Assembly: GCF_000422705.1 (NCBI RefSeq)
Contig: NZ_AUGO01000006.1
Coordinates: forward strand, 248,001-312,000
DNA length: 64,000 nucleotides
Source of the DNA: Flavobacterium soli DSM 19725
GTDB lineage: Bacteria > Bacteroidota > Bacteroidia > Flavobacteriales > Flavobacteriaceae
Direction: 5' to 3'
Shown here: one piece after another, positions 1 to 64,000 of the stretch
How the letters are laid out: each line of letters begins with the position of its first letter
Numbering within the stretch: position 1 is the first letter of the stretch
Translations under genes and position numbers: made by a program
The notes under the pieces: model-generated
What the model was told of the DNA's origin: nothing
Database searches by the model: none
What the model saw: the letters and a program-made list of their open reading frames with translations, nothing else

Positions 1-1115
1 TTCCAGGCTATTGGGCAAACGAAGAACTAGGCTATTTGCATGGAGTTGTATGGTTCAGAAAAGAGTTTCATCTTTCCAAAATCGACGGAAAAACAGCTCA
101 TATCGAATTGGGAAGAATCGTTGATGCCGATTCTGTTTTTGTAAACGGAAATTTCGTCGGGACAACTTCCTACCAGTATCCTCCAAGAAAATATACGTTT
201 GATACTAAATTTTTGAAAGAAGGAAAAAATGAAATCGTTGTCAGAGTCATCAACAATTCAGGAAAAGGTGGTTTTGTTACCGATAAGCCTTATGAACTTG
301 TTATCGGAAATCAAACCCTAGATTTAAAAGGAAGTTGGAAGTATAAATTAGGTGCAAAAATGGAAGCATTGCCTTCACAAACCTTTATCAGATGGAAACC
401 TGTAGGACTTTACAACGCCATGATTGCTCCATTGACTAATTATTCTATCAAAGGTGTTCTTTGGTACCAAGGGGAATCCAGCACTAAGAATCCAGCCGAA
501 TATGGTGATTTGATGGAAACCTTAATCACCACTTGGAGAGCAAAATGGAACCAAGGTGATTTCCCTTTTTTATATGTACAATTGGCCAATTTTATGAACC
601 CAAATCCTGAACCAACAGAAAGTAATTGGGCAGCTTTAAGGCAACAGCAAAAAAATACTTTGGCTGTTGCCAATACAGGAATGGCTACTATCATTGATAT
701 TGGCGAATGGAACGACATTCATCCTTTGAACAAATATGATGTTGGAAAAAGATTAGCCTTGCAAGCTCAAAAAGTTGCCTACGGAGAAAAAAATATAGTG
801 GCTTCTGGACCACTTTTTGAAAGTATGAAAAAGGAGGGAAGCAAATTGATTCTATCTTTTTCTGATATTGGTTCGGGTTTAATTTCTAAAGATGGAAAAC
901 CGTTACAAGAATTTGCTATTGCCGGAAAAGACGGCAAATTTGTTTGGGCAAATGCAAAAATTGAAGGCGATAAGGTAGTCGTTTGGAGTGATAACATTCC
1001 AAATCCGGAAGCTGTTAGATATGCTTGGGCAGATAATCCCGATAGAGCCAATTTATTCAACAAAGAAAATCTTCCAGCATCACCTTTTGAAGCAAGTTTA
1101 AGCACAAAAAAATAA
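1..1115 (+). CDS. Sialate O-acetylesterase-like (SASA) esterase, 5' end outside the window
   Basis: Secreted-type carbohydrate O-acetylesterase of the SGNH/SASA family, which removes acetyl groups from sugars. The frame is open from base 3 with no in-frame stop (reads PGYWANEELGYLHGVVWFRK before the first possible TTG at 36), so the gene starts upstream and about 370 C-terminal residues of a normally ~600-residue enzyme are present. The segment starts with a beta-sandwich (jelly-roll-like, GVVWFRKEF), then the hydrolase block with GVLWYQGES, and ends with the Asp/His part of the catalytic set in DIGEWNDIHPLNKYDVG. Five bases separate it from the GH115 gene, so the two are very likely co-transcribed. 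In that context deacetylation of xylan side chains is a more natural job than sialic acid; that is inference. Confidence 0.88.
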   Translation, partial: PGYWANEELGYLHGVVWFRKEFHLSKIDGKTAHIELGRIVDADSVFVNGNFVGTTSYQYPPRKYTFDTKFLKEGKNEIVVRVINNSGKGGFVTDKPYELVIGNQTLDLKGSWKYKLGAKMEALPSQTFIRWKPVGLYNAMIAPLTNYSIKGVLWYQGESSTKNPAEYGDLMETLITTWRAKWNQGDFPFLYVQLANFMNPNPEPTESNWAALRQQQKNTLAVANTGMATIIDIGEWNDIHPLNKYDVGKRLALQAQKVAYGEKNIVASGPLFESMKKEGSKLILSFSDIGSGLISKDGKPLQEFAIAGKDGKFVWANAKIEGDKVVVWSDNIPNPEAVRYAWADNPDRANLFNKENLPASPFEASLSTKK

Positions 1116-1120
1116 ATACA

Positions 1121-4111
1121 ATGAGTTTTAATTTTTCCAAAATAATTCAACAGAAATTCAGATTTTGGTGCAGTGCCATTTTGATAGTATCCTTATCAAC
1201 AGCATTTTCCCAAGATGAAAGTGCCTACATATCAACCACAAAAAACAAATCCTTTTTTAAATTATCTGATGATGGAAAATCAACGAATTTATTTATCGAT
1301 TCCAAAGACTTTTCGGGAGTAATCCGAGCCTTGAAAGATTTAAAATCAGATATAGGAAAGGTTACCAATCACGAACCAACCATTATTTTCGACAAATTAC
1401 CAACCGAAAAAGAGATTGTAATCGTTGGAACGTTTAGCAAAAGTCCAGTCATCGACCAATTGGTCAAAAGCGGAAAACTTGATGTAAAGGAAGTTGCAGG
1501 AAAATGGGAAGCCTATTCTATTCAAACCATCGAAAAACCTTTTCCTGGAATTGATAAAGCGTTAGTAATTGTTGGAAGCGACAAACGAGGAACGATCTAC
1601 GGAATCTATGATGTTTCGCAAAAAATTGGTGTTTCGCCTTGGTATTTTTGGGCAGATGTTCCCGTTGAACACAAAAATGCTTTATATGTAAAACCAGTAA
1701 AATATAACCAATCCCCAAGTGTGAAATACCGCGGAATTTTCATCAACGATGAAGCTCCAGCTTTGACAAATTGGGTCAAGGAAAATTACGGGTTGGTTCC
1801 GCCAAGCAAAAATCCGCCCATTGGGAATAACGTTGCCAATTATGGAAGCGAATTCTATGCAAAAGTGTTTGAATTGATGCTTCGAATCAAAGCCAATTAT
1901 CTTTGGCCAGCCATGTGGAGCAATGCATTTAACGAAGATGATCCTGAAAATCCGCGTCTTGCAGATGAATACGGAATCGTTATGGGAAATTCACATCAAG
2001 AACCGATGATGCGATCTCAACAAGAATGGGACAGACGATACATCAAAACCTTGGGTCATTGGAATTATTACAAGCATCCTGACACGCTTCAAAAATTTTG
2101 GAGAGATGGTATCCGAAGAAATAAAAACTACGAAAACATGATTTCAATGGGACTTCGTGGTGCAAATGATTCGGAGATTGAAGGTAGTTTGCAAGACAAT
2201 ATCGCCATGATTGAAGGAATCGTGCATACTCAACAGCAAATCATCAAGGAAGAAACGGGACAAAATTTAAATGAAATTCCACAAACTTGGTGTCTTTACA
2301 AAGAAATCCTAGATTATTATAATGAAGGAATGGTCGTTCCCGACAACATCACGCTTTTATGGGCCGATGACAATTGGGGAAATGTTAGACGATTGCCAAC
2401 TTCTGAGGAACGAAAAAGAAGTGGAGGCTCAGGCGTTTACTATCATTTTGATTATCATGGAGGTCCAAGAAGTTATGAGTGGATCAATACCAATCCTATT
2501 TCCAAGATTTGGGATCAGATGGCGTTGTCAAAACAATATGAAGCCGACAGGATTTGGATTGTAAATGTAGGTCATTTCAAAGGTTATGAATTGCCGATGG
2601 AATATTTCATGGATTTGGCTTGGGATACAAAAAAGTGGACCAATTCGAACATCAATGCTTATACAAAAGAATGGGTCATCAAGCAATTTGGAACCGAATA
2701 TGCCGATGAAATTACCAACATTCTTTCAAAATACACCAAATTTAATGGAAGAAGAAAACCCGAATCGTTATCGCCAACAACCTACAGTTTGGTACATTAC
2801 AATGAAGCCGAAAATGTCGTAGCCGATTACAACAAAATAACTGCTGAAGCTGAAGCCATTTATGAAAAATTACCAAAGGAAAAACGAGATGCTTTCTATC
2901 AAATCGTTTTGTTTCCAACAAAAGCGAGTGCCTTGGTAAACGAACTTTATGTAACGGCAGCCAAAAATAAATTGTATGCCAAACAAAAAAGAGCCAGTAC
3001 GAATGATTTTGCAAAACTCACACGAGATTTATTTGTGAAAGACACCACTTTGATGCACCATTACAATAAGATTTATGCCGATGGAAAATGGGATCATTTT
3101 ATGGATCAGACACATCTTGGTTATACAAGTTGGAATCCGCCTAAGAAAAATAGTTTGGATGCCATCAAACTTTCGGAACTTGAAATTCCGGAAAAGGCTT
3201 CGATGGGAATTGGTTTGGAAGGAAGCGAAAACAGCTTTCCGAACCGTTCTGAAAAAGCGATTTTGCCTGAATTTGATATTTTCAATAACAACAAGCATTA
3301 CATCGAAATTTTCAATACAGGGCAAGGTTCTTTTGATTATGAAATTTCGTCTGACGTCCAGTGGATCAGTATTGATGCACCAAAAGGAACAATCAAGAAT
3401 GGAAATAAACGGGTTTATTTAAGTGTAAACGAAGCTAAACTACCGAAAGGAAAAACCAATGGAACCGTAACCATTTCCGGTTCTGGAAAAAAAGTTATTA
3501 TCGCAGTTTCGGCTTTTCATCCAGAAGAAGTTACCAAGAAAAATCTAAAAGGCTTTGTAGAAAGTGGAGGAGTGGTTTCAATTGAAGCCGAACATTTTGC
3601 AAAAAACAGTAATGAAGGTGAAAGAAAATGGATCAAGATTGAAGATTATGGTTTGACTTTATCGGGAATGAGAGCTACTGGACCAGTAGATGCTCCATCT
3701 GCAACTCCTGGAAAAGACGCTCCATGCATGGAATATCCAATGCATCTTTTTACGGAAGGCGAAGTTGAAATTAATTTGATAACATCTCCATTGCTGAATT
3801 TTATTCCGGGTCGGGATAACCGAATAGCCGTTTCTTTTGATGATGAAAAACCTGAATACATCACGAATGTTCCAGACGATTACAAGATAGAATACACAAA
3901 CAAAGATTGGTCAGAATCAGTTGTAAATCAAGTTAGGAAGATTAAAACCAAATTAAAAATCAACAAGAAAGGGTATCACACTTTGAAAGTCTGGATGATT
4001 GATCCTGGAGTTGTGGTACAAAAAATTATCGTGAATACTGGCGGATTGAAAGAAAGTTATCTTGGACCTCAAGAGAGTTTTAATATGATTCAATCCATCA
4101 AAAAACCATAG
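1121..4111 (+). CDS. Glycoside hydrolase family 115 alpha-glucuronidase
   Basis: Removes (4-O-methyl-)glucuronic acid side chains from glucuronoxylan. The 996 residues fit the family length. Visible parts: an N-terminal signal peptide (hydrophobic run about residues 12-28, ending in FSQ), an N-terminal alpha/beta domain, the catalytic barrel region with the very characteristic stretches NYLWPAMWSNAF (about 260-272) and YYHFDYHGGPRSYEW (about 441-455), a BACON-like beta-sandwich near 735-800 (WISIDAPKGTI), and the family C-terminal domain starting near 815 (VSIEAEHF). It directly follows the SASA esterase and ends at a hairpin terminator, so it is the last gene of a xylan-related operon whose beginning lies outside the window. 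Confidence in the family is high; the exact substrate is inferred from the family. Confidence 0.92.
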   Translation: MSFNFSKIIQQKFRFWCSAILIVSLSTAFSQDESAYISTTKNKSFFKLSDDGKSTNLFIDSKDFSGVIRALKDLKSDIGKVTNHEPTIIFDKLPTEKEIVIVGTFSKSPVIDQLVKSGKLDVKEVAGKWEAYSIQTIEKPFPGIDKALVIVGSDKRGTIYGIYDVSQKIGVSPWYFWADVPVEHKNALYVKPVKYNQSPSVKYRGIFINDEAPALTNWVKENYGLVPPSKNPPIGNNVANYGSEFYAKVFELMLRIKANYLWPAMWSNAFNEDDPENPRLADEYGIVMGNSHQEPMMRSQQEWDRRYIKTLGHWNYYKHPDTLQKFWRDGIRRNKNYENMISMGLRGANDSEIEGSLQDNIAMIEGIVHTQQQIIKEETGQNLNEIPQTWCLYKEILDYYNEGMVVPDNITLLWADDNWGNVRRLPTSEERKRSGGSGVYYHFDYHGGPRSYEWINTNPISKIWDQMALSKQYEADRIWIVNVGHFKGYELPMEYFMDLAWDTKKWTNSNINAYTKEWVIKQFGTEYADEITNILSKYTKFNGRRKPESLSPTTYSLVHYNEAENVVADYNKITAEAEAIYEKLPKEKRDAFYQIVLFPTKASALVNELYVTAAKNKLYAKQKRASTNDFAKLTRDLFVKDTTLMHHYNKIYADGKWDHFMDQTHLGYTSWNPPKKNSLDAIKLSELEIPEKASMGIGLEGSENSFPNRSEKAILPEFDIFNNNKHYIEIFNTGQGSFDYEISSDVQWISIDAPKGTIKNGNKRVYLSVNEAKLPKGKTNGTVTISGSGKKVIIAVSAFHPEEVTKKNLKGFVESGGVVSIEAEHFAKNSNEGERKWIKIEDYGLTLSGMRATGPVDAPSATPGKDAPCMEYPMHLFTEGEVEINLITSPLLNFIPGRDNRIAVSFDDEKPEYITNVPDDYKIEYTNKDWSESVVNQVRKIKTKLKINKKGYHTLKVWMIDPGVVVQKIIVNTGGLKESYLGPQESFNMIQSIKKP

Positions 4112-4154
4112 AAATTAAAAGATTATATTTTTTTTATAATTGTTTTTTGTGAAC

Positions 4155-4190
4155 AGAAAAAGGCAGATAAATTTTTTATCTGCCTTTTCT
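4155..4190. terminator. Bidirectional hairpin terminator
   Basis: Inverted repeat AGAAAAAGGCAGATAA / TTATCTGCCTTTTCT with a short loop, T-rich on both strands. It sits between the convergent GH115 (+) and SDR (-) genes and can serve both. Confidence 0.8.
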
Positions 4191-4211
4191 AATTTAGAAT
4201 GTTGAGGAATT

Positions 4212-4979
4212 TTAGATTTTAAATCCACCAGAAACTTCAAGTCTTTGTGCATTGATCCAGCCCGATTCATCCGAACATAGAAAAGCAACCACAGCTCCAA
4301 TATCGTCAGGTAAACCAACTCTTCCTAATGAAGTATCGGAAGCAATTAATTGATTAAAATCTTTATTATCTCTCACTAATCCACCACCAAAATCAGTTTC
4401 AATTGCTCCAGGAGCTACTGTGTTCACTCTAATTTTTCGCTCACCTAACTCCAAAGCTTGATAACGTGACAAAGATTCCACAGCGGCTTTCATCGCTCCA
4501 TAAGCTGAATATCCTGCAAATGAAAAACGGGCCAAACCTGATGAAGTGTTTACGATACTACCACCATCGTTGATAAGTGGCAATAGCTTTTGAGTAAGGA
4601 AAAAAGGTCCTTTGAAGTGAATATTGGTCATGGCATCAAGAGCTTCTTCTGTAGTTTGTTCGAAAGGCATGTTAACACCAACACCAGCATTATTAACTAG
4701 TGCATCGAGTTTTTGTCCTTCAAAATGGGTATCTAAAAGTGATAAAACTTCATTTTTAAAGTGATCAAATCCAGTTGTACTTGCAATATCCAATTGAATT
4801 GCAAATCCTTTTTGCCCAATATTTTTAATTTCTTCAACTACCTTTTCAGCATCCTCTTTTTTGGTTTGATAAGTAATGATCACATCAAATCCTTTTTTGG
4901 CTAATTGCAAAGCCGAACTTTTACCTAAACCACGACTTCCGCCTGTTACTAAGGCTATTTTTTTTGCATTTTTTGACAT
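4212..4979 (-). CDS. SDR family oxidoreductase
   Basis: NAD(P)-dependent short-chain dehydrogenase/reductase, cytoplasmic, about 255 residues as usual for classical SDRs. Seen: cofactor-binding TGGSRGLG near residues 12-19, NNAGVG in the middle, catalytic Ser in the NTSSGLA block and the YxxxK pair in SAYGAMKAA, ending in the usual EVSGGFKI. The ATG at 4979 (MSKNAKK) is preferred over an in-frame start 54 bp upstream, because the best -7 promoter element lies at 5004-5011, which would be inside the longer version. The gene lies directly downstream of an AraC-type regulator on the same strand, behind two 18-bp direct repeats, so it is the probable regulated target. Substrate unknown. Confidence 0.9.
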   Translation of the reverse strand: MSKNAKKIALVTGGSRGLGKSSALQLAKKGFDVIITYQTKKEDAEKVVEEIKNIGQKGFAIQLDIASTTGFDHFKNEVLSLLDTHFEGQKLDALVNNAGVGVNMPFEQTTEEALDAMTNIHFKGPFFLTQKLLPLINDGGSIVNTSSGLARFSFAGYSAYGAMKAAVESLSRYQALELGERKIRVNTVAPGAIETDFGGGLVRDNKDFNQLIASDTSLGRVGLPDDIGAVVAFLCSDESGWINAQRLEVSGGFKI

Positions 4980-5003
4980 CTTTTGATTGTTTAAAATTAT
5001 ACT

Positions 5004-5033
5004 ACAAAGTTGCGAAGTATTCCTCAAAAGCAA
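5004..5033 (-). promoter_or_regulatory. Promoter of the SDR gene
   Basis: Read on the minus strand: TTG (5033-5031), 19 bp, then CAACTTTG (5011-5004), which matches the Bacteroidota -7 box TAnnTTTG except for the first base. The weak first base suits an activator-dependent promoter. The TTG overlaps the edge of the proximal operator repeat. Confidence 0.55.
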
Positions 5034-5070
5034 TTTGCATGTATCAAATCAAAATTTGCAAATATCAAAT
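5032..5070 (-). promoter_or_regulatory. Paired 18-bp direct repeats, probable AraC-family operator
   Basis: Plus-strand AATTTGCATGTATCAAAT (5032-5049) and AATTTGCAAATATCAAAT (5053-5070) agree at 16 of 18 positions and are exactly 21 bp apart, i.e. two helical turns. This is the spacing at which the two HTH motifs of two AraC-family protomers bind direct repeats. The proximal copy abuts the -33 element of the SDR promoter, as in class II activation. That the neighbouring AraC protein binds here is inference. Confidence 0.65.
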
Positions 5071-5074
5071 AATT

Positions 5075-6004
5075 TTATCCTCGATAGACCAAAGGTGACT
5101 GTTGGGTATGCTTTTTAAAGAAGTTCGAAAAGTGGGCTACTTCTTCAAAGCCTAAAGAATAGGCAATCTCCGAAACATTCCAATTGGTTTGCTTCAGCAA
5201 AATTTTCGCCTCTTGATTAATCCTGCTGGAAATGATTTCGCCAGTCGTTCTTCCGATGGTTTCTTTTAATACTTTATTCAAATGATTTACATGAACATTC
5301 AAGGCTTCCGCATACTCTTTTGGTGTTTTTAGCACTAAAAGCTGAGTTGTATTTTCAATAGGAAACTGCCGTTCAAGTAGTTCTATAAAAAGAGAGGTAA
5401 TTCGGGTTGCAGCAGTTTTTCCAGTTTCAGATGAAGCAAGGGGTTTTAATTTTTGTCCATAGTGCAAAAGTTCCATCAGATAATTCCGAAGCAAGTCATA
5501 TTTGAATTCATAATCTGAATTAATTTCAAGATGCATTTTTTCGAAAACTGTTTTAATCTGATGGTAATTTTCGGCTGTAATTTGGTACACAAAATCACTT
5601 TTGCTAGAAAAAACATTCAAAGAATCAATATCAAATCCGGTTTTAGAAAAGGGTACAAAATCTTTTGTAAAGACACAAAAATGCCCAGCTTGATCAGAAT
5701 CTTTCGGGCTGTAACGATACGGTATTTTAGGTGTGGCAAATAAAACACCATATTCCTTTATATGAATGGTTTTATCAGCATATTCAACTGTGTTTTCGCC
5801 AGAAATCAAACTTACTTTATAATAAGTTCTTCGGTTATAAGGCATTTCCGGTTTCGACTTACACGTATTGTACATGTTTTCGATATTGAACACATTAAAA
5901 TGTCCTATATCTTTATTGATATTTTCGGATAGAAATTGGTCCAAATCAGGACAGGTGTCTCTGAAAATATCTTCGTAGAATTCTTTGATGGTGATGGTAC
6001 TCAT
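5075..6004 (-). CDS. AraC family transcriptional regulator
   Basis: DNA-binding regulator of 309 residues. The N-terminal two thirds is a cupin-like ligand-sensing domain (YYKVSLISGENTVEYADKTI, then GVLFATPKIPYRY and GHFCVFTKDF). The C-terminal ~100 residues hold the two AraC helix-turn-helix motifs: EYAEALNVHVNHLNKVLKE (first HTH) and the signature NVSEIAYSLGFEEVAHFSNF followed by FKKHTQQSPLVYR. It lies 95 bp upstream of the SDR gene on the same strand and probably controls it through the 21-bp-spaced repeats. A third, weaker copy of the repeat overlaps its own -7 box, suggesting autoregulation. The inducer is unknown. Confidence 0.92.
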   Translation of the reverse strand: MSTITIKEFYEDIFRDTCPDLDQFLSENINKDIGHFNVFNIENMYNTCKSKPEMPYNRRTYYKVSLISGENTVEYADKTIHIKEYGVLFATPKIPYRYSPKDSDQAGHFCVFTKDFVPFSKTGFDIDSLNVFSSKSDFVYQITAENYHQIKTVFEKMHLEINSDYEFKYDLLRNYLMELLHYGQKLKPLASSETGKTAATRITSLFIELLERQFPIENTTQLLVLKTPKEYAEALNVHVNHLNKVLKETIGRTTGEIISSRINQEAKILLKQTNWNVSEIAYSLGFEEVAHFSNFFKKHTQQSPLVYRG

Positions 6005-6005
6005 A

Positions 6006-6026
6006 TATTTGCAAAATTCAAATATA
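6006..6026 (-). promoter_or_regulatory. AraC gene -7 box overlapping a third operator-like repeat
   Basis: Plus-strand TATTTGCAAAATTCAAAT (6006-6023) agrees with the distal SDR operator repeat at 15 of 18 positions and has the same orientation relative to its gene. It overlaps TATATTTG on the minus strand (6026-6019), a perfect TAnnTTTG box. A protein bound here would block the promoter. Part of the match (TCAAAT) comes from the promoter box itself, so the binding claim is weaker than for the paired repeats. No good -33 TTG was found. Confidence 0.45.
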
Positions 6027-6047
6027 CATCAAAATTCAATTGCAGCT

Positions 6048-7184
6048 TTAAATGTTTTTCCACCATTCTGAAAAAACTTGTTCAGTGTTGTCTAAATCAA
6101 CTTTTTCACCAATTATGGGTGTAGCCAATTTGAAATCGAAATTTCCTTTCTTATACATTTCTGAAACTTGCTGCAAAGGCTCGTTCCAAGGATGCATTGC
6201 CAGTTTGAATTTTGAAGAGTGAACAGGTATGAGTTTTTCTGTTTTTAAATCTGTAGCAGCTTTCAGCACTTGATTTGGCAATAAATGAATGGCTTCCCAA
6301 GCTACATTATATTGTCCGTTTTCCAAAAGAGCTAAATCAAATGGTCCATGTTTTTCTCCTATTGCAGCAAAATGTCTATCATAACCGCTATCACCTCCTA
6401 AAAACAATTTTCTTTTGGAGGTTTCCAATACAAAAGACAACCAAAGCGTGTTGTTTCGAGTGAATCCTCTTCCCGAAAAATGACGTGCTGGTGTGGTATG
6501 GATTTTTATTTCATCGGTTAAGACTTCGGTTTCATGCCAATCTTTCTCTATGATTTTTGAGGCATCATAACCCCAATATTCCAAATGAGACCCCACTCCT
6601 AAGCCACAAATCACTTGCTTTACTTTGGACTTGAGTTCTAAAATAGTGGTATAATCCAAATGGTCATAATGATCGTGAGAAATCAATAAAAAATCAATTT
6701 CGGGCAAATCGCTAACTTGATACTCATTGCTTCCGTTGAATGCTTTCATGCTTTTAGGAATTGGAGATGCATTACCACTGAAAACAGGATCAATCAGGAA
6801 TTTTTTACCTTCAACTTGAAGAAAATAAGATGAATGTCCGAACCAAATTAAAATATTTTCATTTGGATCTAGATTCTTTAAATCGGTTTTTACAGATGGG
6901 ATTTCCTTTAAAGGAGTCCTGTCAGGATGTTTTCCAAAAAGTTGCTTGTAAAGTATTCCCGACATCGAATAACCTTCGGTCAAGGTAGGAGTGAAGCTGA
7001 AATTTTGAAATTTGCCGTCTTTGAATTGTGGCGATTTTGAAATTCTATCGAGTCTTTCTCCTGATGGAGCTTTGCCAAACTGAGGTTGATTTAAAAAAAA
7101 GATTCCAGCAATAACAAGGATTACAAGAACACTGCCAAATATTATTATCATTCGTTTAAGGATTTTTTTGAGTTTTATTTTCAT
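6048..7184 (-). CDS. MBL-fold metallohydrolase, membrane-anchored
   Basis: Metallo-beta-lactamase-fold hydrolase of the UlaG / NAPE-PLD-like branch, 378 residues. An N-terminal membrane segment (about residues 12-31) would tether it to the cytoplasmic membrane, probably facing the periplasm. The metal-binding HDHYDH motif is at 170-175, preceded by IWFGHSSYFLQ and IDPVFSG, and later ligands are visible in TPARHFSGRG and LGGDSGYD. The ATG at 7184 is chosen because a strong promoter ends only about 28 bp upstream. NAPE-PLD-like bacterial members are phosphodiesterases, but nothing here fixes the substrate. It stands alone between the che block and the AraC gene. Confidence 0.85.
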   Translation of the reverse strand: MKIKLKKILKRMIIIFGSVLVILVIAGIFFLNQPQFGKAPSGERLDRISKSPQFKDGKFQNFSFTPTLTEGYSMSGILYKQLFGKHPDRTPLKEIPSVKTDLKNLDPNENILIWFGHSSYFLQVEGKKFLIDPVFSGNASPIPKSMKAFNGSNEYQVSDLPEIDFLLISHDHYDHLDYTTILELKSKVKQVICGLGVGSHLEYWGYDASKIIEKDWHETEVLTDEIKIHTTPARHFSGRGFTRNNTLWLSFVLETSKRKLFLGGDSGYDRHFAAIGEKHGPFDLALLENGQYNVAWEAIHLLPNQVLKAATDLKTEKLIPVHSSKFKLAMHPWNEPLQQVSEMYKKGNFDFKLATPIIGEKVDLDNTEQVFSEWWKNI

Positions 7185-7211
7185 GTAAATCAACTCTGAA
7201 TTTTAAGAATT

Positions 7212-7244
7212 CAAATGTATGAAAATTGCAAATCCATAAACCAA
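7212..7244 (-). promoter_or_regulatory. Promoter of the MBL-fold hydrolase gene
   Basis: Minus-strand TTG (7244-7242), 22 bp, then TACATTTG (7219-7212): both Bacteroidota elements are perfect and correctly spaced. The gap to the ATG at 7184 gives a leader of about 20 bases. Confidence 0.65.
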
Positions 7245-7291
7245 CACTAATTATAATACTGTGTTAAAATCCAGCTAATTATAATAAAAAA

Positions 7292-7873
7292 TCAGGAATT
7301 GATTCTCTTGATTAAATCCAAAAGAGCAGGAATGTCAACAATAAAATCAGGTGAAGTATTTTGTACTGCATGACTAGGCATGAAGGGCATATCGGCTGTT
7401 TCGGGTTGTTGCACAATGATGATTCCTCCTGCATTTTTTATCGCAATCAGTCCGTCAGTTCCATCAGCATTTGCACCAGAAAGCAGCACCCCCACGACCG
7501 CTTTTCCATACGCGTCAGCGACAGATTCAAACGCTACATCAATACTTGGGCGGCTGTAATTTACCTTCTCGGAAGTATCGAGCGAAAGCAAATTATTTTT
7601 TTCAAAAAGCAAATGGTAGTCAGAAGGTGCAATATAGATATAACCTGGCAGTATCTCCACCTTGTCTTCGACTTCTTTTAAAGGTATTATGGATTTGGCT
7701 GCAATCAATTCTTCCAAGGTATTGTCCTCTGTATGCTTTCTGTGGAGTACAATCACGAGGGCAAAACTAGGAATATCAAGGTGAGGCAAAATCTTGATCA
7801 ACACATCCAAACTTCCTGCCGAACCACCAATTATAAGTATTTTACAATTGGAAATCAATGTGTCTTTCTCCAT
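7292..7873 (-). CDS. cheB: CheB-type protein-glutamate methylesterase, catalytic domain only
   Basis: Chemotaxis-type methylesterase (hydrolyses glutamyl methyl esters), 193 residues. The catalytic triad of the family is visible as S18 (GGSAGSLD), H44 (IVLHRKH) and D137 (GANADGTDG). The N-terminal receiver domain of enterobacterial CheB is absent, as in many CheB proteins encoded beside hybrid kinases. It overlaps the CheR gene by 19 bp and is the last gene of the five-gene signalling block. There is no flagellar or MCP gene nearby, so it probably modifies or modulates a kinase pathway, not swimming; that part is inference. Confidence 0.93.
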   Translation of the reverse strand: MEKDTLISNCKILIIGGSAGSLDVLIKILPHLDIPSFALVIVLHRKHTEDNTLEELIAAKSIIPLKEVEDKVEILPGYIYIAPSDYHLLFEKNNLLSLDTSEKVNYSRPSIDVAFESVADAYGKAVVGVLLSGANADGTDGLIAIKNAGGIIIVQQPETADMPFMPSHAVQNTSPDFIVDIPALLDLIKRINS

Positions 7874-8664
7874 ATTTTTTCTTTTTCTAATTGCTTATAT
7901 CGCTTTTGCATAGAAGTAAATTTGATGGTTTCTTTTGTTCCCAGTGCCAAATAGCCCAGTTTTGCCAAACTGTCGTCAAATAAATGCAAGGCACGTTCTT
8001 GTAATTCTTTATCGAAATAAATGAGCACATTTCGGCACAAAATTAAATCAAATTCATTGAAGGAACGGTCTGAAACCAAATTGTGTTGCGAAAAAACCAT
8101 TCTGGAAGAGAGGTCTTCGCCAAATTTTGCCAGTCCATAATTTGCAGTATAATAATGCGAAAAATCTTTTTTTCCACCCGAAGCCATATAGTTTTCGGAA
8201 TATTGCTTCATCATTCGTAACGGAAAAACACCTTTTCTAGCTACTTCCAAAACTGGTGGACTAATATCTGTAGCATAAAGTAACGCTTTCTCCAGAAGAT
8301 TAGCCTCTTTGAGCAAAATGGCAACCGAATATACTTCTTCGCCAGTAGAACATCCCGCATGCCAAATCCTGATAAAAGGCTTTGTAGCCAAAACAGGAAG
8401 GATTTCAGTTCGCAGAATTCTATAAAAATGTGGATCGCGAAACATCTCAGTAATGTTCACGGTAATTTCCTCTACCATCCTGCTAAAATAATCTGAATCA
8501 TCGATTATCTTCGATAGAAATGATTGAAAATTAGTGAAGCCATCTAATTGGTAAAGCCGGTCAACGCGTCTCTTGAATGACGCTTTTGAGTAGCCACTAA
8601 AGTCATAGCCATAACTTTCATACAATTCATTGATTAAGATATCAAGCTCTTGGTCCGTTATCAT
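7855..8664 (-). CDS. cheR: CheR-type protein-glutamate O-methyltransferase
   Basis: SAM-dependent methyltransferase of 269 residues. The N-terminal helical domain is followed by NITEMFRDPHFY (the CheR N-x-T-x-F-F-R-D block), the SAM-binding loop IWHAGCSTGEEVYSVAI near 100-116, the acidic strand LLYATDIS and FDLILCRNVLIYF near 208-220. It is the enzyme partner of CheB, whose reading frame starts inside its last codons, which suggests translational coupling. It lies 4 bp after the single-domain receiver gene. Its methyl-accepting partner is not in the window; glutamate-rich coiled coils of the adjacent hybrid kinase are candidates, but this is speculation. Confidence 0.94.
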   Translation of the reverse strand: MITDQELDILINELYESYGYDFSGYSKASFKRRVDRLYQLDGFTNFQSFLSKIIDDSDYFSRMVEEITVNITEMFRDPHFYRILRTEILPVLATKPFIRIWHAGCSTGEEVYSVAILLKEANLLEKALLYATDISPPVLEVARKGVFPLRMMKQYSENYMASGGKKDFSHYYTANYGLAKFGEDLSSRMVFSQHNLVSDRSFNEFDLILCRNVLIYFDKELQERALHLFDDSLAKLGYLALGTKETIKFTSMQKRYKQLEKEKIWRKTH

Positions 8665-8668
8665 AAAT

Positions 8669-9037
8669 TTATGTAATGCTTAGAATTTGGAACAATTTAT
8701 CCATATCTACAGGTTTAGAAATATAATTATCGGCACCAGCCTGAATGCATTTCTCCCTGTCGCCAAGCATTGCTTGAGCCGTGACAGCTATAAGTGGTGT
8801 GTTTTCATGATTTGGAAGGCTTTTAATCAACGGAATAGCTTCATATCCATCCATGTCAGGCATCATCATATCGAGCAAAATGGCATCAAAATCTTTTTCA
8901 TTATTTAAAATACTTATGGCTTCTGAAGCACTCATGCAGGAAACACATTGATATTCTCTGGAACGTAAAACCGCTGATAAGGCAAAAATATTTCGCGAAT
9001 CATCGTCAACTATCAAAACTTTTTTCTTCTTTTTCAT
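8669..9037 (-). CDS. Stand-alone response regulator receiver protein
   Basis: Single CheY-like REC domain of 122 residues with no output domain. The acidic pocket DDD at 11-13, phosphoacceptor D56 (AILLDMMMP), the Thr/Ser position in AVTAQAM and the KP motif (ISKPVD) are all present. It closely resembles the last receiver of the hybrid kinase encoded just upstream (shared LLDMMMPxMDGYE and DREKCIxAGAxxYIxKPVD), suggesting duplication of that module. It lies 17 bp downstream of the hybrid kinase gene and 4 bp before cheR, and probably carries phosphoryl groups from the kinase. Confidence 0.92.
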   Translation of the reverse strand: MKKKKKVLIVDDDSRNIFALSAVLRSREYQCVSCMSASEAISILNNEKDFDAILLDMMMPDMDGYEAIPLIKSLPNHENTPLIAVTAQAMLGDREKCIQAGADNYISKPVDMDKLFQILSIT

Positions 9038-9054
9038 CTGTAAAAAACTATAAA

Positions 9055-12000
9055 TTAAAAACGGTCATACAGCCAAACCCTCAATAAGGATAGCAGCTGA
9101 TCTACATCTACAGGTTTTGTAATATAATCTGACGCACCTGCATTGATGCATTTTTCCCGATCACCAGTCATTGCTTTTGCAGTAACGGCAATCACAGGAA
9201 GATTTTTTAACTTAGGGTTTTTTCTTATGATTGTTGCAGTTTCATAACCGTCCATGTTGGGCATCATCATATCTAGCAAAACGACATCAATTTCAGGATG
9301 TTTTTCTAATGCTGCAATGGCTTCATTTCCATCAATGGCGGTGATGATATTCATTTTTAAGGCTTCGAGTGCTTTTGTGAGCGAATAGATGTTTCTCACA
9401 TCATCATCTACCACCAAAACGGTTTTTTCACTCAAGATATTGTTCAGAAGGTTTCGCTTTTTTGGAGCACTTGTTGTTTTGTTTTCTTCCATCAAGTGCA
9501 TGAATAGCGATACTTCGTCAAGCATTCTTTGATAGGAATGTGCCGTTTTGATAATGATTGAATCGGCATATTTTTTAATCTTCAGCTCTTCTTTCATAGA
9601 AAGGCTTTTTCCTGTAAAAACAATCACGGGAAGTGCTTCTAGTTCTGGATTTTTTCGAACGCTTTCAAGTATTTCATAAGCTTGCTTGTCCGGAACTCCC
9701 ATGTCGAGGATAACGCAATCTACATCGGCTTTTTTCAATGTTTCCAAACCATCACTAATCTCACTTTTGATTTCCGAATTGATATTATAGGTTTCCAAGA
9801 AATAGGCGAGAGCCTTGGCATGTTTTGAATTGTCTTCAATGATCAGGACTTTTTTTGACTCACGGTTGATAATGTGTTCTATTTTCTTGAAAATTTCAGG
9901 CATTTGTTCGAAAGCAACTGGCTTATCAAGGAAATTTACAGCACCTTTCAATAAACTTTCTTGCTTCAATTTATGAGAAGACATGATGTGAACCGGAATA
10001 TGCTTGGTTTGTGAATTGTTTTTTAATTCTTCCATAACCTGCCAACCACTTTTTATAGGCAATTGGATGTCAAGCAAAATACCCACAGGCTTGTAAACGA
10101 TGGCTAAGTTTAAAGCATGATCACCTCGAACCGAAACTATTCCTTTATAATGACGTTTTCTGGCAAAGTCCAATAACGATTTTGCAAAATTAATATCGTC
10201 TTCCACAATCAAAATGACTTTATCGCCTTCCTGAATCATTTCACGATCATCGGGAACATCTTCTGGAATATGTGAACTTAGGTATTTATTTTCTTTGTGA
10301 ATTGGTTTTTCAACAATTTCTTTACTTTCTACTTCTATCTCATTATAAGATTGTTGTGAGCTTTCACTTGATTGTATTGATGAAGTTCCTATAATTGGAA
10401 TAGAAAGAATAAATTCACTTCCTTCATCCACATTACTGATTAAAGTGATGTCTCCTTTTAATAATTTTGCAAGTTCACGACTGATAGAAAGTCCAAGTCC
10501 AGTTCCTCCATATTTTCGTTTGGTTGAACCATCTGCTTGCTGAAATGCTTCAAAAATTAGTGGTTGTTTTTCTCTTGGAATTCCAATTCCGGTGTCTTTT
10601 ACGCTAAAGCAAATAAATTTCGGATCCTTCGGATTTTTCTTGATCTCAAGTGTAACAGATCCTTGAGCCGTAAATTTGATGGCATTAGAAATTAAGTTTT
10701 TCAGAATCTGCTCAAGCCTCATTTTATCGGTTTTGATAACAAGTGGAGCTTCTTTCGAAATGATTCTGAACTCAATTCCCTTATCTTTTGCAAGTTCATG
10801 AAACAAATCATTCAAGCTTCCTGTAACTTCCCCAACGGTAATATCCATCAGCTCAAGATCCATTTTTCCTGCCTCAATTTTAGAAAGGTCCAAAATCTCA
10901 TCGATAAGTCCTAACAAGCCGTTTCCTGAACTTTGAATCACTTTTGCAAATTCAATTTGCTCTTCGTTCATATTGCTGTCGTTGTTCTCAGAGAGTAATC
11001 GGCTTAGCAATAGAATTGAGTTTAAAGGCGTTCTCAACTCATGCGACATATTGGCCAAAAACTCTGATTTGTAACGTGTTGTAAGTTCCAAATCTTCCGA
11101 TTTCTTTTGGATTTCCATGTTTTTTTCTTCCAATAAAACACTTCTTTCTGCAAGCTCTTCGTTAGTTTGCTGCAATTCTTCTTGTTGCACTCTCAGCTCT
11201 TCTTCTGATGCTTGAAGCTTTTCAGTTTGGGCTTCAAGTTCGGCATTCATACTTTCTAGTTCGCCATGTTGAGTTTGCAATTCTTCGGATTGGGCTTGGG
11301 TTTCTTCCAAAAGTTCTTGAACGCGTTTTCTGTTTTGTGCAGCTTTAATAGCTATTCCGATATTATTGGCAACTGTAGAAAGGAATTCGATTTCACGTTT
11401 TTTAAACTCTTTTAAAGTGGCAAGTTCAAATACGCCATTGATTTTATCTTCCATCACAGGAACCGCCACCACATGACCTGGTTTTAATTCGCCTAAAGCA
11501 TAAGAAATCTTGATATCTTCTGGAGCAATAGATTTTAATTGCATCATTTGTCCCGAGGAAACAGCTTGTCCTGTTAGCCCTTCTCCAATTTTAAAGATTT
11601 CTCTTTCTTTGTTCCATATATAGCTATAACCAGCCGTTGCTTTAAGATTGTCACCTTCTACAAGATATATCACACCGGCATTGCTATTGGTATATATCGC
11701 AAGGTATTCAATAATGTCCTTGGTAAGTTGTTCTAAGGTCTTTTCGCCAATCATGACCATGTTCATTTCTGCAACACCAGCTCGAAGCCATTCCTTATCG
11801 GATAATGTTGTAAAAGAATGATGCAGTGATTTTGCCATGTTGTTAAGCGAATCACCTATGCTACTTAAAGCATCACTTTTAGTAGTATCAATTCTAATAT
11901 CATAATTTCCTTGAGAAATTTGTCCTGCTACACCACTTATGATACGTATTCTTTCGGCTGTTTCCTTTTCGCTTTTTTCAAGCTCACTTTGGAGTTTGAC

Positions 12001-12624
12001 TCTTGTTGTGAAGTCATTCAAGATTCTGCTAAAAAATAAAAGACTGCTAATAATGGCAACTACCGAAGCCACTATGATGAGAATCAAGCTGTAGTTTCCA
12101 AATCGTTCCGAAGTAGCAATTCTTTCTTTCAAAAGTGTTTGCTCTTGATTTTCCATAATCTTAAAAAGGCTTCGGATGTTATCCATGTGTCGTCTACCTT
12201 CATCAAGTACTGTAGCCTCAACAATTTGACCTTTTCGTTTTTCATCAATTCTAATAGCTAGATAATCAAAAAAAACTTTTTTCAAGGCTTTTAATTCTTG
12301 TATATTCTTTTGCTGTACAGGATTGTCTTTCGTTAGAATTTGAAGCTGATCGATATAATTATTGGTTTCGGTCTCAGCATTTACATAACGCTTTAAAAAA
12401 TCTTCTCGACCAGCCACCAAAAAACCTCGCATTCCAGTTTGAGCATCGAGCATGACCAAGGTCGAAGAATTTATATTGTAGAGCACTTCGTGAGTGTGAT
12501 TGACCAACCTGTTGCTTTCGATGAGGCTTCGGATGCTAAAATAAGATGCAGTAGCACTAACGATCAACAACAGCATCGAAATACTTGAACTTATTATTAA
12601 ATTTCTTTTAAAATTGCTATTCAT
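9055..12624 (-). CDS. Hybrid histidine kinase: CHASE3-HAMP-GAF-HisKA-HATPase-REC-REC-REC
   Basis: Membrane hybrid sensor kinase of 1189 residues. Order: TM1 (about 9-30), CHASE3-like periplasmic domain (about 35-170, with TLVMLDAQTGMRGFLVAG), TM2 (about 178-198), HAMP-like region (200-270), GAF domain (about 280-430), a Glu/Gln-rich coiled coil (430-518), HisKA with H528 (MSHELRTP), HATPase with N-box NLISNAIKF and G-boxes DTGIGI and GGTGLGLSIS, then three receivers with D852, D974 and D1118. The second receiver is odd: the usual KP after beta-5 reads KT (IIIKTAHS) and the loop after D974 is GVPDKQAYE. It lies 30 bp after the REC-PAS kinase gene and 17 bp before the lone receiver, in one apparent operon ending in cheB. 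Confidence 0.95.
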   Translation of the reverse strand: MNSNFKRNLIISSSISMLLLIVSATASYFSIRSLIESNRLVNHTHEVLYNINSSTLVMLDAQTGMRGFLVAGREDFLKRYVNAETETNNYIDQLQILTKDNPVQQKNIQELKALKKVFFDYLAIRIDEKRKGQIVEATVLDEGRRHMDNIRSLFKIMENQEQTLLKERIATSERFGNYSLILIIVASVVAIISSLLFFSRILNDFTTRVKLQSELEKSEKETAERIRIISGVAGQISQGNYDIRIDTTKSDALSSIGDSLNNMAKSLHHSFTTLSDKEWLRAGVAEMNMVMIGEKTLEQLTKDIIEYLAIYTNSNAGVIYLVEGDNLKATAGYSYIWNKEREIFKIGEGLTGQAVSSGQMMQLKSIAPEDIKISYALGELKPGHVVAVPVMEDKINGVFELATLKEFKKREIEFLSTVANNIGIAIKAAQNRKRVQELLEETQAQSEELQTQHGELESMNAELEAQTEKLQASEEELRVQQEELQQTNEELAERSVLLEEKNMEIQKKSEDLELTTRYKSEFLANMSHELRTPLNSILLLSRLLSENNDSNMNEEQIEFAKVIQSSGNGLLGLIDEILDLSKIEAGKMDLELMDITVGEVTGSLNDLFHELAKDKGIEFRIISKEAPLVIKTDKMRLEQILKNLISNAIKFTAQGSVTLEIKKNPKDPKFICFSVKDTGIGIPREKQPLIFEAFQQADGSTKRKYGGTGLGLSISRELAKLLKGDITLISNVDEGSEFILSIPIIGTSSIQSSESSQQSYNEIEVESKEIVEKPIHKENKYLSSHIPEDVPDDREMIQEGDKVILIVEDDINFAKSLLDFARKRHYKGIVSVRGDHALNLAIVYKPVGILLDIQLPIKSGWQVMEELKNNSQTKHIPVHIMSSHKLKQESLLKGAVNFLDKPVAFEQMPEIFKKIEHIINRESKKVLIIEDNSKHAKALAYFLETYNINSEIKSEISDGLETLKKADVDCVILDMGVPDKQAYEILESVRKNPELEALPVIVFTGKSLSMKEELKIKKYADSIIIKTAHSYQRMLDEVSLFMHLMEENKTTSAPKKRNLLNNILSEKTVLVVDDDVRNIYSLTKALEALKMNIITAIDGNEAIAALEKHPEIDVVLLDMMMPNMDGYETATIIRKNPKLKNLPVIAVTAKAMTGDREKCINAGASDYITKPVDVDQLLSLLRVWLYDRF

Positions 12625-12653
12625 ATAAAAAAATGCGATTAGGTAAAACTATT

Positions 12654-14213
12654 TTAAACGGGTAAGATCATAATAAAACTAGAACCTTCTCCAAGTTTGC
12701 TTTTTGCTGTGATTAATCCGTTGTGTTTTTCAATTATTTTTTTGGCTATGGCCAAACCAATTCCGGTTCCTTCATAGCTTTGTCTATCGTTGAGACTTTG
12801 GAAAATGATGAAAATTTTATCCAAATAACTCTCGTCAAAACCAATACCATTGTCTTTTACCGTAATTCGACAAAACTTTCCAGTAGGAGAGACGGAACTT
12901 TCAAAGTTTTTTTCGGTTATAAATTCTGAATCTATTATAATTTCAGGAGCTATGTCAGCTTTAGCAAATTTGAGCGAATTGCTTATTAAATTTTGAAAAA
13001 CTTGACGCAGTTGACTCGGAATACTTTTAATGGTTGGAAGATTGTTGACCTTTATGACAGCATTTTTTTCTTCAATCAAATAATCAAAATCAGATAAAAC
13101 TTCATGCAAAACGTTATTCAGGTCAATATTTTTGAAAGGAACATCAGCAGAAAGTCTGGAATAATCGAGCAAATCGCTAATTAGATTAGACATTCTCTCG
13201 GCAGATCCTAGAGCTCGTCTAACATAATCATAGGCTTTTTCATCATCTATCAAATATTTTTCCTTCAAGAGTTTGATGAACATTTCGATTTTTCGGACTG
13301 GTTCCTTTAAATCATGCGAAACGACCCAAGAAAATTGCTGCAATTCATGGTTACTAAATTCAAGCTCTTCATTTTTAGCTATCAATTCACGGGTTCTTTC
13401 AGCAACTTTTATTTCCAAAATTTCATTTGCCAGTTTTTGTTCCTGAATGTCAGTAAAAGTTCCCACCCAACGTGATATTGAATCATTATGCCTGATTGGA
13501 AGAATCTTCATTTTAAAGTACCGAAACTCGTTAGAACTTAGATGACGAATTCTCATTTCGCAAGCAAATTCCTTTCCTTCTGCAAAGTGAGTTTCCCAAC
13601 TCATACAATTATGATGATCATCTGGATGCGGTTCTGGAAAGGTTTTGGCATCAGCCGAATAGTGAAACCATTTATCGTTTACATATTCAATGGGGCCTTC
13701 TTTAGAAACAATAAAGGCAATTTCTGGCAAGGATTGTAGCACTGAACGAAGTTCTTCCATTTGGTGCGAAAGATTTTCCTGAGCTTCTTTCCTGATTTCA
13801 ATTTCTTTCGAGAGGATGTCGCGAATGTTTTCGAGTTCGGTTTTTTGTTCGGATAACTTCAGGAACGTTTTTACCTTTAGAATAAATAAATCAGGATCTA
13901 CGGGTTTTGTGATATAATCTACACCACCCGTTTCATATCCTTTTGAGATGTATTTTTTTTGCTTGTTGATGGCTGATAAAAAGATGACAGGGATATCTTT
14001 CGTTCGATTACTTCCAGACAGTGTTTCCACCACCTCAAAGCCATCCATTCCAGGCATTTGAACATCCATAATAATCAGTGAATACTTCACCTTTAGGATT
14101 TTTTTCAAAGCTTCTTCACCGGATTCAGCTGTATCAACAGGCAAATTGTGCAGTTCCAATATTTTTTTTAAGGCAATTATATTGGCTTTTATATCGTCAA
14201 CGATAAGTATCAT
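12654..14213 (-). CDS. REC-PAS-histidine kinase
   Basis: Soluble kinase of 519 residues with no membrane segment. N-terminal receiver (D50 in LIIMDVQMPGMDG, KP in ITKPVD), a linking coiled coil (120-155), a PAS/PAC domain (about 155-262), a second coiled coil, then a HisKA-type dimerisation helix with H300 (WVVSHDLKEPVRKIE) and HATPase with NLISNSLKF, DNGIGF and GTGIGLAIAKK. The SHDLKEP form of the H-box is typical of phytochrome-like and Bacteroidota kinases. An input receiver on a kinase suggests it is itself controlled by phosphorylation, so a relay with the downstream hybrid kinase is likely. It is the first gene of the block. Confidence 0.94.
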   Translation of the reverse strand: MILIVDDIKANIIALKKILELHNLPVDTAESGEEALKKILKVKYSLIIMDVQMPGMDGFEVVETLSGSNRTKDIPVIFLSAINKQKKYISKGYETGGVDYITKPVDPDLFILKVKTFLKLSEQKTELENIRDILSKEIEIRKEAQENLSHQMEELRSVLQSLPEIAFIVSKEGPIEYVNDKWFHYSADAKTFPEPHPDDHHNCMSWETHFAEGKEFACEMRIRHLSSNEFRYFKMKILPIRHNDSISRWVGTFTDIQEQKLANEILEIKVAERTRELIAKNEELEFSNHELQQFSWVVSHDLKEPVRKIEMFIKLLKEKYLIDDEKAYDYVRRALGSAERMSNLISDLLDYSRLSADVPFKNIDLNNVLHEVLSDFDYLIEEKNAVIKVNNLPTIKSIPSQLRQVFQNLISNSLKFAKADIAPEIIIDSEFITEKNFESSVSPTGKFCRITVKDNGIGFDESYLDKIFIIFQSLNDRQSYEGTGIGLAIAKKIIEKHNGLITAKSKLGEGSSFIMILPV

Positions 14214-14817
14214 AAATCAAAGATATTATCCATAACAAATGCTGGAATTACACAAGATTGAACTTTTTGGAAAGGGAAACATAGCGAATATCGATGATTG
14301 TCGCATTCTTTTAACTGAATAACTTTAAAATTTTGATGCAAGATCATTAATAGTAATTAGGATGGGTTGGGTAGATTGTTTTACTGAAATTTTATAAATT
14401 GTTTAAATTTCACAACAACCATCCAAAAGTATTAAAAATTGTTAAAGAATCAAAAAGCAAGTTCAGTATTAGACTTTTTGAAAAAACATATTTTTTCACA
14501 TTTTAACTTATTAATGACTTCATAATCTTTTTTAATATTCCTTTTTTGGTTTGTAAAGTACTGGAATATAAACGCTTTTTTTACATTATTTGCAAAATTG
14601 CGTTTTTTTATGATCAACTAAGCTTAGTTTCTGTAGATTGAAATTTTATAACATTTGAAAAATATGTTATAATCTTTTTTTTTAATAGAATGATTTTTTT
14701 TTTTGAAATTGCACTACTATTAAAAATATTAGACGATTGTTAAAAATCAATGAAATTTTCAACAATTTTTAAAGTCTTTTTAATAGCGATACCCCCAAAT
14801 AAAATAGGTACTAAAAT
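14214..14817. other. AT-rich 604-bp intergenic region
   Basis: No open frame with coding character and no RNA gene was recognised on either strand. The stretch holds long A/T runs (T runs near 14676-14706) and separates the divergent signalling operon (-) from the Rcp-like receiver gene (+), so both promoters should lie here. A minus-strand TATCTTTG (14225-14218) fits the -7 box but sits only 4 bp from the kinase ATG, which would give an almost leaderless mRNA. Confidence 0.6.
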
Positions 14818-15276
14818 ATGCTTAAACACAATCAGAAAATAATAAAAATAATTTTGGCTGATGACGATCCTGATGATCGTAGTTTTTTTGAAGAGGCAAT
14901 CAAGCAATTGGATTTTGACTCGAAAGTAGTTACCGTAGAAAACGGTAAAGAATTATTAGATCATCTAGAATCTGAAGAAACAGATATACCACACATCGTG
15001 TTTCTGGATTTGAATATGCCAATATTAAATGGTCTGGAAACACTCAAAAGACTCAAGCAACATCAAAAATACAATAATATTGCGGTTGCAATTTATTCGA
15101 CATCATCAGCTAACAAGGATATCGAAAACACGTTGGCTAACGGAGCAAATTGCTATATCGTGAAGCCAAATGATTTCCAAAACCTAAAAAGTACACTTAA
15201 ATATGTTTTAAGCTTGCAGTGGCAATATCATACCAGCAATGGTCTAGATTTATCAAATTTTGTAATATCAGTTTAG
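14818..15276 (+). CDS. Rcp1-like single-domain response regulator
   Basis: Receiver protein of 152 residues, longer than CheY in the manner of cyanobacterial Rcp1-type regulators that partner phytochrome-like kinases. It shows ILADDDPDDRSFFEEA at the start, phosphoacceptor D64 (IVFLDLNMPILNG), a Ser/Thr pocket (IYSTSSANKD) and K in YIVKPNDF. No DNA-binding domain. It is transcribed divergently from the REC-PAS kinase, whose SHDLKEP-type H-box is the kind normally seen with such regulators, so the two may be partners; this pairing is inference. A clean hairpin terminator follows. Confidence 0.9.
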   Translation: MLKHNQKIIKIILADDDPDDRSFFEEAIKQLDFDSKVVTVENGKELLDHLESEETDIPHIVFLDLNMPILNGLETLKRLKQHQKYNNIAVAIYSTSSANKDIENTLANGANCYIVKPNDFQNLKSTLKYVLSLQWQYHTSNGLDLSNFVISV

Positions 15277-15293
15277 AACAATTATATAAAAAT

Positions 15294-15327
15294 AAAACCC
15301 TCAAAATGAATACTTTTTGAGGGTTTT
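15294..15327. terminator. Bidirectional hairpin terminator
   Basis: AAAACCCTCAAAA / TTTTGAGGGTTTT with a 7-8 nt loop and T tract, between the convergent receiver gene (+) and DUF3037 gene (-). Confidence 0.85.
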
Positions 15328-15349
15328 TATGTTTTTAATCAAAATCGGA

Positions 15350-15733
15350 TTATAAAACCAATTCTTCAAATAATCTATTAATTGTAACTTCCAAGTTATT
15401 GGATAATCCAGGATGTGGTCTTGAGGTTTGTATTACAGAACTTCTCACTGCTGTCAACCATCTAAAGCGTTCCGGAACTTCCATCGAAGCAATTGGTCCA
15501 CCTTGTTTATCGCCTTGGGCAATTTTTTGAAGTGAAAGTAAATTCAGTTCCAGCTGAACGATATCAATTTCTGAACAGAGGCATTGGATTTTTTCAACAT
15601 TTAATTCAAATAAGACTTTTATAAACCGTGATTTCTTGCAAAACAAAATAATGCCTACATTCACGAATTCTTCACGTTCAACCCTTGGAACAACGCGAAT
15701 AACGGCATATTCATATAGATTTTTGTCTTGCAT
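15350..15733 (-). CDS. DUF3037 domain protein
   Basis: Small cytoplasmic protein of 127 residues with no signal or membrane segment. The start YEYAVIRVVPRVEREEFVNVG is what I recall for DUF3037, a family of unknown function nearly always encoded next to a HipA-like kinase. Here its ATG lies inside the end of the HipA-like gene (23-bp overlap, different frame), so the two are translationally coupled and probably act together. Function unknown; antitoxin, substrate or cofactor of the kinase are all open. Confidence 0.8.
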   Translation of the reverse strand: MQDKNLYEYAVIRVVPRVEREEFVNVGIILFCKKSRFIKVLFELNVEKIQCLCSEIDIVQLELNLLSLQKIAQGDKQGGPIASMEVPERFRWLTAVRSSVIQTSRPHPGLSNNLEVTINRLFEELVL

Positions 15734-16505
15734 TTTGTGCTTCTTTTATAAAGATTTCTGAATGGGCTAATCGTGTCATCAAAAAGTCAAAATATACTTT
15801 CTTGATTGCTTCTGGACTTTCGTCCGATTCTTCCCAATGAAGCCATTCATCAGGAATTAATTCAACAATGGCATTGATTTTTTCTTCTGTCAATAAAGCC
15901 TTGAAAACCTTGTCTGTTTCTTCAATCAAAGAAGCTTTTGGCAATAAAACATGATCTTTTATCAAAGCAAACGGACTTTTAGCATGATTTTCCCAATTGG
16001 TAAAAGAATGATGAAAATAGAAAGAAGCACCATGATCAATAAGCCAAAGCTCCTTATGCCAAATCATCATGTTGGTATTTCGGAAAGTCCTGTCAACATT
16101 GGTTATAAAGGCATCGAGCCAAACAATCTGTGAAGCTAATTCAGCATCTACATTGGTAACAACCGGATCAAAATTAATCGCTCCTGATAAAAAATGCAAT
16201 GCCAAGTTCATTCCTTGGCTTCCTTGCAATAAATCTTGAATTTCCTCATCGGCTTCAGTCCTTCCAAAGTCTTCTGAAAGATGGGCAAAAACCAATTCGG
16301 GAATTCTCAAACCCAGAGTTCTTGCAATTTCACCACCTAGCAATTCTGCAATCAAAGCTTTCACACCGTGCCCGGCACCTTTAAATTTCAATACATATTT
16401 AAAATCATCATCGGCTTCAGAAAGAGCAGGCAAGGAGCCACCTTCTCGCAAAGGAGTGATATACCGGGTGACATTTATTGTTCGTAATTGGGGTAGGGCA
16501 GTCAT
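15711..16505 (-). CDS. HipA-like kinase domain protein
   Basis: Protein of 264 residues related to the kinase core of HipA (Ser/Thr kinase of persistence modules). Seen: nucleotide-binding lysines in YVLKFKGAGHG (about 38-48), helix ALIAELLGGEIARTLGL, the catalytic loop DAFITNVDRTFRNTN (131-145) with D138 and N143/N145, and a metal-binding IDHGASF (D157) in the DFG position. It lacks the N-terminal subdomain of full HipA and there is no HipB-type HTH gene, so it is not a classical hipBA operon. ATG 16505 is chosen over a TTG two codons upstream. It overlaps the DUF3037 gene. Confidence 0.8.
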   Translation of the reverse strand: MTALPQLRTINVTRYITPLREGGSLPALSEADDDFKYVLKFKGAGHGVKALIAELLGGEIARTLGLRIPELVFAHLSEDFGRTEADEEIQDLLQGSQGMNLALHFLSGAINFDPVVTNVDAELASQIVWLDAFITNVDRTFRNTNMMIWHKELWLIDHGASFYFHHSFTNWENHAKSPFALIKDHVLLPKASLIEETDKVFKALLTEEKINAIVELIPDEWLHWEESDESPEAIKKVYFDFLMTRLAHSEIFIKEAQNARQKSI

Positions 16506-16557
16506 AAGCAATTTTAAGAATAGTAAAAATACATCGTTTTTTTGAAATGAATTTGAA

Positions 16558-17595
16558 TTATTCTTCTTTATGATTGGCCTTTATAAAATCAGTTACGAGA
16601 TAACCAATTAATTTTCCGATGAGATGATTGTTTTTTTCTTCTCCCAAATCAGGAGCACCTTCGCAAATATGCAAATAGGCAACATTTTGATTTTGTGCGA
16701 AGTAGCTAATAAACAAACGTAGCTCTTCGACTGAATAACCGCTCATTGTCATGGCACTACTGGCGATATTAGGCAAGGAATCTAAATCGATTTCTAATCC
16801 AAAAGCGTCACCTTTTATAAAATTTAAAGCTTGAAAAAGTTCCTGATCGAAGTTTTTTTGCTTTCGAATGTTCACTTCGTCATAGGTATTATAACGAACA
16901 CGATCTTCAATTTTCTTGATAATATCCAAAACGCTTTTCGAAGTATAACTTTCATGGAGTCCGAAAATAAAATACTTTTTGAGAAATCCTTCTTCAAAGG
17001 CATACGAAAAACCGTTTCCGCTGTGTCTTCCTTCCAAAATTCTGAAATCAGAATGGGCATCAAAATTAATGGCATTGATAGGTTTTCCTTTGGCCAAAGC
17101 CGTACCTTTTATATTTCCATAGGAATTGTTATGGCCTCCGCCAATGACTATAGGGATTTTTCCAGCTTTTACAATGTTGAAAATAATATGGGCCACTTCC
17201 TTATCAATTTTTTCTACGGTTTGGCTGAGTTTTACCCGATCATCAGAATTCATGAAGTCAAGATTTTTTACCGATTCCATTTCTTCTTTTACGTCAAGCG
17301 AACCCAAAACGAGCAACCTACTTCCTTTACAAAAGCGATTGTGCTGAATGTTTGCAATACTTTTTATGGCACTTTCCCAAGCCGAAGCCGTTCCTGGACG
17401 ACCATAGTTGGCACGGACTCCAATATCTTCTGGAATGCCAAACAATACATACTTTGCTTCGCAGGTTTTTAGAAATTCCATTGCCGAACTATCTTTCGGG
17501 ACGGTGTGCATCTTTTCGCCAAACTTAATTTCGCCGCTTCTATGGTTGGTAATCTTTGCAAGGTCTGCAAGGGTAAATGGGATTAGGTTTTCCAT
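16558..17595 (-). CDS. hutG: Formimidoylglutamase-like arginase-superfamily hydrolase
   Basis: Manganese hydrolase of the ureohydrolase superfamily, 345 residues, proposed to convert N-formimidoyl-glutamate to glutamate and formamide, the last step of histidine breakdown. Metal ligands are visible as H155 (GGGHNNSYG), D179/H181/D183 (NFDAHSDFR) and D270/D272 (LEIDLDSLP); the last motif departs from the canonical SxDxDxxDP, as is common in this Bacteroidota branch. ATG 17595 (MENLIPF) is chosen over an in-frame start 114 bp upstream because a -7 promoter box lies at 17620-17613. The hutI gene about 2 kb away supports the assignment; hutH and hutU are not in the window. Confidence 0.82.
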   Translation of the reverse strand: MENLIPFTLADLAKITNHRSGEIKFGEKMHTVPKDSSAMEFLKTCEAKYVLFGIPEDIGVRANYGRPGTASAWESAIKSIANIQHNRFCKGSRLLVLGSLDVKEEMESVKNLDFMNSDDRVKLSQTVEKIDKEVAHIIFNIVKAGKIPIVIGGGHNNSYGNIKGTALAKGKPINAINFDAHSDFRILEGRHSGNGFSYAFEEGFLKKYFIFGLHESYTSKSVLDIIKKIEDRVRYNTYDEVNIRKQKNFDQELFQALNFIKGDAFGLEIDLDSLPNIASSAMTMSGYSVEELRLFISYFAQNQNVAYLHICEGAPDLGEEKNNHLIGKLIGYLVTDFIKANHKEE

Positions 17596-17612
17596 ACGTT
17601 TATTTTGTGCAT

Positions 17613-17620
17613 CAAAAATA
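17613..17620 (-). promoter_or_regulatory. -7 box upstream of hutG
   Basis: Minus-strand TATTTTTG, a perfect TAnnTTTG, 18 bp before the hutG ATG. No clear -33 TTG at the right distance. Confidence 0.45.
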
Positions 17621-17650
17621 CTATAAAAGTATAAACTTACGTTAATAAGA

Positions 17651-17680
17651 TTGACACAGCTCAATATTATTTTAAATTTG
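17651..17680 (+). promoter_or_regulatory. Promoter of the coiled-coil membrane protein gene
   Basis: TTG (17651-17653), 19 bp, TAAATTTG (17673-17680): a textbook Bacteroidota promoter, giving a leader of about 45 bases before the ATG at 17733. Confidence 0.7.
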
Positions 17681-17732
17681 TTAAAAGTAAAATTAAGAAT
17701 TAATCCCAAGTATTTATTAAAACTTACACTTT

Positions 17733-18623
17733 ATGGAAAATCAAACCAATAATTCAAGCCTGAAAGCAATTGTTGTTGTTTTAGCTCTTCTTCTAGCAGG
17801 TAGTTTGGCCTATATTTTTAAAATGACAACTGATGCCAATGCACTTCAGACGGAATTAACTACAGAAAAAGGTGAGAAAGCAGATGTTCTCAAACAACTT
17901 GAAGAATTAAAAGTTACTTATGATCAGGCAATTGCTGATAATACAACCCTTTCGGATGATTTAGTTGCCGAAAGAGAAAAGGTAGTAAACTTGATTGCTG
18001 ATTTGAAAAAATCGAAAGGTGATGCGGCTTCAATGGCAAAATACCGTGATCAATATAACAAGTTGCAAAGCAACATGAAGCTTTTGATTGCCGAAAATGA
18101 CGAACTCAAAAAGCAAAACCAAAAATTAACAACCGAGCGTGATAGTACGGTAATTGTTTTGGGTGAAGCAAAAAGATTTAACGATACTTTGGTTGTTCAA
18201 AATGAAAATTTAGCCAAAACGGTTGAAAAAGGTTCGAAAGTAACCGTGATGAACTTGAGAACTCAGGCGATAAAAGTGAGAAGTTCTGGTAAGCAAATTG
18301 AAACTGAAAAAGCTAGAAGAGCTGATCAATTGAAAGTTTGTTTTGCTTTGGCAGCCAATTCTATTGCAAAATCTGGAGACAAAACGTATTATATTCAGAT
18401 TATTGACAGTAAGAACAATGTTTTAGGCGAAAAGAAAACCGAAAACTTTGGCGATATGTCGCTTACTTATAGTTTTACGACTACTGTAGCTTATAACAAT
18501 GAAGCCGTTGATGTGTGTGAATTCCTTGACGGAAAAGGCGTTGATTTTGAGAAAGGAACTTATTTTGTAAACATCTTTGATAAGGGAGATTTGGTTTCCA
18601 AAACAAGTTTCACGCTGAAATAA
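17733..18623 (+). CDS. Membrane-anchored coiled-coil protein of unknown function
   Basis: Protein of 296 residues. One N-terminal membrane segment (about residues 10-29) is followed by a long heptad-rich, charged coiled coil (about 35-165, e.g. LEELKVTYDQAIADNTTL) and a C-terminal globular beta-rich domain (about 190-296) containing ADQLKVCFALAANSIAKSGDKTYYIQ and ending in FVNIFDKGDLVSKTSFTLK. The topology suggests the coiled coil and globular domain project into the periplasm. I recall similar proteins as conserved hypotheticals of Flavobacteriia, sometimes mislabelled as chromosome-partitioning proteins because of the coiled coil. It is monocistronic, with a strong promoter and a terminator. 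Confidence 0.75.
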   Translation: MENQTNNSSLKAIVVVLALLLAGSLAYIFKMTTDANALQTELTTEKGEKADVLKQLEELKVTYDQAIADNTTLSDDLVAEREKVVNLIADLKKSKGDAASMAKYRDQYNKLQSNMKLLIAENDELKKQNQKLTTERDSTVIVLGEAKRFNDTLVVQNENLAKTVEKGSKVTVMNLRTQAIKVRSSGKQIETEKARRADQLKVCFALAANSIAKSGDKTYYIQIIDSKNNVLGEKKTENFGDMSLTYSFTTTVAYNNEAVDVCEFLDGKGVDFEKGTYFVNIFDKGDLVSKTSFTLK

Positions 18624-18648
18624 GAATTTTAGTTAATTATTGATTCAA

Positions 18649-18688
18649 AAAAGAAAAGAGTTCGCTTTACGGCGGACTCTTTTCTTTT
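18649..18688. terminator. Bidirectional hairpin terminator
   Basis: A 17-bp stem, AAAAGAAAAGAGTTCGC / GCGGACTCTTTTCTTTT with one G-T wobble, 6-nt loop, flanked by T tract on one strand and A-rich on the other; lies between convergent genes. Confidence 0.85.
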
Positions 18689-18701
18689 TTTTTAATAAAT
18701 T

Positions 18702-19568
18702 TTATGTTCCAATTAGTTCCGTATTTATTTTTATCAAGGCATCGTTAGTCAATTTCTCTGCTTTACCTTTAAATTTTAATTTCAAACTATGTGATAGTTT
18801 ATATTCTGAATTACCAAAGCTTTGATATTCTTTTATCTCTTTTAGGATACCTTTTTTAGAATAGCTATAAATAATCTTTGTTTTATAGTTATTGATAATC
18901 TCTTTTGAAATTAATCTTTTTTGTGAATCAAAACATTCAATTTCTTTTTTTGAATTTTCTTTTCCATCTCCATAATAGGTTTGGAAATTTCCAATTCTGC
19001 AACTATCAAGATATTCATAAATGTATTGCCATCTAATTTTTTTTGTGTCTTCAAAAACTTGATTAAGTTGTGTGAGCTTATTTTCTGAATCGTAGATGTA
19101 CTGATAAAATGTTGATTGCCCAAAATGACTTTCTTTTATATTTGATTTATCTACATGTTTAACCTCCATAGATAAAGAATCATTTTGGCTATGATAGGTC
19201 TTTTCGGTAATTAAAATTTGATCTTTATTATATTCGTATTTGGTGTAGAATTGATAATACTCACAAGATTTACAATATGAATTATAACTCTTCGATAATA
19301 CAAGCTTTTCATTGTTATAATAAAATTGTTCAATTTTTCCAATGACATTTAATTTGTTGTAGTGATGTCTGCCATATTCGATTTTTTCGAGAATTTTACC
19401 ATAATCATCAAAGTAAAATTTGGATTTACTGATTTTTCGCTTTTTATTTTTCTCGTTAAATGAATATCCAGTTTCAGTTATGGTAAACGCTCCAATTTTT
19501 TTCTCAATTTTTTGAGAATATACTTTTGGTAGAGTAATTATAAATAATATTAAAAGTATTTGCTTCAT
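18702..19568 (-). CDS. Secreted hypothetical protein with tyrosine-rich strand repeats
   Basis: Protein of 288 residues with a signal peptide (KQILLILFIITLPKVYSQ). The mature part is made of repeating short beta-strand units rich in Tyr, Lys and Glu (FYFDDYGKILEKIEY, YQYIYDSENKLTQLNQ, YIYEYLDSC, YSYSKKGILKEIKEY), resembling the YD/RHS-like wrapping repeats seen in many secreted Bacteroidota proteins. It is AT-rich and lacks enzymatic motifs. It lies between hutG and hutI but is separated from both by over 40 bp and is unlikely to belong to that pathway. Function unknown. Confidence 0.7.
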   Translation of the reverse strand: MKQILLILFIITLPKVYSQKIEKKIGAFTITETGYSFNEKNKKRKISKSKFYFDDYGKILEKIEYGRHHYNKLNVIGKIEQFYYNNEKLVLSKSYNSYCKSCEYYQFYTKYEYNKDQILITEKTYHSQNDSLSMEVKHVDKSNIKESHFGQSTFYQYIYDSENKLTQLNQVFEDTKKIRWQYIYEYLDSCRIGNFQTYYGDGKENSKKEIECFDSQKRLISKEIINNYKTKIIYSYSKKGILKEIKEYQSFGNSEYKLSHSLKLKFKGKAEKLTNDALIKINTELIGT

Positions 19569-19618
19569 CTTAAAGAGAATTATATTTCTAACACCACAAT
19601 TATTTAATTCTTTAAAAC

Positions 19619-20854
19619 TTATACAATCACTCCATTAATCATCACATTCTCAATCAAATTACTTCCAAAAGCATACGGCAATTGGTAAAATGAAGCAATT
19701 TGTTTAGTAATAATAAGATTCGCTTTTTTTCCGACTGTGATACTACCATGCGTTTCAGAAAGTCCCATGGCGTAAGCTCCGTTAATTGTGGCTGCATTGA
19801 TGGCTTCTTCGGGTGTCATTTTCATTTTGATACAGGCTGTAGCTACCACCAAATTCATGTTTCCTGATGGTGTTGTGCCTGGATTAAAATCTGTGGCTAG
19901 GGCCAATGGCAAACCGGCATCAAGCATTTTTCGGGCTGGGGTATAGGGAATGCTGATGAAAAAGGAACAAGTTGGCAAGGCAACCGGCATAGTTTCGGAG
20001 TTTTTTAAGGCTTCGATATCTTCGTCGGTCACGATTTCGAGATGGTCAACCGAGAGGGCATTGTGTTTTACGCAAGCTTCAATTCCGTTGATAGCGGTGA
20101 ATTGATTGACGTGGATTTTAGAACGCAAGCCATATTTTAAGCCTGCTTCCATAATCCTTTCAGTTTCTTCGACTGAGAAGTAACCAGTTTCTAGAAAAGC
20201 ATCGATATAATCGGCGAGTTGTTCTTCGGCGATTTTGGGAAGCATTTCGTTGATGATTAAGTCAATATAAGCAGCATGATTTTCCTTGAATTCAGTAGGG
20301 AAGGCGTGTGCTCCAAGGAATGTGGCTTTTATGGCAATTGGGTAATTTTCTTTTAGACGTTTGATGACACGGAGCATTTTGATTTCGCCTTCAACTGACA
20401 ATCCGTAACCTGATTTGATTTCGACGGCTCCGGTTCCTTGTTGCATTACTTCTTCGAGACGCAATTTTGATTGGTTGTAGAGTTCTTCTTCGGAAGTTTC
20501 GTTTAATTTTTTTGCTGAATTTAGAATTCCGCCACCTCGGTTTGCGATTTCTTCGTAAGTCAATCCGTTGATGCGATCTACGAATTCCTGTTCGCGACTT
20601 CCGGCATAGACAATATGGGTGTGGCTGTCGCACCAGGTTGGCAGGACGGTTCTTCCTTGGCAGTTTATTTTTTTATCATATTCGAAATCGGGAAGGCTTT
20701 CCATTGGGCCGAAGTCTTTTATGATTTCGTCTTCGATTAAAAGATAAGCGTTTTTTATTGTTGGAAGTACAGCCATTTCTGAGCCTGAGACTTTTTGGAT
20801 GTTGGTTTCTCTGATTTGAAGGAGTTCTTGTATGTTGGTGAGGAGTGTTCTCAT
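19619..20854 (-). CDS. hutI: Imidazolonepropionase
   Basis: Third enzyme of histidine breakdown: hydrolyses 4-imidazolone-5-propionate to N-formimidoyl-glutamate, the substrate of HutG. It is an amidohydrolase-fold metalloenzyme of 411 residues, the family's usual length. The metal-binding HxH is H78/H80 (CDSHTHIVYAGSR), followed by the family blocks ISYEEIANRGGGI-like TYEEIANRGGGI, HVNQFTA, SVDHLE and the Asp-bearing ATDFNPGTTPSGN. Its partner hutG lies 2 kb downstream on the same strand with a coiled-coil gene (+) and a secreted-protein gene between them, so the two are not one transcript. Confidence 0.95.
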   Translation of the reverse strand: MRTLLTNIQELLQIRETNIQKVSGSEMAVLPTIKNAYLLIEDEIIKDFGPMESLPDFEYDKKINCQGRTVLPTWCDSHTHIVYAGSREQEFVDRINGLTYEEIANRGGGILNSAKKLNETSEEELYNQSKLRLEEVMQQGTGAVEIKSGYGLSVEGEIKMLRVIKRLKENYPIAIKATFLGAHAFPTEFKENHAAYIDLIINEMLPKIAEEQLADYIDAFLETGYFSVEETERIMEAGLKYGLRSKIHVNQFTAINGIEACVKHNALSVDHLEIVTDEDIEALKNSETMPVALPTCSFFISIPYTPARKMLDAGLPLALATDFNPGTTPSGNMNLVVATACIKMKMTPEEAINAATINGAYAMGLSETHGSITVGKKANLIITKQIASFYQLPYAFGSNLIENVMINGVIV

Positions 20855-20955
20855 TAAAGTTTTAAGGTGTTAGGTTTAAGGTTCTGGGTTTTCGCTGATT
20901 GCGGAAAATGTTTCTGTTTATTTCTTTTTAAAAGTTTAAAAGTATGCGTTTTGAA

Positions 20956-21073
20956 TGTTCTCTAGCCCTGATGGTGCCATTGTTTGAGCTCTTGCAACTG
21001 CCGTTAGAGCTGTTGCAAAGCGAGTGGCTCCAGCAGGAATATGGATTCCGATAAAGCCCGAGCCTTTCGCTCC
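20956..21073 (+). repeat. Dispersed intergenic repeat, copy A
   Basis: An ~85-bp block from about 20957 to 21044 recurs in inverted orientation at 30026-30124 with near identity (for example CTAGCCCTGATGGTGC, TTTGAGCTCTTGCAACTGCC, AGAGCTGTTGCAAAGCGAGT, GGCTCCAGCAGGAA). It holds two internal direct copies of GAGCTSTTGCAA (at 20986 and 21007). Copy A continues with ATAAAGCCCGAGCCTTTCGCTCC (split by its own small GAGC/GCTC hairpin) to about 21073. It lies in the gap between hutI and corA. It is more GC-rich than its surroundings and resembles intergenic repeats I remember from Flavobacterium genomes. Confidence 0.8.
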
Positions 21074-21152
21074 TAATTGTGCTACTGAATTTATTTTGTA
21101 AATGTAAAATGGAAATTTAAAAACTCCTATCTTTATGACAAATTAATGTGCT

Positions 21153-22235
21153 TTGAGGAGAATTAAATATAAGAAGGTTCGAAAAGTTCAGCCGAATTTT
21201 TTTGAATATACTGGGGTTCATACGACGGATGCTGTTGAAATGCAGTTGTTTGTGTATGACGATTTGGGGTATGAGGAGTATAAAAAGGTGTCGTTGGAGC
21301 GGGTGAAGAAGGAAATTTCGGATCCGTTGCAAGTGGAAGATGTGAAGTGGCTGAATGTTCACGGGCTTCATGATGTGGAATTGATCAAGGAAATAGGGGA
21401 GTTTCTGGAAGTGGAAACTTTTATTATAAGTGATGTCTTGAATGTTTCCAGGCGTTCGCGGATGGAGGAGCTTGATAACATGTTGTTTTTTAGCATCAAG
21501 TCGATTTTGCAGGAGGAGGATGCCGATGTGGTTCGGGTGGAGCAGATTAGTTTTTTACTAAAGGATAATTTGTTGGTTTCGTTTCAGGAAAAGAAGAGCG
21601 ATTTTTTTACGCATATTCGGGAACGAATCAAGACCCATAGCGGTTTGGTGCGAAAGAAAAAAAGTGATTACTTGCTATATTTGTTGCTGGAAGCGGTGAT
21701 GGAAAATTTTTATATCACGATTGAAAGCAATGAAAATACGATTGAGGAATTGCTGATTGAGGCGAAGAGCAATCATAAATCAGAAGTTTTGGAGCGGATA
21801 GAGAAGGAGCGGGAGAGTTTGAATTTCTTGAAACGGGCTATTGTGCCGCTTCGGGATGCTTTGTTTAACTTGAAAAGTATCCGTCACGATGATGAATTTG
21901 CTGGAATTGAGGAAGCCAATTATACTTTTTTTGCCCGTTTACACCAAAAGAGTTTGGAGATTTTAGATCAGATTGATTATGATTTGAAATCGCTCGAAAG
22001 TGCTTCGAATATCTTTTTTTCGATGCAAAGCCAGCGAATGAACCAGATAATGAAGACGCTGACGATTTTCTCTGTTATTTTTATGCCGTTGACTTTTATT
22101 GTTGGGGTGTATGGAATGAACTTTGAAAACATGCCGGAATTGAAAAGTGAGAATGGCTATTTTATTGTATTGGGGGTGATGTTTTTGACCGTTGTTGGGA
22201 TGGTTTATTATTTTAGAAGGAAGAAATGGTTTTGA
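21153..22235 (+). CDS. corA: CorA family magnesium/cobalt transporter
   Basis: Pentameric inner-membrane Mg2+/Co2+ channel of 360 residues. A large soluble N-terminal domain with long helices (coiled-coil part about 190-290) is followed by two C-terminal membrane helices, with the family's GMN signature (GVYGMNFENMPE, about 320-331) between them and basic residues at the C terminus. The start is unusual: an in-frame stop at 21144 leaves TTG 21153 as the only reasonable initiator, giving MRRIKYKKVRK, which fits what I recall of relatives. There is no ATG in this frame near the start. A stem-loop follows the gene. Confidence 0.92.
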   Translation: MRRIKYKKVRKVQPNFFEYTGVHTTDAVEMQLFVYDDLGYEEYKKVSLERVKKEISDPLQVEDVKWLNVHGLHDVELIKEIGEFLEVETFIISDVLNVSRRSRMEELDNMLFFSIKSILQEEDADVVRVEQISFLLKDNLLVSFQEKKSDFFTHIRERIKTHSGLVRKKKSDYLLYLLLEAVMENFYITIESNENTIEELLIEAKSNHKSEVLERIEKERESLNFLKRAIVPLRDALFNLKSIRHDDEFAGIEEANYTFFARLHQKSLEILDQIDYDLKSLESASNIFFSMQSQRMNQIMKTLTIFSVIFMPLTFIVGVYGMNFENMPELKSENGYFIVLGVMFLTVVGMVYYFRRKKWF

Positions 22236-22261
22236 TTTTAACATTAAGAAGTTAAGGTTTG

Positions 22262-22313
22262 AACCATTAAGGGATTAAGACAGCACTTAATGAATCTTAA
22301 TGCCTTAATGGTT
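22262..22313 (+). terminator. Long hairpin terminator after corA
   Basis: A 19-bp stem with one mismatch (AACCATTAAGGGATTAAGA, 22262-22280, with TCTTAATGCCTTAATGGTT, 22295-22313), 14-nt loop and a long T tract. The AACCATTAAGG sequence is of the kind that recurs in flavobacterial intergenic hairpins. Confidence 0.75.
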
Positions 22314-22335
22314 TATTTTTTTTTAATATTTGATT

Positions 22336-23034
22336 ATGGAAAAGTTTGTAAGTGATATTTCGGGGAAGGAATATGCGGAAGCAGAGAAGGTTTCGGCAAA
22401 ATTGGTTCGGAAATCGATTTTGGATTTTATAAAGGAAAAACATCCAGATTTTGAAGGTGAAAAATGCATGTCGATGAGTGAACTGCATTCCTTCAGGGAA
22501 AAATATATTGCTGAAATGCTCTTGAAAGAAACGGGCGAACTATCGGCCATGGAACAAACGGTTGTGGATTCTTTGAACGATAATGCAACCCTTTCTGACA
22601 AGCTGGATGATGAAATTCAGGATTTTACCTTTGGGCAGAAAGTGGCCGATAAAGTAGCTTCTTTTGGCGGAAGCTGGACTTTTATTATTTCGTTTTTAAC
22701 CTTCTTAATGATTTGGATTGCTGCAAATGTTTTTATTTTGGCTAATAAAGGTTTTGATCCGTATCCGTTTATTTTGTTGAACTTGATTTTGTCGTGTGTA
22801 GCTGCTTTGCAAGCTCCTGTAATCATGATGAGTCAAAACAGGACTGAAGAACGAGACCGCGACCGAGCGAAAAAAGATTATATGATTAATCTGAAATCGG
22901 AATTGGAAATCAGGATGCTGCATGAGAAAATAGATCATTTATTATTGCATCAGGAACAATCGATGATTGAAATTCAAAAGGTGCAAATGGATATGATGCA
23001 GGATATTTTGGAAAAGATGAAGGAAAAAAAATAG
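22336..23034 (+). CDS. DUF1003 domain membrane protein
   Basis: Protein of 232 residues. The N-terminal ~90 residues are soluble; then comes the DUF1003 core: FGQKVADKVASFGGSWTFI, a first membrane helix, an FDPYPFILLNLILS motif and a second helix running into QAPVIMMSQNRTEERDR, followed by a charged amphipathic C-terminal coiled coil (KSELEIRMLHEKIDHLL). The FDPYPFxLLNLxLS and SQNR motifs are the hallmark of the family. Function unknown; often found near ion transporters, and here it directly follows corA with a terminator-like hairpin between. ATG 22336 is preferred over a TTG two codons upstream. Confidence 0.88.
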   Translation: MEKFVSDISGKEYAEAEKVSAKLVRKSILDFIKEKHPDFEGEKCMSMSELHSFREKYIAEMLLKETGELSAMEQTVVDSLNDNATLSDKLDDEIQDFTFGQKVADKVASFGGSWTFIISFLTFLMIWIAANVFILANKGFDPYPFILLNLILSCVAALQAPVIMMSQNRTEERDRDRAKKDYMINLKSELEIRMLHEKIDHLLLHQEQSMIEIQKVQMDMMQDILEKMKEKK

Positions 23035-23042
23035 ATGTATAA

Positions 23043-23072
23043 AAAAACCTGAAGCATAAACTTCAGGTTTTT
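23043..23072. terminator. Bidirectional hairpin terminator
   Basis: AAAAACCTGAAG / CTTCAGGTTTTT with a 6-nt loop, between the convergent DUF1003 and fumarase genes. Confidence 0.85.
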
Positions 23073-23091
23073 ATTTAGTATAATTTGAAAA

Positions 23092-24489
23092 TTATTTCAA
23101 GCTTCCAACCATATCCTCAGGTTTTACCCAAGCATCGAAATCTTCTGGAGTTACATAGCCTAAACGTACTGATTCTTCTTTTAAAGTAGTTCCGTTTTTG
23201 TGGGCTGTTTGAGCGATTTCAGCAGCTTTGTAGTATCCTATTTTTGTATTTAAAGCTGTTACCAACATCAATGAATTATCAACCAATTCTTTGATTCTGG
23301 TATAATTTGGTTCAATTCCTTGAGCACAATGTTCGTCGAACGAAACACAAGCATCTCCTAATAAACGAGCCGATTGCAAGAAATTTGAAGCCATTAAAGG
23401 TTTGAAAACATTCAATTCATAATGACCTTGAGTTCCACCGATTGTGATCGTAACATCGTTACCCATAACTTGAGCACAAACCATTGTCAATGCCTCACAT
23501 TGTGTAGGATTTACTTTTCCTGGCATGATCGAAGAACCTGGTTCGTTTTCTGGAATCAAGATTTCGCCAATTCCTGAACGTGGTCCTGAAGCCATCATTC
23601 TCACATCATTTGCAATTTTATTTAACGAAACAGCCAGTTGTTTCAAAGCTCCGTGTGTTTCTACAATCGCATCATGAGCTGCCAAAGCCTCAAATTTATT
23701 TGGAGCTGTAACGAATGGATGTCCTGTGAATTTTGCAATATATTCGGCTACTTTCACATCATAACCTTCTGGAGTATTCAAACCTGTTCCAACGGCAGTT
23801 CCTCCCAAAGCAACTTCTGAAAGGTGTGCTAAAGTATTTTTTAATGCTTTTAAACCGTAGTTTAATTGAGCTACATAACCAGAAATTTCCTGACCAAGTG
23901 TCAATGGAGTAGCATCCATTAAATGGGTTCTTCCAATTTTTACTACGTTTTTGAAAGCTTCTGATTTCGCTTGAAGCGTATCTCTTAATTTCTCAACACC
24001 TGGAATAGTAACTTCTACAACCGCTTTATAAGCCGCAATGTGCATTCCGGTTGGGTAGGTGTCGTTTGAAGATTGTGACTTGTTTACATCATCATTAGCT
24101 TTGATGAATTGTTCGCCTTCGCCAATTTTATGTCCGGCAAGAACCTGAGCTCTGTTGGCTACAACTTCGTTCACGTTCATGTTACTTTGGGTTCCTGAAC
24201 CTGTTTGCCAGATTACCAATGGAAATTCATCGTCTAATTTTCCAGCCAAGATTTCATCACAAACAGCTGCAATTGCATCTCTTTTTTCGATTGGCAAAAC
24301 ACCCAAATCGCAATTGGCATAAGCGGCAGCTTTTTTCAAATAAGCAAAACCTTCGATAATTTCTTTTGGCATAGAAGCCGACGGACCGATTTTGAAGTTG
24401 TTTCTTGAACGTTCTGTTTGGGCTCCCCAATATTTATCTGCGGGAACTTTTACTTCACCCATCGTGTCTTTTTCAATTCTGTATTCCAT
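23092..24489 (-). CDS. fumC: Class II fumarate hydratase
   Basis: Interconverts fumarate and malate in the TCA cycle; iron-independent, cytoplasmic, homotetrameric. The 465 residues match the family. Visible: [13 protein letters not shown] near 97-109, the active-site [21 protein letters not shown] stretch [16 protein letters not shown], and the superfamily signature [11 protein letters not shown] near 317-327. Stand-alone gene between two terminators. Confidence 0.96.
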
Positions 24490-24557
24490 GATTGTTGTTG
24501 TTTGTTTTATATTTTGTTTGCTTTTAAAATAGGGTAGTATCCCTAAAAAACCGAGTC

Positions 24558-24565
24558 CAAATTTA
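24558..24565 (-). promoter_or_regulatory. -7 box upstream of fumC
   Basis: Minus-strand TAAATTTG, a perfect TAnnTTTG, giving a leader of about 65 bases. No TTG at the usual upstream distance. Confidence 0.4.
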
Positions 24566-24605
24566 TGGATTTAAGCAGTTTTAAAAAAATATTTTGGCTG
24601 TTTTA

Positions 24606-24636
24606 TTGGTAACTAAAAATATAAGGAGTACTTTTG
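24606..24636 (+). promoter_or_regulatory. Promoter of the 55-residue membrane protein gene
   Basis: TTG (24606-24608), 20 bp, TACTTTTG (24629-24636): both elements perfect. It lies inside the longer in-frame reading that begins at 24594, so it decides in favour of ATG 24666 as start. Confidence 0.65.
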
Positions 24637-24665
24637 ACATTGAATTCACTAATTCCGGAAAAAAC

Positions 24666-24833
24666 ATGTTTGAATTTCAACAGTATTTAGGTTTTATCCT
24701 CTTTTTAACCATTTTGACCATAGGTTTTTGGTTAATGATTTTCTTGGTAGGTTTCGTTCAATATTGGATTGGCGGAGCGATCATGGAACTTGTTAAAGAA
24801 AAGAGAGCTAAAAGAAAAGAGCAGGCAATTTAA
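24666..24833 (+). CDS. Small single-span membrane protein
   Basis: Predicted peptide of 55 residues: MFEFQQYL, one long hydrophobic span (about residues 9-34, FILFLTILTIGFWLMIFLV), then a basic tail rich in Lys/Arg (KEKRAKRKEQ) that should stay in the cytoplasm. It has its own strong promoter and ends at a terminator, which supports a real gene despite its size. No family recognised; function unknown. Confidence 0.6.
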   Translation: MFEFQQYLGFILFLTILTIGFWLMIFLVGFVQYWIGGAIMELVKEKRAKRKEQAI

Positions 24834-24849
24834 TAATTGTTTGTTTCTA

Positions 24850-24880
24850 AAAAAAGGAAGTCCAACGGGCTTCCTTTTTT
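24850..24880. terminator. Bidirectional hairpin terminator
   Basis: AAAAAAGGAAG / CTTCCTTTTTT with a 9-nt loop, between the convergent small membrane protein gene and the mechanosensitive channel gene. Confidence 0.85.
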
Positions 24881-24887
24881 ATTCTTA

Positions 24888-26144
24888 TCAATCTAAGAAA
24901 CTCTTGCTTGAAGGCAATTCATAGATTTCCAAATCAAAATAAACGACCGAAGCAATAATATGATCGAAGATATCGGCCATAATGTATTCATAGTTGATCC
25001 AAGTCTTGTCGTTTGAAAAGGCATAAATTTCAAGAGGAACTCCAAATTCATTTGATTGCAATTGACGACACATCATCAGCATGTCCTTATTCAATCCAGG
25101 ATGCTGTTCTAGATATTGGTTGATGTATTTTCTAAACAACCCAAAATTGGTCAGGTTTCTGCCATTTACAGAAAGAGTTTTATCAATATTATTAGCAATA
25201 TTATATTTGTTGATGTCATCTTGACGTTGATCGATATAATTGCTTACTAATTGTATTTTTTTAAGCTCTGTCAGTTCTGATTCTTGTAAAAAACGAATGC
25301 TGTTGGCTTTTATCAATACGTGCCTTTTAATTCTTCGTCCTTTGGAATTGAACATTCCTCTCCAGTTCTTGAAGGAATCCGATATCAAGCTATAGGTTGG
25401 AATTGTTGATGTTGTATTGTCAAAATTTCGAACTTTAACCGTTGCCAGATTGATTTCGATTACATCACCATCGGCACCAAATTTTTCCATCGTAATCCAA
25501 TCGCCAATTCGCACCATATCATTCACTGAAACCTGAATACTTGCTATAAATCCGAGAATAGTATCACGAAAAATCAACAAAACTATAGCAGAAATAGCTC
25601 CAAAAGTGGTCAGTAATGCTTTCGCAGAAATATTAAACAAGTATAAAATAATGGCCACAATTCCAAATGTCCACAGTACAATCATGATAACTTGTATGTA
25701 ACTGTCGATAGGTTTGTCGCTGTATCTCGGCTGCTGTTTTAGATAATCTCGAAGTGCATTAAAAATTGTTCGGATGATCCACAAAACCAAGAGAACGATA
25801 TATATTCCAATTAATTTTCCAAAAACACCTTCCCAATAAATAAAGTTTTTCAGGATGACTGGAACTGCCTTATAAATAAAAAGTAGCGGAATCAAATGTG
25901 CTATATATTTTGCAGTTTTATTGGAAACCAATAAATCGTCAAATTTGGTATTGGTCTTTCGAGCAATTACTATCATTGCAGTTACCAATGTAAATCGAAA
26001 CACCAAATAAATAATATAAGCTACAACAGAAAGCAGGATAATATCCACTGTTAAGCTCAAATAGGAGGTAAGGGTATCGTTAAAATCCCAGCCTTTCAAA
26101 AGCTTATAGGTCCAGCCAAATATATTTTCTGCCAATTTTAGCAT
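24888..26144 (-). CDS. MscS-type mechanosensitive ion channel (YbdG-like)
   Basis: Inner-membrane channel opened by membrane tension, protecting against hypo-osmotic shock. 418 residues: about five membrane helices in the first 200 residues, the pore helix with TFGAISAIVLLIFRDTILGF (about 186-205), the MscS beta-domain (VGDWITM-like RIGDWITMEKFGADGDVIEI) and an extended soluble C-terminal part. The size and extended insertion in the beta-domain (residues about 255-345) are like E. coli YbdG, which gates weakly. It is the last gene of an nhaA-DUF3817-mscS operon and begins 4 bp after the DUF3817 stop. Confidence 0.88.
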   Translation of the reverse strand: MLKLAENIFGWTYKLLKGWDFNDTLTSYLSLTVDIILLSVVAYIIYLVFRFTLVTAMIVIARKTNTKFDDLLVSNKTAKYIAHLIPLLFIYKAVPVILKNFIYWEGVFGKLIGIYIVLLVLWIIRTIFNALRDYLKQQPRYSDKPIDSYIQVIMIVLWTFGIVAIILYLFNISAKALLTTFGAISAIVLLIFRDTILGFIASIQVSVNDMVRIGDWITMEKFGADGDVIEINLATVKVRNFDNTTSTIPTYSLISDSFKNWRGMFNSKGRRIKRHVLIKANSIRFLQESELTELKKIQLVSNYIDQRQDDINKYNIANNIDKTLSVNGRNLTNFGLFRKYINQYLEQHPGLNKDMLMMCRQLQSNEFGVPLEIYAFSNDKTWINYEYIMADIFDHIIASVVYFDLEIYELPSSKSFLD

Positions 26145-26148
26145 CTAT

Positions 26149-26424
26149 CTAGAGGTATTTTTTTTCAATATAAAAGGTACCGAAAGGAACAAGCGAACCT
26201 AAAATAATGATGCTGAATTTTTTCCAATCCCAATCTAATTCAAACTTGAGCATAATCGCCAAAATGATATAGGCTATAAACAAAATTCCGTGTGCCATTC
26301 CGATAGGAAACAACAACGATTTGTAAAGATCTATATTGATATTTTTAACGATAAGCATATTTGCCAATAAAACTAAAAAAGAAACACCTTCCAACAAGGC
26401 AATGATTTTAAAAAATTTAAGCAT
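26149..26424 (-). CDS. DUF3817 membrane protein
   Basis: Small integral membrane protein of 91 residues with about three hydrophobic helices. The start FFKIIALLEGVSFLVLLANM and the GMAHGILFIAYIILA block are characteristic of DUF3817 (E-G-x-S near the N terminus, G-x-x-H-G). Function unknown. Its ATG overlaps the nhaA stop by 8 bp and the mscS gene follows by 4 bp, so it is translated with both transport genes. Confidence 0.88.
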   Translation of the reverse strand: MLKFFKIIALLEGVSFLVLLANMLIVKNINIDLYKSLLFPIGMAHGILFIAYIILAIMLKFELDWDWKKFSIIILGSLVPFGTFYIEKKYL

Positions 26425-27775
26425 TTGTATTTGAATTGATTATGTTTGTCGATTTACTATTTTTGTTTAATATAAAAAAACCAATTAGTCCGCCAATTGT
26501 AGAGGCAATGAAAATTCCTAACTTAGCCTGCAATTCATATTCAGGATTATTGAAAGCAAGATTTGTCACAAAAAGAGACATGGTAAATCCGATTGCAGCT
26601 AAAAATCCCACGCCAAATAAATGCATATTGTTTAATCCCTGAGGCATATTGGCGATCTTAAATTTAATCATCGCGAGCGAAACTCCAAAAACACCAATTA
26701 CTTTTCCAGCAACGAGTCCAAAAACAACTCCAAGGGTTACATTGCTTGTTGTCTCAGCTAAAATATCATTCGAAAATGTCACTCCTGCATTTGCTAATGC
26801 GAAAATTGGCATTATAACAAAGCTTACGAGCGAATGCATCCCATGTTCCAGTCGTTGCAAAGGTGTCATGGCATCCTTAGTAGTGACTCTGATTTTCTCT
26901 AAAAGATGCAGCTGTTCTTCGGTTAACGTAGGTTTATTGGTTGTATCAGCATTTTTGAATTTTTCTAGATACTTCTTGATTTTATCGATAAATAAGATCT
27001 CATCTACTTTAGAATCAGCAGGAATTGTAAAGGCTACCAAAACAGCTGCAATCGTGGCATGAACACCCGATAGCAAGAACGGCAACCAAACACCAAAGAT
27101 GCCAACAATTGCATAAAAAATAGTATTACGAATACCGAAAGCCTTACTACAGTATAAGAAAACAACAAACCCAATTCCTGTGAACAACATAGGGAAATTA
27201 ATTTCTGCAGTATAGAAAAAGGCAATAACTAAAACCGCACCCAAATCATCCACAATAGCTAAAGCTGTCAAGAAAACTTTTAACGAAGTTGGAATTTTAT
27301 TTCCCAATAAATATAAAACGCCCAATGCAAAGGCAATATCAGTAGCCATTGGAATTCCCCAACCATGTGAAGATTCTGTTCCAGAATTAAAAATTCCATA
27401 AATTAAAGCCGGAAAAATCATTCCGCCAACAGCTGCTGCAATTGGCAACATCGCGTTTTTAGGATTCGACAGCTCACCTCCCACAATTTCACGCTTCAGT
27501 TCAAGTCCAACCACAAAAAAGAAGATAGCCATCAAACCGTCATTCACCCAATGGTGCAAGGTATAATTCAGATAGGTTGCTCCATCAAAAGTAAAACCAA
27601 TTTTGTGTTCCCAAATATGATGGTACCAATCAGAAAGTGAAGAATTGGCTAAAATAATGGCAACTAAGGCCGAAACAAACAATACAATTCCGCCTGTTGT
27701 TGATTTTTTTATAAAATTATTAACCGGATTGATAATCCATTTTTCTGCAGGAGTGGTCTTAATTTGGTCGTTCAT
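26417..27775 (-). CDS. nhaA: Na+/H+ antiporter NhaA
   Basis: Exports Na+ in exchange for protons; sodium tolerance and pH homeostasis in the inner membrane. 452 residues from ATG 27775, about twelve helices. Family signs: VNDGLMAIFFFVVGLELKRE, GWGIPMATDIAFALG (the D in ATDIAF) and ALAIVDDLGAVLVIAFFYT with the paired Asp of the ion site. The ATG at 27775 is preferred over an in-frame start 42 bp upstream because a -7 box lies at 27806-27799. An inserted hydrophilic loop (about residues 265-310) is longer than in E. coli NhaA, as is usual in Bacteroidota members. First gene of a three-gene operon. Confidence 0.95.
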   Translation of the reverse strand: MNDQIKTTPAEKWIINPVNNFIKKSTTGGIVLFVSALVAIILANSSLSDWYHHIWEHKIGFTFDGATYLNYTLHHWVNDGLMAIFFFVVGLELKREIVGGELSNPKNAMLPIAAAVGGMIFPALIYGIFNSGTESSHGWGIPMATDIAFALGVLYLLGNKIPTSLKVFLTALAIVDDLGAVLVIAFFYTAEINFPMLFTGIGFVVFLYCSKAFGIRNTIFYAIVGIFGVWLPFLLSGVHATIAAVLVAFTIPADSKVDEILFIDKIKKYLEKFKNADTTNKPTLTEEQLHLLEKIRVTTKDAMTPLQRLEHGMHSLVSFVIMPIFALANAGVTFSNDILAETTSNVTLGVVFGLVAGKVIGVFGVSLAMIKFKIANMPQGLNNMHLFGVGFLAAIGFTMSLFVTNLAFNNPEYELQAKLGIFIASTIGGLIGFFILNKNSKSTNIINSNTNA

Positions 27776-27798
27776 TCTGTTTTTTTTCTTGTGGGTTA

Positions 27799-27806
27799 CA
27801 AAATTA
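27799..27806 (-). promoter_or_regulatory. -7 box upstream of nhaA
   Basis: Minus-strand TAATTTTG, perfect TAnnTTTG, 23 bp before the ATG at 27775. No clear -33 TTG. Confidence 0.45.
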
Positions 27807-27861
27807 AGTATTATCATTGATTTTAATAGTACGAAAGTGTTAATGATTTTAATAAAATGAA

Positions 27862-28374
27862 ATGAGCAAACGCGATTTAAAAAAATATTTAGCTTCTTTA
27901 GATAAGCAACAAGTTGAGGAACAGCTTTTAGAGCTTTATGATAAATTCAGCGAAGTAAAAGTTTTCTATGACTTTGTTTTTAATCCAAAAGAAGAAAAAC
28001 TCATCCAGGAAGCGAAGATTAAAATTTCAAACGAATATTTCCCTACCAAAAGTAAGCGTCCAAAACTCAGACGTTCCGTGGCACAAAAAATCATCAAGCA
28101 TTTTCTGGTTTTGGGGGTTGATGCGTTTGCTGTCGCAGATATCATGCTCTATACCATCGAAGTAGCGATGAAATACTCTGCAAAGCGCGAAGTTCGATTC
28201 GCTTCTTTTTTCAAAAGCATCCAAAAATCATATGAACAAGTCTTGCACTATACGATTGCAAACGGAATTGTAACCGACTATAAAAAACGAATTTTAGATA
28301 TCTACTATGAAGCCGAACGTCAAAAATGGGAAAACGTTTATGAACTCGAAATGATTAAGGATCAAATTGACTAA
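27862..28374 (+). CDS. DUF6155-like cytoplasmic protein
   Basis: Soluble, mostly helical, basic protein of 170 residues. The start MSKRDLKKYLASLDKQQVEEQLLELYDKF and the region SNEYFPTKSKRPKLRRSVAQK are what I recall of the DUF6155 family, conserved in Bacteroidota and some Firmicutes, with no known function. The basic cluster around KSKRPKLRR could bind nucleic acid; that is a guess. It is divergent from nhaA and precedes a helicase gene by 75 bp with its own -7 box. Confidence 0.65.
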   Translation: MSKRDLKKYLASLDKQQVEEQLLELYDKFSEVKVFYDFVFNPKEEKLIQEAKIKISNEYFPTKSKRPKLRRSVAQKIIKHFLVLGVDAFAVADIMLYTIEVAMKYSAKREVRFASFFKSIQKSYEQVLHYTIANGIVTDYKKRILDIYYEAERQKWENVYELEMIKDQID

Positions 28375-28421
28375 ATTCTTAAAATTAACTTTTAAATAGC
28401 CGGATAACTCTTTTTTAGGTG

Positions 28422-28429
28422 TATTTTTG
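28422..28429 (+). promoter_or_regulatory. -7 box upstream of the DEAD/DEAH helicase gene
   Basis: TATTTTTG, perfect TAnnTTTG, 20 bp before the ATG at 28450. No TTG at the proper upstream distance. Confidence 0.4.
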
Positions 28430-28449
28430 CAAAAATCCCAAAAAAGATA

Positions 28450-29985
28450 ATGCTTTACAAAGACGTAGAAATTGAAATAGAAGATAGAAAAGAACTGTAT
28501 GCTTATCAAAAAGGAGACATTGATGCCATTTTTGAACGGATGGCTAATACCCCTCCAAATTATCATTTGTTGTACCAATTGCCAACTGGTGGAGGAAAAA
28601 CGGTAATTTTCTCGGAAATTGTTCGTCGTTATTTAGCCGAACACAATAAAAAAGTCGTGGTTTTAACCCATAGAATCGAGCTTTGCAAGCAAACTTCCAA
28701 AATGCTCAAAGGTTTTGGGGTCAAAAATAAAATCATCAACAGTAAAATCAAAAAATTGGAGGATCAGGAAGATTATTCCTGTTTTGTTGCAATGGTCGAA
28801 ACCTTAAAGAATCGACTCAATGATGAACTTCTTGAAATCGAAAATGTAGGCTTGGTGATTATCGATGAAGCCCATTACAATTCTTTCCGAAAACTATTTG
28901 GTTCTTTCAAAAATTCTTTCATTCTGGGTGTGACAGCAACTCCGTTGAGTTCAAACATCAAGATGCCGATGAACGAAAACTACGATGAATTAATCGTTGG
29001 TGACACCATTTCTTCTTTAATCGACAGCGGATTTTTGGCGAAAGCTATAACCTATAGCTATGATGTGGGATTGACTTCGCTTAAAGTTGGAATAAATGGC
29101 GATTATACCGTGAAATCTTCCGATGATTTATATTCGAATATGGTCATGCAGGAAAAACTCCTTCACGCCTATACCGAGAAATCATTGGGAAAAAAGACCC
29201 TGATTTTCAATAACGGAATCAATACTTCCTTATATGTTTATGAAACTTTCAAGGAAGCGGGTTATGACATTCGACACCTCGACAATACCAATAATCCCGA
29301 AGAGCGAAAGGAAATTCTAAGCTGGTTCAAGAAAACGCCCGATGCCATTTTGACTTCCGTTGGGATTCTCACCACCGGTTTTGATGAACCAACTGTTGAA
29401 ACCATTATTTTGAATCGTGCCACAAAATCTCTGACTTTATATTTCCAAATGATTGGTCGTGGTTCTCGAAAATTGGAAAACAAAGATACTTTTTCCGTAA
29501 TCGATTTGGGTAATAATGCAGCACGTTTCGGACTTTGGAGCGAACCTGTCAACTGGCAACACATCTTCAAATCGCCCGAGTTTTATCTCGAAAATCTTCG
29601 TGCCGATGCCGAAATCGAGCAACATTTTAAATTCCAGATGTCGCCTGAATTAAGAGCTAAATTTGCCAAAACAGAAGTCGTAACTTTCGATGTTGATGAA
29701 GAACATAGAATCGCCATTTCGCTCAATCTTCGTTCAAAAGTCGTACTCGACAAATCCATCGAGCAACACGCCATGATGTGTGTCGACAATACAGAAACCC
29801 TTAACGAAGCTAAACAACTGTCTAAAGAACTAAATGACGATATCGAATGCAGAATTCGCCGTTATTCCAACTGTTTGAGCCATTGTAGCAAAAATTACCG
29901 AGAATGGTTGGTCGAAGATTACAAGCTCAAGCTTACACTGATGATCGGAAAAAAATACCGTGAAAAAATCTTTAACGAGGATTAA
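28450..29985 (+). CDS. DEAD/DEAH-box superfamily 2 helicase
   Basis: ATP-dependent helicase of 511 residues with the two RecA-like domains only. Seen: Walker A LPTGGGKTVIF (K50), motif Ia VVLTHRIELCKQ, DEAH box VIIDEAHYN, motif III GVTATPL, helicase C-domain with VGILTTGFDEPTVETIILNRAT and motif VI QMIGRGSR. This is the SSL2/RadD-like group. The C-terminal ~90 residues contain five Cys (CVDNTETL, CRIRRYSNCLSHCSKNY) that could form a metal site; RadD also ends in a zinc-finger-like region, which makes a DNA-repair role attractive but unproven. Monocistronic. Confidence 0.88.
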   Translation: MLYKDVEIEIEDRKELYAYQKGDIDAIFERMANTPPNYHLLYQLPTGGGKTVIFSEIVRRYLAEHNKKVVVLTHRIELCKQTSKMLKGFGVKNKIINSKIKKLEDQEDYSCFVAMVETLKNRLNDELLEIENVGLVIIDEAHYNSFRKLFGSFKNSFILGVTATPLSSNIKMPMNENYDELIVGDTISSLIDSGFLAKAITYSYDVGLTSLKVGINGDYTVKSSDDLYSNMVMQEKLLHAYTEKSLGKKTLIFNNGINTSLYVYETFKEAGYDIRHLDNTNNPEERKEILSWFKKTPDAILTSVGILTTGFDEPTVETIILNRATKSLTLYFQMIGRGSRKLENKDTFSVIDLGNNAARFGLWSEPVNWQHIFKSPEFYLENLRADAEIEQHFKFQMSPELRAKFAKTEVVTFDVDEEHRIAISLNLRSKVVLDKSIEQHAMMCVDNTETLNEAKQLSKELNDDIECRIRRYSNCLSHCSKNYREWLVEDYKLKLTLMIGKKYREKIFNED

Positions 29986-30025
29986 TTTTCTTTTAGTTGA
30001 AGCAAAACAGTAGGCCTTTTTTAAA

Positions 30026-30124
30026 CCATGTTCCTGCTGGAGCCACTCGCTTTGCAACAGCTCTTACGGCAGTTGCAAGAGCTCAAATCCCGAAGCTTCG
30101 GGAGCACCATCAGGGCTAGAACAA
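30026..30124 (-). repeat. Dispersed intergenic repeat, copy B, with a perfect 16-bp palindrome
   Basis: Reverse-complement copy of the block at 20956-21044. At the place where copy A has CATTG, copy B carries TCCCGAAGCTTCGGGA (30088-30103), a perfect palindrome able to form a hairpin or be a target of a dimeric protein. Outside that site the copies differ at only a few positions. Copy B ends at the CATGG boundary (30026) and lacks the extra GATAAAGCCCGAGCC tail of copy A. It lies between the DEAD/DEAH helicase and uvrD genes. Confidence 0.8.
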
Positions 30125-30218
30125 TAACTTTAGGCTTCTATTAAACTTTGACACCTTTGTGTGAAAAAAGCGACTTCAAAAATTTCTTCTTTAAGCCAAA
30201 TAAATATCCATTTCCCAT

Positions 30219-30249
30219 TTGCAATAACGCTACAGTAGTCTTAATTTTG
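30219..30249 (+). promoter_or_regulatory. Promoter of uvrD/pcrA
   Basis: TTG (30219-30221), 20 bp, TAATTTTG (30242-30249); both elements perfect. The ATG at 30267 follows by 17 bp, giving a short leader. Confidence 0.65.
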
Positions 30250-30266
30250 AAAAAATTAAAATCATA

Positions 30267-32597
30267 ATGCAAAAATACATTAGCCAGCTGAATGATGCAC
30301 AACAGGAACCCGTTCTCCACAAGGACGGACCAATGATTATTATCGCTGGTGCAGGTTCTGGGAAAACGAGGGTGTTGACCATCAGGATTGCCTATTTGAT
30401 GAGTTTGGGTGTAGATGCTTTCAATATTTTGGCATTAACCTTTACCAACAAGGCTGCTCGGGAAATGAAGAAACGTATCTCGGATATCGTTGGTTCATCG
30501 GAAGCAAAAAACCTTTGGATGGGAACCTTTCACTCCGTTTTTGCTCGAATTCTTCGCTCGGAAGCTGACAAATTGGGTTATCCTTCCAACTTTACGATTT
30601 ACGACACACAAGACAGTGTCCGTTTGATTTCGGCTATTATCAAGGAAATGCAACTTGACCGTGACATTTATAAGCCAAAACAGGTTTTAGGAAGAATTTC
30701 TTCTTATAAAAACAGCCTCATCACGGTGAAAGCCTACTTCAATAATCCAGAATTACAGGAAGCCGATGCGATGTCAAAAAAACCACGTATTGGTGAAATC
30801 TATCAACAATATGTAGAACGTTGCTTCAAATCTGGAGCAATGGATTTTGATGATTTGCTATTGAAAACCAATGAATTATTAAATAGATTTCCCGATGTTT
30901 TGGCCAAATACCAAGACCGTTTCCGCTATATTTTGGTCGATGAGTACCAAGATACGAACCATTCTCAGTATTTGATTGTTAGGGCTTTATCGGACAGGTT
31001 CCAAAATATTTGCGTTGTTGGAGATGATGCTCAAAGTATTTATGCCTTTCGAGGTGCAAACATCAACAACATCTTGAATTTCCAAAAAGATTATGAAGGG
31101 GTAAAAACCTATCGTTTGGAACAAAATTACCGTTCTACAAAAAATATTGTAGAAGCGGCAAATTCCATTATCGACAAGAACAAAACTAAGCTTGACAAGG
31201 TGGTTTGGACAGCCAATGATTTCGGACCGAAAGTAAAAGTGCACCGAAGCATGACCGATGGGGAAGAAGGCCGTTTTGTGGCTTCTACCATTTGGGAACA
31301 AAAAATGCAAAATCAACTCACGAACGGACAATTTGCGATTTTATATAGAACAAATGCACAATCCAGAGCGATGGAGGATGCCTTGCGTAAACGCGATATT
31401 CCGTATCGAATTTATGGAGGATTGTCTTTTTATCAAAGGAAAGAAATCAAGGACGTACTGTGTTATTTGCGATTGGTCATCAATCCGAAAGATGAGGAAG
31501 CGTTGATTCGGGTCATCAATTATCCCGCTCGTGGAATTGGCGATACAACGGTAGAAAAATTGACGATTGCTGCAAACCATTATAAACGTTCGATTTTTGA
31601 AATAATGCAGAACATCGACCGAATCGATTTGAAATTGAATTCCGGAACCAAAGCAAAATTGCAGGATTTTGTCACCATGATTCAGAGTTTTCAAGTAATA
31701 AATGAAAATCAGGATGCTTTTTATTTGGCTGACCACGTGACCAAGAAAACCGGATTGATTCAGGAATTAAAGAAAGATGCAACGCCAGAAGGAATTGCAA
31801 AAATTGAAAACATCGAGGAGCTTCTAAACGGTATAAAGGATTTTATCGAAGGCCAAAGAGAAATTGATGGAGCAAGAGGAGCCTTATCGGAATTTATGGA
31901 AGATGTGGCTTTGGCGACTGACTTGGATAAAGATACGGGCGACGACGACCGTGTAGCCTTGATGACGATTCACTTGGCAAAAGGTCTTGAGTTTCCGTAT
32001 GTTTTTGTAGTTGGGATGGAAGAAGATTTGTTTCCGAGTGCCATGTCCATGAGTACGAGAAGTGAATTGGAGGAAGAACGCCGTTTATTTTATGTGGCCT
32101 TAACTAGAGCTGAACATCAAGCTTATTTGACCTATGCTCAATCGCGTTACCGATGGGGAAAACTGACGGATAGTGAACCTTCGCGTTTTATCAACGAAAT
32201 TGAAAGTGAGTATTTGGAATATTTATCTCCCGAGGAAACCAATTACCGCTACAAGCCAATGATTGACAGCGATATTTTTGGTGATGTCGATAAATCGAAA
32301 TTGCGACAGATGAAACCCGTTAGCGGTACTCCGCCAAAATACATCACGAATAACGAACCTAAATCTGATTTGAATATCAGGAAATTAAAACCTGTTTCCA
32401 GTCCAACAAAAACGGGAGCCAACCTATTTGATAGTGGTTTAACTATTGGGAATATTGTGATGCACGAGCGTTTTGGAAAAGGAGAAGTAGTGAATATCGA
32501 AGGAGCTGGAGCTGATAAAAAAGCAGAAATTAAATTTGAAATTGGCGGGATTAAGAAATTGCTATTGCGTTTTGCGAAGTTGGATGTGATTGGGTAA
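30267..32597 (+). CDS. UvrD/PcrA-type superfamily 1 DNA helicase
   Basis: 3'-5' helicase of nucleotide excision repair and replication-conflict resolution, 776 residues. Motifs in order: Q motif LNDAQQEPV, Walker A AGAGSGKTRVL (K33), Ia LTFTNKAAREMKKR, motif II VDEYQDTN, III VGDDAQSIYAFRGA, IV EQNYRSTKNIV, V LMTIHLAKGLEFPYVFV and VI RRLFYVALTRA. The C-terminal ~60 residues (IGNIVMHERFGKGEVVNIEG) are the Tudor-like domain that in PcrA binds RNA polymerase. Own promoter. Whether to call it uvrD or pcrA cannot be decided from sequence alone. Confidence 0.95.
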   Translation: MQKYISQLNDAQQEPVLHKDGPMIIIAGAGSGKTRVLTIRIAYLMSLGVDAFNILALTFTNKAAREMKKRISDIVGSSEAKNLWMGTFHSVFARILRSEADKLGYPSNFTIYDTQDSVRLISAIIKEMQLDRDIYKPKQVLGRISSYKNSLITVKAYFNNPELQEADAMSKKPRIGEIYQQYVERCFKSGAMDFDDLLLKTNELLNRFPDVLAKYQDRFRYILVDEYQDTNHSQYLIVRALSDRFQNICVVGDDAQSIYAFRGANINNILNFQKDYEGVKTYRLEQNYRSTKNIVEAANSIIDKNKTKLDKVVWTANDFGPKVKVHRSMTDGEEGRFVASTIWEQKMQNQLTNGQFAILYRTNAQSRAMEDALRKRDIPYRIYGGLSFYQRKEIKDVLCYLRLVINPKDEEALIRVINYPARGIGDTTVEKLTIAANHYKRSIFEIMQNIDRIDLKLNSGTKAKLQDFVTMIQSFQVINENQDAFYLADHVTKKTGLIQELKKDATPEGIAKIENIEELLNGIKDFIEGQREIDGARGALSEFMEDVALATDLDKDTGDDDRVALMTIHLAKGLEFPYVFVVGMEEDLFPSAMSMSTRSELEEERRLFYVALTRAEHQAYLTYAQSRYRWGKLTDSEPSRFINEIESEYLEYLSPEETNYRYKPMIDSDIFGDVDKSKLRQMKPVSGTPPKYITNNEPKSDLNIRKLKPVSSPTKTGANLFDSGLTIGNIVMHERFGKGEVVNIEGAGADKKAEIKFEIGGIKKLLLRFAKLDVIG

Positions 32598-32633
32598 TAT
32601 TTGAGGCTTTAATTGATATGGTAAACTTTCTCA

Positions 32634-32677
32634 CTTTGTGACTTTACGTTGTAAAAATGGCTCTCAAAGACGCAAAG
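32634..32677. terminator. Intergenic hairpin, probable bidirectional terminator
   Basis: CTTTGTG...CGCAAAG stem (7 bp with a wobble) continued after one mismatch by CTTT/AAAG, loop about 20 nt. The sequence CTTTGTGACTTTACG...CTCAAAGACGCAAAG is a recurring flavobacterial intergenic motif in my memory. It lies between convergent uvrD (+) and the LytTR regulator gene (-). Confidence 0.5.
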
Positions 32678-32687
32678 AAAAATAATA

Positions 32688-33380
32688 CTAGTCTCTATTC
32701 CCAATCCACCTTTTAACCTCACCTTTATAAGTCTCTCCAATAGGAGTGGATCCTAATTCGTGGTAAATCAAGTTCCCGTCAATGGATTTTATTTTATCGA
32801 GTTGGATGATATACGATTTATGGATTCGCATAAAATCCTTTGAAGGAAGTTTGTTGATGAAATCTTTCAAATTATCCAAAACAATCAGGCGTTCATTTTG
32901 CAGATGGATTCGGATGTAATCGCTTAATCCTTCTATAAAAATAATGTCCTTTGGATTGATCTTGACTTGCTTTCCATCGACTTTTACAAATAAATAATTG
33001 GAAGTTTCTTTTGCTTCTAAAGTGACAAAATCGGTAAATTTAGTCACCGCTTTATGGAATTTATCAAACGTAATGGGTTTCAACAAATAATCTACAACTC
33101 GGTAATCATAGCTTTCCAAAGCATAATTTGCATAAGCGGTCGTGACAATAAAATAATTATCCTTGTTGAACATCTGCATCAACTGGATGCCAGACAATTC
33201 GGGCATTTGAATATCAATAAAAATCAAATCAACGGTTTGTTTCTGAAGCAATTCAATGACTTCAAAAACATCAGTTGTCGCTAAAACTACTTCCAATTGC
33301 AGTAGTTTATTGGCATAATTTTTTAAAAGTTCGACAGCCAAAGGTTCATCGTCAAGGATGATGCATTTTATTTTTTTCAT
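32688..33380 (-). CDS. LytTR-family response regulator
   Basis: Response regulator of 230 residues: receiver domain (DDE at 10-12, phosphoacceptor D56 in LIFIDIQMPELSG, KP in YLLKPITFDKF) followed by a C-terminal LytTR DNA-binding domain (about 130-228; KINPKDIIFIEGLSDYIRIH and FMRIHKSYIIQLDKI are the hallmark strands). It directly follows a LytS/YehU-type kinase gene on the same strand (77-bp gap) and is surely its partner. LytTR domains bind pairs of short direct repeats; the target genes cannot be read off here. Confidence 0.95.
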   Translation of the reverse strand: MKKIKCIILDDEPLAVELLKNYANKLLQLEVVLATTDVFEVIELLQKQTVDLIFIDIQMPELSGIQLMQMFNKDNYFIVTTAYANYALESYDYRVVDYLLKPITFDKFHKAVTKFTDFVTLEAKETSNYLFVKVDGKQVKINPKDIIFIEGLSDYIRIHLQNERLIVLDNLKDFINKLPSKDFMRIHKSYIIQLDKIKSIDGNLIYHELGSTPIGETYKGEVKRWIGNRD

Positions 33381-33394
33381 TGCTTAATATTTTG

Positions 33395-33468
33395 CCACAG
33401 ATTTACAGAAATTAAAAATTTAGAATTAAATATCTGAGGGAATCCGTTTTAATCCATTTAATCTGTGG
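33395..33468. repeat. Inverted repeat between kinase and regulator genes
   Basis: CCACAGATT (33395-33403) and AATCTGTGG (33460-33468), perfect 9-bp arms 56 bp apart; the right arm lies in the last codons of the kinase gene. The same CACAGATT core forms the stem of the hairpin at 36159-36204, so both belong to one family of flavobacterial intergenic repeats. It may form an attenuating stem-loop between the two genes. Confidence 0.5.
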
Positions 33469-34495
33469 TTAAATTAATTTCCAAAAGGCTTTTAAAATTT
33501 ACTCCATCATTCATAACATCAAACCGATATTTATTCGAAAAATAATGGTCCAATCGTTTTCTCAAATTCGATACGCCAATTCCTGAATGTGCATCTTTCA
33601 ATTTGTTGTTTATCTTATTTTCAACATCAATGATGAGTTTTTTTTCATCTGATTTAATAGAGAAAACAACTGGATTTTCTTCTTCATCCAAAATCCCGTG
33701 CTTGATGCAATTTTCGATAAAAGGCAAAAGCAAATAGGGTGGAAGCATCTGATTTTTATTTTCTATTTCAGTCAAAAACCGAATGTGAATTTCCTTGGTA
33801 TTGCGAATCCGTTCCAAATCGATAAAACTTTCGATGTATTTGATTTCGCTTCCAATGGGAATTAGTTCTTTTTGGGTTTCATAAGTTGTAAAACGCATAA
33901 TCTCGCTCAATTTTTCAATTGCTGGCAAGGCTTTTTCGGATTTAAGGAAAACCATCGAATAGATATTATTCAACGTATTAAAAATAAAATGCGGATTGAT
34001 TTGCGACTTTAAAAACTGAATCTCTGCGAATTTCTTTTCTTCATTTAAAACAACTTCCTTCTGGAGCGTTCTAATAAAATTTATTACAATCCAAATTATC
34101 GTACTTGCAAAAATCGGTGCCGAAGCCCAATGTAGATTGTCAAAAATATAATATTGGAGAGTGGTTCCTTCAAAATAATTTCCGGTTCCGAACAAATGCA
34201 AAAACAAAACTTCTTCGAGCAGATAACGGAACGTGATGAAATAGGCAAAGATTAAAAAGAAGCCAATCAAAAATTTACTCAACATCTTAACATCAAAAAA
34301 CCTTTTCATGATATAAAGATAATTGAGGTAGAATGTCGAAATGCTGATAAATAAATTACTTATGCTAAAAAGCGTTACTTCAAAACCAAAAACAAGCTCT
34401 TTTTCGGGCTGGAGTTTTATGATAGAACTGACTAGAATAACCAGCCAATAGAGCAGATGTATGATGATTTCTTTTTGTCTAGAAAATAGCTTCAT
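33458..34495 (-). CDS. LytS/YehU-type sensor histidine kinase
   Basis: Inner-membrane sensor kinase of 345 residues. Four membrane helices in the first ~145 residues without a large periplasmic loop, a short linker, then the His_kinase domain with H169 in LKSQINPHFIFNTLNNIY, and an HATPase with LPPYLLLPFIENCIKHG (N-box) and GIGVSNLRKRLDHYF (G-box). This architecture is the standard Bacteroidota partner of LytTR regulators, one of which is encoded next. Signal unknown. Confidence 0.94.
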   Translation of the reverse strand: MKLFSRQKEIIIHLLYWLVILVSSIIKLQPEKELVFGFEVTLFSISNLFISISTFYLNYLYIMKRFFDVKMLSKFLIGFFLIFAYFITFRYLLEEVLFLHLFGTGNYFEGTTLQYYIFDNLHWASAPIFASTIIWIVINFIRTLQKEVVLNEEKKFAEIQFLKSQINPHFIFNTLNNIYSMVFLKSEKALPAIEKLSEIMRFTTYETQKELIPIGSEIKYIESFIDLERIRNTKEIHIRFLTEIENKNQMLPPYLLLPFIENCIKHGILDEEENPVVFSIKSDEKKLIIDVENKINNKLKDAHSGIGVSNLRKRLDHYFSNKYRFDVMNDGVNFKSLLEINLTTD

Positions 34496-34644
34496 GAGGA
34501 ATTTTTCATTTTTGGTAAAGGTACGAGTGCATTTTTGAAACCAAAAAAGTGTTGACCGATAATTATGGGGTGTTCATCGAAAAGATTCGATTTAAAATGA
34601 AGAAAGAGTGGATTTTTGTCATCAAATCTTAAAACACTTAAACC

Positions 34645-35460
34645 ATGAACAAGTTATTTTTATTCCTTCAATTGTTGATTATTTCACAACTTCAGGCTCA
34701 GCAAAAACCGATTTTTCAAGACAAGTTCCCAGATGCCGTTCCGGTTTTGAATTTCGGAACCTTCCACATGGGTTTTACTTCTGATGCTACCTCAGTCGAT
34801 TTCGATGAACACAATAAGAAGAATCAGGAAGACGTACATAAGGTTGCTAAAATGTTGGCTGAATTTAAGCCCACCGTTATAATTGTAGAAGATATTCCAG
34901 AAAACAATCATTTGATTCAAAAAGCCTATCAGGACTACCTCAACAATCCAGAAATGAAGTTTAAACATCCTTCTGAAATAGAACTTTTGGCTTTTGAAAT
35001 TGGAAGATTAAGCAAGACTACTCGTATTTATGGAATTGATCATCAGATGAGCTACAATTATATGATTCCGAATTCTGTTAAGGAAAAAGTGAATGATAAT
35101 ACGTATGAACGCTATTTTGAACTTATCGAAAAAGAGGAAGTTAGGCTGAATTATGACAATCTTTCGTTATTGGATAAATTAAAGGTTGACAATCATCCTC
35201 AATATTTGGATTTTCTGTTGAATGTAAATGCCGATATCCTGACATACGTTTCTACAAAAGGAAATTTTGAAGGAGCTGATGAAGCGGCAAAATATTACCA
35301 TAGAAATATCAGAATGTTTTCCAACCTCAACCAAATTGAATTAAAAGCCGATGACCGTGTTTTCATCTTGATGGGAGCCAGCCACACAGCTTTTTTCAAT
35401 GATTTTATGAAAAGAAGTCCACGATATAAGTTAGTTGATCCTTTTTTGTATTTGAAATAA
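34645..35460 (+). CDS. DUF5694-like exported protein
   Basis: Protein of 271 residues with a signal peptide (KLFLFLQLLIISQLQAQ). Conserved-looking blocks: VPVLNFGTFHMGFTSD near the mature N terminus, PTVIIVEDIPENN, HPSEIELLAFEIGRL and near the C terminus DRVFILMGASHTAFFNDFM. The pairing of GTFHMG, VIVE and a late MGASH motif is similar to the TraB/TIKI/EreA-like fold of putative metal-dependent hydrolases, with His and Glu as candidate metal ligands; this similarity is from memory and unproven. Preceded by a divergent kinase gene and followed 63 bp later by a YciO-like gene. Confidence 0.65.
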   Translation: MNKLFLFLQLLIISQLQAQQKPIFQDKFPDAVPVLNFGTFHMGFTSDATSVDFDEHNKKNQEDVHKVAKMLAEFKPTVIIVEDIPENNHLIQKAYQDYLNNPEMKFKHPSEIELLAFEIGRLSKTTRIYGIDHQMSYNYMIPNSVKEKVNDNTYERYFELIEKEEVRLNYDNLSLLDKLKVDNHPQYLDFLLNVNADILTYVSTKGNFEGADEAAKYYHRNIRMFSNLNQIELKADDRVFILMGASHTAFFNDFMKRSPRYKLVDPFLYLK

Positions 35461-35486
35461 AACACTAAATAATCCTACTATTTCTT

Positions 35487-35494
35487 TAATTTTG
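35487..35494 (+). promoter_or_regulatory. -7 box upstream of the YciO-like gene
   Basis: TAATTTTG, perfect TAnnTTTG, 29 bp before the ATG at 35524; no -33 TTG at the right distance. Confidence 0.4.
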
Positions 35495-35523
35495 CGTAAC
35501 TTGAAATAAAATTAAAGTAAGAT

Positions 35524-36150
35524 ATGGGCCAGTTTATAAAAATATACGAAGATAAACCTAGTGAAGCTGCAATTGCAAAAGTCGTAAAGGTTTTAAAAGA
35601 CGGAGGCTTGGTTATTTATCCAACTGATACGGTTTATGGTTTAGGTTGTGATATTACCAATTCGAGAGCTTTGGAACGTATTGCAAAAATTAAGGGCATC
35701 AAACTGGAAAAGGCAAACTTCTCGTTTGTCTGTTCTGATTTGAGTAACCTTTCGGATTATGTGAAGCAAATTGACACCAGTACTTTTAAGTTGTTAAAAA
35801 GGGCTTTGCCTGGAGCTTATACTTTTATTTTGCCCGGAAATAATAATCTTCCGAAGGAATTTAAGAAGAAAACTACTGTTGGTATTCGTGTTCCTGATAA
35901 TTCGATTGCTTTGGAAATTGTTCGCCAACTTGGAAATCCAATTGTATCCACTTCTATTTATGATGAAGATGATGTGATTGAATATACAACCGATCCGGAA
36001 TTGATTTTCGAGAAATGGCAAAACCTTGTAGATGTTGTGATTGATGGTGGTTATGGAGATAACCAGCCTTCAACCATTATTGATTTATCTGGTCACGAGC
36101 CGGTTTTGGTTCGGGAAGGTAAAGGAGATATTGATATTATTGATTTCTAA
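35524..36150 (+). CDS. Sua5/YciO/YrdC family protein, YciO-like
   Basis: Protein of 208 residues with the YrdC fold, whose characterised members make threonylcarbamoyl-AMP for the t6A modification of tRNA. Seen: GGLVIYPTDTVYGLGCD (family signature), IAKIKGIKLEKANFSFVCSDLSNLSDY, LPGAYTFILPGNNNLP, VGIRVPDN and PIVSTSIYDEDD. The NFSFVCSDLSNLS and YTFILPG stretches look more like E. coli YciO than like TsaC, and there is no Sua5 domain, so it may be a YciO paralogue that does not supply the essential t6A activity. Confidence in fold is high, in function moderate. Confidence 0.85.
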   Translation: MGQFIKIYEDKPSEAAIAKVVKVLKDGGLVIYPTDTVYGLGCDITNSRALERIAKIKGIKLEKANFSFVCSDLSNLSDYVKQIDTSTFKLLKRALPGAYTFILPGNNNLPKEFKKKTTVGIRVPDNSIALEIVRQLGNPIVSTSIYDEDDVIEYTTDPELIFEKWQNLVDVVIDGGYGDNQPSTIIDLSGHEPVLVREGKGDIDIIDF

Positions 36151-36158
36151 ATATTTAA

Positions 36159-36204
36159 CCAAAGATTCACAGATTTTAATACTTCTTAATCTGTGAATCT
36201 TTGG
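36159..36204. terminator. Perfect 17-bp hairpin terminator
   Basis: CCAAAGATTCACAGATT (36159-36175) / AATCTGTGAATCTTTGG (36188-36204) with a 12-nt loop, followed by CTTTTTT; between convergent genes. Confidence 0.85.
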
Positions 36205-36210
36205 CTTTTT

Positions 36211-36609
36211 TTACATCTGCAATTCAAAAAGCAACACCTGACTTTTTAATCGTTCAATCAATAACGACATCATTCTTTTATTTAAAGAAGATGAATTTTC
36301 AATGTAACGTGAATATTCGTCAATCGTGAACAATCCAATCACAATTCCTTTTAGAGAATTCCTAAATTTGATATCCCGCTGGATAGAATTCTCGATGAAA
36401 AGCATTTTCTTTTCTACATTGAAATTATAAAAATCGGTTTTACTTTTCGCAATATAATTTCTAAAAACATCCAAAAATAAATCATTCTGAAGTTTTAGAA
36501 TTGGACGGAGGGTTTCATTTTGAAAAAATTCTTCGGCTGAAGATTGACTGTTGATGGTTCCAAGCATTTCCCCTCTAAATTCTCTGATAAATTGGTCTCT
36601 TGTACTCAT
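36211..36609 (-). CDS. Conserved hypothetical helical protein
   Basis: Soluble, almost wholly helical protein of 132 residues without signal peptide or enzymatic motif. Regions such as EFRGEMLGTINSQSSAEEFFQ, LRPILKLQNDLFLDVFRNY and LNKRMMSLLIERLKSQVLLFE look conserved and I recall near relatives in Flavobacterium, apparently sometimes labelled glyoxalase although no glyoxalase metal site is visible. It lies alone between a terminator and the long leader region of the giant secreted protein. Function unknown. Confidence 0.7.
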   Translation of the reverse strand: MSTRDQFIREFRGEMLGTINSQSSAEEFFQNETLRPILKLQNDLFLDVFRNYIAKSKTDFYNFNVEKKMLFIENSIQRDIKFRNSLKGIVIGLFTIDEYSRYIENSSSLNKRMMSLLIERLKSQVLLFELQM

Positions 36610-36946
36610 TTTCTTTTAAAATTACGAAGAAAATCAAAGCTCCTATTCTTTTTTTATAATAGTTATTAAGAATTTAATTAACCATTTTAATAATGATATC
36701 TGTAAATAAAGTGTGGTTGACCTAACTTGTTTTAATCCATGAATAGAAGAAAAATAAAATTCTATTATTGACATAAAATATATCTTATAACAAATAATTC
36801 CGTAAGACAAATACTATATCAGTAACTCAAAAGCACTATTTCATAATTATATCACAAAAAATTAACAATTAGCATTTTTTAAATTATGGCATTTTCTTTA
36901 ATTTAGTTGAAACATTCTTGCCCCACAAGAATCTAAATGACCTACT
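36610..36946 (+). promoter_or_regulatory. 337-bp leader region of the giant secreted protein with a 5' hairpin
   Basis: No gene seen. A possible -7 box TAATTTAG (36899-36906; one mismatch to TAnnTTTG) would give a leader carrying a perfect 7-bp hairpin, ATTCTTG (36914-36920) / CAAGAAT (36926-36932), 14 bp before the ATG. The hairpin could control translation. The rest is AT-rich with no recognised motif. Confidence 0.4.
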
Positions 36947-39900
36947 ATGAAAAAGATTACCTCTTTTAGCCTAAGAGCATTTATTGCTATAGGTTTATTT
37001 TTCGTTTACCATCTTTCCGTTGGACAAACCACTACTGTTTTCAATGATGATTTTTCAAGTCCTGCAAATACAGTATATACCGTTACAAATGGTTTGATTA
37101 CAGATTCACCAACTTGGACAATGACCCGAAGTGGTGCCGATTTTGGTGCTGGGATTTTAAACCGACTCATCTTGACAAATGATGGAACAAATGGTTCAAA
37201 TTCTAATGGTTGGGTTTTAGGCTCTACATCTTCAAGCAATTTTTTGTCACCTTATACAAGCACATTAGTTAATAATCCAGGTCCTGTGACATGGACTTTT
37301 AATATGAGACAAATTAGAACTAATCCTGCTGGATTTGGAAGTACCGTTTTTGGTACAGCATTTATTTTGGCAGGAACAGCGGGTACCACAAATGTAACTG
37401 GAACAGGTTATGCCGTAATTTTAGGAAATTCAGGCACTACAGATCCAATTAAGTTAGTAAGATACACATCCGGTATTAGAACAAACACCAATATTATAAC
37501 TTCTAACACAACAGGCTTGACCGATTTTGGAACCCAGTATTTAAGCATCCGTGTTGTCTATACACCCAGTACCAATACCTGGCAACTTTTTGTGAGAAAT
37601 GATGGAACAACTGCTTTTGCAGACCCATCAACAGGAACCTTAACATCACAAGGGAGTGTTATAAATTCTACTTATACAAATACTGCTTTACCATTAATAG
37701 GAGGTTATTTTAACGGGGGAACAACAGCTAATCAAACTTCTTTTTTTGATAATGTAAAAGTAACAGTTGGGGTTCCTTTTATAGCCTCTCTGACACCAAA
37801 TTCTAAGATTGCTGGAACTGGAGCTTTTAGCATAACAGTAACTGGTCAGAATTTTTCACCTTCAAGTATAGTTCGATGGAATGGTAATAACAGGACAACA
37901 ACCTATGTTTCTCCAACTCAGTTAACAGTAAATATTCTTGCTTCTGATATTGTAACTTCTGGCACGGCAACTGTTACAGTTGCAAATGGAAGTACTATTT
38001 CTAATTCTAGTACTTTTACAATCGATCCAGCAGGAGTACCCAATTTGACCGTTTCGACTGCTTCTTTAAATCTTGCCATTTCTGTTACAGGAACTCCATC
38101 TGTAGCTTCTACTTATACTATTTCGGGTGTAAATCTTACGGCTGACCCTGTTGTCACTCCTCCTACAAATTTTGAGGTTTCCACCAATAATAGTACGTTT
38201 TTTCCTTCTTTGACATTAGCAAGAAATGGTAATACTATAAACGGACAACCGTTAACAATATATGTTAGAACAACTTCTGGAGCCCCATCTAATTTCTATA
38301 ATGTTGTGGTGAATAATACCGCTACGGGAGCTACAGCTAAAACGGTGAACGTTAGCGCTACCGTTTTGGCATCTCAGCCTTCAGTGTCAAGTGCCATAAA
38401 CTTTACAGCAATAACGTCAACCAGTTTCACAGTCAATTGGACAAACGGAACAGGGGCCAGAAGGTTGCTACTTATCCGTCAAGCGGGTGCTGTGAATGCA
38501 TTGCCCGTTGATGGACAAAGTTATACGGCTGTTGCACAATTTGGTTCGGGATCTGAAATTGGTACTGGAAATTTTGTGGCTTATTCAGGAACTGGAAATT
38601 CAGCCACTGTAACGGGATTGTCAGCTTCCACAAATTATCATGTTTCGGTGGTAGATTATAATGGTAGTGGTGGTTTAGAAAATTATACTACAACAGGACT
38701 GACAGGAAATGCCACTACTCTGGCAACACCTGTAGGCTGGCAAATTTACACTGCAAATACCGTTAATACTATAAATTTTGACACGACTGTGGATGGTGTT
38801 AATTCAGATGCTTTTCAAGGAGATGGTGTTGCAACACCTGTAGAATCAGGACAATTAAATTCAGGAGCGTGGGCATTTACAGGATTCAGTGATGGAAATT
38901 TAGCTTTTGGGGCTACCAGCCCAGAAGATAGTGATTATGATCAAGGTGTTTCTAGTGGAGGCACTGCAGATCCTGGGCTTTATGCTTTCGAAACACAAAC
39001 AGACAATTCTTCGTTAGGGATACAACCCGGTACTGGAGATTTTGCACCAGGAACTATTACCCTTAAGTTTCAAAACCGAACTGGAGCAACTATTACATCA
39101 TTAAATATAGGTTATAAGGTATTTATTTATAATGATCAAGCTTCCTCTAGTAGTTTTAATTTTAGTTATTCTGCAAATAATTCAGCTTACACTACGGTAC
39201 CAATTATCAATACAATTTCACCAGCAACAGCTGATGGAATTCCTCAATGGAAAGGATATTATCGTTCTACAACAATTACGGGATTAACGATTGCAGCTGG
39301 AGCAGATTATTATCTTAGATGGGAAAGCGCTGCTGTCTCTGGAAGTGTTGATTTTGATGAGTTTGCCTTAGACGATATCTCCTTAGTTGCTATTCCATCG
39401 ACCAATTTTGTACCTTTTAGTGGTACAGCTGAAACCTTTGTTTTAAATGGAAATGCAACCATGTCTGGTAACTTAGAGGTAGTAAGCAATTTAAGTTTTA
39501 ATAACAATGCAAAATTAGGTATAGCTTCTAATACATTAACTTCTAATGGAACTATAACCAATACCACAACGGCAGGAATCAAAGGTAGTGCTACAAGTAA
39601 CTTAATTATTGCGGGAACATCAAGTAACACATTAAGTTTTGATCAAACTACAGTAGGAACAACCAACCTTTTGAACAATCTTACAATTGCAACAACAACT
39701 GCTAATACAACAACTGTTGGTAATGCACTTGCTGTTAACGGTACCTTGAATATAGCAAGCAGTCAGATTTTAAATATGGGAACCAATGCCTTGACAGGAA
39801 CATTGACAACAGCGACAGTAAACGGAACACTCCAAACAAGCAATACATCTGCAACACCTTTACCAACAGGAAAAACGTGGTCGGGTAATGGAACCGTTCA

Positions 39901-42900
39901 TTATAATTCAGCTTCAACAGCCCAAACCGTGGTTATTGGAACTTATAATGGGCTTACCATATCTCCAACAGGAGGAGCAACAGCTGGTGGGGCTTTGACT
40001 GTTAACGGAACTTTAAACCTTCCAACGGCAAATCCTTCTGCAACAGTGGGGAGCTTATCTATGGGAGCTTTTGAATTGTTGATGGGAGGAAATGCAACTA
40101 ATACAGGAATTGGCGATGTTACCGGCGATGTCATCAGGACTAATATCATGTCGAATGTACTCTATACTTTTGGGCATCACGAGACTTCTATTATTTTTCC
40201 AGCTATCGGAACTTTACCAACTTCTATGGGACTTAGAATTCAAATAGGCACAGCTGTAACTTGGCGTCCTAGTGCTATACTCAGAAAATATGATTTTAAG
40301 CAAACAGGTGGAACGGGAACAAAAGCCATTATAAAAGCACATTATTTGGATTCTGAACTTAACGGAAATAATGAGGCTGCTTTAGTAGATTGGGCTCATA
40401 TCATAAGCGGACCTACTACGTTAGAACAAGGAAGATCTAATTATAATACTACTGAAAATTGGGTAGAACTTACCAATGTAAACGTAGGTGTCTTTTTTCA
40501 ACCGAATTTTGGGCTGGTGGAACTTACTCTGGACGAATATGAAGCAGGAACTGCAATATGGGATGGTTCAGAGAGTACGTCCTGGACAACTGCAGCAAAT
40601 TGGGTAGGAAATGCTGTTCCATCAAGTATTACCACAGTTATTATTCCCGATGGGGCAACCACACCAAACGATCCTACCATTAATCCTACTACTGATATTG
40701 GAAAATTAAACATTGAAACTGGAGGAATTGTCAATGCACCAGCAGGTTCACAATTTAATATTCATGGAGCGGGAGGGGCTTGGATCAACAATGGGACATT
40801 TATTCCAGTTGCTACAAGTACGGTTTCTTTTTTAAACTTAGATGCAACGATTGCAGGAGAAACTACTTTTAATAATATTACGATTGAAACAGGAGCTGGA
40901 CTCAGACCCCAAACTGGAAACATAATGCACATATCGGGCGTTTTTAATAGGATAGGGATTTTTTCACCTGGTGCTGTAGAAAATACGGTAGATTTTACAG
41001 GAACTAACCAAACTATTCCTCAACTCACTACTGGTCTTGTGGCCTATAATAATTTGACCATTACTGGCTCTGGAGCTATTTTTCCAACTCCACTCAACAT
41101 TACTGGAAATTTGACCTTGAATAACACTGTTGATTTTACGGGGAAAACAATTGTCATGACTGGATTAACAACTCAAAATATATCAGGCAGTACAAGTCCA
41201 ACTTTCGACAACCTGACAATTGCCAATACAAATGGCAATGTTCTACTTGGAATTAATTCAAGCATAAACGGAACACTTACGCTAAATTCTGGACAGCTTA
41301 TCGTAGAAAGTACAATTCTAAATCTCGGCACGAATCCAGTTGCAGGAACGTTTGATGCTACGAAGATGATTGTAACAGGAACGACAGGGGAAGTACGAAA
41401 ATCGTTCACAGGTCTAGGGAGTTATTTCTTCCCGATAGGTGAAAATACTACTCCTGCCTATTCTCCTATCGAAGTGAATATTACAGCAGGATCATTTTCA
41501 AGTGCCTATGTTGGCGTTTCAGTAAAAGATGGTAAACATCCTGATAATAACAGCATACAAAATCACCTCACTCGTTATTGGAACGTAAATCAATCGGGGA
41601 TAACTGGTGCCGTTGCTACTATTACCGCTACTTATTTGCCCGAAGACGCTTCCGCAGATGTTACTACAATTGCTGCAGCACAACTTTCTGGTAACTTTGA
41701 CCCAATCACCAATCCTTGGGTAAAATTTGATCCCCTTTCAGGTACCACCTTGTCAGTTGTGGGTGCAACTTTAACTTCTGGAGAGACTTCTGCATTTACG
41801 GGTATTAAAGGTGGAGATTTTACAGTAGTTCTTTCAGGCTATGGTGAATTTTGTCAAAACCAAGCAGTAACATTATCTGCCGTAACTTCTGGTGGTGATG
41901 CTCCATACACCTATGAATGGTCGGATGGACTAGGTAACTCAGCAACAGCGACACCTCCAACGAACACAATTGGAACCGAAAATTATTCGGTAACTGTTAG
42001 AGATGCAAACGGAATTGTAGATGTTGATAGTGCTGATGTAACCGTTCTAACTCCATCTTTAGGTGGCTCTTTGAGTCCAAGTCAGGATGTATGTCTAAGA
42101 ACCGAACCTGGTGAAATTACCCTAACAGGCCATACCGGAAATGTCTTGTACTGGCAACGTTCCGAAGATCCAACATTTGCAACTGGTGTCACTAACCTTT
42201 CTAATTTTACTGATGTTTTAACGAGCGAAAATGCAGGTATCATTTTGGCAACGACCTATTTTAGAGCTGTTATCAGCAATGGAAGTTGTGCCGAAGTATT
42301 TTCAGGAACTACTAGTGCTATCATTCAAACTACAACTTGGGATGGATTTACTTGGTCTGCAGGTGATCCTGACGGAACTACCAATGCTATTATTACAGAT
42401 GATTTTACACCCGTAGCAGATTTGATTGCCTGTAGCATTACGGTAGAAAATGGTGCCGATGTAACAATTCCAAGTGACATAAGCATCACATTAAATGGTG
42501 CTGTAATTATAGACGATGGAACCTTTACAGTAAATAATGATGCAAGTTTAGTACAAACAGATGATTCTGCTCAAAATTTAGGAAACAACTTTACCATGCA
42601 AAGAGATACCGAGCCGATGTATCGCTTTGATTACACTTATTGGTCATCACCAGTTATCAATCAAACTTTATTTGATCTTTCTCCAACTACACTTTTTAAT
42701 AAGTATTTTGGATGGAATGCAACAACTGATAGCTGGAATCAATATTTAAATGGAAATCATGTCATGGAGCCAGGTGTTGGATACATTGTTAGAGCACCAG
42801 AAACTTATTCTACTGATCCACTAACTGTCGTTTCTTATGAAGGTTTCTTTAACGGAACACCTAATAACGGAATCATAAGAGTCCCTGTCATAGGTGATGA

Positions 42901-43930
42901 TGCATTTAATTTGCTTGGAAATCCTTATCCTTCAGCAATTAATGCTGATGAATTTCTTCAAGATGTAGAGAATACTTCGCTCGACGGTACCATTTATTTA
43001 TGGACCCATAACACGCCAATTGCTCCAGTAGGACAAGTTTATTCCTACTCATCAGATGACTATGCAATTTATAATCTTTTAGGTGGAGTAGGAACTGCCG
43101 CTGCACCTTCCGAAGAATTTCCATTAGATCCAGCCAATATTCCAAACGGTTTTATAGCTGCGGGACAAGGCTTTTTTATCCAAGGAATTACAGATGGAAC
43201 GGCAACTTTTAATAATGATATGCGAGTTGCTGGAAACAACGATCAGTTTTTCAAAAATCCAGTTGTGAATGAAAAAAGTAGAATGTGGATTAGTATTAGT
43301 AATTCAGAAGGATTCAAGCAGCAACTAATAGGTTATGCTACAAATGCTACCAACGATTTTGATCGAGGCTGGGATGGAACAGCTAAGGGATCTAGTCTTG
43401 AATTTTATTCTTTCATTGCAAATAAAAAACTTTCCATTCAGTCATTCCCACTTCCTTTTGATGATTCTCAAGTAATCTCGATTGGTTTCAAAACAACTTT
43501 AGCTGGATTTCACAGCATCAATTTCAATGATAATGATGGTTTATTTGTAAATCAAAATGTTTATCTAAAAGATAATTTACTAAATGTTATTCATGACTTA
43601 AAAGCCAATAGCTATGAATTTACAACCCATGTGGGAACTTTTGATGATCGTTTTGAAATCGTATATGTCAATCAAGCATTAGAAAACCCTGAATTTACAA
43701 ATCAAAAAGGAGTCCTGATCTACAACCAAGAAAGTACAGTTTCAGTAAAATCCTATGACCACGAAATTAGTTCAATAAAAATTATTGATATGCAAGGCAG
43801 GATAATTTATACTGTAGAAGATGTCAATAGTTTTCATTCTAGTTTTGAACTCAATCTTCCTAATCAGGTGTTGATTGTTGATGTATTGACCAAAGATGGA
43901 AAAATCCACAATAAAAAAATAATCCGTTAA
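36947..43930 (+). CDS. Giant secreted protein with TIG and fibronectin-type domains and a T9SS C-terminal sorting signal
   Basis: Exported protein of 2327 residues. Signal peptide (residues 1-26, ending SVGQ); a lectin/glucanase-like or adhesin head (30-275); an IPT/TIG domain (about 277-362, ASLTPNSKIAGTGAFSITVT); a second Ig-like repeat (365-470); fibronectin-III-like (about 480-590, TSTSFTVNWTNGTGARR); a Thr/Asn-rich beta-helix-like stretch (about 840-1030, many NGTL/NNLTI units) and further similar blocks to 1500; an Ig/SprB-like PKD-type segment (APYTYEWSDG) near 1655; and the closing domain plus C-terminal strand region (VSVKSYDHEISSIKIIDMQG...VLIVDVLTKDGKIHNKKIIR). That end is the type C sorting signal for the type IX secretion system, in my reading. 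Probable surface adhesin; no enzymatic motif recognised. No frameshift in 7 kb. Confidence 0.85.
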   Translation: MKKITSFSLRAFIAIGLFFVYHLSVGQTTTVFNDDFSSPANTVYTVTNGLITDSPTWTMTRSGADFGAGILNRLILTNDGTNGSNSNGWVLGSTSSSNFLSPYTSTLVNNPGPVTWTFNMRQIRTNPAGFGSTVFGTAFILAGTAGTTNVTGTGYAVILGNSGTTDPIKLVRYTSGIRTNTNIITSNTTGLTDFGTQYLSIRVVYTPSTNTWQLFVRNDGTTAFADPSTGTLTSQGSVINSTYTNTALPLIGGYFNGGTTANQTSFFDNVKVTVGVPFIASLTPNSKIAGTGAFSITVTGQNFSPSSIVRWNGNNRTTTYVSPTQLTVNILASDIVTSGTATVTVANGSTISNSSTFTIDPAGVPNLTVSTASLNLAISVTGTPSVASTYTISGVNLTADPVVTPPTNFEVSTNNSTFFPSLTLARNGNTINGQPLTIYVRTTSGAPSNFYNVVVNNTATGATAKTVNVSATVLASQPSVSSAINFTAITSTSFTVNWTNGTGARRLLLIRQAGAVNALPVDGQSYTAVAQFGSGSEIGTGNFVAYSGTGNSATVTGLSASTNYHVSVVDYNGSGGLENYTTTGLTGNATTLATPVGWQIYTANTVNTINFDTTVDGVNSDAFQGDGVATPVESGQLNSGAWAFTGFSDGNLAFGATSPEDSDYDQGVSSGGTADPGLYAFETQTDNSSLGIQPGTGDFAPGTITLKFQNRTGATITSLNIGYKVFIYNDQASSSSFNFSYSANNSAYTTVPIINTISPATADGIPQWKGYYRSTTITGLTIAAGADYYLRWESAAVSGSVDFDEFALDDISLVAIPSTNFVPFSGTAETFVLNGNATMSGNLEVVSNLSFNNNAKLGIASNTLTSNGTITNTTTAGIKGSATSNLIIAGTSSNTLSFDQTTVGTTNLLNNLTIATTTANTTTVGNALAVNGTLNIASSQILNMGTNALTGTLTTATVNGTLQTSNTSATPLPTGKTWSGNGTVHYNSASTAQTVVIGTYNGLTISPTGGATAGGALTVNGTLNLPTANPSATVGSLSMGAFELLMGGNATNTGIGDVTGDVIRTNIMSNVLYTFGHHETSIIFPAIGTLPTSMGLRIQIGTAVTWRPSAILRKYDFKQTGGTGTKAIIKAHYLDSELNGNNEAALVDWAHIISGPTTLEQGRSNYNTTENWVELTNVNVGVFFQPNFGLVELTLDEYEAGTAIWDGSESTSWTTAANWVGNAVPSSITTVIIPDGATTPNDPTINPTTDIGKLNIETGGIVNAPAGSQFNIHGAGGAWINNGTFIPVATSTVSFLNLDATIAGETTFNNITIETGAGLRPQTGNIMHISGVFNRIGIFSPGAVENTVDFTGTNQTIPQLTTGLVAYNNLTITGSGAIFPTPLNITGNLTLNNTVDFTGKTIVMTGLTTQNISGSTSPTFDNLTIANTNGNVLLGINSSINGTLTLNSGQLIVESTILNLGTNPVAGTFDATKMIVTGTTGEVRKSFTGLGSYFFPIGENTTPAYSPIEVNITAGSFSSAYVGVSVKDGKHPDNNSIQNHLTRYWNVNQSGITGAVATITATYLPEDASADVTTIAAAQLSGNFDPITNPWVKFDPLSGTTLSVVGATLTSGETSAFTGIKGGDFTVVLSGYGEFCQNQAVTLSAVTSGGDAPYTYEWSDGLGNSATATPPTNTIGTENYSVTVRDANGIVDVDSADVTVLTPSLGGSLSPSQDVCLRTEPGEITLTGHTGNVLYWQRSEDPTFATGVTNLSNFTDVLTSENAGIILATTYFRAVISNGSCAEVFSGTTSAIIQTTTWDGFTWSAGDPDGTTNAIITDDFTPVADLIACSITVENGADVTIPSDISITLNGAVIIDDGTFTVNNDASLVQTDDSAQNLGNNFTMQRDTEPMYRFDYTYWSSPVINQTLFDLSPTTLFNKYFGWNATTDSWNQYLNGNHVMEPGVGYIVRAPETYSTDPLTVVSYEGFFNGTPNNGIIRVPVIGDDAFNLLGNPYPSAINADEFLQDVENTSLDGTIYLWTHNTPIAPVGQVYSYSSDDYAIYNLLGGVGTAAAPSEEFPLDPANIPNGFIAAGQGFFIQGITDGTATFNNDMRVAGNNDQFFKNPVVNEKSRMWISISNSEGFKQQLIGYATNATNDFDRGWDGTAKGSSLEFYSFIANKKLSIQSFPLPFDDSQVISIGFKTTLAGFHSINFNDNDGLFVNQNVYLKDNLLNVIHDLKANSYEFTTHVGTFDDRFEIVYVNQALENPEFTNQKGVLIYNQESTVSVKSYDHEISSIKIIDMQGRIIYTVEDVNSFHSSFELNLPNQVLIVDVLTKDGKIHNKKIIR

Positions 43931-43988
43931 TTGAAGCTAAAAAAGCTCTAAAGTTCCAAATGTCCGGATAATCATTACTACATAAAAA

Positions 43989-44046
43989 GACACAAATTGC
44001 ACTAATTTTCACGAATCAGATTGTGAAAATTAGTGCAATTTGTGTC
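43989..44046. terminator. Perfect 24-bp hairpin, bidirectional terminator
   Basis: Left arm 43989-44012 (GACACAAATTGCACTAATTT...) and right arm 44023-44046 are exact reverse complements with a 10-nt loop. Followed by a run of eight T on the plus strand. It separates the convergent giant-protein gene and M1 peptidase gene. The CACAAATTGCACTAATTTTC sequence is of a type that recurs in flavobacterial intergenic regions. Confidence 0.85.
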
Positions 44047-44085
44047 TAAGTTTTTTTTCAAAAAAAATTGGTGTCAAATACTTTT

Positions 44086-45702
44086 CTATTTTAAAACATC
44101 GATATAAAATTGATTGGTAAGAACTTCTAGATTTGAAATATTTTTAATACTTGAATCCAATTTTTTCCAATCGGTTGTAGGAAATAATCGAATTTCTTTT
44201 TGATTGTAAAGTACATCAACTGGCATATCAAAATCAGCCACATTAGCTTTCCATCTATATTCAAAACCCTTTCCCTTTTTTTGAAATTCAAGAACAGGAA
44301 TATCTTTAAATTTCAAATATTGATCAAAAATAGGGGTAAGATTCATTTTGCTTTGACTGTTAAAAAAATCTATAACCGTTTTTGTATCAATAATTTGATG
44401 TTGATAATTTTCAGAAAATTTTAAAATCATACTCCACCACTTTTCGTCATTATCTATAACATGTCGCAAAGTGTTGAGCAAAAGGGCTCCTTTGTAATAT
44501 TTATCACTGGGTCCAGCATCATTCACACTGTAGTTGCCAATTATTTTTTTTTCATTTGATACAAGTCTTTTTTGTCCATTTATATATTCGATTGCTTTAT
44601 CATAGCCATACAAACATTCCACAAATACGGTTTCAGAATAAGTTGTAAATCCTTCATGTATCCACATATCAGCAATATCACGAGAAGTAATGCTGTTCCC
44701 AAACCATTCATGTCCTGTTTCATGTATTGTAATAAAATCGAAAAGCAAACCAATTCCGGTTCCAGAAAGATCGCCACCCAGATATCCTTTTCTATATTTA
44801 TTACCATAAGCTACAGCACTTTGATGTTCCATACCTAAATATGAAGTTTCAATCAATTTATAACCATCACCCATAAAAGGATAAGGTCCAAATTTCAATT
44901 GAAAACAATCCATCATTGGCTTTACTTCTTCAAAATGTTTTTTTGCTTTTTCTTCGTTTCCACGTATGACGTAATAATCCAAATCAAGTCCTTTGTGATG
45001 GTCGTGCAAATGAACATAATCTCCAATATTAATCGTGATATTATAATTATTGATCGGATTTTTAACTTCCCAATTCCAAGAAGTATAGCCATTTTTCAAT
45101 TCTTCGGAACCTAAGAATCTTCCGTTTGAAACATTCATCAATCCGTTTGGCACAGCCACTTTTATCGAAGCTCCAAAATCAGGTTCATCACTTTGAGAGT
45201 CTTTTACAGGATACCACAAGCTTGCTCCAGTTCCTTGAACCGCAACGCCAATCCAAGGTTTTCCGTTTTTATCTTTATTAAATACAAAACCTCCATCCCA
45301 AGGAGCATTTTCTGCAACTTGTGGCTTCCCAGAATAATAAAACCGTAACTTTTTATCAAGAGTATCAACTAATAATTCCTTTTCAAAATGGATAAAAACT
45401 GCTCCAAATTCTCTTTTGTAATCCAGTTTTTTATTTTCAAAAACAATACTGTCAACTTGCATGTTTTCGAATAAATCCAACTGTATTGTTTTGGATGGTT
45501 TTATAATCTTAAAAGTTATATCGTTGTAACCGATAACGGAACGGTCATCAGGATTTACTTTTATATTCAAATCATATCGTTGCACATCAAAACACATTCT
45601 TTCAAACGAAAATCCGCCTTGAAGTGAATCTTTTCGCGTGAAGTTTTGTGCAGAAACAGAAGTTGCAATTGTTAATAATGTCAGTATAAATATTTTTCTC
45701 AT
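44086..45702 (-). CDS. M1 family zinc metallopeptidase, exported
   Basis: Aminopeptidase-type zinc peptidase of 538 residues. Signal peptide (residues 1-18, ending SAQ), an N-terminal beta-domain, and a thermolysin-like catalytic domain with the substrate-anchoring GMEHQ (290-294, the GAMEN counterpart), zinc site HETGHEW (H327, catalytic E328, H331) and third ligand E350 in IHEGFTTYSE. It is shorter than full aminopeptidase N, lacking most of the C-terminal helical domain, as in many Bacteroidota members. It overlaps the upstream small membrane protein gene by 4 bp. Confidence 0.93.
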   Translation of the reverse strand: MRKIFILTLLTIATSVSAQNFTRKDSLQGGFSFERMCFDVQRYDLNIKVNPDDRSVIGYNDITFKIIKPSKTIQLDLFENMQVDSIVFENKKLDYKREFGAVFIHFEKELLVDTLDKKLRFYYSGKPQVAENAPWDGGFVFNKDKNGKPWIGVAVQGTGASLWYPVKDSQSDEPDFGASIKVAVPNGLMNVSNGRFLGSEELKNGYTSWNWEVKNPINNYNITINIGDYVHLHDHHKGLDLDYYVIRGNEEKAKKHFEEVKPMMDCFQLKFGPYPFMGDGYKLIETSYLGMEHQSAVAYGNKYRKGYLGGDLSGTGIGLLFDFITIHETGHEWFGNSITSRDIADMWIHEGFTTYSETVFVECLYGYDKAIEYINGQKRLVSNEKKIIGNYSVNDAGPSDKYYKGALLLNTLRHVIDNDEKWWSMILKFSENYQHQIIDTKTVIDFFNSQSKMNLTPIFDQYLKFKDIPVLEFQKKGKGFEYRWKANVADFDMPVDVLYNQKEIRLFPTTDWKKLDSSIKNISNLEVLTNQFYIDVLK

Positions 45703-45977
45703 TTTTTATAATTCAAATATCTGTTTGTTATAAAGTAACCTATGTAAATTCCAAATAAAATAGTTATAATTATATTGATTGTTGAAGGACAAGGATGTGA
45801 ACCGTTCCATGAAGGAAAATCATAAAATAAATCAATAAAGATATTTGTTGGATGTGAATGGTAATAACATATATCAGGAAATATAATTAATTCAAACCCG
45901 AAATTTATAATGTAGGCTAAAATTATCCCAAAAATTGATGAGATAATGTAAAGAATAGTTTTATTTATTTTTGACAT
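45699..45977 (-). CDS. Small hypothetical membrane protein
   Basis: Protein of 92 residues with two hydrophobic segments (about 8-31, TILYIISSIFGIILAYIINF, and about 66-84, NIIITILFGIYIGYFITN) joined by a His/Pro/Trp/Cys-containing loop (FPDICYYHSHPTN, FPSWNGSHPCPS). The two Cys in the loop could form a periplasmic disulphide. Its stop overlaps the M1 peptidase ATG by 4 bp (ATGA), so the two are translated together. No family recognised. Confidence 0.6.
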   Translation of the reverse strand: MSKINKTILYIISSIFGIILAYIINFGFELIIFPDICYYHSHPTNIFIDLFYDFPSWNGSHPCPSTINIIITILFGIYIGYFITNRYLNYKK

Positions 45978-46023
45978 TTTTTTAAACGTGTTGCGTATTA
46001 ACCCTTCATAGAATCTATTTTAG

Positions 46024-47613
46024 CTACAATTCCATTCTTTTTATATCCTCCAAAATCCAATCCATTTCAGGATCAACTCCATTAATTCTATCTTCCAAAG
46101 TTGGCAAAATGGCTACATCTGGAAAGATACCACGACCCACAATATCAGTCTTATGATAAGGAGCGATAAGCATCAATCCCACGCGAACTTTTAATTTAGA
46201 ATGTGGTAATTTTATCAGTGGCATCCTTCCTGCAACTGTGCCGTTATAAGTTCCTCCTGTTTCTTCACCTACAAATGTGGCCCTTTTTGAACCTTGCAAA
46301 TTGGAAGATAATATACAAGAAGCCGAAAAACTTCCGCCATTGATGAGAACATAAATCTTTCCGTCAAATGCATTTGGCTTACGATTTTTAAGTCTAGATT
46401 CACTCGTTGCATAATAGTATTTATTATCATCGGCTTTTTTTACCTTGAAAAAGGTATAGCCTACATACACAGGATAAAAAATTCCTTTTAATATTTTTAT
46501 TCCAACTCCGCCACCTTTGAAATAATCGCCACTCAATAAACTCGTTTTAGTTGCAACTTCGGATTTATCGGCAAAAACCATAGTAGTATCTGTAAGATAG
46601 GAATATAAATCGCTAATTTCACTCAATCTTCCGCCAGGATTATTACGCAAATCGATGATTAATATTTTGGCGTTGTTTGCTTTAATTTTTTCAAAACTTT
46701 CCTTGTAGAATGTACTGTAATTTCCAATAGCGAACGTATTTATTTTCATAACCGCAATACTGCTATCCGCTTCCATAAACATTAGATTGCGGTTGTAGGT
46801 TTTCGTTTCAGGATTATAACCATAAACACTTTTCTTGGTTCTTTCAGCTTTTTTTTGAGCTTTGGTTTTAACATTTTTTTCAACTGGATTTGGAATTTCT
46901 GTCTTTACCGTATCGGTTTTTACAACTTTTGCCGAATCATTTGGTTTTCTAGCAATCCAAACTGATTTAATAGAATCATTATATTTGAAATTGTAAAGCA
47001 AACTGTCTTTTAAACCGTTTTCATTCGTATAAAAACCTCCGAAACCTTTTCCTAACTTGTATTTAAAATAAGTGGTATTGTAACCATCAGAAGTAAACAG
47101 ATGTTGATAATCTTGTAATAAATCGGCAGTATTTTTACCATCAATTCCTATAACTTCGGCACCTTTTGGTATAGATTTGTCTTTAGAATTGTTTTTTACT
47201 ACAAACAATTTATCATCAAAAACCTGAAATTCAAATTGCGAAAAAGGTCCGGTTCCTTTTTTCATGATTTGCTTTGTTTCTTTCTTCGTATAGCGTTTCG
47301 TTACTGGAAAAACCATCATGTGTCCTTGACGGACTTCGTTCACAACAGGAGCTATTTTTTTGTAAAAAGCAAAACTCGTCATTGGTTGTGTGATAGTCGT
47401 TTTTAAGCTATCAAATTTATAATCCAATTTTTCCTTGCTGATGTACCAATATAAATTAGGATGCAATTTTTTGAGTTTCTTATACGTATAATCAACATCT
47501 TTTTTCAAATCCTTCACAGATTTTAAAACCGTAAGTTGGCGATTATGTTGCTGAACAGATGAGCAGCTAGCTAAAATGAACAGTAGGAGGAAAGAGAATG
47601 CTATTTTCTTCAT
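46024..47613 (-). CDS. S41 family peptidase lipoprotein
   Basis: Outer-surface or periplasmic serine peptidase of 529 residues. Lipoprotein signal with lipobox LASC (Cys17). A PDZ-like region (about 110-200) contains FVVKNNSKDKSIPKGAEVIGIDG, and the tail-specific-protease domain has IDLRNNPGG and the catalytic-Ser block INGGSFSASCILSS (S430). The Lys of the Ser-Lys dyad of CtpA is not visible: the segment after it reads GEETGGTYNGT, so it probably belongs to the tricorn/IRBP-like S41 members that use other residues. A Lys/Glu-rich linker (235-265) is unusual. Monocistronic with a -7 box upstream. Confidence 0.85.
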   Translation of the reverse strand: MKKIAFSFLLLFILASCSSVQQHNRQLTVLKSVKDLKKDVDYTYKKLKKLHPNLYWYISKEKLDYKFDSLKTTITQPMTSFAFYKKIAPVVNEVRQGHMMVFPVTKRYTKKETKQIMKKGTGPFSQFEFQVFDDKLFVVKNNSKDKSIPKGAEVIGIDGKNTADLLQDYQHLFTSDGYNTTYFKYKLGKGFGGFYTNENGLKDSLLYNFKYNDSIKSVWIARKPNDSAKVVKTDTVKTEIPNPVEKNVKTKAQKKAERTKKSVYGYNPETKTYNRNLMFMEADSSIAVMKINTFAIGNYSTFYKESFEKIKANNAKILIIDLRNNPGGRLSEISDLYSYLTDTTMVFADKSEVATKTSLLSGDYFKGGGVGIKILKGIFYPVYVGYTFFKVKKADDNKYYYATSESRLKNRKPNAFDGKIYVLINGGSFSASCILSSNLQGSKRATFVGEETGGTYNGTVAGRMPLIKLPHSKLKVRVGLMLIAPYHKTDIVGRGIFPDVAILPTLEDRINGVDPEMDWILEDIKRMEL

Positions 47614-47650
47614 AAGAAAAGGATCTTTTAATTGCTTTTGGTGGTAGAAA

Positions 47651-47658
47651 CAAAAATA
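47651..47658 (-). promoter_or_regulatory. -7 box upstream of the S41 peptidase gene
   Basis: Minus-strand TATTTTTG, perfect TAnnTTTG, about 37 bp before the ATG at 47613; no -33 TTG in range. Confidence 0.4.
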
Positions 47659-47724
47659 AACAAAAATGGTTCTCTAGATACATTTGTAAATAGAAAACCA
47701 TTTTCCGTGTTTTTATTTTGCAAT

Positions 47725-49353
47725 TTAAACCTGAATCACACCCAAATTAAATTGCTTTTCAATTGGAGCATGATTGGCAGCTTCAATTCCCATCGAAATC
47801 CAAGTTCTGGTTTCCAGAGGATCAATTATGGCATCTGTCCAAAGTCGGGAAGCTGCATAATAAGGAGAAACTTGTGCATCATATTTAGCTTTTATCTTGT
47901 CAAATAGTTCTTTTTCTTTTGCTTCATCAACAATTTCGCCTTTTCCTTTTAGGGAAGAAGCTTCAATTTGTGCCAAAACTTTAGCAGCTTGAGTACCACC
48001 CATAACAGCCAATTCCGCACTTGGCCATGCAAAAATTAATCTTGGATCGTATGCTTTTCCACACATGGCATAATTTCCAGCTCCATAGGAATTTCCAACG
48101 ATCACGGTGAATTTTGGTACAACTGAATTTGAAACAGCATTTACCATTTTGGCACCATCTTTAATGATTCCACCGTGTTCCGATTTTGAACCTACCATAA
48201 AGCCTGTGACATCTTGCACAAAAACGAGTGGAATTTTCTTTTGATTACAATTTGCAATAAAACGTGTCGCCTTATCGGCAGAATCTGAATAGATTACACC
48301 ACCAAATTGCATTTCTCCTTTTTTAGATTTTACCACCTTTCGTTGATTTGCAACAATCCCAACAGCCCAACCGTCGATTCGAGCATAACCTGTGATGATG
48401 GTTTGACCATAACCATCCTTATAAGGTTCAAACTCTGAATTATCGACCAATCGATTGATGATTTCCATCATGTCATACTGTTCGTTTCGTGCTTTTGGCA
48501 AAATTCCGAAGATTTCTTTTTCATCCAAAGCTGGTTTTTCAGCTTTAATTCGGCTAAAGCCAGCCTTACTATAATCACCAATTTTATCGACGATGTTTTT
48601 TATTTTATCCAAAGCATCTTTGTCATCCTTAGCCTTATAATCGGTTACACCAGAAATCTCGCAATGTGTCGTTGCTCCTCCAAGTGTTTCATTGTCAATA
48701 TTTTCACCTATTGCAGCTTTTACCAAATAACTTCCAGCAAGAAAAATACTTCCGGTTTTATCGACAATCAAGGCTTCGTCGGACATAATAGGAAGGTAGG
48801 CTCCACCGGCAACACAACTTCCCATAACAGCAGCAATTTGGGTGATTCCCATGCTACTCATGATGGCATTATTGCGGAAAATTCTACCGAAATGCTCTTT
48901 ATCAGGAAAAATTTCATCTTGCAAAGGCAAATAAACTCCTGCACTATCTACCAAATAAATAATAGGCAACCGATTTTCCATTGCAATCTCTTGAGCACGA
49001 AGATTCTTTTTTCCTGTAATTGGAAACCAAGCACCCGCTTTTACGGTAGCGTCATTTGCAACTACGACACATTGTTTTCCTTTAATATAACCAATCTTGA
49101 TTACAACCCCACCAGATGGGCAACCTCCATGTTCAGCATACATACCTTCTCCAACAAAAGCCCCAATTTCAATACTATTACTATTTTTGTCAAGCAAATA
49201 ATCGATTCGTTCGCGAGCTGTCATTTTACCTTCGGCATGCAATTTTTCGATTCTCTTTTCGCCTCCTCCTAATTTTACTTTCGCAAACCTTTGTTTTAAA
49301 TCAGATAGTAAGAGCCTGTTATGATCTTCGTTTTTATTGAAGTTAATGTCCAT
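47725..49353 (-). CDS. Acyl-CoA carboxylase beta (carboxyltransferase) subunit, methylcrotonyl/propionyl type
   Basis: Biotin-dependent carboxyltransferase subunit of 542 residues. It transfers CO2 from carboxybiotin to an acyl-CoA. Two crotonase-fold halves: acyl-CoA site GGCPSGGVVIKIGYIKGKQC with the oxyanion GMEMGGAYLP-like CVAGGAYLP, and the biotin-facing half with NQRKVVKSKKGEMQFGGVIY and FVQDVTGFMVGS. The final LETRTWISMGIEAANHAPI fits methylcrotonyl-CoA carboxylase (leucine breakdown) better than propionyl-CoA carboxylase. The biotin-carboxylase/carrier subunit is not adjacent. It is divergent from the DUF47-Pit genes. Confidence 0.88.
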   Translation of the reverse strand: MDINFNKNEDHNRLLLSDLKQRFAKVKLGGGEKRIEKLHAEGKMTARERIDYLLDKNSNSIEIGAFVGEGMYAEHGGCPSGGVVIKIGYIKGKQCVVVANDATVKAGAWFPITGKKNLRAQEIAMENRLPIIYLVDSAGVYLPLQDEIFPDKEHFGRIFRNNAIMSSMGITQIAAVMGSCVAGGAYLPIMSDEALIVDKTGSIFLAGSYLVKAAIGENIDNETLGGATTHCEISGVTDYKAKDDKDALDKIKNIVDKIGDYSKAGFSRIKAEKPALDEKEIFGILPKARNEQYDMMEIINRLVDNSEFEPYKDGYGQTIITGYARIDGWAVGIVANQRKVVKSKKGEMQFGGVIYSDSADKATRFIANCNQKKIPLVFVQDVTGFMVGSKSEHGGIIKDGAKMVNAVSNSVVPKFTVIVGNSYGAGNYAMCGKAYDPRLIFAWPSAELAVMGGTQAAKVLAQIEASSLKGKGEIVDEAKEKELFDKIKAKYDAQVSPYYAASRLWTDAIIDPLETRTWISMGIEAANHAPIEKQFNLGVIQV

Positions 49354-49504
49354 ATTGATAAGGTGTGATTTTTTATTTATTGTTTATAAATTCCTATATT
49401 TTTAGGCATTTTTTAGGGATGCTAAAATACGAAAACGTTTGAAATAAAAAAGTATTGAATATAGGAGATATAAATGTTAATTTTTTTTATTGCATAACCA
49501 GTAA

Positions 49505-49549
49505 TTGATATTAAGTTAATGTTAACTTAACATTAGAGGAATACATTTG
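49505..49549 (+). promoter_or_regulatory. Pho-box-like direct repeats and -7 box upstream of the DUF47-Pit genes
   Basis: TTGATA (49505), TTAATG (49516) and TTAACA (49527) occur at 11-bp steps, i.e. TTAACA-like hexamers one helical turn apart, the layout of PhoB/PhoP/SphR boxes. The repeats also form overlapping dyads (TAATGTTAA-C-TTAACATTA, 49517-49535). A perfect -7 box TACATTTG follows at 49542-49549, and the repeats occupy the -33 region, where an activator would replace a TTG. The downstream genes are for phosphate uptake. Binding by a PhoB-type protein is inference. Confidence 0.55.
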
Positions 49550-49567
49550 CACCGTAAAACAAAAATT

Positions 49568-50212
49568 ATGTCTATAAACAGTATTTTCCAGTATTTTGTT
49601 CCGAAAGATAAAAAATTCTTTCCTTTATTTGAACAGGCTACAAGTAATTTAATTTTGATGGCAACAGCTTTGCACGAAGTTGTGAATTTACCAATCGAAG
49701 AAAGAAATGAACTTTTTCTAAAAATTGAAGAATTAGAACAAATAGGAGAGGATATCGCAAGACAAACTAACCTAGAGTTGAGCAGTAATTTCATTACTCC
49801 GTTTGACAGAGAAGACATTTATTCTCTAAGTACTGCAATTGACAACATCGCTGGAAACATTCACGGTGCTGCAAGTAGAATGAAATTGTACCACGTTGAT
49901 AAGATCACAAAATCTATCCGAAAATTAACTGAAATTAACCTTGAAGCATGTCAAAATATAGATGTGGCTGTAAAGGAATTGCGTAACTTCAAGAAAATCA
50001 AGAACATTACTGATGCTTGTGCAAGAATCAACAAGCTAGAAAATAAATCGGATACGGTTTATGATAAAGCTGTAGCTGATATTTTTGAAAACGAAACTGA
50101 TGCTAAAACAATTATCAAATATAAAGAAGTACTTTCTGTATTGGAAACTGCTGCTGATAAATGTAAAAGTGCTGCAAATGTTTTAGAATCTATCGCTGTA
50201 AAGCATTCTTAA
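49568..50212 (+). CDS. DUF47 / PhoU-like protein, Pit accessory
   Basis: Cytoplasmic all-helical protein of 214 residues of the DUF47 family (PhoU-like fold), nearly always encoded in front of a Pit phosphate transporter and thought to regulate it. Seen: NSIFQYFVPKDKKFFPLFEQ at the start, LELSSNFITPFDREDIYSLSTAIDNIAG (family core, with FxxPFDRED) and GAASRMKLY. ATG 49568 is used: an in-frame TTG at 49547 lies in the promoter box. It is co-transcribed with the transporter gene 30 bp downstream. Confidence 0.93.
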   Translation: MSINSIFQYFVPKDKKFFPLFEQATSNLILMATALHEVVNLPIEERNELFLKIEELEQIGEDIARQTNLELSSNFITPFDREDIYSLSTAIDNIAGNIHGAASRMKLYHVDKITKSIRKLTEINLEACQNIDVAVKELRNFKKIKNITDACARINKLENKSDTVYDKAVADIFENETDAKTIIKYKEVLSVLETAADKCKSAANVLESIAVKHS

Positions 50213-50242
50213 TATCCTCAATTTCATCCTGAAATTATTTTT

Positions 50243-51298
50243 ATGACGCTACTTATCATCATTATAGTACTTGCCCTGATTTTTGATTACATTAATGGTT
50301 TTCACGATGCTGCAAACTCAATCGCTACAATTGTTGCTACAAAAGTATTGACCCCATTTCAAGCAGTAGTTTGGGCAGCTTTCTTTAACTTCATGGCCTA
50401 TTTCATATCGAAATATTGGATTGGAGAATTTAAAATTGGTAATACAATTGCAAAATCAGTAAACGAAGATTTCATTAACCTTGAAGTAATTTTTGCAGGT
50501 CTTATAGCTGCAATTATTTGGAATTTAGCTACATGGAAACTTGGAATTCCATCTTCCTCTTCACATACACTATTAGGAGGTTTTATGGGAGCGGCTTTGG
50601 CACATGCTGGAGCTTTGGCTGTTAATGGTGTAGATGTTGTAAATTATGTAAAAGTAATTCCAACAGTTGCTTTTATCTTTTTGGCACCATTAATAGGTAT
50701 GACAATTGCCTATTTCTTGACAATTCTCATCATGAACATCTGCCGAAAGGCAAATCCTAGTAAAGCTGATAAATGGTTCAAAAGATTACAATTAGTATCT
50801 TCTGCCTTGTTCAGTTTAGGACACGGAGCTAACGATGCTCAGAAAGTTATGGGTATTATTGGAGCTGCTGTAATCTATTATCACTTAAAAATTGATATGG
50901 ATCCAAATTACATCAATGCTCCTGATTCTTTCAAATATTTCGTAAACGATTATGCCTGGGTTCCTTTTGTGAGTTTCACGGTTATTGGTTTGGGAACCAT
51001 GAGTGGTGGGTGGAAAATTGTAAAAACAATGGGTACAAAAATCACCAAAGTAACTTCACTTGAAGGTGTAAGTGCTGAAACTGCTGGAGCGATGACGCTC
51101 TATCTTTCGGAACATTTTGGAATTCCAGTTTCAACAACTCATACCATTACCGGAAGTATCATTGGAGTTGGAGTAACAAAACGTGTTTCGGCCGTTCGCT
51201 GGGGAGTGACCATCAACCTGCTTTGGGCTTGGATTTTAACGATTCCAGTATCAGCCATTATTGCTGCTATCATTTATTTTTTAATTAGCTTATTCTAA
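50243..51298 (+). CDS. pitA: Low-affinity inorganic phosphate transporter, Pit family
   Basis: Inner-membrane H+/metal-phosphate symporter of 351 residues, about ten helices in two inverted halves. Both signature GANDAANS-like repeats are present: FDYINGFHDAANSIATIVAT near 15-34 and LGHGANDAQKVMGI near 193-206; each is followed by a half with PSSSSHTLLGG (about 101-111) and PVSTTHTITGS (about 294-304). This duplication is diagnostic. It follows the DUF47 gene and is expected to be repressed or induced by phosphate through the upstream repeats. Confidence 0.95.
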   Translation: MTLLIIIIVLALIFDYINGFHDAANSIATIVATKVLTPFQAVVWAAFFNFMAYFISKYWIGEFKIGNTIAKSVNEDFINLEVIFAGLIAAIIWNLATWKLGIPSSSSHTLLGGFMGAALAHAGALAVNGVDVVNYVKVIPTVAFIFLAPLIGMTIAYFLTILIMNICRKANPSKADKWFKRLQLVSSALFSLGHGANDAQKVMGIIGAAVIYYHLKIDMDPNYINAPDSFKYFVNDYAWVPFVSFTVIGLGTMSGGWKIVKTMGTKITKVTSLEGVSAETAGAMTLYLSEHFGIPVSTTHTITGSIIGVGVTKRVSAVRWGVTINLLWAWILTIPVSAIIAAIIYFLISLF

Positions 51299-51319
51299 AA
51301 AAAAATATTTATTCATACA

Positions 51320-51348
51320 AAAAGCATCCGTCAATAGCGGATGCTTTT
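51320..51348 (+). terminator. Hairpin terminator after pitA
   Basis: AAAAGCATCCG / CGGATGCTTTT, 11-bp perfect stem with 7-nt loop, followed by a T-rich stretch. Confidence 0.85.
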
Positions 51349-51497
51349 CTTTTTGATAACTATTCATACTTTCAAGCAAACTCATCAATTAGGAAAGTTT
51401 TAGCAATTGACTATTCCGATTTGTTAAAATTTAATTGTAATTTAGAATTTCAAACTCATTTTAGAGTAGTAAACCTTAACCTAAATAGCATCTATAT

Positions 51498-52961
51498 ATG
51501 AGATTATCCATCGAAAGAAAAGAGGTAAAAGTATATCCTGACCCCAAACGTGTAATTGCTAGGTATTTTTTTAACGGCGAAGAGAGAGCTTTATTTTTGA
51601 TAGAAAAGATTTTAGAAATGAGTAATGAACAAGTCTTTTCCATCGTTTCGCCATTGCTTCAGGATTTCTCCAAAAGGCATCGGAATATTACGAAGAAATT
51701 ACTCAAGCATTGCGAAAAAGTAAGACATTGCATAGAAAAAAAAGGTGCTGATTTTGACCAAATGAATATTTATACAAAGTATTTAATAGGTGCCTATTTT
51801 ACACACGAATATTCCATAGAATCGGCGGCTTTTTTTAATCCATCCATTATTTTAGATCCAGATCAAAGTCATCTCGAAGAAGGACAATCCCGACTTATAA
51901 TTAGTTTTAGGGCGGTTGGAGAAGGACATATATCGTCAGTAGTTTTTCGTCGGGCAATGATTGACAAGAACATGAATATTATTGTTATTCCAGCCGGAAA
52001 CTATGTAGACGAAGCCGAAAAAATGCATCAGATGATTTATCAAAAGAGTCTGTTTTTGAAAAAAGGCGAAGAAGCTGATATCAATGCAGATTTTCTAAAA
52101 GATGTAGATGAACGACTCGAAGAACGCTTTGATTATGAAAGCCTAAAACGATTAGTACTTGAAGCAAAAGAACAAACCAAGGACGAAAAAACCATCAGGC
52201 AATACAATCAAATTTTAGCCTTATCGGATAGTTATCGAAAAATAAGTTTTTCAAGGGATACGGATATTAGCGATCGAGTTATTTTTCCGATATCCGACTT
52301 TGAAAGCAAGGGAATTGAAGATGCTCGATTTGTAAAGTTCACAAAAGAAAACGGTCAGACGGTTTATTATGCAACTTATACGGCTTATGATGGTGTTCAT
52401 ATCATGCCGAAACTGTTGCAAACCACCGATTTTTATGATTTCAAGACTTCACCTTTAAATGGAGAAGGAGCAAAGAATAAAAATCTGGCTCTATTTCCTC
52501 GTAAAATTAATGGCAAATTTGTCATGATGTCCAGAATTGATGGATGGAATAACTATCTCATGTATTCAGACAATATTAATGTATGGGACGATCCAATAAA
52601 AATTCAAAGTCCATTATATCCATGGGAATTAGTTCAAATTGGAAATTGCGGTTCACCAATTGAAACCGAACATGGTTGGCTAGTCATGACACACGCCGTC
52701 GGACCAATGAGAAGGTATTGCATTGGTGCTTCATTATTAGATTTAGAACATCCGGAAAAAGAAATTGGTCGTTTGAGAGAACCTTTGATCATGCCAAATC
52801 CGGACGAACGTGAAGGATATGTTCCTAATGTTGTTTATTCTTGTGGATCAATTGTTCATAATGGGGAATTGATTATTCCTTATGGATTATCCGATCATAG
52901 TTCGGGTTTTGCAAGTGTAAATTTGGAACTTTTATTAAATAGGTTAATGAATGGCGGATAA
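51498..52961 (+). CDS. Glycoside hydrolase/phosphorylase family 130-like protein
   Basis: Protein of 487 residues without signal peptide. The C-terminal ~340 residues look like a five-bladed beta-propeller of GH130 (beta-mannoside phosphorylases and hydrolases): FNPSIIL, SFRAVGEGHISSVVFRR, SKGIEDARFVKF, LFPRKINGKFVMMSRIDG, WELVQIGNCGSPIETEHGWL, VPNVVYSCGSIVHNGELIIPYG. These are the standard GH130 blade motifs including the IEDAR and conserved Asp residues. The N-terminal ~130 residues (helical, SIVSPLLQDFSKRHRNI) are an extra part found in a subgroup. Substrate probably beta-1,2- or beta-1,4-mannosides; not decidable here. It stands alone between terminators. Confidence 0.85.
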   Translation: MRLSIERKEVKVYPDPKRVIARYFFNGEERALFLIEKILEMSNEQVFSIVSPLLQDFSKRHRNITKKLLKHCEKVRHCIEKKGADFDQMNIYTKYLIGAYFTHEYSIESAAFFNPSIILDPDQSHLEEGQSRLIISFRAVGEGHISSVVFRRAMIDKNMNIIVIPAGNYVDEAEKMHQMIYQKSLFLKKGEEADINADFLKDVDERLEERFDYESLKRLVLEAKEQTKDEKTIRQYNQILALSDSYRKISFSRDTDISDRVIFPISDFESKGIEDARFVKFTKENGQTVYYATYTAYDGVHIMPKLLQTTDFYDFKTSPLNGEGAKNKNLALFPRKINGKFVMMSRIDGWNNYLMYSDNINVWDDPIKIQSPLYPWELVQIGNCGSPIETEHGWLVMTHAVGPMRRYCIGASLLDLEHPEKEIGRLREPLIMPNPDEREGYVPNVVYSCGSIVHNGELIIPYGLSDHSSGFASVNLELLLNRLMNGG

Positions 52962-52982
52962 TTTTTATACAATAAAAAATAT

Positions 52983-53019
52983 AAAAAACGGATAGCGATC
53001 TAATTTCTATCCGTTTTTT
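52983..53019 (+). terminator. Hairpin terminator
   Basis: AAAAAACGGATAG / CTATCCGTTTTTT, 13-bp perfect stem, 11-nt loop with T tract, after the GH130 gene. Confidence 0.85.
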
Positions 53020-53095
53020 ATTTAAGACCAATATTTAGCATTTCAATAAAAAATTACCACTAAAATTAAGTACTGCATAAAAATAGAAACTATTT

Positions 53096-53122
53096 TTTGC
53101 ACTTTTCTTTTTTATATATTTG
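53096..53122 (+). promoter_or_regulatory. Promoter of the IS1-InsA-like gene
   Basis: TTG (53096-53098), 16 bp, TATATTTG (53115-53122), a perfect -7 box at slightly short spacing. It starts the carboxylate/acetate module. Confidence 0.55.
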
Positions 53123-53155
53123 CTAAAATAGTATATTTATGCAAAATTTATATAC

Positions 53156-53575
53156 ATGGAGATTTTAGCATGTCCAAAATGTCAGGATAATCATATCGTA
53201 AAAAGTGGAATCATCAAAGACAGGCAAAGGTATTTGTGCAAAAAATGCAACTACTTCTTTACAGTCAATAAAATCGGAAAAAAGATTGATAATTACTATG
53301 TTACCAAAGCCCTTCAACTTTATTTAGAAGGCTTGAGTTTTCGTGAAATCGAGCGTATTATTGGGGTTTCACATGTAACGGTTAGCAATTGGATAAAGGA
53401 ATTCAACATCAAGAAACCTGCTCAAGCAGATTATCATCCAACCTACAAGATTTTCAACCATTTAGAACTGGTAGAGTACCTTAAAAACAAAGATCAATTA
53501 TCAGGTGCTGGAATGATTATTACCGAACTTGGCGATAAATTTATGCTTATAAAATGGGAACGTTTTAAAGATTAG
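53156..53575 (+). CDS. Stand-alone IS1 InsA-like zinc-ribbon/HTH DNA-binding protein
   Basis: Protein of 139 residues. An N-terminal zinc ribbon (C6, C9, C28, C31; CPKCQDNHIVKSG... QRYLCKKCNYFF) and a helix-turn-helix (about 56-82, YLEGLSFREIERIIGVSHVTV) match the DNA-binding half of IS1 transposase (InsA). There is no InsB catalytic frame, no DDE residues, no terminal inverted repeats and no target duplication, and the last ~45 residues (HLELVEYLKNKDQLSGAG...LIKWERFKD) are a separate small domain. It therefore looks like a transposase-derived regulator. It precedes the porin gene by 102 bp with its own promoter. Role in controlling the following genes is inferred from position only. Confidence 0.7.
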   Translation: MEILACPKCQDNHIVKSGIIKDRQRYLCKKCNYFFTVNKIGKKIDNYYVTKALQLYLEGLSFREIERIIGVSHVTVSNWIKEFNIKKPAQADYHPTYKIFNHLELVEYLKNKDQLSGAGMIITELGDKFMLIKWERFKD

Positions 53576-53677
53576 CTATACTACTTTACAATTATATATA
53601 TTAAAATATTTCTACAACGATATAATTATGCAATTTGGTACTGTCGAAAGACATTAACCCGTTAACCAAAAAGCATT

Positions 53678-55054
53678 ATGAAACGAATTTATCTGATAGC
53701 AGCCTTAGTCTGCTTTACAGCGAAAGCTTTCTCGCAAGGTTCACCTGATTACGGTTCTGGAATGAAATTCAACCTAAAGGAAGATGGTTCCAAATACCTC
53801 AGGGTTTTAGCTTGGAACCAAGTTTGGCTCCGCTCTAGCCAAATGAATCCCGGAACGATGATTAATGGTGAAGAAGCTTCTTCAAGCACGGACATCGGAA
53901 ACAGACGACTCAGAATTCTTCTTCATGCACAACTTTCGCCACGTTATATGATCGTGACGCATTTCGGAATCAATAATCAGACATTTACAAATGGAGGTGC
54001 GGCTGGAACTACAGGAACAGGAGGATATGGACAAGGAAAAAAACCAGGTTTATTTTTCCACGATGCTTGGAACGAATATGCTTTAGTACTTCCGCAACCC
54101 GACAAAAAATTCAGTCTTTCTGTTGGAGGCGGTTTGCATTATTATATGGGACTTTCACGTATGACGATGTCTTCAACCTTAAACTACTTGGCTATTGATG
54201 CACCCATTTTTAACTGGCCATTAATCGAAAATTCTGATCAATTTGCCCGTCAAGGGGGATTATTCGCTAAAGGAAAATATGGGAAATTTGAATACCGTGT
54301 GAGCTACAACAAACCATTTGCTACTAATTTGACTCCAACAGATGTTCCAACTTCAGATTTGGCTGTTGCTGTTGACAATAGTGGCAACACAAAATGGTCG
54401 AAAGCAGGTTATTTTGAGTACCAATTTTTAGATGTAGAATCAAATGTACTTCCATATAAAGTGGGTTCCTACCTTGGAACAAAAAAAGTTTTCAACGTTG
54501 GGGCTGGTTTCTATAATGCCCCAGATGCAACTAGAACTTCAGTTGCAGGAAATGTTGAAAAACATGACATCACTTTACTTTCTGCCGATGTTTTCGTTGA
54601 TATGCCAATCGGAAAACCCGAAAAGAAAATGGCCATAACGGCTTACAGTGTTTTCTACGATTATGATTTTGGCCCAAATTATTTGAGAAATTTAGGAATC
54701 ATGAATGTGGGAGTTGCAAATCCTGATTTTACTGGATCAACTGCATTGGCTGGAGCCGGAAACCTTCAACCAACAATCGGTTCGGGAAATATCTGGTACA
54801 CCCAAGCGGGAGTTTTGCTTCCAACTTCTCAAGAAAAACCAAAAGTGAGAATCCAACCTTATGGAGCTTTCACCTATAAAGATTTTGATGCTTTGGAACA
54901 ATCGAGCAGTCAGTTTGATATTGGAGCGAATTTTTTCATAGACGGTCATCACGCCAAAATTACTACACAATATTCAACGCGACCTGTTTACACAGCACCC
55001 GACACAAAAACCTCAAAAGGCGAATTTACACTTCAATTGCAAATTTATCTATAA
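53678..55054 (+). CDS. Outer-membrane porin-like beta-barrel protein
   Basis: Exported protein of 458 residues. A signal peptide (KRIYLIAALVCFTAKAFSQ) is followed by alternating aromatic/polar strands typical of outer-membrane barrels, ending in ...GEFTLQLQIYL, a hydrophobic C-terminal strand. RRLRILLHAQLSPRYMIVTHFG, KFSLSVGGGLHYYMGLSRMT and FDIGANFFIDGHHAKITTQY resemble phosphate-porin/OprP-like and DcaP-like barrels. The MFS transporter gene follows after 17 bp, so the pair most likely moves the same small organic acid across the outer and inner membranes. Confidence 0.8.
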   Translation: MKRIYLIAALVCFTAKAFSQGSPDYGSGMKFNLKEDGSKYLRVLAWNQVWLRSSQMNPGTMINGEEASSSTDIGNRRLRILLHAQLSPRYMIVTHFGINNQTFTNGGAAGTTGTGGYGQGKKPGLFFHDAWNEYALVLPQPDKKFSLSVGGGLHYYMGLSRMTMSSTLNYLAIDAPIFNWPLIENSDQFARQGGLFAKGKYGKFEYRVSYNKPFATNLTPTDVPTSDLAVAVDNSGNTKWSKAGYFEYQFLDVESNVLPYKVGSYLGTKKVFNVGAGFYNAPDATRTSVAGNVEKHDITLLSADVFVDMPIGKPEKKMAITAYSVFYDYDFGPNYLRNLGIMNVGVANPDFTGSTALAGAGNLQPTIGSGNIWYTQAGVLLPTSQEKPKVRIQPYGAFTYKDFDALEQSSSQFDIGANFFIDGHHAKITTQYSTRPVYTAPDTKTSKGEFTLQLQIYL

Positions 55055-55071
55055 ACTAAAAACAACTTTAT

Positions 55072-56610
55072 ATGAGTACAACATCTACAAAAGGCATTTG
55101 GAAAGTCATCACGGCTTCCTCACTCGGAACACTGATCGAATGGTATGATTTCTACATTTTTGGAAGTTTAGCCGTAGTAATTTCTACCAAATTCTTTCCA
55201 GCCGATAACCCAACGGCAGCATTTTTATCTACATTGGCAACCTTTGCAGCAGGTTTCGTAGTTCGACCATTTGGAGCCTTATTCTTCGGAAGATTGGGCG
55301 ATTTGATCGGAAGAAAATACACCTTTATGGTAACGCTTTTATTAATGGGAGGTGCTACTTTCCTTATTGGATGTGTTCCTGCCTACGAAACCATTGGTTT
55401 CATGGCACCGCTTTTAGTATTGATCTTGAGGTTATTACAAGGTTTGGCCCTTGGTGGAGAATATGGTGGAGCAGCAACTTATGTAGCCGAACACGCTCCT
55501 AAAGGCGAACGCGGTTATTGGACATCTTGGATTCAGACCACTGCAACTTTCGGATTATTTATTTCATTGATGGTAATCCTTTTAACAAGAAGCGTTTTGA
55601 CTCCAGAGCAATTTGACGAATGGGGTTGGAGAGTACCGTTTTGGGTATCCATCCTAATGGTTTTTGTATCGTATATCATCAGAAAAAAGATGGATGAATC
55701 TCCTGTTTTTGCCAAAGCCAAAGCTGAAGGAAAAACGAGTACAAACCCATTAAAGGAAAGCTTCGGAAACAAATACAACTTAAAATTCGTTTTATTAGCT
55801 TTATTTGGAGCTGCAATGGGACAAGGTGTTGTTTGGTACACAGGACAATTCTACGCAATGAGTTTCCTTAAAACGGTAATGTTTGTAGATTCTTCTCAAG
55901 CAGATGGATTGTTAGGTTTGGCATTGTTATTCGGAACACCATTTTTCTTGTTTTTCGGATGGTTGAGTGATAAAATGGGAAGAAAAGTAATCATGATGGG
56001 AGGGATGCTTCTGGCCATTTTACTATACCGACCAATTTATAAGACAATGTATGAAACTACAGATATCAGTCTGAAAACGGAAATCGTTCAAAACGCAAAA
56101 TTGGTAGCGATTACCAAAGAAAACAGCCATCAACAATTGGATTCCATCTATACAACAACCAAAGAATTTACTGATGGCACAAAATGGCAACAAGTCAAGA
56201 CACTACATTTAGAAAACGGCAATCCAGCTTTAGATGAAAAAGGTGTCGCTAAAGCGGATACAAAAACAACCGTTACCATCAATTCATCTGATAGATGGTC
56301 ATTAATTTGGTTGATTTTTATCCAGGTAATTTTCGTAACGATGGTTTACGGACCAATTGCAGCATTCTTGGTAGAAATGTTCCCAGTAAAAATCAGATAT
56401 ACGTCGATGTCCTTGCCATATCACATCGGAAATGGTATCTTCGGTGGACTTCTTCCGGCAATTTCAACTTATTTTGTAACCAATGCAAAAGAAGGCGGAA
56501 ATCCAGAATTCTACCTAGAAGGGTTGTGGTATCCGATTGTAATTGCAGCCATAAGTTTCTGTATAGGAATGGTGTATTTGAAAAGAAAAAATAATATTGA
56601 AAACGATTAA
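55072..56610 (+). CDS. MFS transporter, metabolite:H+ symporter (MHS) type
   Basis: Inner-membrane proton symporter of 512 residues, 12 helices. MHS features: SSLGTLIEWYDFYIFGSLA in helix 1, RPFGALFFGRLGDLIGRKYTF (the MFS RxGRR-type loop, ~70-90) and GGEYGGAATYVAEHAPKGERGYWTS (the MHS E-Y-G-G block). Relatives such as KgtP, ShiA and ProP carry organic acids or osmolytes. An extra ~80-residue hydrophilic segment between helices 8-9 (about residues 325-405, with KENSHQQLDSIYTTTKEF) is not usual in the family. Expected substrate: a short carboxylate, given the porin, sensor kinase and acs around it; this is inference. Confidence 0.9.
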   Translation: MSTTSTKGIWKVITASSLGTLIEWYDFYIFGSLAVVISTKFFPADNPTAAFLSTLATFAAGFVVRPFGALFFGRLGDLIGRKYTFMVTLLLMGGATFLIGCVPAYETIGFMAPLLVLILRLLQGLALGGEYGGAATYVAEHAPKGERGYWTSWIQTTATFGLFISLMVILLTRSVLTPEQFDEWGWRVPFWVSILMVFVSYIIRKKMDESPVFAKAKAEGKTSTNPLKESFGNKYNLKFVLLALFGAAMGQGVVWYTGQFYAMSFLKTVMFVDSSQADGLLGLALLFGTPFFLFFGWLSDKMGRKVIMMGGMLLAILLYRPIYKTMYETTDISLKTEIVQNAKLVAITKENSHQQLDSIYTTTKEFTDGTKWQQVKTLHLENGNPALDEKGVAKADTKTTVTINSSDRWSLIWLIFIQVIFVTMVYGPIAAFLVEMFPVKIRYTSMSLPYHIGNGIFGGLLPAISTYFVTNAKEGGNPEFYLEGLWYPIVIAAISFCIGMVYLKRKNNIEND

Positions 56611-56621
56611 AAGATAAAAAT

Positions 56622-56846
56622 ATGAATTTAATAAAAAGATTTCTCGGATTAATATGGTTGGCATTAGCCCTTGCCGCAGCTTATTTTTGTATTTTTGAGT
56701 TTGGATACCCAAAATTCGTTTCTGGCAAACAGGAGGATTTGGTTTTTGGAATAATCATTCTTTTTGTCCTGACACCGTTAATTGTTTTAGGACTTGGAAC
56801 CTTCGGATATTTTGCCATAACGGGTGAATACGACGATAAGAAATAA
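56622..56846 (+). CDS. Small two-helix membrane protein, DUF6814-like
   Basis: Protein of 74 residues with two hydrophobic helices (about 8-27 and 41-66) and a short loop (FGYPKFVSGKQED); the end reads YFAITGEYDDKK. I recall a family like this (DUF6814) always beside MHS-type transporters in Bacteroidota. It starts 12 bp after the transporter stop and is probably a transporter accessory subunit. It is followed by a stem-loop. Confidence 0.65.
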   Translation: MNLIKRFLGLIWLALALAAAYFCIFEFGYPKFVSGKQEDLVFGIIILFVLTPLIVLGLGTFGYFAITGEYDDKK

Positions 56847-56867
56847 TAATAGTTTTTAGTTGAAGTT

Positions 56868-56898
56868 ATAGCTCCTGAATTTTCGGGAGCTATGGCTT
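56868..56898 (+). terminator. Hairpin within the module, partial terminator
   Basis: ATAGCTCCTGA (56868-56878) / TCGGGAGCTAT (56883-56893), 11-bp stem with one wobble, 4-nt loop, then GGCTTTTTAT. It lies between the transporter half and the sensor half of the module, so it may uncouple or attenuate the two. Confidence 0.65.
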
Positions 56899-56910
56899 TT
56901 TATAAATCCA

Positions 56911-57105
56911 ATGAAAAAAAGACACGAACAAAAATTAATCATTCTTTCGCTAATATTGATACTTTGCTTCAATATGCCACTGTTGCTCATTTTTGACAGT
57001 GCTACTTCAGTTGGAGGAATGCCATTGGTGTATGTGTATTTTTTCTCGCTTTGGATATTTTCCGTATTAATTTCATTGCTGGTTATAAAAAGATATTATG
57101 AGTAG
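56911..57105 (+). CDS. CbrX-like small membrane protein
   Basis: Peptide of 64 residues with two hydrophobic helices (about 8-26 and 38-60) and a GGMPLVYVYFFSLW motif like DUF3311/CbrX-type small subunits of sodium:solute symporters. Its last 8 bases overlap the start of the symporter-fused kinase gene (ATG at 57098 inside ...ATGAGTAG), so translation is coupled. In Pseudomonas a small CbrX overlaps cbrA in the same way, as I remember; the family link to this one is inference. Confidence 0.65.
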   Translation: MKKRHEQKLIILSLILILCFNMPLLLIFDSATSVGGMPLVYVYFFSLWIFSVLISLLVIKRYYE

Positions 57106-59800
57106 CATAGGTTTATTAATCGTCTTATCCATTTATTTGGCTTTGCTCTTTGTAATTGCACACTGGGCCGAAAAGCGAGGCAATTCAAAATGGACCAATA
57201 ATCCTTATGTTTACACCTTGTCGTTGGCGGTTTATTGCAGTGCCTGGACCTATTACGGAAGCATTGGTGTTGCCGCAAATTCAGGACTGAACTACCTTCC
57301 CATTTATATCGGTCCCATCATCATAATACCAGCTTGGATTATTGTTTTGAGAAAGATCATCCGAATTTCCAAAGTAAATAAAATTTCCAGCATTGCCGAT
57401 TTCATTTCCCTCCGATATGGAAACAGCCGTTTTTTAGGAGCTTTGGTAACTCTGATTTGTATTTTTGGAATTCTGCCTTACATCGCTTTACAGCTAAAAG
57501 CAATCTCTGAAACGTTTCACGTAGTAACGAAAACCTCCTCAAATTCCAATATCTTTAATGATACAACCACTTATGTAGCTATTGCATTAGCCTTATTTGC
57601 TTCCTATTACGGCACTCGTTATGTAGATGCTTCGGAAAAAAGAAAAGGAATCGTAACCGCTGTTGCAATGGAATCCATCCTGAAATTATTCTTTTTTATC
57701 CTGCTAGGAATTTATGTCACTTTTTTTGTCTTTGATGGCTTCGATGATATTTATGCACAAGCAAGTTTGCTCGAAAATTTCAAGGAAAAAAATACAATTG
57801 GCGGACTTCCACAAGCTATAAATTGGTTCTTTTTGTGTGTACTATCGTTGTTTGCCATATTTCTTTTGCCGAGACAATTTCAAATGTCGGTAGTTGAAAA
57901 TAACCGTGAAAGCCACATCAAGACTGCTGTTTGGCTTTTTCCGTTGTATCTTTTATTGTTTAATATTTTTGTGTATCCTGTCGCTTGGGGCGGAAACATT
58001 TTATTTGATGGTCAGAATGCAAATCCTGATACGTATTCCTTATTGATTCCTCAATTTTTTAATAATCAGCTTGTTACGGTTATGGTTTTCCTTGGCGGGT
58101 TTTCGGCAGCTATTTCAATGATTGTAGTTTCCTCTATTGGACTTTCTACCATGCTAAGCAACAATGTCTTGATTCCATATGGTTTTCTGGGAAGATTGCA
58201 GAGTGAAGTCCAAGAAAGCAATACTAAAAAGATTGTAAACATTAGGAAAGTCGGTATTTTTTCACTCATCATTCTATCATATTTTATTTACAGATACTTT
58301 GTTTTAGAATACAATCTCTTTTCAATAGGAATGGTGTCATTTGTCATCATTGCACAACTAGCTCCAGCTTTTTTTGGTGCAATTTTGTGGCGAAGAGGTT
58401 CCCGAAATGGGGCTGTTACTGGAATGATAATTGGATTCATAATTTGCACTTATACTTTATTGATTCCGTATGCCATCGGAATTACAAATTTTGATAGCAA
58501 TTTTATAGCAAATGGCCCTTTTGGAATAGCGCTTTTAAAGCCTTTTCAATTGTTCGGAATTGATTATCTCGATCCGGTTCCACAAGCTTTATTTTGGAGT
58601 ATTTTATTCAATACATTGGCCTATTTAGCTGTTTCTGTAAGCTTCAAGGGAAATTATCGAGAACGAAATTATGCCGAAATGTTCGTTGATATTGACAAAT
58701 ATATTACGATGCACGAAAACGCCTTCATCTGGAAAGGAACAGCTTACACGAGTGATATCCAAAAAGTATTGAATCGATTTTTAGGCGAAGACCGAACAAA
58801 AAGAGCACTTAATCTTTTCCGCTTAAAATATAATGTTGAAAAAACCCAAGAATTAGCCGATGCCCGATTGATAAAATTTGCCGAGAATTTACTGACAGGT
58901 CATATTGGTACGGCTTCCGCCAAAATTTTAATTGCGAGTGTAGTCAAGGAAGAAAAAGTATCACTTCCGGAAGTGCTGAAGATCTTGGAAGAATCAAAGG
59001 AAAATATTATCATCAATAAAAAACTGACCGAAACTTCACGAGAACTGAATACGATCACAGCCCAATTAAAAAAAGCTAATGAAGATTTAATCAGTAAGGA
59101 CAAGCAAAAAGATGAATTTTTGGATACCATTTCACACGAATTGAGAACACCGATTACTGCAATTCGCGCTGCAACCGAAATCCTGCACGATGATGATGAT
59201 GTGCCACACGAAATGAAAAAGCAGTTTCTTCAGAATATCATCACTGAATCTGACCGTTTGAACCGATTGATTTCAAAGATACTAGACCTCGAAAAATTTG
59301 ATTCCGGTAAGCAAAAAATTTATGTGACCAAGAATAATATCTATCACACCATTTCTGAAACATTAAAACAACTCAACCAGCTTATTGAAAATAAAAACAT
59401 CAAGGTGGATCTTGTTTCCGAAAAAAATATAGTGAAAGCATTTTATGACGAAGATAGAATTACGCAAGTCTTAAATAATTTGCTATCAAATGCAATAAAA
59501 TTTTGCCCTGAACAAGACGGAATAATTACTATCTTTATTAAAGAAACGGATCAAATAATAGAGGTTGGAGTAGAAGACAACGGAAAAGGAATTGATGTAA
59601 ACGACTTCGAATCCATATTTGATAAGTTTTATCAATCATCAAACCAAAACATCAGGAAACCTGTCGGAAGTGGATTAGGTTTAGCTATTTGTAAAAAAAT
59701 AATAGAACATCATAGAGGTAAAATTTGGGCTGAAAATATTCCGAAATCAGGAGCACGAATTATATTTACAATTCCAAAATATATTAAAGAGGAACATTAA
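57098..59800 (+). CDS. Sodium:solute symporter-histidine kinase fusion, CbrA-like
   Basis: Sensor kinase of 900 residues. About 13 membrane helices of an SSS (sodium:solute symporter) domain (residues 1-510; WTNNPYVYTLSLAVYCSAWTY near 32-52, TTTYVAIALALFASYYG), a STAC linker domain (about 555-640, ADARLIKFAENLLTGHIGTAS), a coiled coil, HisKA with H680 (DTISHELRTPITAIRA) and HATPase with NLLSNAIKF, DNGKGI and GSGLGLAIC. There is no PAS domain, unlike Pseudomonas CbrA. The transporter-like part probably senses a substrate or flux. A lone receiver gene follows with no gap and the upstream small membrane protein overlaps its start. Confidence 0.95.
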   Translation: MSSIGLLIVLSIYLALLFVIAHWAEKRGNSKWTNNPYVYTLSLAVYCSAWTYYGSIGVAANSGLNYLPIYIGPIIIIPAWIIVLRKIIRISKVNKISSIADFISLRYGNSRFLGALVTLICIFGILPYIALQLKAISETFHVVTKTSSNSNIFNDTTTYVAIALALFASYYGTRYVDASEKRKGIVTAVAMESILKLFFFILLGIYVTFFVFDGFDDIYAQASLLENFKEKNTIGGLPQAINWFFLCVLSLFAIFLLPRQFQMSVVENNRESHIKTAVWLFPLYLLLFNIFVYPVAWGGNILFDGQNANPDTYSLLIPQFFNNQLVTVMVFLGGFSAAISMIVVSSIGLSTMLSNNVLIPYGFLGRLQSEVQESNTKKIVNIRKVGIFSLIILSYFIYRYFVLEYNLFSIGMVSFVIIAQLAPAFFGAILWRRGSRNGAVTGMIIGFIICTYTLLIPYAIGITNFDSNFIANGPFGIALLKPFQLFGIDYLDPVPQALFWSILFNTLAYLAVSVSFKGNYRERNYAEMFVDIDKYITMHENAFIWKGTAYTSDIQKVLNRFLGEDRTKRALNLFRLKYNVEKTQELADARLIKFAENLLTGHIGTASAKILIASVVKEEKVSLPEVLKILEESKENIIINKKLTETSRELNTITAQLKKANEDLISKDKQKDEFLDTISHELRTPITAIRAATEILHDDDDVPHEMKKQFLQNIITESDRLNRLISKILDLEKFDSGKQKIYVTKNNIYHTISETLKQLNQLIENKNIKVDLVSEKNIVKAFYDEDRITQVLNNLLSNAIKFCPEQDGIITIFIKETDQIIEVGVEDNGKGIDVNDFESIFDKFYQSSNQNIRKPVGSGLGLAICKKIIEHHRGKIWAENIPKSGARIIFTIPKYIKEEH

Positions 59801-60166
59801 ATGAAAAAGATATTAATTGTAGACGACGAACCAAATATTGTGATGTCATTGGAATATACTTTTAAGAAAAATAATTTCGAGGTTTATATTGCCCGTGATG
59901 GACAAGAAGCGTTGGATATTCTAGAAAGTTCCCAACCCAATATTATCATACTTGATATAATGATGCCAAATGTTGACGGATACAATACGTTGGAACAAAT
60001 CAAGAAAGATGATCGTTTAAAAGATACTAAAGTCATTTTTCTAACAGCAAAAAACAAGGAAAAAGACATTGAAAAAGGGCTTGCTCTTGGAGCAAACTTA
60101 TATATTACGAAGCCATTTTCTGTAAAAAAATTGGTAGAACAAGTCAATGAATTACTAGAAAATTAA
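59801..60166 (+). CDS. Single-domain response regulator, partner of the symporter kinase
   Basis: Receiver protein of 121 residues: DDEP at 8-11, phosphoacceptor D52 (IILDIMMPNVDG), T in FLTAKNKEKD, K in ITKPFSVKKL. It begins at the base after the kinase stop codon. CbrB of Pseudomonas is a sigma54 activator, but this gene encodes only the receiver, so the output must be a separate protein. The nearest DNA-binding candidate is the IS1-InsA-like protein, with no direct evidence for contact. Confidence 0.94.
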   Translation: MKKILIVDDEPNIVMSLEYTFKKNNFEVYIARDGQEALDILESSQPNIIILDIMMPNVDGYNTLEQIKKDDRLKDTKVIFLTAKNKEKDIEKGLALGANLYITKPFSVKKLVEQVNELLEN

Positions 60167-60263
60167 GGAATATCGTATATACTAATTTAGCATAAATATA
60201 TGAAATAATAACCTAATGTTATTTATATTTACAATATCAATACAATTAAAAAATTAGACGATT

Positions 60264-62171
60264 ATGAGTTACTATCAAGTCAAAAATCTAGAACAATATT
60301 TCAAGCACTATAATAAATCAATTCGCGAGCCTAGAAAATTTTGGGGTAAAATTGCCGAAGAAAATTTCACATGGTACCAACAATGGGACAAAGTGGTAGA
60401 ATTTAATATGGCTGAAGCCGAAATTAGTTGGTTTAGTGGAGCAAAAGTAAACATCGTTAAAAACTGCATTGATAGACATTTGAATAGACGAGGCAATAAA
60501 ACTGCCATCATTTTTGAACCAAATGATCCCAAAGAAGAAGCACAACATATAACATATAATGACTTACACCAACGTGTTTGTAAAATGGCAAACGTATTGA
60601 GAGAACAAGGCATCGAAAAAGGGGATAGGGTTTGCATCTACCTTCCGATGATTCCTGAATTGGCTGTATCGGTGTTAGCCTGTGCCCGAATTGGAGCCAT
60701 ACATTCAGTTGTTTTCGCTGGTTTTTCAGCTTCGGCAGTTGCAACAAGAATCAATGATTCCGATTGTAAAATGGTAATTACTTCTGATGGAGGATATCGT
60801 GGAAACAAGACTATTGATCTGAAAGGAATTATCGACGAAGCTTTAACAACTTGCCCATCCGTTAAGACAGTTTTGGTAGCAAAAAGAATCAATTCCGATG
60901 TGAATATGACTGCAGGAAGAGATCAATGGTTACAGCCTCTTCTGGATGAAGTTTCGGATAATAATGTGGCCGAAATCATGGATGCTGAAGATCCTTTATT
61001 TATACTTTATACTTCTGGTTCTACCGGAAAACCTAAAGGAATGGTACACACAACGGCTGGATATATGGTGTACACAGCTTATACTTTTAAAAACGTTTTC
61101 AATTACGAAGAAAATGATATTTATTGGTGTACAGCTGATATTGGCTGGATTACAGGACATTCCTATATTCTTTACGGACCACTTTTAAATGGAGCGACAA
61201 CCGTCATTTTTGAAGGAGTTCCATCATATCCTGATTTCAGCAGATTTTGGGAAGTTATTGAAAAACATAAAGTTACACAATTTTATACGGCTCCAACCGC
61301 AATTCGTTCATTGGCAAAAGAAAGCCTTGATTTTGTGCAAAGATTTCCTTTAAGTTCTCTAAAAGTGATTGGATCTGTTGGAGAGCCTATCAACGAAGAA
61401 GCTTGGCATTGGTACAACGACCATGTAGGTGGAAAACGCTGTCCATTAGTAGATACTTGGTGGCAAACCGAAACGGGCGGAATCATGATATCACCAATTC
61501 CGTTTGTAACCCCAACAAAACCAACCTATGCAACTTTACCATTACCTGGAATTCAACCTGTTTTGATGGATGAAAAACGTAATGAAATTGAAGGCAATCA
61601 AGTGGTTGGAAGTTTGTGTATCAAATTTCCTTGGCCAGGAATCGCAAGAACCATTTGGGGCGACCATCAAAGGTATAAGGACACATATTTTTCAACTTTT
61701 CCAGGTAAATATTTCACAGGTGATGGGGCTTTGAGAGACGAAGTGGGTTATTATAGAATCACTGGTCGAGTTGATGATGTAGTGATTGTTTCGGGTCATA
61801 ATTTGGGAACTGCTCCAATAGAAGATGCCATCAACGAACATCCAGCTGTTGCGGAATCTGCAATTGTTGGTTTTCCACACGACATCAAAGGAAATGCTTT
61901 ATATGGTTATGTGATTTTGAAAGATACAGGTGAAAGCCGTGACAGGAAAAATCTTTCGAACGAAATCAATCAATTAATATCCAATCAAATTGGGCCAATT
62001 GCAAAACTGGATAAGATTCAGTTTGTATCAGGTTTGCCAAAAACACGTTCAGGGAAAATCATGAGAAGAATTTTGCGTAAGATTGCTGAAGGAGATTTCT
62101 CAAACTTTGGAGATACCACTACTTTATTGAATCCAGAAATTGTAGATGAAATTAAAGAAGGAAGATTGTAA
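60264..62171 (+). CDS. acs: Acetyl-CoA synthetase, AMP-forming
   Basis: Activates acetate to acetyl-CoA through an acetyl-AMP intermediate. 635 residues, as in the family. Motifs: YTSGSTGKPKGMVHT (about 250-264), VGEPINEEAWHWYN, WWQTETGGIMIS (about 399-410), YRITGRVDDVVIVSGHNLG, and the conserved C-terminal lysine K598 in TRSGKIMRRILRK, the residue that in other bacteria is acetylated to switch the enzyme off. It sits just downstream of the symporter-kinase/receiver pair in the same orientation (97-bp gap), suggesting regulation by the sensed substrate, as acs is often so controlled in gamma-proteobacteria. Confidence 0.97.
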   Translation: MSYYQVKNLEQYFKHYNKSIREPRKFWGKIAEENFTWYQQWDKVVEFNMAEAEISWFSGAKVNIVKNCIDRHLNRRGNKTAIIFEPNDPKEEAQHITYNDLHQRVCKMANVLREQGIEKGDRVCIYLPMIPELAVSVLACARIGAIHSVVFAGFSASAVATRINDSDCKMVITSDGGYRGNKTIDLKGIIDEALTTCPSVKTVLVAKRINSDVNMTAGRDQWLQPLLDEVSDNNVAEIMDAEDPLFILYTSGSTGKPKGMVHTTAGYMVYTAYTFKNVFNYEENDIYWCTADIGWITGHSYILYGPLLNGATTVIFEGVPSYPDFSRFWEVIEKHKVTQFYTAPTAIRSLAKESLDFVQRFPLSSLKVIGSVGEPINEEAWHWYNDHVGGKRCPLVDTWWQTETGGIMISPIPFVTPTKPTYATLPLPGIQPVLMDEKRNEIEGNQVVGSLCIKFPWPGIARTIWGDHQRYKDTYFSTFPGKYFTGDGALRDEVGYYRITGRVDDVVIVSGHNLGTAPIEDAINEHPAVAESAIVGFPHDIKGNALYGYVILKDTGESRDRKNLSNEINQLISNQIGPIAKLDKIQFVSGLPKTRSGKIMRRILRKIAEGDFSNFGDTTTLLNPEIVDEIKEGRL

Positions 62172-62193
62172 TTGATCAGTAAAATTTTTATTT

Positions 62194-62226
62194 AAACTGT
62201 CGCATGAATTTATTCTGCGGCAGTTT
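62194..62226 (+). terminator. Hairpin terminator after acs
   Basis: AAACTGTCGCA / TGCGGCAGTTT (one G-T pair), 11-nt loop, T tract. Confidence 0.8.
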
Positions 62227-62267
62227 TTTATTTGATAAAATACATATATTAGCAAAAAATACTATCA

Positions 62268-63596
62268 ATGATGAACATCGATAATTTAATAGAAGCACTC
62301 CAGTTTTCGCCTAACAATATTCCACTAAAATTATTACTCGCTAATTCGCTATTAAAAGTCAATAGATATGAAGAAGCTGCCTTGCATTTCCAAGAAACAA
62401 TTGCTTTAGATCCAACTAATATTGAGGCCAAAATGGGACTTTCAGAACTGCATTTTCAAGAAAGTAATTATTCAAAATCTGTTGTAATTTTAGAAGATAT
62501 CCTAAGAAATAACAGCAATCATTTGGAAGCATTATTACTGTATACAAAAGTTTTAGTAAAGGAAAATGCTATTCAAGACGCCATTAAAAGTTACCAACAA
62601 ATTTTACAAATCAATCCTAGATTTGAAAACGAGGAACTGGATAAAATTTTAAGAGTTTCTTCTCAAAGCAAAAATATTTTTGAAGATGAGGATAGTGATT
62701 TTGAAGATTTTGGAAGCGAAATGTCCTATTTGATTTCGAAACCTGACATGAATTTTCAAGATGTTGGCGGAATGGAAGAGGTTAAAAAAGAAATCGAGAT
62801 GAAAATCATACATCCTCTAAATTTCCCAGATTTATACAAAGCTTATGGCAAAAAAGCAGGCGGTGGAATTTTACTGTATGGACCTCCTGGCTGTGGAAAA
62901 ACATATCTGGCAAAGGCTACAGCAGGTGAAATCAAATCAAATTTTATTTCAGTAGGGCTAAATGATATTTTAGATATGTGGGTTGGAAATAGCGAAAAAA
63001 ACCTTCACGAAGTCTTTGAATATGCCCGGAAAAACAAACCTTGCGTATTGTTTTTTGACGAAATTGATGCTTTGGGAGCCAGCCGAAATGACATGAAACA
63101 TTCAGGAAATAAAGTACTCATCAATCAGTTTTTGCAAGAATTAGACGGTGTTGATACTGATAATGAAGGGATTCTGGTTCTTGGTGCTACAAATGCACCT
63201 TGGCAGTTAGACAATGCTTTTAGAAGGCCTGGTCGTTTTGACCGAATCATTTTTGTTCCGCCACCAGATGAGGATGCAAAAGAATCAATTCTTAAAATAA
63301 AACTGAAAAACAAGCCCGTAAATGCAATTGATTATAAGAAAATCACTAAGAATTTGGCCGATTTTTCGGGTGCCGATATTGAAGCCATAATTGATATCGC
63401 GATCGAAAGTAAGTTGCAAGACGCCTTCAAAACTGGAATTCCGCAACCTCTTGAAAATAAAGATTTGGCCGAAGCCGTAAAAAAGCATCGCCCAACAACT
63501 AAAGAATGGTTTCAAACCGCAAAAAATTATGCTCTATATTCAAATGAATCAGGACTTTATGACCCTATTTTGAGTTTTTTAAAAATAAAAAAATAA
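62268..63596 (+). CDS. TPR-AAA+ ATPase of the VCP/FtsH-like AAA branch
   Basis: Cytoplasmic ATPase of 442 residues with one AAA module. N-terminal tetratricopeptide repeats (about 5-120; NIPLKLLLANSLLKVNRYEEA, LDPTNIEAKMGLSELHFQ), an acidic linker (135-152), then the AAA domain: GGMEEVKKEIEMK, Walker A YGPPGCGKT (K211), aromatic pore-loop-like MWVGNSEK (237-244), Walker B LFFDEID (D264/E265), second-region ATNAPWQLDNAFRRPGRFDRI with R320/R323 as candidate Arg fingers, and a C-terminal lid. Only one AAA domain, unlike Cdc48. A TPR protein gene follows after 3 bp. Probably unfolds or remodels proteins; substrates unknown. Confidence 0.85.
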   Translation: MMNIDNLIEALQFSPNNIPLKLLLANSLLKVNRYEEAALHFQETIALDPTNIEAKMGLSELHFQESNYSKSVVILEDILRNNSNHLEALLLYTKVLVKENAIQDAIKSYQQILQINPRFENEELDKILRVSSQSKNIFEDEDSDFEDFGSEMSYLISKPDMNFQDVGGMEEVKKEIEMKIIHPLNFPDLYKAYGKKAGGGILLYGPPGCGKTYLAKATAGEIKSNFISVGLNDILDMWVGNSEKNLHEVFEYARKNKPCVLFFDEIDALGASRNDMKHSGNKVLINQFLQELDGVDTDNEGILVLGATNAPWQLDNAFRRPGRFDRIIFVPPPDEDAKESILKIKLKNKPVNAIDYKKITKNLADFSGADIEAIIDIAIESKLQDAFKTGIPQPLENKDLAEAVKKHRPTTKEWFQTAKNYALYSNESGLYDPILSFLKIKK

Positions 63597-63599
63597 GCT

Positions 63600-64000
63600 A
63601 TGCAAAACGATTTGTTAGAAAGAGCATCGGTGTTGTTTGAACAAAAAAGGTTTACCGAATCACAAAAGATTTTAAATGATATTCTAGTTTCTGATCCCAA
63701 TAATGTGATGGCATTAATCATGATCGCTGAGATCAAAATCCAGCAGGAAAATTGGGACGAAGCACTGAAATTAATCGAAAACGGAATTGCAATTGAGCCT
63801 TATTATGATGTTTTATTTTATCTAAAAGCACGTATGCATCTACTTCAAGATCAAACTGATAAAGCGTTGTCTAATATCAATATTGCGATTGAAATGGATC
63901 CTTATGAAGCCAATAATTTTGCATTCAAAGGACATGTTTTATTAATAAAAAAACTTTTTTCTGAAGCTCTTGAAGCTGCAAATCAAGCTTTGGAAATTGA
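63600..64000 (+). CDS. TPR-repeat protein, 3' end outside the window
   Basis: Open frame from ATG 63600 (MQNDLLERASVLFEQKRFTE) to the end of the window, 133 codons and two bases. At least three tetratricopeptide repeats in a row: LLERASVLFEQKRFTESQKI, VMALIMIAEIKIQQENWDEA, FYLKARMHLLQDQTDKALSN-like LFYLKARMHLLQDQTDKAL, FAFKGHVLLIKKLFSEALEA, with the usual IELNP-like IEMDP/AIEPY linkers. It begins 3 bp after the ATPase stop, so the two are surely one transcript. Confidence 0.8.
   Translation, partial: MQNDLLERASVLFEQKRFTESQKILNDILVSDPNNVMALIMIAEIKIQQENWDEALKLIENGIAIEPYYDVLFYLKARMHLLQDQTDKALSNINIAIEMDPYEANNFAFKGHVLLIKKLFSEALEAANQALEI

Follow-up and report, generated by a model that had tools for sequence, protein, structure and literature searches.

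Eight genes on the plus strand occupy positions 53156-62171 of the window, the 64,000-nucleotide stretch of Flavobacterium soli DSM 19725 that was analyzed. Their positions and order agree with a preliminary description, which interpreted them as a linked module leading from the outer membrane to acetyl-CoA with an SLC5 kinase and a lone receiver of its own; family searches and conserved linkage support this interpretation. The first gene encodes an InsA-like regulator (53156..53575; 139 aa) and is followed by genes for an outer-membrane porin (53678..55054; 458 aa), an MHS-type metabolite/H+ symporter (55072..56610; 512 aa), and a DUF6814 small membrane protein (56622..56846; 74 aa; PF20664). 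The porin is a weak family match (NF040900, 42.8 bits against a cut-off of 150), and the symporter scores 359 bits with TIGR00883, below the cut-off of 443. Next come genes for a CbrX-like small protein (56911..57105; 64 aa), an SLC5 sensor histidine kinase (57098..59800; 900 aa), a receiver-only response regulator (59801..60166; 121 aa), and the acetyl-CoA synthetase Acs (60264..62171; 635 aa), the last of which reaches 953 bits with TIGR02188 (cut-off 725).

The InsA-like protein contains the four-cysteine zinc ribbon and helix-turn-helix (HTH) region of InsA, as well as a C-terminal strand-helix-strand-strand part. It scores above the cut-offs of the zinc models NF048018 and NF050000 and of Pfam HTH_23, and obtains 81 bits with the IS1 transposase model NF033558, under the cut-off of 100. 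Cys6, Cys9, Cys28, and Cys31 are invariant in the 48 sequences compared. Family searches of the locus found no DDE catalytic domain (insB), the 139-aa product being followed directly by the porin gene, and the genome harbors a single copy of the InsA-like gene (search at E 0.001). Judged from its sequences, the gene is under purifying selection, with a median dN/dS of 0.02 (37 pairs with dS 0.1-1.0; other pairs were left out). Within the sampled class, InsA-like genes occur in 15 families, and a single branch with support of 100/100 counts in favor of a domesticated InsA. The proposed link of the regulator to IS1 is upheld, and the candidate operators additionally match IS1 terminal repeats, a feature that the preliminary description had not seen. 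When folds were searched with the predicted InsA-like structure, nothing reached E 0.001; the top rows, Lrp/AsnC-type regulators with TM values of only 0.24-0.29, were set aside. Among 120 InsA-like proteins listed, many are called "transposase-like protein" in the JGI naming.

An SLC5 symporter fold is assigned to the N-terminus of the kinase: residues 6-461 align with CbrA chain 10ed at E 6e-56 (E 1e-55 in another search), and the predicted model also matches SGLT1 chains (rank 45 onward). The DHp and CA kinase domains (HisKA, PF00512; HATPase_c, PF02518) include the phospho-histidine His680, which, like Lys196, is invariant among 40 aligned sequences. Of the SSS-STAC-kinase architecture previously assigned, the SLC5 part and the kinase domains were recovered, whereas STAC is without a credible sequence match and four helices are predicted at 551-613. 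The designation CbrX-like is based on the size, look, and position of the 64-aa protein and on the overlap of its gene with the kinase start (8 nt) rather than on sequence homology, for which PDB chains offered no match at E 10; no family was assigned. Relatives of this small protein lie beside the kinase in 32 of the 41 loci searched. The response regulator is, as claimed, a lone receiver with nothing attached, according to a family search.

Promoters of Bacteroidota have the -33/-7 consensus TTG and TAnnTTTG, and the -7 box candidates were judged against this consensus. Upstream of the InsA-like gene, an alignment of 77 upstream regions reveals a candidate operator, TTGCTAAAATAGTATAT (unit 1; 53120..53136, plus strand; 22.9 bits, in the training set), which resembles an IS1 end and overlaps a candidate -7 box. 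A second candidate unit (53139..53155, plus strand) follows 19 bp after the first and is weak here (6.3 bits). Directly behind the gene, a candidate inverted operator, CTATACTACTTTACAA (53576..53591, minus strand; alignment of 81), precedes the porin operon in a form one base shorter, and a weak candidate -7 box, GCAATTTG (53630..53637, plus strand), is found at the spacing of the AATTTGG-type box. The candidate acs operator, ATGCTAAATTAGTATAT (60177..60193, minus strand), was outside training and scores 20.3 bits (p 0.005, 200 shuffles). Its exact pattern, WTGCTAANTNNNTATA, has this single occurrence in the 4.0-Mb genome; the reversed control pattern gave 2. The candidate -7 box of acs, TATATTTA (60224..60231, plus strand), is located 47 bp from the operator start, an offset shared by 34 of 40 target sites, many of them from close kin. 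With this candidate operator before acs in the window, co-regulation of the module with acs is predicted.

Among relatives, the operator corresponds to a 17-bp motif, TTGCTAA-N5-TATA, which was built from 25 diverse loci and forms a 19-bp tandem upstream of the InsA-like gene in 23 of them, with second units of 6 to 22 bits. The motif reaches at least 16 bits upstream of this gene in 72 of 76 Flavobacterium loci. The inverted copy of the porin operon, CTATA-N3..5-TTWAC, is present within the first 80 bp behind insA at 78 of 80 loci, compared with 4 of 6696 random windows. An AATTTGG-type box and this site could both be located in 71 loci, and in 67 of these they are 54-57 bp apart. Before prpE or acs, sites of at least 12 bits occur in only 30 of the 69 loci with a readable upstream region. 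Inverted copies there go with gaps long enough to hold a promoter (28 of 37 gaps of at least 60 bp versus 0 of 79 shorter gaps). Among promoters outside training, sites at p 0.005 precede 6 of 19 acs genes, 1 of 11 prpE genes, and 2 of 25 porin genes (17-column form); two of the six acs sites (L201, L203) are the divergent insA operator itself. The acs site is also found in two genomes of one genus in which acs and insA lie on different contigs (L192, L194).

It is conceivable that the motif is the site of a different regulator with the InsA-like gene among its targets, its likeness to IS1 ends being a matter of chance or of a shared promoter feature; its TTG and TATA could be promoter parts, and the TATA merges with the -7-like box of insA. 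However, 109 of the 111 matches of at least 16 bits in 1.44 Mb (80 Flavobacterium loci) lie before insA, porin, prpE, or acs, and of the other two, one precedes a second porin copy and one is unexplained. Moreover, strong sites are missing where the InsA-like gene is absent: no 16-bit site was found in the acs loci of 20 InsA-less relatives (0/20; best 13.0 bits) or in 13 kinase-only loci (0/13). The motif also fits the terminal repeats of L211, an intact element of the IS1 family with insA, an insB in the -1 frame, and a target repeat of 8 bp; with a matrix for which host insA promoters were the sole training set, its two ends score 21.0 and 20.6. A different regulator as owner of the motif is accordingly improbable.

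IS1 leaves target repeats of 8-9 bp. Motif-like ends were also observed in elements of Tenacibaculum, Methylobacter, and Methanomethylovorans, and were not found in the Hymenobacter and Emticicia plasmid records among the six examined. Of 15 distant InsA-homologue loci, only L211 combines two strong ends with insB; two others (L219, L220) have paired sites without insB, and eight have no site of at least 11 bits. A strict IS-end pattern matched once in 395 genomes, and the 3 kb around this match showed no transposase. As a definition of the regulon, the loose motif TTGYWAANTWNTATA with one mismatch was rejected, giving 206 matches against 244 for the reversed control in the AT-rich genome itself. 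The stricter TTGCTAANNNNNTATAG showed no genome-wide enrichment, with 25 matches and 25 reversed controls in 26 genomes; 11 of these 25 matches fall within the module by coordinates. Since neither form is enriched over its controls, no large regulon is claimed. One TTGCTAANNNNNTATAG match (G072) precedes an L-lactate/OFA-type MFS gene.

Conserved gene order in relatives, which had been proposed as a check, was found: of the 72 Flavobacterium loci that extend 7.5 kb beyond the InsA-like gene, 71 have the kinase and the lone receiver downstream of it (8 of 80 loci were too short). The transporter slot is filled by an MHS protein in 52 of the 72 and by a VC_2705-type SSS symporter in 20, never by both, an exchange that fits short carboxylates. 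Of 296 genomes, 28 have the InsA-like gene or the kinase, and 25 of these have both. The receiver is not confined to loci with InsA: among 10 InsA-less loci examined, 9 have it after the kinase. The residue after its [ST][AS][KRQ] motif is N, S, T, or Q in 31 receivers with InsA and G in 9 without, a difference that may represent one event, since the kinase tree splits once. Conversely, one genome (G166) has InsA, MHS, and acs without the kinase; together, these cases indicate that the two halves can live apart. Kinase and receiver might act on other outputs, the shared operon being their only tie to the InsA regulon. This is consistent with retention of the receiver in InsA-less lineages, where PAS/degenerate-kinase-like and exonuclease-ended proteins follow it (L126, L129) and family libraries detected no DNA-binding protein after it in these two loci. 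It is nevertheless rather unlikely, given that 25 of the 27 kinase genomes in the class sample also have InsA, the two genes being unlinked in G346 and G390.

We hold with moderate confidence that the InsA-like gene is a domesticated IS1 repressor and that old element ends serve as operators of a carboxylate-uptake regulon; the protein is predicted to switch on the porin, the transporter, prpE, and acs, likely by way of a signal from the SLC5 kinase and the lone receiver. The InsA-like protein would bind the 17-bp motif, much as IS1 InsA binds IS1 ends (PMC12428005). Its own site overlaps the -7-like box in 87 of 101 cases, and autorepression would result. At acs and prpE, about 30 bp separate the end of the inverted operator from the -7-like box downstream, placing the operator's center near -50, from where the protein could activate by touching RNA polymerase. 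A carboxylate in the SLC5 domain would alter kinase activity, the kinase would phosphorylate the receiver, and the receiver in turn would change the InsA-like protein, possibly through the C-terminal part. A precedent is CrbS/R, which uses an inverted repeat to activate acs and actP (PMC5715377).

The known InsA of IS1 acts as a repressor, which speaks against activation. According to PMC12428005, it represses its own promoter and competes at both ends, and the InsA-like protein could likewise be a plain repressor at all sites, with the module induced when DNA is released and with kinase and receiver acting elsewhere. The overlap of its own operator with the candidate -7 box and the kinase-less G166 are compatible with such a scheme. 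Nor does a missing -33 box argue for activation, because it is mostly lacking at insA and targets alike (TTG at this distance in 8 of 34 target promoters and in only 5 of the insA promoters). On the other hand, the single exact operator spacing at acs and prpE (34 of 40, with many close kin) fits RNA polymerase contact better than blocking, and the co-occurrence of the InsA-like gene with the kinase, clearly unlinked in two genomes, also counts against plain repression, to which we give a low probability.

Beyond the domesticated repressor with its operators, an insertion sequence may have been domesticated as a complete regulatory circuit, a reading that we offer only tentatively. InsA would then be the DNA-binding output of a two-component system, the left end the autorepressed promoter, and the right end the activator site of the porin operon, with further ends placed before prpE and acs and the phosphorylated lone receiver touching the C-terminal part of InsA. 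The module would provide a concrete bacterial case of a transposon repressor that appears to serve as a host transcription factor, with the ends of its transposon as the operators. It also suggests, in a form open to testing, how a response regulator consisting of a receiver alone can have transcriptional output. The name "transposase-like protein" thus conceals a protein that likely regulates the use of acetate and propionate in environmental Bacteroidota.

No description of this module was found among the open-access papers that literature searches listed, and comparison with known systems, as far as the accessible text of each source extends, identifies the regulator side as the new part. 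CrbS/CrbR (MxtR/ErdR) of Pseudomonas and Vibrio likewise has an SLC5-type kinase and controls acs and actP through a DNA motif before each (PMC5715377). However, CrbS is a hybrid kinase (PMC5436829) and CrbR is LuxR-type, whereas here the kinase lacks a receiver, the partner is a receiver with no part for binding DNA, and that role would fall to an IS1 InsA relative, which has a different candidate motif. In CbrX/CbrA of Pseudomonas putida, a small protein gene also overlaps an SLC5 kinase gene, and Lys196 aligns with the lysine reported in the Na2 site (PMC13022988, PMC6591292); CbrB, in contrast, is a sigma-54 activator and the reported ligand is histidine, while the present kinase is acs-linked and its STAC is unrecognized by sequence. 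IS1 InsA/InsAB' shares the zinc and HTH region, a repressor gene right after the left end, and a promoter overlapping that end (PMC12428005). Unlike IS1, the locus has no insB and no DDE domain, is present in single copy with conserved neighbors, and has sites before host genes. Finally, Ner/SfsB (PMC8987985, in whose main text IS1 has 0 occurrences) and TldR (PMC13418256) are mobile-element DNA binders recruited to host genes, as proposed here; Ner is a phage HTH protein and TldR is RNA-guided, whereas the regulator of this module appears to be IS1-derived.

All eight genes that the preliminary description had placed at 53156-62171 of the window, encoding an InsA-like regulator, a porin, an MHS transporter, a DUF6814 protein, a CbrX-like protein, an SLC5 kinase, a lone receiver and an acetyl-CoA synthetase (acs), are present there in one direction. 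The closest named relatives of the locus are from Flavobacterium, and the InsA-like gene (insA) is single copy in the 4.0-Mb genome. The cluster is real and conserved. For comparison, the best 80 of 565 loci encoding a relative of the InsA-like gene were collected, 72 of which include 7.5 kb downstream of this gene and were used for gene-order counts. The expected linkage in relatives is borne out in 71 of these 72, where the SLC5 kinase and lone receiver lie downstream on the same strand (L071 is the sole exception). The transporter slot is occupied by MHS in 52 of the 72 and by a VC_2705-type SSS symporter (TIGR03648) in 20, never both; in the examples inspected, the symporter is paired with a DUF4212 small subunit. 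A PrpE-like ligase, absent from the window, occurs in 63 of the 72, and its top NCBIfam match, propionate--CoA ligase, scores 742 bits, below the cut-off of 955. From the family names of its genes, the locus would be a short-monocarboxylate module. In one relative (L135:13581-17441, genome G053), a single open frame of 1286 aa spans PrpE-like and Acs parts and may represent a natural ligase fusion. The genes flanking the module look unrelated to it: a permease resembling, by eye, a PiT phosphate transporter (50243-51298), a GH130-type protein (51498-52961) and a TPR-AAA ATPase (62268-63596).

The InsA-like protein (2164 relatives at E 1e-5) has an HTH and no DDE domain, and the four InsA cysteines are invariant in 48 aligned sequences. 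Its AlphaFold2 model (mean pLDDT 85.6) comprises a zinc ribbon, three helices and a C-terminal strand-helix-strand-strand unit. In a tree rooted at midpoint only, a branch with 100/100 support sets 35 module-linked proteins apart from IS1 InsA. The median dN/dS of the gene is 0.02 (37 pairs, dS 0.1-1.0).

Alignment revealed conserved blocks both upstream and downstream of this gene, recognizable by eye as one motif in opposite orientation. This candidate 17-bp operator, TTGCTAA-N5-TATA, was captured in a 17-column matrix (20.1 bits) whose training set was the region upstream of the gene in 25 loci. By construction of the matrix, each training locus has a site (14.8 to 24.2 bits, all p <=0.01 by shuffling); a second site follows at exactly 19 bp in 23 of the 25, although some of those in Flavobacterium are weak and score 6 to 7 bits. 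For promoters outside training, 200 shuffles were used, the least possible p being 0.005. This value was reached at 6 of 19 acs promoters (the window, L133, L192, L194, L201 and L203, the acs site of the last two being the divergent insA operator itself), at 1 of 11 prpE promoters (L207) and at 2 of 25 porin promoters (L197, L210), with a third porin weaker (p <=0.01). With the same matrix, no site of at least 12 bits precedes 16 MHS, 9 DUF6814, 5 DUF4212, 8 SSS, 19 CbrX-like, 8 kinase or 10 receiver genes. L192 and L194, from two genomes of one genus, matter most among these acs sites: insA-porin-MHS and kinase-receiver-acs lie on separate contigs, and acs still carries the motif. The two module halves are also on separate contigs in G340, but near contig ends, so that they may still be linked.

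Within 1.44 Mb of the best 80 of 565 loci, the motif matches 111 times at 16 bits or more. Of these matches, 72 lie upstream of insA (76 loci have room there); the insA-porin gap accounts for 1, the region after the receiver for 9 and that between prpE and acs for 15. The other 14 comprise 12 directly before acs or prpE, 1 that precedes another copy of the porin gene (L069) and L005:545, the one unexplained match. At L069:5824, the copy scores 21.3 bits and precedes the second porin gene by about 560 bp, suggesting that this porin may be a further regulon member. The insA-porin site is usually one base shorter, and a 16-column matrix finds it at 14 bits or more in 29 of the best 80; CTATA-N3..5-TTWAC, a pattern framed after the alignment had been seen, occurs between insA and porin in 78 of them vs 4 of 6696 random windows. 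In the same best 80 loci, sites of at least 12 bits precede 19 of 58 acs and 14 of 63 prpE genes, and at least one such site is found in 30 of 69 loci vs 16 of 6527 random windows. The presence or absence of these sites differs because gap length differs: gaps of at least 60 bp before prpE or acs contain a site in 28 of 37 cases and shorter gaps in 0 of 79, a count that took in 116 of 121 upstream regions. The five left out (odd gap or missing neighbour) all have a site, by subtraction.

As controls, 20 family members that lack the InsA-like gene were scored at their acs loci (98 kb), where the best match reaches 13.0 bits, and 13 kinase-only loci (243 kb) contain no match of 16 bits. Across whole genomes, the motif does not outnumber its reverse; therefore, the predicted regulon is claimed as local only. 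A perfect copy precedes an L-lactate/OFA-type MFS transporter gene in one genome (G072:C28:86457-86473; L229, L233), on a contig other than that of the module.

Promoter consensus sequences supplied the box and the -33 TTG used to examine geometry; many species are close kin, and the counts are thus not independent. At acs/prpE, 34 of 40 inverted sites have a TANNTTT[AGT] box at an exact distance of 47 bp, counted from the site's start, with no other offset exceeding 5, whereas at insA the box starts 12 bp into the first site (87 of 101). The former would be an activator position, and the latter, in which site and box are merged, would be that of an autorepressor. Few promoters in either set have a TTG at the -33 distance (8 of 34 at targets, 5 at insA), and this feature therefore does not help in deciding between activation and repression.

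The motif also resembles the ends of certain IS1 elements. An intact element at L211 (750 bp; ends GGTATTGCTAATTTAGTATAG and GGTATTGCTAAAAAAGTATAG) has, when read by eye, an 8-bp target repeat, insA and, in the -1 frame, insB. With the host-promoter matrix, the two ends reach 21.0 and 20.6 bits. The zero-frame tail of the element's InsA aligns to the C-terminal tail of the InsA-like protein. The ends of a Tenacibaculum element, identical in two plasmids, score 20.3 and 10.3 bits, one end of a Methylobacter element scores 13.4, and Methanomethylovorans and G192 elements fall below 8; GG-N-ATTG-N-TAA is common to these four. Most of 15 distant InsA-homologue loci have no such end pair, and the likeness of the candidate operator to IS1 ends therefore holds for a subgroup of IS1. 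InsA of IS1 is described as binding both ends and repressing a promoter overlapping the left one (PMC12428005). In the window, the InsA-like gene has a forward site on one side and an inverted one on the other, all within 472 bp, an arrangement like an element minus insB, from which it may have descended.

Three genomes of one family carry a further group of InsA-only genes (32-36% identical) next to a C39-peptidase ABC exporter (families checked at L219): L219:2174-2665 (G381), L220:2135-2626 (G437) and L222:2273-2716 (G359). IS1-end-like sites lie on both sides, about 475 bp apart, at L219 and L220 and on one side at L222; this group is perhaps an independent domestication. Genome G285 has 11 InsA-like matches, 10 without a stop, a possible expanded family of regulators; six of its loci (L212-L217) have no paired IS1-end motif.

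In a class-level sample of 296 genomes, 26 carry the InsA-like gene (E 2e-48 or better), 27 the kinase (that of G340 being a partial match with one stop) and 25 both; in an overlapping sample of 247 genomes of the phylum, the counts are 14, 24 and 13. Of the 13 kinase loci lacking InsA, 10 were examined and 9 of these have the receiver; one branch of the kinase tree separates 32 InsA-bearing from 10 InsA-less sequences. Kinase and receiver thus probably predate, or at least can exist apart from, their link to InsA. In InsA-less lineages, the gene after the receiver encodes either a PAS/degenerate-kinase-like protein or one with a terminal exonuclease domain (L123:6091-7038, L126:6864-7883, L129:5440-7593; families scanned at L126 and L129 only). 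At L134 (G166), InsA-like, MHS and acs genes are present with no porin match between them, the two units upstream of insA look one base further apart, and the genome has no kinase at E 1e-60.

Residues 1-461 of the kinase match CbrA (chain 10ed), and its Lys196, invariant in 40 relatives, aligns with CbrA Lys196, which is described as filling the Na2 site (PMC13022988). The 64-aa CbrX-like gene overlaps the downstream kinase gene by 8 nt; for CbrX itself, a cbrX-cbrA overlap of 17 nt and packing on the SLC5 domain are described (PMC6591292, PMC13022988). The sensor side is a variant of CrbS/CbrA, and the novelty of the cluster is its regulator side.
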